Source: Isohypsibius dastychi
Lineage: Eukaryota > Tardigrada > Eutardigrada > Parachela > Isohypsibiidae
Assembly: GCA_034696485.1 (NCBI GenBank)
Contig: JAQIWT010000388.1
Span: 1-21,568 of the forward strand
Direction: 5' to 3'
DNA length: 21,568 bases
The translations under genes and the position numbers were made by a program. Below the pieces are notes generated by a model. It was not told the DNA's origin and ran no database searches. It saw only the letters and a list, made by a program, of their open reading frames with translations. Below, in pieces: positions 1 to 21,568 of this stretch (position 1 is its first letter; each line of letters opens with the position of its first letter).

Positions 1-653
1 TCAGAGACAGAGAGAAACGAGAGAATATCTACAACTTTGCTGAAAGCAGAACAACGATTTTTCCATAAAACTTTTCCGGAAACATAGAATGAAACTCAGT
101 GATTTCGCCCAAAACTCGGGCTTTTTTCCTAGAATGTATAACACCGTGATCTACACATTACTCTTTAGTAATTCAATGGAATCAGTTCTCGTGATCATTC
201 AATTGTGATCTTTCTTTGAAAACTCTTTTCCTGCTCCGGCAGAATTGTGGACTTTTCTATTCTATTGCCAAATCGTTGGCTTGCTGTCTGCATTCGGCAA
301 AATTGTGGACTCTCTCTGGGTTCTCTATATCCCTGGCAAAATTCGCGACGGAAAAGGATTAGGTTGACAAGTACCACCTATTAAAAATCTAATTGTGGGT
401 CGCATATGGAAATTTGGCAGCCAAAAACACAGTTATTTGGTATTGCGTTCGCTTTCGTGTATCGTTATTTTTTTTACGTGCCCGCTTGATGAAGCCGCAG
501 TTTCGCGTCTTGTATGTAAGACTCAAAACAATAAAAAAACAATTGCTCCTGTCAAAAATTCCAACTTCCGCTGGAGAAATGTCAGTTCAGATTTTATCAA
601 TCACCCATTCAGACGATGAAATGGATATTTCCTCACACAAAAACTCTGAAATC
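1..653. other. No gene identified; short internal direct repeat
   Basis: Open frames here are short, overlap on both strands and show no recognisable domain. The only structure I see is a 17-base direct repeat, CGGCARAATTGTGGACT, at 237-253 and 295-311, with a weaker third copy (GGCAAAATTCGCGA) near 333. It may be a remnant of a local tandem duplication of about 58 bp. Confidence 0.5.
237..311. repeat. Imperfect 58-bp direct duplication
   Basis: CGGCAGAATTGTGGACT at 237-253 recurs as CGGCAAAATTGTGGACT at 295-311, one mismatch in 17. The sequence between the copies is not clearly repeated, so this is either an old tandem duplication or a dispersed motif. No function is evident. Confidence 0.45.
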
Positions 654-1163
654 CTACATCGTTAAATTCGTCGACAAAACGCAAATTTCATGCCGTTCAG
701 TTTCCCAAGAGGCATCTGATTCCGGCCAACCGAGATTGACCATCAACTTTTCTCGAAATGCCGACAGTTCTGACTATCAGAGAGAACAAGCTTTTTTTGG
801 CAAACCTGACAGCAATTAGATCACAAATTCTACTAGCTGGTGAAACTTGACTGCAACGTGACTGCTAGGTAGCCACTTATGCTAGTTCATGGTATTTGGT
901 GGGTAGCTCACTGTGAGATTGCAAACTGACCTGACAGACAGACTATCTGACATCTTTGACATGGATCATCCTGTTCCCCCTCTGGCTGTTTTCAGTCTAC
1001 AGTAATTCCCATTAACTTGAACGACCCGGTGGGCGAGAAAATCGTTCGAGTTACACAATCGTTCAGTTGACGCTTTGGCTCTTGGCGGTTCGACTGTAGC
1101 TTTTCCAAGTTCTTGTGCAAATTCTGAAACTCTCACGAGGACGCCGGTTTTTGACATTCTCAT
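654..1163 (-). CDS. Weak candidate two-exon gene, 88 aa, unrecognised
   Basis: Read on the minus strand, exon 1 (1163-1017) starts at ATG just downstream of an in-frame TGA and ends CAA|GTTAATGG. Exon 2 (773-654) follows a pyrimidine-rich acceptor (CTTGTTCTCTCTGATAG) and ends in TAG. Both junctions are phase 0, so the frame joins cleanly over a 243-bp intron. The product would have 88 residues, with no signal peptide or membrane segment and only two cysteines. Codon use looks protein-like (for example ...SELSAFREKLMVNLGWPES... in exon 2), but I recognise no family. It could equally be chance open frame. Transcript evidence would decide. Confidence 0.27.
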
Positions 1164-2424
1164 TCAGGAATATATGTTCACGAACAAACTACAATAATGA
1201 TTTAATAGTAAAGCAAAGGATGCGTTCGAGCTCATAGAATGAATTACAAGGCAGCGTACATCCGAATTTATTCATCGTTCAAGACACATACTGGACAGAT
1301 GTCCAAGATTGTTCAACTCTCGTAACACACCTTGACCAAGTTTAACTGGAGCCACACCAGGGTAAAATGTTGCATTCAAGTGATTGCGAGCGTTATCATC
1401 AACTTACGTAGAGTTCGAGTCAATGGGGTTTTTCCGGAGGCTTTTCTCTCACTGACCTTCAGTGTGACCGCTATTATATATTATTTCTTGGAGACTGGTT
1501 AATAGCGGTAAAAGCCTTTAGGCTTGATCCCGAGCTTACTTTTGCCAATATTTAACCTAAAATTAAGGGCTATGGATCAAACGATGGGGCATGAAACTTT
1601 ATTAGATCGGATCGAGCGGAATTTTGGAACGTCCATTTTAAAATTTGTTATTCCTCAAAAACTCAAGGTCACGAGCAGAAAAAAAGTCGGATTTTTCGCC
1701 AAGTAACATTTTTGATTTTGACATGCAATCACAATATAATGAATTGCATCGGATAGACCTGAAATCTCTCTATGTCGAACTCGAATTTAAAGATCAGTTA
1801 AACAGAGTTCCATTTTAAAGATCAAATGAAAGTCAGTAAATTCAAGGACAAAGTTTCAATATCAACTAGCAACCTATCAGTGGTCAATTATATTTTGATG
1901 TTGTCAAAATTGAAAAAGTACAAAGCCTCCGGTTAACGTGAGCAAAACGAGCGGGTTGCAAAGCAATTTTTTTGTTTGTGGCGCTGTTCCACTGGTATGT
2001 ATGTTTCCGGAAAATCGAATGGCGGCATGGTGTTTATAAGGGTGGGTCCGAGATGATCGATATATTTTCGAGGAGATTTTGAGAAGATTATTTTAGTTCA
2101 GTAGTTTTCATTCCTAGCTGAAGGCATTCATTCACTAATTAACCACTGAATGTTTTGATCTTTGGTGACCTAATGTTTTGTTGAAGGAAAAACCGTTGAC
2201 ATAAGCTTTTGGCGAAGTCCAAACTACCTTTGATTTTGGGACCCTTGATTCCTTCTTTTATGTGGCCATAATATCAGTCATGAAAATCCGTCAAACCAAA
2301 TAATGCATCACGCAACGAATAATAACTGGTCTAAAGGGTTTATATCATAAACTAACCTATGCACATAGGAACGCAAAACCTCTACATTTGCTGCCGTGCA
2401 CTCGCAATAAATGCACAAACCAGG
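1164..2424. other. Intergenic; no supported gene
   Basis: No convincing coding exon is visible. A short frame beginning at ATG 1572 (44 residues) has no recognisable features. A 36-base segment at 1923-1958 resembles 17604-17639 (27 of 36 identical). The rest is ordinary moderately AT-rich sequence upstream of the GPCR gene. Confidence 0.5.
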
Positions 2425-2438
2425 TATATAAATATATA
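2425..2438 (+). promoter_or_regulatory. Candidate TATA box of the GPCR gene
   Basis: TATATAAATATATA lies 74-87 bases upstream of the GPCR start codon. That position suits a core promoter with a short 5' leader. The assignment rests on motif and spacing only. Confidence 0.45.
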
Positions 2439-2511
2439 CGTAGACACAGATTTCCTCCATTTCAGGTCTGGGTGATGTTAACAGAGATCCAGAAATCCAA
2501 AAGGTCACACG

Positions 2512-3539
2512 ATGAATATCTCGTTATGGCATCCTGATTTCAACAGAACCATTTTCCCAGGTAACATCTCCAGCTTTTCCAGTTGGATTCTCGAAAACAA
2601 ACATCAACTTTATCTTCTCATCTGGATCTCGGCGGTGGCATGTGCTGGCGGCGCTTGTCTGGATCTACTCTTGATCATTGCGATTTCATCAAAAAGAACA
2701 CTTCGTCAAGGAACTGGTATTCTAATACTTTTCACCATATTCCTCAACTTTAATTACGTCGCAATTCATGTCCCACTCAGCTTATTCACAATTGGTCGCT
2801 ATTTTTTCGACGGGATCCTTCAGAACCAAGCCTTTTGTATGGGGACTATCTACCCCTTCACGGCTACACGCTTCACCGAACTTTGGATCGGAATGTTTCT
2901 GGCACTCAGCAGATTCTGCGCCACTTTTTATCCTACTCGATGCACAATTTGGAAAAACGGGAAATTTAACACCTTGCTAATTCTACTGCCAAGCGCCATT
3001 GGACTCGGCACTCAAATGCCAATTTTATTTGGTGTCGGTGCATCATACGGTACAGGTACACCATGGTACGCTTGCAGGCCAATAGTCAACCACCCGTGGA
3101 TACACAGGCTTGGAGTAATAATTGCTGACTATGTTCCGGTTCTCAGTATGGCGGTCATATATTTTGTCCTCTGTCTCAAAAACGTCATTTCTCGTTGTAA
3201 AAGTCCTGTTGCCCCGAATGCGGTGCCAAGAGGTGCCCAAGTTCGACGTAACAGTTTAACGCTCATGTTGGCCGTTTTCTTTTTCTGGTCAACAGTCATT
3301 GACATTCCCGCCTCTTTCATCGGGGACATCGGGCACAATCCATTAGTCCGTTTATGGATAAGGCTATTCAGCTTGTTGACGGTGACAGCAACTCCGGTAA
3401 AAACATAAATTATCGCGGGTTGATATCTAAAGTTAGAGGTCATGTTTTTCAGATCATCTTTATAGTCCTGAGCCGCGATAATCAGGAGCAGATCAAGGTC
3501 GTCGGGAAGAAGCTCTGCTGCTGCCTGCAAGCTGTGTGA
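2512..3539 (+). CDS. Rhodopsin-like (class A) orphan GPCR, 323 aa
   Basis: Two exons, 2512-3396 and 3453-3539, are separated by a 56-bp GT-AG intron in phase 0. Without splicing the frame stops at 3408, before the end of TM7. The N-terminus carries three N-glycosylation sequons (NIS, NRT, NIS). Seven hydrophobic segments lie near residues 33-57, 68-92, 112-136, 154-175, 200-222, 248-272 and 279-301. Cys109 before TM3 and Cys188 in the second extracellular loop form the usual disulfide pair. The DRY position at the end of TM3 reads SRF (LSRFCATFYP), and the NPxxY position in TM7 reads TPIIF, so both canonical motifs are diverged. Splicing adds helix 8 and a CCC palmitoylation-type cluster (317-319). 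Fold and membrane location are clear. The ligand is unknown. Confidence 0.86.
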
Positions 3540-4212
3540 AACCTCAAGTTGGTCATGTCAAGTACAAGCCAGTCCGAATGAGAATTTTCCATCATGGACT
3601 CAAAATGTCGCAAGAAGTCCATGGCCGGACCGAAAGATTCCAGTTTACTTCAGTTTAGGATTCACCAAAGCATCATAAGAAGTCAGTGCCCTGTCACTAA
3701 GAAAATGAATTTGACTTCAGACCACCAATACAATTAGTAAGCAACTTCTACGCTCTCATGCTTGTTTTTGGTTCATATTTCACTTTATATTTCACTGTCC
3801 CACTTTTGTGCCGCCCCACATAATACCGATTTTGCACTCACTTATTCTACTGTCGTTTCACTGCACTCTGACTGATTTGTTCGTTTTTTCTGTTCGAAAT
3901 ACAACGATCTGAATCTTCCTGATTGGCAGATTAATCTCTCGGCACAGCGTGCAAGTGTCTCCCACAATAGACAAAAATTATTCAAGGAACATAAAAGAAA
4001 CGATAATGGCGTTCACACAATAAAGCAAGCCGACGTAGATTCTGCTGTAGAATGGTTGGAACACCGTGGGAATCTCAAGCTGGTGATGGAAGTCTGAAAT
4101 AACGGCTACATTACGTTCGTCTTTCCTCATTTTCATCAGCGGACTTTTCATCTTGTCTCGTACCTAAACGCTTCCACTTAGAACTGCAATATCACGACAA
4201 ACAGCACAGATT
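3540..4212. other. 3' flank of the GPCR gene; no further gene seen
   Basis: This stretch follows the GPCR stop codon and contains no open frame with recognisable features. A candidate polyadenylation signal is annotated at 4019. Confidence 0.5.
4019..4024 (+). promoter_or_regulatory. Candidate poly(A) signal AATAAA (GPCR 3' UTR)
   Basis: AATAAA occurs 480 bases after the GPCR stop codon. It is the first canonical signal I noticed downstream, but the assignment to this transcript is an inference. Confidence 0.3.
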
Positions 4213-4389
4213 ATGTTGGTCCCAAAGTGTGCTGTAGTTGCACTTGGTTACACGGTACTGGTAGTTATTTGGATGATCAAACCGGATTCTGAATCTGCTT
4301 GTAAGATAGTCCAGCGAATGACGAGCAGAGCGATGTCTCTTATATCAAGGCCTGACTTCCTGAGTTCCAGCATCCTCGAAAACCGGTGA
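4213..4389 (+). CDS. Short ORF, 58 aa, possible secreted or membrane peptide
   Basis: ATG at 4213 opens 58 codons ending at TGA 4389. Residues 5-21 are hydrophobic (CAVVALGYTVLVVIWMI), like a signal peptide or single membrane anchor. The remainder is polar, with a single cysteine and no dibasic cleavage sites of the neuropeptide type. No family is recognised and no splice sites are needed. A frame of this length can arise by chance, so this is only a candidate. Confidence 0.15.
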   Translation: MLVPKCAVVALGYTVLVVIWMIKPDSESACKIVQRMTSRAMSLISRPDFLSSSILENR

Positions 4390-5391
4390 CATTTACTGGA
4401 AGCCCTCGCTTTTTGTCCGCCCCCCCCCCACCCCCAAGGGGGGTGGACCTATAATCGGGCACTCTATCGTCCACGGCTTGAGGTTGAGGTTGCTGCCATA
4501 GACTTAACATGGGGTGACGTCACTGGCCACGCCCTCCCCATTGCAAAAACTGTACCTGGCGAAGTTGGCCTGGCGAGGTTGGGCTACGTCAACGGTGTAC
4601 GATGTACGCCGTCACGTGTACGTGCCACGCGTACATTCAACGCAGCACTGTTTACATTCGGATCTTTTCGACAGTTTTGTTTTGGTTCTGTGCTTTTTTG
4701 CTTTTTCCTTTTTTCATCATTTTTCTTGCCTTCTGAATTATTATAATTCGTGATCGATTGCTGCTCCTGGAAAGTCTTGTGGTTGTCATTACCATGAAAA
4801 CGGTTTTCTGGGTTTTTTTCTGGAATTCTTCAGATGGAATGGGCCGGACGTTATGTAAGAGACTTCAGTCTCTGACATTATGCAAAAGCCCAAGCTTTTG
4901 CTGGTATATTTGTCTTGGTTCTCTGTTATCCCAAATCGAAAATACGAGATCGCATCGCTCACTGTACACTGAGAAGAAATATTCAGCTATGCATTGATAC
5001 AGCAACCAAAGAGCTGGGTGATTGCTTTAGTAACTGTTGGCACCGGAACTCTGCTCTAGTGCGAAAAAAACCTTTGGAGCAATAAGGATGTTTTTACCGT
5101 CAACGATTTTTAGAGCTTCTACTCGGAGCGTCTTTGTTTAACAGCCACAACCTGCCTGTCACTCGAATGAATTTCTCAGTCAATGATTGGCTGAAATTAG
5201 TGTGGGAGCCGAACTGCTCGAAGAAATGCACCTAACGGCAAAAAATTTTGGACTAATCGGTAGCACATGTGTTTGAAAAGAGGCCATGGATGACCATTTA
5301 CGGTGACGCTGGTGACCTGTAACGAACAGAAGCAATTTGTTTGATGGATAAAATGTCGCTGGTAAAGGCAATTTACCATTTTGAGCTAACT
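4390..5391. other. Intergenic; regulatory-looking motifs, no gene
   Basis: There is no supported coding exon. The stretch holds a C-run/G-run hairpin (4415-4448), a perfect CRE-type palindrome TGACGTCA at 4514-4521, and an E-box context GTCACGTGTACGTG at 4611-4624. It then becomes T-rich and runs into the 3' flank of the minus-strand Ig gene. No canonical polyadenylation signal for that gene was obvious. Confidence 0.45.
4415..4448. repeat. C-run/G-run hairpin
   Basis: GTCC and a run of C ending CCACCCCC (4428-4435) are followed by GGGGGTGG and GGAC (4439-4448). The two arms can pair into a hairpin around an A-rich loop. Such a run can also form G-quadruplex or i-motif structures. No gene context explains it. 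Confidence 0.5.
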
Positions 5392-7406
5392 TTAACCGCG
5401 AAAGGCTGGTGTCCACTTTCCGTATCGAACTACCGACTTGATTTTCTCGGTGTTGTTTGAACATCCACTCGGAGACGTGGGAGGTAGAGTTGTCGAAGTG
5501 GTTAGAATTCGAGTCAAGGAGCACCTCAGTGTCTTCGGGCCTGATTCAGGGCAATCATTCTTGGAGAAAATGCCATTTCCTCCCATAAATGGTACATCTA
5601 GTGATCTCCCTGGAAGAACCACATTTAAAAAAGAATCAATCAAAATTAGTGGATCACTTTGGAAAAACCTCGTTACTGTTACCAGTTTCTGCTTCAACTT
5701 ACCCTCAGACCATCCGTTGTTTTGGCTGTTGCACTTGCGAGCCATCGGGTCAGGACGAATGAACCCCTCTAGTGGACCATCGGATGAATCTACAAAGCGC
5801 AGGAACAAGTCAAAAAATTCACACCGTGCAGGAAACTCGCAGTTTCACACACGCTGTCACCATCCTACGCATCCTTAATTTCTGTGCCAATTTTCAAAAG
5901 ACCAAGCCAGTTTACTTACCTTCTATTCGCAACTTGATGCTCTCTTGTTTGGACACGTCAGCGCCCTCACTTCCTGAATAACGCTGAAAGGCAGTGATGA
6001 CACAAGTGTAAGTTCCATCGGACTGTGAGGTCACATTTCGAATCGTCAACATGCTGAGTCTTTGTGCCGGGTCCATTACGATAATTCCTCTGTCGAGATC
6101 ACTATCGTCGATGTTAAGGATGGGCCTAACAACAGGAGAGCAAAAATGCTGTTGTGTTATAGCGAGTGTAACATTGTTATAACAATGTTAGAACGTGGTT
6201 AACATTCTTAACATTGTTATAACATATTCTTTTGAGGTAGCCCGTTACAGTATGTTATGTTAACGGCTCTAACTGGGCAGATAATATAAATTTGACGCTC
6301 ATTCCAGATATATCTGAGGTTCTCGGAGCTGCAGAAGCAACCAGGTTTAATTTTCGGGCCCTTGAACGGTGGAGCTCGTAGAGTAAGATTAACTTCAAGT
6401 CCCTGACCTACAGTTATGATTTGTTGCGTGCTGCGATCAGGCAGGCAGGCACACATACACCCGAGTTTGGAACTGCCTGATAACTTACCGGAAGGTGACC
6501 GAATTCAAAATAAGAACTGACTTGACGATGTTGTTTACCCATAACATACATAACGTATCATATATAATATATCGTATATCATATATAATATATAATATAT
6601 CATAACATTTTGTCTGACTTTATTTTGGGTTTTCTTCCAAAGAAAAACAAGCCTAACACATTTTCAGATATTACCCGGAACGTTTTGATTTAGTCAGAAT
6701 ATCTGGGATGTTATGATCATTAGTCATTACCCGTTGCGCCGAAAGGTTACTTCGCTGACGAATCCTTGATGTGACAGAGAAGCTCACCATTAATGGTACA
6801 GTAAACTTGAAATTAACATCAGTTTGATAAATGCAGTAGATTGACGAGTCTTGGAGAAACTAAATGGTAAGCTTGCCAAATTTCGATGGATTGATTCAAA
6901 TAAATCCCAAATTCAATATGTCTTATCCAGTTCGATGACGTTTTTGTATCATCACGCTAACATAATTTGCGTGTTAAAACAATTCACAATTCCCGTTATG
7001 TTATAACAATATTTTATAACACGTCATAACAGGCTAACATGTCCAACAGAAGAAGCCGCGCTCGTTATGTTATGTTATAACACTTTACCATAACATTTTG
7101 TTATAACGGTGAAATGTTAGGCCCATCCTCAGTCGAAGTACCTTATCTCAGGCAAATTCCAGAGCTGCAGCGGATCGGTGTCACTGAAAATCGTTCTTCG
7201 ACTCCGATTTTCTTGCTCTTGAAATCCCAAACAACAATGATCTCAGTGTATTCGGGTTCAGTAACTGTCCAAGAACACTGGAACTCAACTGTTGATCCCA
7301 CATTTTCTGTATGTGGTACGGTTAACGACATGTTGAACTCGACAACAGCCATGGAAAATTGCGCAAAGGCAAAAAAGGTTAAAGTTGAAAATAACATTAA
7401 CATCAT
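5392..7406 (-). CDS. Secreted single-Ig-domain protein, four exons, one-base frame gap in exon 1
   Basis: Minus-strand exons are 7406-7142, 6125-5920, 5789-5703 and 5609-5392; introns are 1016, 130 and 93 bp with GT-AG ends. The second and third introns are phase 1 and join in frame. Residues 1-20 form a signal peptide. An Ig V-like domain follows, with Cys44 and Trp60 in exon 1 and the DGTYTC motif in exon 2. After it comes a cysteine-containing tail with no membrane anchor, so the protein should be secreted. Upstream frame ATGs are absent; ATG 7406 is the first. Exon 1 switches frame by one base between Trp60 and the donor, most likely at the T-run 7208-7211. The exons total 776 nt, one short of 259 codons. 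Intron 1 is almost wholly a transposable element. The frame gap could mean a recent pseudogene or an assembly error. The binding partner is unknown. Confidence 0.62.
6169..6190. repeat. 22-bp perfect palindrome in the element's subterminal region
   Basis: TAACATTGTTA is followed immediately by its reverse complement. Partial copies (AACATTGTTATAAC) occur at about 6210 and related GTTATAAC motifs near 7000-7110. The clustering near both ends of the element suggests protein-binding sites of the transposition machinery. Confidence 0.7.
6553..6604. repeat. AT-rich low-complexity tract
   Basis: Alternating ATATAATATATC-type units, partly duplicated around CGTATATC, form a self-complementary AT tract inside the transposable element. 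It has no coding content. Confidence 0.7.
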
Positions 7407-7896
7407 AGTTTTTGAGACTGTGAAACTTTGACAAACTCCAGACAAATGCAGAATGAAGACAATGTCGTCTTATTATTGGAGTTTAATGGTCCCTAATCGG
7501 CCGCTGATCCTCAAGTAGAGTGCTGGTGATGTTAGGGACTCTTACATTACATTGCGCATCCAGAAGTTTTCGACGGACGAGCAAATGAACTTTGGTGAAA
7601 TCGCCAGCATTTTTTTTGCATTACTTGCTTGTTTTGAATTGAAAACATGATGGATGGAATAACTTCATCAAACGACTTGTTGAACCTCTTGATTACGTGG
7701 CACTCAACAGAATTAGAGACCAGCACCATGCACTTTTTTCCGAACCAAGCAGGACGTAATAAGTTTTTTTAAAAATGGAACGAAACGGTGTGGTTCTTGT
7801 TAAGGACGGAGCTGAACTGAACTGGACGGAAAAAAACTGCCCTGAAGCGGACTAAGCGAACCCAACGAAATAAACACCAGAAAAGTCAATTCAAGC
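7407..7896. other. Upstream region of the Ig gene; no gene seen
   Basis: This stretch lies between the Ig gene and the pogo-type MITE. A 60-codon minus-strand frame at 7729-7547 has no recognisable features. The Ig promoter should lie here, but I see no clear TATA box. Confidence 0.45.
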
Positions 7897-7898
7897 TA

Positions 7899-8412
7899 CA
7901 GTATTCCCTGTTAAAGTGAACACTGCGAATCGTGAACACATCTGAATCGTGAACGCTCTTTTACTAACCGACGCCTTCAAGATTAATTTAACAAGGGGTT
8001 AACCTGGGAACCGTGAACACCTCCCAAACGTGAACAGTGAACGCTTTCTTTGCTAACGGGCAATTAAAATTTCACCTGTCAACGTGAACACTCACTGTTT
8101 CCAAGAAACAAAATTATTCGAAAACAGCTCAAAAAAGGTACGAGTTCATCATCCCAAGTTTCGAACATGAGAATGCGTTCTAAGTCCGAGCGTGAAGCAG
8201 CGGCTTTGAAGCGCGATAAGGTCAAACGTATGGTACAACCCACAATAAATCAGTTTTTCAGCAAGAAATAAAGCGGCGCCCTTGTATTATCTTGGACCCC
8301 CACTTCGAAAAATTTCAGCCTCCTAGGGGTTCCACCTGTGGATCGTGAACACCTGGGAATCGTGAACGCTTTTTTCCTAACGGACAGGTGTTCACTTTAA
8401 CAGGGAATACTG
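7899..8412. mobile_element. pogo/Tigger-type MITE, 514 bp
   Basis: The ends are perfect 25-bp inverted repeats (7899-7923 and 8388-8412) beginning CAGTATTCCCTGTTAAAGTG. They are flanked by TA on both sides (7897-7898 and 8413-8414). A TA target duplication and a CAGT start are typical of the pogo/Tigger branch of the Tc1-mariner superfamily. The interior contains three to four direct copies of a CGTGAACAC...CGTGAACGCTTTYTTNCTAACGG block (about 7929, 8010 and 8343). It also contains a short transposase tail. The element is a deletion derivative that would need a transposase from elsewhere. It lies between the divergently transcribed Ig and astacin genes. Confidence 0.85.
8167..8271 (+). pseudogene. 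Remnant C-terminus of a pogo-like transposase with a PCNA-box
   Basis: The frame gives a basic peptide ending VQPTINQFFSKK and a stop at 8271. QPTINQFF fits the PCNA-interacting (PIP) consensus Qxx[ILM]xx[FY][FY]. Pogo-family transposases are known to carry a PIP box at or near the C-terminus. A lysine/arginine-rich stretch precedes it. The frame stays open upstream of ATG 8167 to about 8092, so this is the tail of a longer lost reading frame. It lies wholly inside the TIR-bounded element. The catalytic DDE region and DNA-binding domain are absent, so no transposition activity is expected. Confidence 0.6.
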
Positions 8413-9017
8413 TACTGAATTCTTCCCCATTTCTTGTGTAGGAGTTCGTACAGACCAACACGCCATGCAATCCAAGCCGGATTCTAGCTGCACAACTGCC
8501 CATCTGACTGGATAGCTCAATCTTGCAGGGAGCCATCTCTGATTTGCCAGAACATTCGTGCTCTAAACAGTGGTGATTCGATTTGCTCTCTGGGTGGGGA
8601 GGGGGGGGGGTTGCTGGTTACAAACTGCTACATTCAACGCAAATTTCTGACTGGTCGAACGACAGTTGGGCGGAGGTCTGATTATTCCATCCGGGAAAGA
8701 AACAGACCGGAAGCAAGGCACAGAAAAGATATTGACTGCGTAGAAATCTGGTTCCGCTTTCTGCGATCCCAGGACGCAAATTTCGTTTGTTATCAACAAC
8801 CGATGACCAAAAACTGTTGTTTACGATTTGAAATGTCTACTGACTCTATACCGCTGTTCAGAGCAATCGTCTAGTCATTTCTCCACGGACAAATGCGAAA
8901 CAGTTACATGTTTTCATTTAGCCGGGAAAACCTGCGTTCGCCGCAGTTTTTATTTCAGCGCACGAAATAACGAAAACTCATGCCACGAATGATATCTCAC
9001 TTCCAACCTTTCTGATC
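8413..9017. other. Intergenic upstream of the astacin gene
   Basis: There are open frames of about 75-90 codons on both strands around 8560-8870, but none has a recognisable motif and they overlap each other. The stretch contains a G-rich tract at 8592-8610 and presumably the astacin promoter, for which I see no clear TATA box. Confidence 0.4.
8592..8610 (+). repeat. G-run, potential G-quadruplex
   Basis: GGGTGGGGAGGGGGGGGGG gives four G-tracts separated by single bases, a good quadruplex-forming pattern about 400 bases upstream of the astacin start. Confidence 0.6.
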
Positions 9018-11185
9018 ATGGAATACTGTGCCATTCTGCTGGAGTTTTCTTCAGTTCTATCATTGCTGTCAGGCGCACCCACCTCTGACATCCCAGTAAA
9101 CTGGAGGGAGTTCATTTCACCGGAAATGCTTGAGAAGTACGACAATAAGACGACAGTGGGTTATTCTGGGGATTTCTTCCAAGGAGACATTGCTGGAGTT
9201 GACAGAGAAAACACAGCTGGAATGACCTTGAACAATGCCATATCCGACGAGAAAAAAAGATGGCCGGGAGGTGTCGTCCCTTATCAGTTTAGTAACAAGT
9301 ACAACAAGGTCGACCGAGCTGAGAAAATATTGATACAAGCCGCTATGAATCAGATATTAGCTAGCAGTGGAGGCTGTATAAAGTTCGTACCCAGAAAAGC
9401 AGAAGAGAACTACATTTTTATCGCCCGTGGTTTAGGCTGCAGTTCCCAGGTGAGAAAGATAAACAAGATAGAACAGCCAATCTAGGTGACACATTCGAAA
9501 TACCGATATCCCCCCCCCCCCACAGTTATTTTCTGGGTGCTCCCTGAGTGGTAGTTTTCGGCTGGGATTGTATATGCTCTTTGATTTCTGAATTTGGATG
9601 AGATTCTTCGAGTGGCATCCAACCGAAAATTTTCCGAAGTTTTCTGTTTCTGGTGGTTTTGGTTTGTGTGCCTTGGGGCAATCTATTTTCATGAAGACAA
9701 ACGGTTTTTCTCTTTACTGACGGTAAGACGAATCTCAGCATCGAATAACTTTCCGTTTTCATTGCAACCCGCTTGGACACTAAAATCACGTTGGAGTTAT
9801 GTTGGCTCGCATAAATTCCATCAATGTGTTCCAGGTCGGCAGAGTCGGCGGAAAACAGCTCGTCACCCTCACCGTGGGATGTTTGGACGAGATCGGTTTA
9901 ATTCAGCACGAATTCATGCACGCACTGGGCTTTTACCACGAGCACTCAAGAGCTGATCGTGATGATTACATAATCATAAACTCGAAGAATCTTCCCGATC
10001 CCATGTCCCAAGATTTTGAAGTTCCCACAGACTCAACGACCTTTGGTTTGCCATATGATTATGACTCAGTAATGCACTACAGACACAACGCTTTTACGGT
10101 CGATCCGTCATTCCCAACAATAGTCCCAAAGAAAAAAGGTCGCCGTATTGGACAGAGTGCTGGTCTCAGCTTATTGGACATCTACAAGTTGCGAAAAGCC
10201 TATTTCTGTGAAGAACCTGAAATCCCTCCACCAGCCATTCATCGAAAGGTGATTCACCCACCACCTATAAATCTGACATCGACGAAGTCGACAGACATTC
10301 GGGCAGAAGGCGACAACTGGAAAGAAGTGTCTGAGGCATTGGAACGTCTTTCGGGTAAAGCGACTCAGATCTACGCTCGAAATAGCAACCCAGTAACCGG
10401 GATATCGCTTTGGATGGTCAACTCGCAAAATCAACTCTTTCGTTGGCTGTGGCGGACGGAAACCTGGGAAAAAGAACGCAGTGATGTTAAGAATGTCGGA
10501 GCTGGATTTGATGGCTCAGCATGGAGTGTCACTCCATGCGGCTTTATTAGCCGGTACAGGGATGGACACTGGAAGGATGTTCCAGGTCAGGAAGATTACT
10601 AACGTTCATTCTGTATTGGGGGATTTTGATAATTAAGATATTAAACAGAGTTTCAATTGACATGAATCCCCGTTCGAACGAAATTGAAGTAATTTGACGA
10701 ACAAAATCACGGCCACTGGTTTCATTCAGGGCTCCTGGTCCAGGTCTCTGGCCGAAATTACAATGAAGCTCTTGGAGTGAATAGGCAAGAAGATATTTAC
10801 CATTATATTCGTGGTGGATGGTTAAAGCTTCCCGGTGCAGCTCGATGGGCGTCCATTGGGGAAGACGGGGAGATGTGGGTTATCAACAGGCGAGTTACCT
10901 GGTTTTCATTTTGTTGTATTGGATTTACATTATTAACGGAATTTTAGTCAAGATCAAATCTTTCGCTGGAGTGCCACCTCGGATAACTGGGAGAGTGTTG
11001 AAGGAGCAGCCAAGATGGTTGATGTGTATAACGCTGATCGTATAGTCGTGACTAATGCAGCACATGATGTGTTCCGCTGGACCGGCAGCGGATGGAATAA
11101 ACTGGAGGGATCTTGCGAACAGGCTTCGATTACTAAGGAGAGTATCTATTGTGTCAATCAGGCTGGCGAGATTACCACTGTTTAA
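9018..11185 (+). CDS. Secreted astacin metalloprotease fused to a tectonin-type propeller, 526 aa
   Basis: Exons are 9018-9449, 9835-10585, 10730-10889 and 10948-11185. All junctions keep frame. After a signal peptide (about 1-22), the propeptide carries FFQGD (53-57), the aspartate-switch motif that blocks zinc. The astacin catalytic domain follows: HEFMHALGFYHEHSRADRD from His169 gives the zinc ligands His169, His173 and His179 with catalytic Glu170. SVMHY (222-226) is the Met-turn. The four domain cysteines are 120, 141, 160 and 269. From about residue 310, repeated blocks such as WMVNSQNQLFRW and WVINSQDQIFRW, spaced with W...V.G, mark tectonin/tachylectin-like propeller repeats, which usually bind carbohydrate. 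The third intron (10890-10947) begins GCGAGT, a GC-AG intron. It is required to join NSQDQIFRW in frame. Intron 1 has a C-run near its middle. Confidence 0.9.
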
Positions 11186-12007
11186 CACCATTTTTTTGGC
11201 TAGCCTCTATAATCGTGAAAATCGGTTTTTGGCGATGTGAGCTCACCCGCTGAAGAAAATTCGCCGATCAACTTCATGTTTTTATTAGGTAATTCGGAGT
11301 CTGAAAGATGATATCAGATCCACCCAAAATGCAGTAGCAAATGAGCATAAAATGAACATGTTAAGTCACCGGCAAGAATGGCGTGGACTTAACAGAGCTT
11401 GCTTCATATCTTAGAATAAGTTAAAAATGTTCTGACCACTGTAAATATGGGCACTGTGACCTGATCCGGCTGAACTTTGAAATAAGTTATTGGAAAAAGA
11501 ATCTACCTGGCAACTCCAGTTTCTGTGTTAGGTTCAAATATTTTCCAGTTCAAACTGCTAGTTCCTCGAAAAACGTAATTTATCAAAGAAGAGGACAGAA
11601 GAGGGCAGTCCAAGTGACCTGTGTTCCAGGCAACCAAACGGATCCGGGTGCCTTATTCCAGTTATTATTCACAGCCAAGCCCGTTCTTTTGTACAGAAAT
11701 CGAGCATCAGGTGATAACTGACACGAGTTCTCAGAAACAAAAGAATATATCGGCACTTGATCAAATAAAAAATTAAGCCGCATTGTTTTGCGGCTACTGA
11801 CTGCACAGACGGAAAAGCGAAGCGGCCTGCCTGCAAAGACGGTATTTATTTGAACTATTATTTGAATGAACAACAAGAAAATAAGTGTGATATTTGTTCA
11901 AGTTTTTGAAATTACCCTAATATACTCTTACGGTTTATTTAATATGTCTGAATCAAAATTTCATCAAATTTAAGGAAATCAGCGGTGCTCATCTTATCAC
12001 AAACTAT
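11186..12007. other. 3' flank of the astacin gene; nothing firm
   Basis: A minus-strand open frame (about 11850-11583) contains protein-like sequence and a possible CAG|GTCACT donor at its end. It has no ATG in a suitable place, no partner exon with matching phase that I could find, and no recognised motif. I therefore leave it unannotated. No clear AATAAA for the astacin transcript was seen. Confidence 0.4.
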
Positions 12008-12325
12008 CTAGATTGGTCGTGTTCGCACTGGGCAATCTGGATCGAAGACAACATCACCGTAATATTTTATTGTGAAAATCTGACGTATTATCGATTCTTT
12101 GTTGTAAGTTCCGTAATCTTGAAATTGTTTTGAGAGGTTTGCATCATTATTGACACATATATCCGTGTTCAAATTAGTCCGTTCATTTTTGATCCTAACC
12201 CATTTGTTCCGGTAATGATAATCATCGAGTGACCTAGAAATGAACCCCACTGTCTCCCGATCGAGATAGCTCGGTTCACAATGCGTGCGTAGGCCCACTT
12301 TATGTACGGAATTCAGGTTGACCAT
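12008..12325 (-). CDS. Unrecognised ORF, about 105 aa, possibly a 3' exon
   Basis: ATG at 12325 opens 105 codons to TAG at 12010-12008. The sequence looks protein-like: mixed codons, many Asn/Asp/Tyr, three cysteines, and no hydrophobic segment. A good acceptor (TTCATTTCTAG at about 12238) suggests the real exon could be 12236-12008 with an upstream exon I could not identify. The C-terminus reads DPDCPVRTRPI. Just upstream, the minus strand around 12350-12313 could encode a similar DPDGLVRTWST followed by stop, so the end of this exon appears duplicated. It lies head-to-head with the lipase gene, 62 bp apart. No function can be assigned. Confidence 0.35.
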   Translation of the reverse strand: MVNLNSVHKVGLRTHCEPSYLDRETVGFISRSLDDYHYRNKWVRIKNERTNLNTDICVNNDANLSKQFQDYGTYNKESIIRQIFTIKYYGDVVFDPDCPVRTRPI

Positions 12326-12350
12326 GTTCGCACTAGGCCATCTGGATCGC
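12016..12350. repeat. Direct repeat pair about 304 bp apart
   Basis: TGTTCGCACTGGGCAATCTG at 12020 recurs as TGTTCGCACTAGGCCATCTG at 12324, each followed by GATCG. That is two mismatches in 25. One copy covers the end of the unrecognised minus-strand ORF and the other its start, consistent with a partial tandem duplication. Confidence 0.6.
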
Positions 12351-12387
12351 TATATGTACTGCAAGCAGAGCGGTTTCACTTTCATGA

Positions 12388-15042
12388 ATGATTCCATCCG
12401 CGCTCATCATGTTGATTATTCTTGTCATCGCCCTTGCAACCTGGGCAAATTGCGAAGTCATCCCAATTGTTCCTGTCAGAGCAAGCGAAGGAGCTGTATT
12501 TCAGGAGCTCGACGTCCCTCGAGCCACCTCGGCAGACCAAGGTTATTGATTTTCGATATTTTTGGCCTTGAAAATTCCCGCAATGCTCGTTTTATAGATG
12601 AAGTTTGCTGTGAGGATTTGGGCTGCTTCAATTCTGGGGGACCGTTTTTCGATCCTCTATTAAGGTATGCTCTGTGATTGTCGAGGACCTTGACCTTGCA
12701 ACTAACTCATGATCATTTGATTCATGCAGGCCGTTGTCGGTTAATCCATCTTGTGCAATTCGGAAGTATTTGCAACTCCATCTCAACACTCGCGAGAATC
12801 CCGACAAAACTCAAGTCCTTGACCCATATAACCTGACTACAATCACTGCATCAAAGTTCAAAACTAATAAGGCGGTCAAAGTCCTCATTCATGGGTATTT
12901 GGACAACATTCGTGCGCCGACTTGGACGGTGAGTTCTGAGGCAATTCAAATGTAACACGCTATGTGATAAACGAAGTTTTCCATCTATTCTTGGGGTATG
13001 GAAATCGTCCAAGTTTAAATTATTTGTTCTTAAAAAATCTGAACAGAATTACTTTGACTTAATGAACCGCTGAACTGATAATCATACTGTAGAACTGGCC
13101 TTAAATCAAACTTTTCTTCACTTCCAATTCTCCCTCGATTTTGTTTTACAAGCTGAATCGGCATATGAAGTGATCTAAGTTTTGAGTGTACTAAGTGTTC
13201 TCTAGCAGAAAGTGTTGAACTTGTTTTGTTCCCTTTGCAGAGAATGAAGGACGCCTTGCTTGATAATGACGATTGCAACGTTATTAGATTTGACTGGTGT
13301 AAGTTCTACTGTTTCTCTCCTTTATACCCGTATTAAATAGACAACTGATAGCTGAGAAATAACTGTAATATTTCCAGCTTATGGAAACGCACCACCTTAC
13401 TACCTCGCAACCGCGAATACTCGGCTAATCGGCGCCTACCTTGCTAAGTTCATCCTGTTGATTCGTGAGAAATACGGGGTGGATATGAATGCAGTCCACA
13501 TTATAGGCCACAGCTTGGGAGCACATGTAATGAAGTCGTGTGAAGGTTTGAACGCGACCTTTATTTCGATGTCATAGGCCGCAGGATATGCCGGAAAGTA
13601 CACACAGACGATGAACGGTACGAAAATTGGGCGTATCACTGGACTGGATCCTGCTGGGCCCAACTTCTCTTTTCTGTAAGTAGGACAAGTGGATTGATTT
13701 CCCGAGATAATATGACCTTTGAAGTGGTCTTTGTCTTGGTAAAATTTGCGATGACTCTTAATTTTGCAGGTCTGATGACGTTCGTCTTGACCCATCGGAT
13801 GCCAAAGTGGTTGACACGGTATGACGTTCCGTAGCACTGGCACTTTCAAATAATTGTCAATGTTCCTTTTTTGGTTAAAAGATTATATCAGACGGGGAGA
13901 ATCTCATCAATCCAGAACTGATTCTGGCATACGGCTCGCCTCAGGCAATGGGACATCTGAGTACTTCTCTCTAAAAGTCTCTCTGTATTCATGTCATAAC
14001 GTGTTCGTTACAGATTTCTTCCCCAACGGTGGACGAAATCAGCCAGGATGCAAGAGCCGCCTCCTTGCCCCACCTGAGCAGATACGTGATCCTAGCATTG
14101 TTGTTCTTCCTCAGAATATCCTATTAGTCAGCAAGAATCCCGTGACAAGTCTCAATGACCGAATCGTCGAATCGGTTAACGAGATATTCATATGCAATCA
14201 CCACCGAGCAGTTCTCCTGTTCATCGGTTAGATTCTTATGGATTTTCATCTCATATTGTTCAATGTGCTCACTATCTTATCTTCCAGACAGCATCAACTC
14301 CAAACTGGCTCCCATGAAAAGCTACGAATGCGAATCCTTCCAAAAATACCTCAACGGGGAATGCTTCAAATGTACCGGTGGTGGGTGTTCTACATTGGGT
14401 TTGAATGCAGACCTCCGCCTAGCCGAGGATGGAAAGGTCAAGAACTTCTTCACGACAACTATGGCTCGTTCCCCGTTTTCAAGTACAGTACTCACTTTTT
14501 TCTGCGCTATGCTGAATCACGTTTTCGATTTGTCTTCAGCTCAGGCAAAAAAAGTGATTTTTAAACTGCTGCCGAAAACTGAAACGAACAAAGTTGAGAA
14601 AGTACGTTTTTAACCTGAATTCTTGAACGTGGCAAAACGTGTCAACAATTGTTATTTTCAGCAAACCGGCTTCGTCTATATCAAGCTCAAAGGTAGAAAA
14701 GGAGAAAGTACGAAGATGCAGCTGACAAAACGGTTAGTCATTTCATTTACCCAAGAAGTTGAAATCACCGAACGACATGATTTTTTTAGCGCCATTGAGC
14801 TAGAGCCTGGCAAGACATACTCCTCGTTCTTCGAGATTCCAGAAGATATCGGTGAAGTACAGTCACTCGTATTCAGCTGGAGAAGTGAACGTGGAATCAA
14901 TTTCATCGAGCTCAAAAACCTGTACTTGGACGGAGATATTCAGGTGATGGACGGAAATGAGCAAATGGTGGCATTCCGTCTTGCTCGAACCAAGATCCGG
15001 GAGAAGGATGAAGTTGTAGCAATCAGAAACAAGTTGGTGTAA
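12388..15042 (+). CDS. Secreted pancreatic-type triacylglycerol lipase with PLAT domain, 567 aa
   Basis: Twelve exons join in frame: 12388-12541, 12598-12664, 12730-12928, 13241-13298, 13378-13526, 13578-13675, 13770-13818, 13882-13960, 14014-14226, 14288-14482, 14540-14601, 14662-15042. The start is the second ATG (12388); the one at 12384 is in another frame. A signal peptide covers about 1-22. The lipase alpha/beta-hydrolase domain begins at the family signature CCEDLGCF and includes VLIHGY (oxyanion region), GHSLGAH (nucleophile Ser205), GLDPAGP (Asp233), the conserved SDDVRLDPSDAKVVD and FFPNGGRNQPGC, and CNHHR (His347). The catalytic triad is complete. The loop between Cys297 and Cys345, which forms the lid, holds 47 residues, about twice that of pancreatic lipase. 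Residues from about 421 form a C-terminal PLAT/LH2-type beta-sandwich. It should hydrolyse acyl esters outside the cell. Confidence 0.93.
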
Positions 15043-16089
15043 CCGGAGAAACCGTCATACAGTCGTATAGATTTCTTGGTCCTTTCCTCTTTCTTCGATG
15101 ATGTTGGTGCACTGAGGAGGAACACAATTTCCTTCCTTTTAGTTTAGTTATTTGAAACATGATTTTGGTCCAACTGCATCAAACATAGTGTAATAAAGAT
15201 ACGCTCGGGCTCCCTCCGATATAACATGTTTGATTTCTGAATTTGTTTTCTGTGCTCGGCTCACAAGAGCTGCCATTTCGGCTAACTAGTCTCAGGGTAA
15301 CTCTGAAATAAAATTCAGCTCAGTCCGTGCAACAGAATCGTCTCGGTTGACGTTGGAATCAAAATGGCGGAATATTTCTAACTTTGATCGGATTCCGCTA
15401 TTTTCCCAGCAACAAATTTTCTAGAAGTGTGTTCGTAAGCAACATCTCTTCTGCGTTTCAAAGACAGTTTATCAAAAATTATCATCGGGATACTGGGAGA
15501 GCGTGGTGCGAAAAAACTGAAAGAAGTTTTTGACGATACTTTTCCGAAAGTTGCCAAATATCGAAACTTTCTCAAAGATCGCAAATCGTGGGCATTTCCA
15601 TTCTTGAAAACAAATACGCAGTTTCACCTAAACGCATCAAGCAGCTTCTTGGCTGTTCCAGGAAGTGAAAAGGAGTGAAGGAGACCGAGCGAAAATGCTG
15701 AGAACTCGAACTAGCTTCACGAATCATGCTCAATCCAGTGGGCATTGTGCCAATTCAATGCTCGATCATATTCTTATCCGATAAACAACTGTTTTCTTCA
15801 GGGAATAGCGTTTGCCTTTGGAAGATTAGACGCACACGAAGTCGGAAAAGAAATTTCAGCAAACCTGCATTTTGATTCATTCTCGTTGACAAGTATCAGT
15901 TTTCAACTCGCTGCTATTTCTCTACAATCATGCTAGCTCGTTCCCAACCAAACTCTCAACTGAGTGAAAAGTGAAATGAAAGAAAACATTACCAATGCGC
16001 TATCTACGATTATTTTAGCCGTAACAAAGAAAACGTTGGAGGGACTGCATCGATGTACTTTCGGTTACAAAAATTTGACTGTTAACGTT
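15043..16089. other. Intergenic between convergent genes
   Basis: The 3' ends of the lipase (+) and the ionotropic receptor-like gene (-) face each other here. Several open frames of 60-70 codons occur on both strands without motifs or matching splice sites. Confidence 0.5.
15192..15197 (+). promoter_or_regulatory. Poly(A) signal AATAAA of the lipase gene
   Basis: AATAAA lies 150 bases after the lipase stop codon, the first canonical signal downstream. Confidence 0.6.
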
Positions 16090-16095
16090 TTTATT
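16090..16095 (-). promoter_or_regulatory. Poly(A) signal AATAAA of the ionotropic receptor-like gene
   Basis: On the minus strand AATAAA follows the TGA stop codon (16106-16104) by eight bases, implying a very short 3' UTR. Confidence 0.55.
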
Positions 16096-16103
16096 GTAAA
16101 GAG

Positions 16104-19100
16104 TCAACTTCGCTTCAAAAAATCAGCAAGAAGTTCCAGCGAAAAAATCAAACTGGCCAAAGTTGCACCAGAACCGATGACCCAGAGCGCCAGTGTGATG
16201 TGCCTGATGGCAATTGGTGTCTTATCGCTCACGGCAGTGCTATGGACCGATGTTTTCAGAGGCCAACAACGAATATGGAGAGTATGGTTGTTAATTGTCC
16301 ATGCAGACTTTCTCCTCATATGCTGTGAGATACCGTGCTGCCAGAAGGTTATGAACCTGAAAGCGTGAGAATTATGTTAGGCGGTTTGAAAACGAACTAC
16401 TCTGTAACGTTCTTGATTCTGCGCGAATATAAGCACTTGCATATCCATGATTTCACAACTGCCTGATGTTATCATGTTTCTTACCCTTTTTAAGTTTTTG
16501 CTCATTTTTAAAGTAGTCTTGGTTATCATTTTGACATGCAATGAGGAAAAAACCGCTTTTCAAATTCGGTTTCTGCAGTGATTTGAAATTATCTTCTGAC
16601 ATCAAACCCAGTCACATTGTAACCCTCAAAAGTTAGAACTTTGAATCGAGCAATGTTCAACTGTATTTGCAAATATGACCCTTTTCTGGTAACTTGTTGC
16701 AACTCACAGAACATCGATTTTGTTTCGATAAGGCGAATTCTTTCTGACGAAAAAGTAGGAACTTGGCATTTTTATGATTCGTGGTGCCACAATCATCGTC
16801 GGAAAACATGATTCGCTCTCGAGTTGGCTCCAGCTGTTGCCTTCAAAAACCAGCTGTCATTGTCGCTTGTATTGTAGGGTTTGCGAAATACGAATCAATA
16901 TTGGGGACAACAGACATCCGTGCTCCAGAAGCTCGCAGCTCCTGATCCGAGGATTCCTGTGTGAACAAATCACCAATTCAGAACGGGAAAACTTCATTTC
17001 GGATTTTTTGGTATCGTGCATTTCAAAAGGTACTGCGGTTCGAGGTTTATAGGGGCAGTCGTATGACGTCACAATCCCATCGAGTTGGTTGATCCAAGCA
17101 CCCATGAAAACTGAGCTTTCTGTTGCCCAATCCAAGATTTTACCCGTTCCAGTAGTTGTAACGGAACCAAATTCCATTGGTTAGTTCGATGTAAATAAAT
17201 GACGTCAGCCGACTGCCCACCAAATTGTCGAACCGCAGTACCTTTTGAGGTGCACCATACAACACCAACATATCACTCGGTCCTACCGAGGTTTGCTTTC
17301 GACTAGGCCTTCCACTGTGACTTCTGACCAATCACCCTGCGTGTCTTAATGCCCCTCCCATTGTCACGTGCAAGGCGCACGTGACTTGCGGCATTTACAG
17401 TTCACAGCGCCGAAAAAGGTCAGCCTGGCATCTGTTGTTTTCGAAACGTACATGTACTGTTTGTTGACACGCAGTTGACTGCGTCGTATTATCACGTCGT
17501 TTCTGATTCTTCATGTCAATATTTTCCTTTTGAAATGGCAGTATTGTATGATATGGCCTAACCGATTTCTACTAGCAAAAAAGATATGGGATTGAGAAAC
17601 AGGAAGCCTCCGGCTGACGAGAATGAAACAGGAGGGTTGTCTGGGTGAGGGTCCACAATGAACTGAATGGCATCTACGGGAAGCAGGGATTTCGAAGATT
17701 TTATGCGGGAATCACTGTTTTCTCAGTTATGCTACCAGCGACAAAAGCGTTCGGGGAAGATGTGCAATTCGACTCGAAAGATACTCGGTTAGCTCTATGT
17801 CCATCTTGCAAGCATATTTAGGCAACCTTCGAGTTGAATAGTTTTCCACGCACAGAAGCTTGCCACAAGCTGTTCTGGGTCAGGCAGAGCTCTCTGTCTT
17901 GGGAAAGTAAGATTTAGTAATTCCCCAAGCGGGTTCAGGAATTTAATTACATCGGACCGAGTGCTTTTCACGCACTAGCGTGAACCCGTAGGTATTTTGA
18001 ATTCGTTTAACAAGATCACTTATTGACAGTCAAGACAAAAAAATCAAATGTAATGCGTCGCTCCGGTCGTGAGATATGATATGTGTACGTGAGTCCCGTA
18101 GAAATGAAACGACAGAAATATATAATTCAGAACTATATTTCACGCCTATCGGTGATTTGCGGGAATATAGTTCATATAATATAATCAGGATAATTATTTA
18201 AATAATTCGTCTTTGTTACGGCCCAGTGGGAAGTTACAAATTTAGATTATTTAAATAATTATTATCCTGGTTATATTTCTGCAAATCGCCAAATGGCGTG
18301 AAATATAATTCTGAATTATATAAATAACCAGCTAATGAGCTGGTTTTCCTGATTATCTGGTCTGGATTATCTGGTCGCCTCACCTCACCTCGTCTCGTCT
18401 CGCACTGCTCAAAATTGGGAACCACGGAATATAATTATTTCAAATAATTCGTTCAGATAATATATATTTGTAACGGCCCAATGATCCAGTAACAGAGAGT
18501 GTGATCGGTATCGGGATCGCCCATTCTTGACTTACCATTGTAACTTTTTTTGACAGTTCGTCTCCTAAAATTGTGTAACTGGAAGCAAGGAGAGCCTGAA
18601 GATCCCCGATGGCAGGCTTTTGAGGTGGTTCAGTTATCAATGCTGACGGAATAAGGCCGTACAAGATCCCAGTGAGCACCATACTCCACAAAAACCATAC
18701 TGTATATACAGTTTTAAGTGAGAGACGAGCACTTTGCAGAATAACAATTCCATCTAAAAATCAACACGTTTTTCAAGCACTAATTTTACAGACTGCACTT
18801 CACCTTGACCAACTGCGGCTGCAAGAAGCTTGAATCCTGCGTTGCAAATTCGTGGAAACGTAACTCTAGTTTCAGATATAAAGATATACTTAGATATAAA
18901 AACCACTATCAATGCAAAAATAAATACAATGCCAAGCCATGTTTGGAAGCTGGCAATTCGTGACAAAAAGAGCTAATGTCAGTATAATCTTTTGCTGCTG
19001 TTTCTGCGCGGATTACTATGCTGGTTTCCCAGTCAGTGAATGAATGAATCATGTGAGCCAAGGTAATCCGCCGAGAAGTAATCATGAACCCACCATCCGG

Positions 19101-19355
19101 GGCTCCACCAAAATCAACACCTTTCCGAGTAGCCTCTTCAAACACCGATTCAGCCAAAGTATGATTATTCTTCACAAGCGGCACTGCCTTACTGCAACTG
19201 AAATGACTGCACGTCAGATTCTCAAGGTAAAAAATAAATAACTAAATCATTTACTTGAAGTGAGCCTGGCGACAGATCAGCCGTAAGATTTCTTTCATGA
19301 ACGGATCCCCCAAACTTGACAATCCAATCTTCAAAGAAACGTTAGGGAAACCCAT
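16104..19355 (-). CDS. Ionotropic glutamate receptor-like (IR-type) channel, 5' incomplete, two one-base frame gaps
   Basis: Minus-strand exons are 19355-19255, 19197-18804, 18753-18536, 16572-16485 and 16356-16104. In order they encode: a ligand-binding S1 lobe (...GGAPDGGFMITSRRITLAH...); TM1 (TWLGIVFIFALIVVFI); a pore loop (AGFKLLAAAVGQ); TM3 (WFLWSMVLTGILYGLIPSALI); a short S2 lobe (SGFFLIACQNDN..., FITFWQHGISQH); and TM4 (ITLALWVIGSGATLASLIF). About 351 residues are covered. Introns are 57, 50, 1963 and 128 bp. Two places need one extra base to stay in frame: the A-run 18965-18969 (or else a 44-bp intron 19016-18973) and the T-run 16487-16491. With both corrected, the exon total is divisible by three. 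There is no signal peptide at ATG 19355, so upstream exons are probably missing. It is either a decaying gene or one hit by sequence errors. The ligand is unknown. Confidence 0.66.
17021..17249. mobile_element. Small foldback/TIR element in the receptor intron
   Basis: A 21-bp terminal inverted repeat, TCAAAAGGTACTGCGGTTCG plus A, occurs at 17023-17043 and inverted at 17228-17248. A second imperfect inverted block (GGGCAGTCG..TGACGTCA) lies inside each arm. GTGCA flanks both sides (17016-17020, 17250-17254) and may be part of a degenerate 8-bp duplication. It has no coding capacity. Each arm contains the CRE palindrome TGACGTCA. Confidence 0.65.
17363..17385. promoter_or_regulatory. Inverted pair of E-boxes
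   Basis: GTCACGTGC and its exact reverse complement GCACGTGAC are separated by AAGGC. Each half holds CACGTG in a GTCACGTG context, the type bound by bHLH-zip factors (MITF/TFE, USF). It lies inside the large intron of the receptor gene. Function is inferred from the motif only. Confidence 0.45.
17604..17639. repeat. 36-base segment shared with 1923-1958
   Basis: Both segments begin AAGCCTCCGG and end GGGTTG with identical spacing; 27 of 36 bases agree. They lie 15.7 kb apart, in the same orientation, in non-coding sequence. Flanks do not match. It may be the core of a dispersed repeat. Confidence 0.35.
18118..18321. mobile_element. AT-rich foldback element in the receptor intron
   Basis: The left arm (18118-18208) and the right arm (reverse complement of 18245-18321) share TATAATTCAGAA, TATATTTCACGCC, GATTTGC and AGGATAAT...TTATTTAAATAA in order, with a gap of about 10 bases. 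The centre reads TTCGTCTTTGTTACGGCCCA. It would form a long hairpin and has no coding content. No clear target duplication was found. Confidence 0.65.
18428..18505. repeat. Partial third copy of the foldback centre
   Basis: TAATTATTTCAAATAATTCG followed by TTTGTAACGGCCCA resembles the centre of the foldback element just upstream in the same orientation. It ends about 30 bases from the end of the TM3 exon (18536), so repeat insertion has come very close to a coding exon. Between the two copies lies a short CT-rich tandem tract (18361-18405). Confidence 0.5.
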
Positions 19356-19461
19356 GACTACTGTATAATCAGCTCGCACTCAATGCATATCGTATGAATC
19401 GGGGCAGCAGTATCCACATGCTCAAATCTGGAATAAAAGTGATTTGGATAAAAGCACGTAC

Positions 19462-19546
19462 CTCCACTCTTATTAGATCGAAGCCGGATTCAGTTGAATC
19501 TCGTGGGAAACACTCTGTCGTCCAACATGGGAAGTTATGCCTGATC
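19462..19546 (-). other. Possible receptor upstream exon, cut by a hAT element
   Basis: The minus strand has an open frame ending ...ESGFDLIRVE followed by a strong donor GAG|GTACGTG (19461). The frame starts at the target duplication of the hAT element. If the element and one duplication are removed, it runs on to an ATG at 20416. The sequence faintly resembles the start of a receptor ligand-binding lobe. I could not connect it in phase to the exon at 19355, so its membership in the receptor gene is unproven. Confidence 0.2.
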
Positions 19547-19576
19547 CAGTGTAGTAAAAATAGTTACTTTGAGGTT

Positions 19577-19735
19577 TGAATAGAATAAGAATGAATATTT
19601 GCATCGGTCGACTGAGTTAAAATAAATATGAATGAATATTTATCAGTCCGGTAGGAGTTAAAATGAATATAGTATATATTGAAACTCCCGCCGGAGAGTT
19701 TAAATAAATATATTGCTAACTAATTAAAATAACCA
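19577..19735. repeat. Degenerate tandem repeat, about 40-bp unit, inside the hAT element
   Basis: Three to four units each combine a GC-bearing core (CATCGGTCGACTGAG, CAGTCCGGTAGGAG, CTCCCGCCGGAGAG) with a tail like TTAAAATGAATATA. Spacing is 40-41 bases. Related tails recur near the other end of the element (20240-20400), so they are probably subterminal repeats. Confidence 0.5.
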
Positions 19736-20340
19736 AGAATTCCCGTATGACAATATCCGTCTCCCAGACAAACCGGACCATCCAAAAAACATCAAGAGAT
19801 TAGAACCGGAAACGTTCGTTTTTGATGCACTAATATTCCCGTTTAAAGTTGATGGGCAATCAACAACAACAATGGGATCATCAAGGGTTACCGTTTCTCT
19901 CTTTTCCGTTTGGTTTTCCCTATTACGCTTCGTTGGTGCAGAGCTCCTCACGAGGAATATCTTTGTAAGCTTCGGCATGGAAGTAAACGGGAGAAACAAC
20001 TTACGGGAGCTTTCGTCAGAAACAACTTCAGAAATGCGGAATTCAGGAACGACAGTAGTCAGCTATGTAGCGAAGCGAAGCTTTCAAGGCGGTTGACCTC
20101 GAACGTAGACACGGATTCTCTAAACTCGCGCTTCGCAAGGCGCAGAACAGCTCGTTTCCCATAGACTCCCCTGTAGATTCATTTCTAGTTTCGATATATT
20201 TAAACTATTAAAATATATCAATACTACCGTCTCTCTCGAGTGAATATAAATAAAATATCCGATAATTTATTTCGGTTTGAATAAATATGAATAAAAATAG
20301 TCTAGCCTGGAATAGTTTAGATTAAATAAAATAGAATATA

Positions 20341-20373
20341 TTTTAACCTAAAAACCCGGTTTTTAGGTTAAAA
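20341..20373. repeat. 33-bp near-perfect hairpin
   Basis: TTTTAACCTAAAAACC is followed, after a single C, by its exact reverse complement. It sits in the subterminal region of the hAT element. Confidence 0.75.
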
Positions 20374-20765
20374 TGAATAACATTAGTATATATTTTTACT
20401 ACACTGGCCTGATCATCCATATTTTCTGTGAACCCTACACTGCTTGCGGGAAATACAGTACATGGTCACAAAATGGCTCGAGCAGGTCGAAGTGTCTGTT
20501 TCTTGCAGTTTCAGCCAAAATCGGACCTACTTGTGGAGGTCCCTTAACACATAAAGACTTACTTTAGCCAGCAACAAATTTGGTTCTCACATGTGATAAA
20601 ATCTAGTAAATGAGGGGTATCCTCTTATGGGACGCGAAATCATGGAGCAGATATACGATTGTGTAATGTGAGTGGAATATGGTGAGATTCTCGCAGAACT
20701 AATATTTCTTGGGCCTCTTCTGAGTGCCACTAGCCGCACGGGTGGGAACTAGTCCCACCAGCTTT

Positions 20766-20960
20766 ATGTACACCCGAGATGAGATTTTGAGGATGCTACA
20801 TGTGGATATCGCAACTGAGGTATTCCGTGCCATCGGTGGGCAACAGAGCTGGTACAGTACATCAAATACCATCGGGCGTCCCCCGGCCAGATGCTCGTGG
20901 GACATATTGCGGAAGGTTGTCGAATTGTCTTCCAGAAAAAAAGCATTCCGTTTTATGTGA
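20766..20960 (+). CDS. Weak candidate ORF or exon, 64 aa, unrecognised
   Basis: The frame opens at ATG 20766 and stays open upstream to about 20724. Local GC content is higher than the surroundings and codons look protein-like (YTRDEILRMLHVDIATEVFR). A possible donor (ATCG|GTGGGC, about 20835) would end an exon earlier. There is no signal peptide, membrane segment or known motif. The opposite strand is also open over much of it (20905-20699), so even the strand is uncertain. Confidence 0.2.
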   Translation: MYTRDEILRMLHVDIATEVFRAIGGQQSWYSTSNTIGRPPARCSWDILRKVVELSSRKKAFRFM

Positions 20961-21568
20961 TTTACATGATAGGGGTTGCCTAGGTTTCCAGGTCACCTCT
21001 ACTTTTAGAGAAGCCGCAAAGAGCGATTTCACTTGATCTTAGAAAATGCGTCTAAATTCGGAAGTGCAGAGAATCAACGATACAAAAGCTTTAGCTTCGA
21101 ACATTTTTTTCTACTTCTTCATAATATTTTTTTCAACTTTCTGTAAACCACAATGACTGAGGAGTTGAGCGTCCAGGCTCGAACCTGAACCTCCGGTTAT
21201 ATCCAAGCCATGACCCGGTAAGGAAGAAAACAATACTTTGCTACTTGGACACAACCTTCCGCAAAAGTTTTTTGTTCTGTAGCACAGTCAATTTTTGTGC
21301 TGAGCAAAAGAAATTCAAAGACTGAGCTGCAAGCACATGTTTGCCAACTTAAGCTGTGCTGCACAAATTACTGACTGGCTTTTGTTTACCATCTAGTAAG
21401 TTCGATATACTCGAAAACTGCAAATTAATTTCATGATAAAACTTGTGGAAATAGAGAACCCGCGAGAATTCACAGCTAAGCTTTTCAGAAGTAAGAAAAT
21501 ATTCTTTTCAGAGTTTAATTCAATATTTTACGAATGACGCTAATTCTGCGCGAAGCAGAACAGGCGAT
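20961..21568. other. Window end; no gene identified
   Basis: Only short open frames occur and none carries a recognisable motif. The stretch from about 21060 is AT-rich, with poly-T patches. I see no repeats, RNA gene or element ends. Confidence 0.45.

Follow-up and report, generated by a model that had tools for sequence, protein, structure and literature searches.

A DNA transposon has inserted into a formerly uninterrupted exon for an immunoglobulin (Ig) domain in the tardigrade Isohypsibius dastychi, an event well supported by the terminal inverted repeats (TIRs) of the element, an 8-bp target-site duplication (TSD) and six paralogues that carry the domain in one exon. The original prediction had read the same arrangement as an intron gained from a transposon. 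The insertion into an uninterrupted exon stands, but splicing is faced with a poor donor, a frame break and a stop codon upstream, and a chance rate of ~20% for junctions of comparable quality. A transposon-interrupted, probably broken gene copy is the most likely reading on balance, with a new intron, by whichever of two splice pairs, possible if doubtful. The coordinates of all features within the window, i.e., the whole 21,568-nt contig analysed, are compiled in Table 1.

Table 1. Features of the interrupted Ig gene and of the inserted element (window coordinates).
Feature	Position	Strand	Basis or remark
Second exon of the same gene, open to the stop at 5392, holds ..GFIRPDP	5392..5789	-	Paralogue likeness; putative 3' limit
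Ig-domain exon, downstream part (DGTYTC half), open, ends at donor G/GTAAGT	5920..6106	-	Profile match
TSD copy 1, 8 bp, GTCGATGT	6107..6114		7/8 match to TSD copy 2
Non-autonomous DNA transposon, hAT-type by target duplication	6115..7131	- (strand of host gene)	1,017 bp; TIRs, copy-end comparison, matches on at least 14 contigs
TIR TAAGGATGGGCCTAACA	6115..6131		Minus-strand reading holds the predicted acceptor AG (first exon base 6125)
TIR, opposite end, TGAGGATGGGCCTAACA on the minus strand	7115..7131		Inverted-repeat search and copy-end comparison
TSD copy 2, 8 bp, GTCGAAGT	7132..7139		Comparison of copy ends
Ig-domain exon, upstream part (hydrophobic start, FQC, VVW)	7140..7406	-	ORF reading, profile match
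Candidate intron of the original prediction, AAG/GTACTT ... TTGTTAG/G, 1,016 bp	6126..7141	-	Splice scores, chance control
Alternative candidate intron, TCA/GTGACA ... ACAACAG/C, 1,036 bp, exon open from start codon via both halves	6149..7184	-	Pair scan

The element is real, and what lies at 6115-7131 is a transposon insertion. Exact 15-bp inverted repeats occur at 6117-6131 and 7115-7129, and both the ends and the TSD length were fixed by the same rule as in eight other copies of the family for which both ends were found. An element with TIRs inside an Ig-domain exon had thus been recognised correctly, but its borders have shifted: instead of 1,020 bp counted from 6112, the other copies put the ends at 6115 and 7131. 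Similarly, the GTCGA taken to be the target duplication gives way to 8 bp, the length seen in the eight other two-ended copies; the 5-bp version was rejected, being just the longest run common to both 8-bp TSD copies. The window element has no genes of its own.

How widespread is the family? A DNA search of the 30.4-Mb assembly (1,648 contigs, the window being C388) returned matches on at least 14 contigs, the window's included, and the family, on this lower bound, does not look large, contrary to what had been supposed. Both ends were found in nine of these 14 places, while one end was not found in the other five. The two TSD copies agree at 8/8 positions in six of the two-ended copies (on C741, C967, C697, C115, C329 and C718) and at 7/8 in three, namely those on C1286 and C458 and the window copy. 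The top-scoring other copy, on C741, shows 82% identity over two main stretches. As a means of counting family members, we discarded a TIR pattern with two mismatches (23 matches), which is uninformative at such looseness because a reversed control gives more (33). A further element, 146 bp in length, is nested in the C697 copy (~G000:C697:10289-10434; also in L071). Its inverted ends are long (TACTCTATCCTCCCGATAAATCGG), its target duplication is apparently TA, and, with 40 of 65 candidates scored, it matches at least 31 other contigs at identities of 80-98%; it makes up a small high-copy family.

To which superfamily does the element belong? An 8-bp TSD is a feature of the hAT superfamily, which includes Ac/Ds of maize, and all nine two-ended copies carry one (7 or 8 of 8 bases agreeing). 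The tip of the window element, TAAGG, presumably points to the same superfamily. Matches to the hAT dimerisation domain (PF05699) are present at 18 places of the genome. Among 12 transposase loci searched, each spanning 1.6-3.2 kb such that long elements would be cut, one (L074, on C1497) has a TIR and TSD pair with a PF05699 match inside. This short element (L074:520-1393) contains a hAT transposase domain and is bounded by inverted tips TAAAGATGGC, with CCGGATAA duplicated perfectly over 8 bp on either side; eight of ten bases agree between its tip and that of the window element (TAAGGATGGG). Because the genome's transposase-bearing hAT element has a similar tip together with an 8-bp duplication, hAT-type appears the likeliest class of the window element. 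At up to three mismatches, the family TIR was found in none of the 12 transposase loci (1.6-3.2 kb each), and at four mismatches in three single places among them.

The identity of the target is best appreciated from its relatives. A genome search with the DGTYTC half retrieved five other places, to which a fuller comparison added a sixth; two of these paralogues are on C1107, two on C1232, one on C1638 and one on C494. Each of the six has one open exon that spans the hydrophobic start and the entire Ig domain. A profile of the six paralogues matches the joined window flanks, with scores of 67 and 49 bits for the two sides of the element; the window gene retains the Ig cysteines and tryptophan, and ..GFIRPDP in its second exon resembles the paralogues' second exons. 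Since all six paralogues have the domain in a single exon, the uninterrupted state is, by parsimony, ancestral and the exonic insertion derived. Together with the TIRs and the TSD, this bears out the proposed insertion into the middle of an Ig-domain exon. It also speaks to a further scenario, wherein the element entered a pre-existing intron that was lost in the paralogues: none of the six has an intron at this place, the target duplication is set directly within uninterrupted codons to either side, and nothing was found in favour of this highly improbable reading, which we rejected. No homologue of the Ig gene emerged among 478 candidate public proteins at E <= 10, and none of the window's receptor-like ORF among 1,539 candidates at E <= 0.001.

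The Ig gene family (C1107, C1232, C1638, C494 and window 5392-7406) is divergent, with two members falling just under the cut-off of a CD47-like V-set match (20.3 and 20.5 vs 21 bits). Between two intact members on C1232 lies a partial Ig relative with an in-frame stop (L061:4614-4793), and the family therefore includes broken members. The neighbourhood of the interrupted gene also includes an astacin-like protease gene (window 8922-10602), in which a tectonin match below threshold follows the protease domain. The top public match of its ORF is an Anopheles stephensi entry, which ranks ahead of tardigrade proteins and may contain contaminant sequence, and five of the ten best public matches are Paramacrobiotus or Ramazzottius proteins.

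Is the host gene otherwise intact? The profile matches of the joined flanks do not share a frame: profile positions 2-71 fall in one and 89-149 in another. Read from the start codon, the exon yields FQCSW and VVWDFKSKK and then runs into a TAA at 7145-7143, ahead of the predicted donor, with the switch of frame placed between ~7188 and 7143, outside the element. The codons cited for continuity across the insertion site (GAG ATA AGG TAC TTC GAC) are those of the DGTYTC half, not of the start-codon frame. Deleting the element and one target copy does render the codons locally continuous into the DGTYTC half, as had been stated, but the exon upstream is in the other frame and meets the TAA. In an unspliced reading, the frame of the DGTYTC half meets a stop at the very first codon of the element, and that of the start codon ends even before this. 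Elsewhere the gene stays open, with ~62 codons in the DGTYTC half and ~132 codons in the second exon. An end motif, GIG(I/V)GRSL*, is common to the C1107 and C494 paralogues and was not found on the window's gene strand, nor in the C1232 and C1638 stretches examined; because the latter two also go without it, its absence is weak evidence of a broken gene.

An assembly error at the frame break is possible, yet not the likeliest cause, because ~7.7 kb of reference coding stretches from the same assembly contain no such break. This control comprises the six paralogue exons (2,706 nt), the astacin exon sequence (771 nt) and Hsp70-like matches on C294, C234 and C140 (4,263 nt), omitting the Hsp70-like match on C1485; chosen from matched or open stretches, it favours intact sequence and passes over the C1232 fragment with its stop. 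The one TAG inside an Hsp70-like match is at an intron end. A short intron as the cause of the frame change was rejected, the stretch concerned (~46 bases) being shorter than the shortest of 14 measured introns (53).

Could the element nonetheless be removed by splicing? In the original prediction, a host donor (AG/GTACTT) is joined to an acceptor within the TIR (TTGTTAG/G), which would leave the frame break to an assembly error or a later lesion. Both motifs are present at the positions given for them. To score them, matrices were derived from 15 donors and 14 acceptors of this genome, read by eye in Ig (seven), Hsp70-like (two) and astacin (one) genes. Each reference site was left out of its own scoring, and the candidate sites were scored with the full set. 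The donor, AAG/GTACTT, reaches 1.7 bits, a value exceeded by 14 of the 15 reference donors and equalled or exceeded by 20% of the 2,440 GT dinucleotides in the window. The acceptor, TCTCCTGTTGTTAG/G, fares better: at 4.15 bits, it beats five of the 14 reference acceptors and ranks in the top 8.7% of 2,411 window AGs. Moreover, an AG at this place of the TIR or one base on is found in 12 of the family's 13 left ends (1.7 to 6.6 bits), the exception being C967. Given that the 14 introns measured here span 53-148 bp, with one of 385, an intron of 1,016 bp would be unusual. The junction is in frame locally, as claimed, with a net gain of 9 nt, but its product is not open from the start codon because the TAA at 7145-7143 precedes the donor.

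How often would such a junction arise by chance? As a control, the element was placed at every position of the six intact paralogue Ig exons, the outer 60 bases excepted (1,986 sites), and a site qualified when both splice scores were at least those of the candidate, the donor was no more than 30 bases away, and the net change was in frame, at most 30 nt and without a stop. In the present orientation, 402 sites (20%) qualified, as compared to nine (0.5%) in the opposite one; raising the donor limit to 5 bits left 78 vs 3 of 1,986, and without score limits solutions existed at 64% and 59% of sites for the two orientations. In this simulation, the contrast between orientations appears to be a property of the element. 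As about one in five control sites qualifies, the local in-frame junction is weak evidence of splicing; the claim that the element is spliced out as a new intron is itself weak. Despite the acceptor-like AG that recurs across the family, we consider an intron born from this pair unlikely.

A scan of GT/AG pairs points to a second candidate. Fifty of 1,233 pairs examined leave no stop between the start codon and the end of the exon, and the predicted pair is not among them. One that is combines the donor TCA/GTGACA (intron from 7184) with the acceptor ACAACAG/C (exon from 6148) and would give a stop-free Ig exon of 151 residues, from the start codon to ..KLRIEG; paralogue exons measure 148-154 residues, and this is the sole open pair within that range. 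With it, the host stretch 7183-7140 would have turned intronic and thereby been released from coding constraint, which would account for the frame break and make it harmless. However, both sites are weak (donor 1.93, acceptor 0.65 bits), the acceptor differs from the one common to the family, and with 50 of 1,233 pairs open, finding an open pair by chance is unremarkable. An intron formed in this way strikes us as quite improbable.

A broken gene copy, to return to the most likely reading, would have come about as follows. A non-autonomous hAT-type element would have entered by cut-and-paste transposition, creating the 8-bp target duplication within the sole Ig-domain exon of one gene from a divergent tardigrade Ig family. 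This copy would now make no normal protein, and splicing via the weak nearby sites, if any, would be inefficient or incidental. The frame break with its TAA, a donor below nearly all references and the missing end motif argue for this reading somewhat more than the remaining features argue otherwise. Counting against it are the open DGTYTC half and second exon, the retained cysteines and tryptophan, the alternative pair that is open at paralogue length, and a possible assembly error at the frame break. As the two TSD copies differ at one base, some time may have passed since the insertion, with no stops arising there.

Do other copies of the family behave like introners? Across the joined insertion sites of the eight other two-ended copies, 21 ORFs of at least 50 aa were present, in seven of the eight (none in C1286). 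A Pfam scan of all 21 gave no match at the curated cut-off, a test that would miss exons that are short or lack a Pfam domain; the only matches, both sub-threshold, were TMEM144 (15.8 vs 26.2 bits; C329) and GtrA_DPMS_TM (17.7 vs 26.1 bits; C697). The Ig exons themselves have Pfam matches below threshold only. With few copies found and none of the eight others crossing an ORF with a Pfam match over cut-off (exons without domains being missed), the proposal of a large introner family is not supported, and on present evidence we do not file the family as one; a single copy could still act like one. Each introner family described by Gozashti et al. (2022; PMC9860276) is a group of introns resembling one another, numbering from 5 to over 2,000 copies, and median lengths range over 30-654 nt. 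Some families bring a single splice site of their own, and insertions can add codons, which lends the predicted pair a precedent. The window element resembles these introners (PMC9860276) in being DNA-transposon-like, with TIRs and a TSD, in lying in an exon, and in pairing one element-derived with one host splice site at the cost of extra codons, the sites here being predicted. It is unlike the families portrayed there (PMC9860276) in that a single 1,017-bp copy lies in an exon, with none of the eight others over an ORF with a Pfam match (domainless exons missed).

By analogy, the nearest published mechanism would be that of maize Ds1. Ds and Ds1 share with the window element a non-autonomous nature, an 8-bp duplication and residence in a coding exon, and exonic Ds1 furnishes splice sites from its ends (PMC5432752, citing Wessler 1991). 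The differences are that Ds splice sites are reported to have RT-PCR support, whereas those considered here are predicted from DNA sequence, and that Ds1 offers donors and acceptors, while the window element has just an acceptor-like end (PMC5432752). The element is also akin to hAT MITE families, mar of Drosophila among them, which are likewise non-coding, with inverted repeats and in an animal genome (PMC3517528); the host is a different one, and the likeness is one of description.

What would either outcome mean? If spliced, the locus would represent the birth of a single intron by a DNA transposon in a tardigrade, and a literature search found no text pairing 'tardigrade' with 'introner'. 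Tentatively, a hAT-type tardigrade family that bears a ready-made 3' splice site at one of its ends may then have given rise to an intron within an Ig exon, the adjacent host stretch already decaying as intronic sequence, and the two ends of the element would differ sharply in acceptor potential. If unspliced, this would be an ordinary transposon-interrupted gene copy, whose local in-frame junction is easily mistaken for intron gain.
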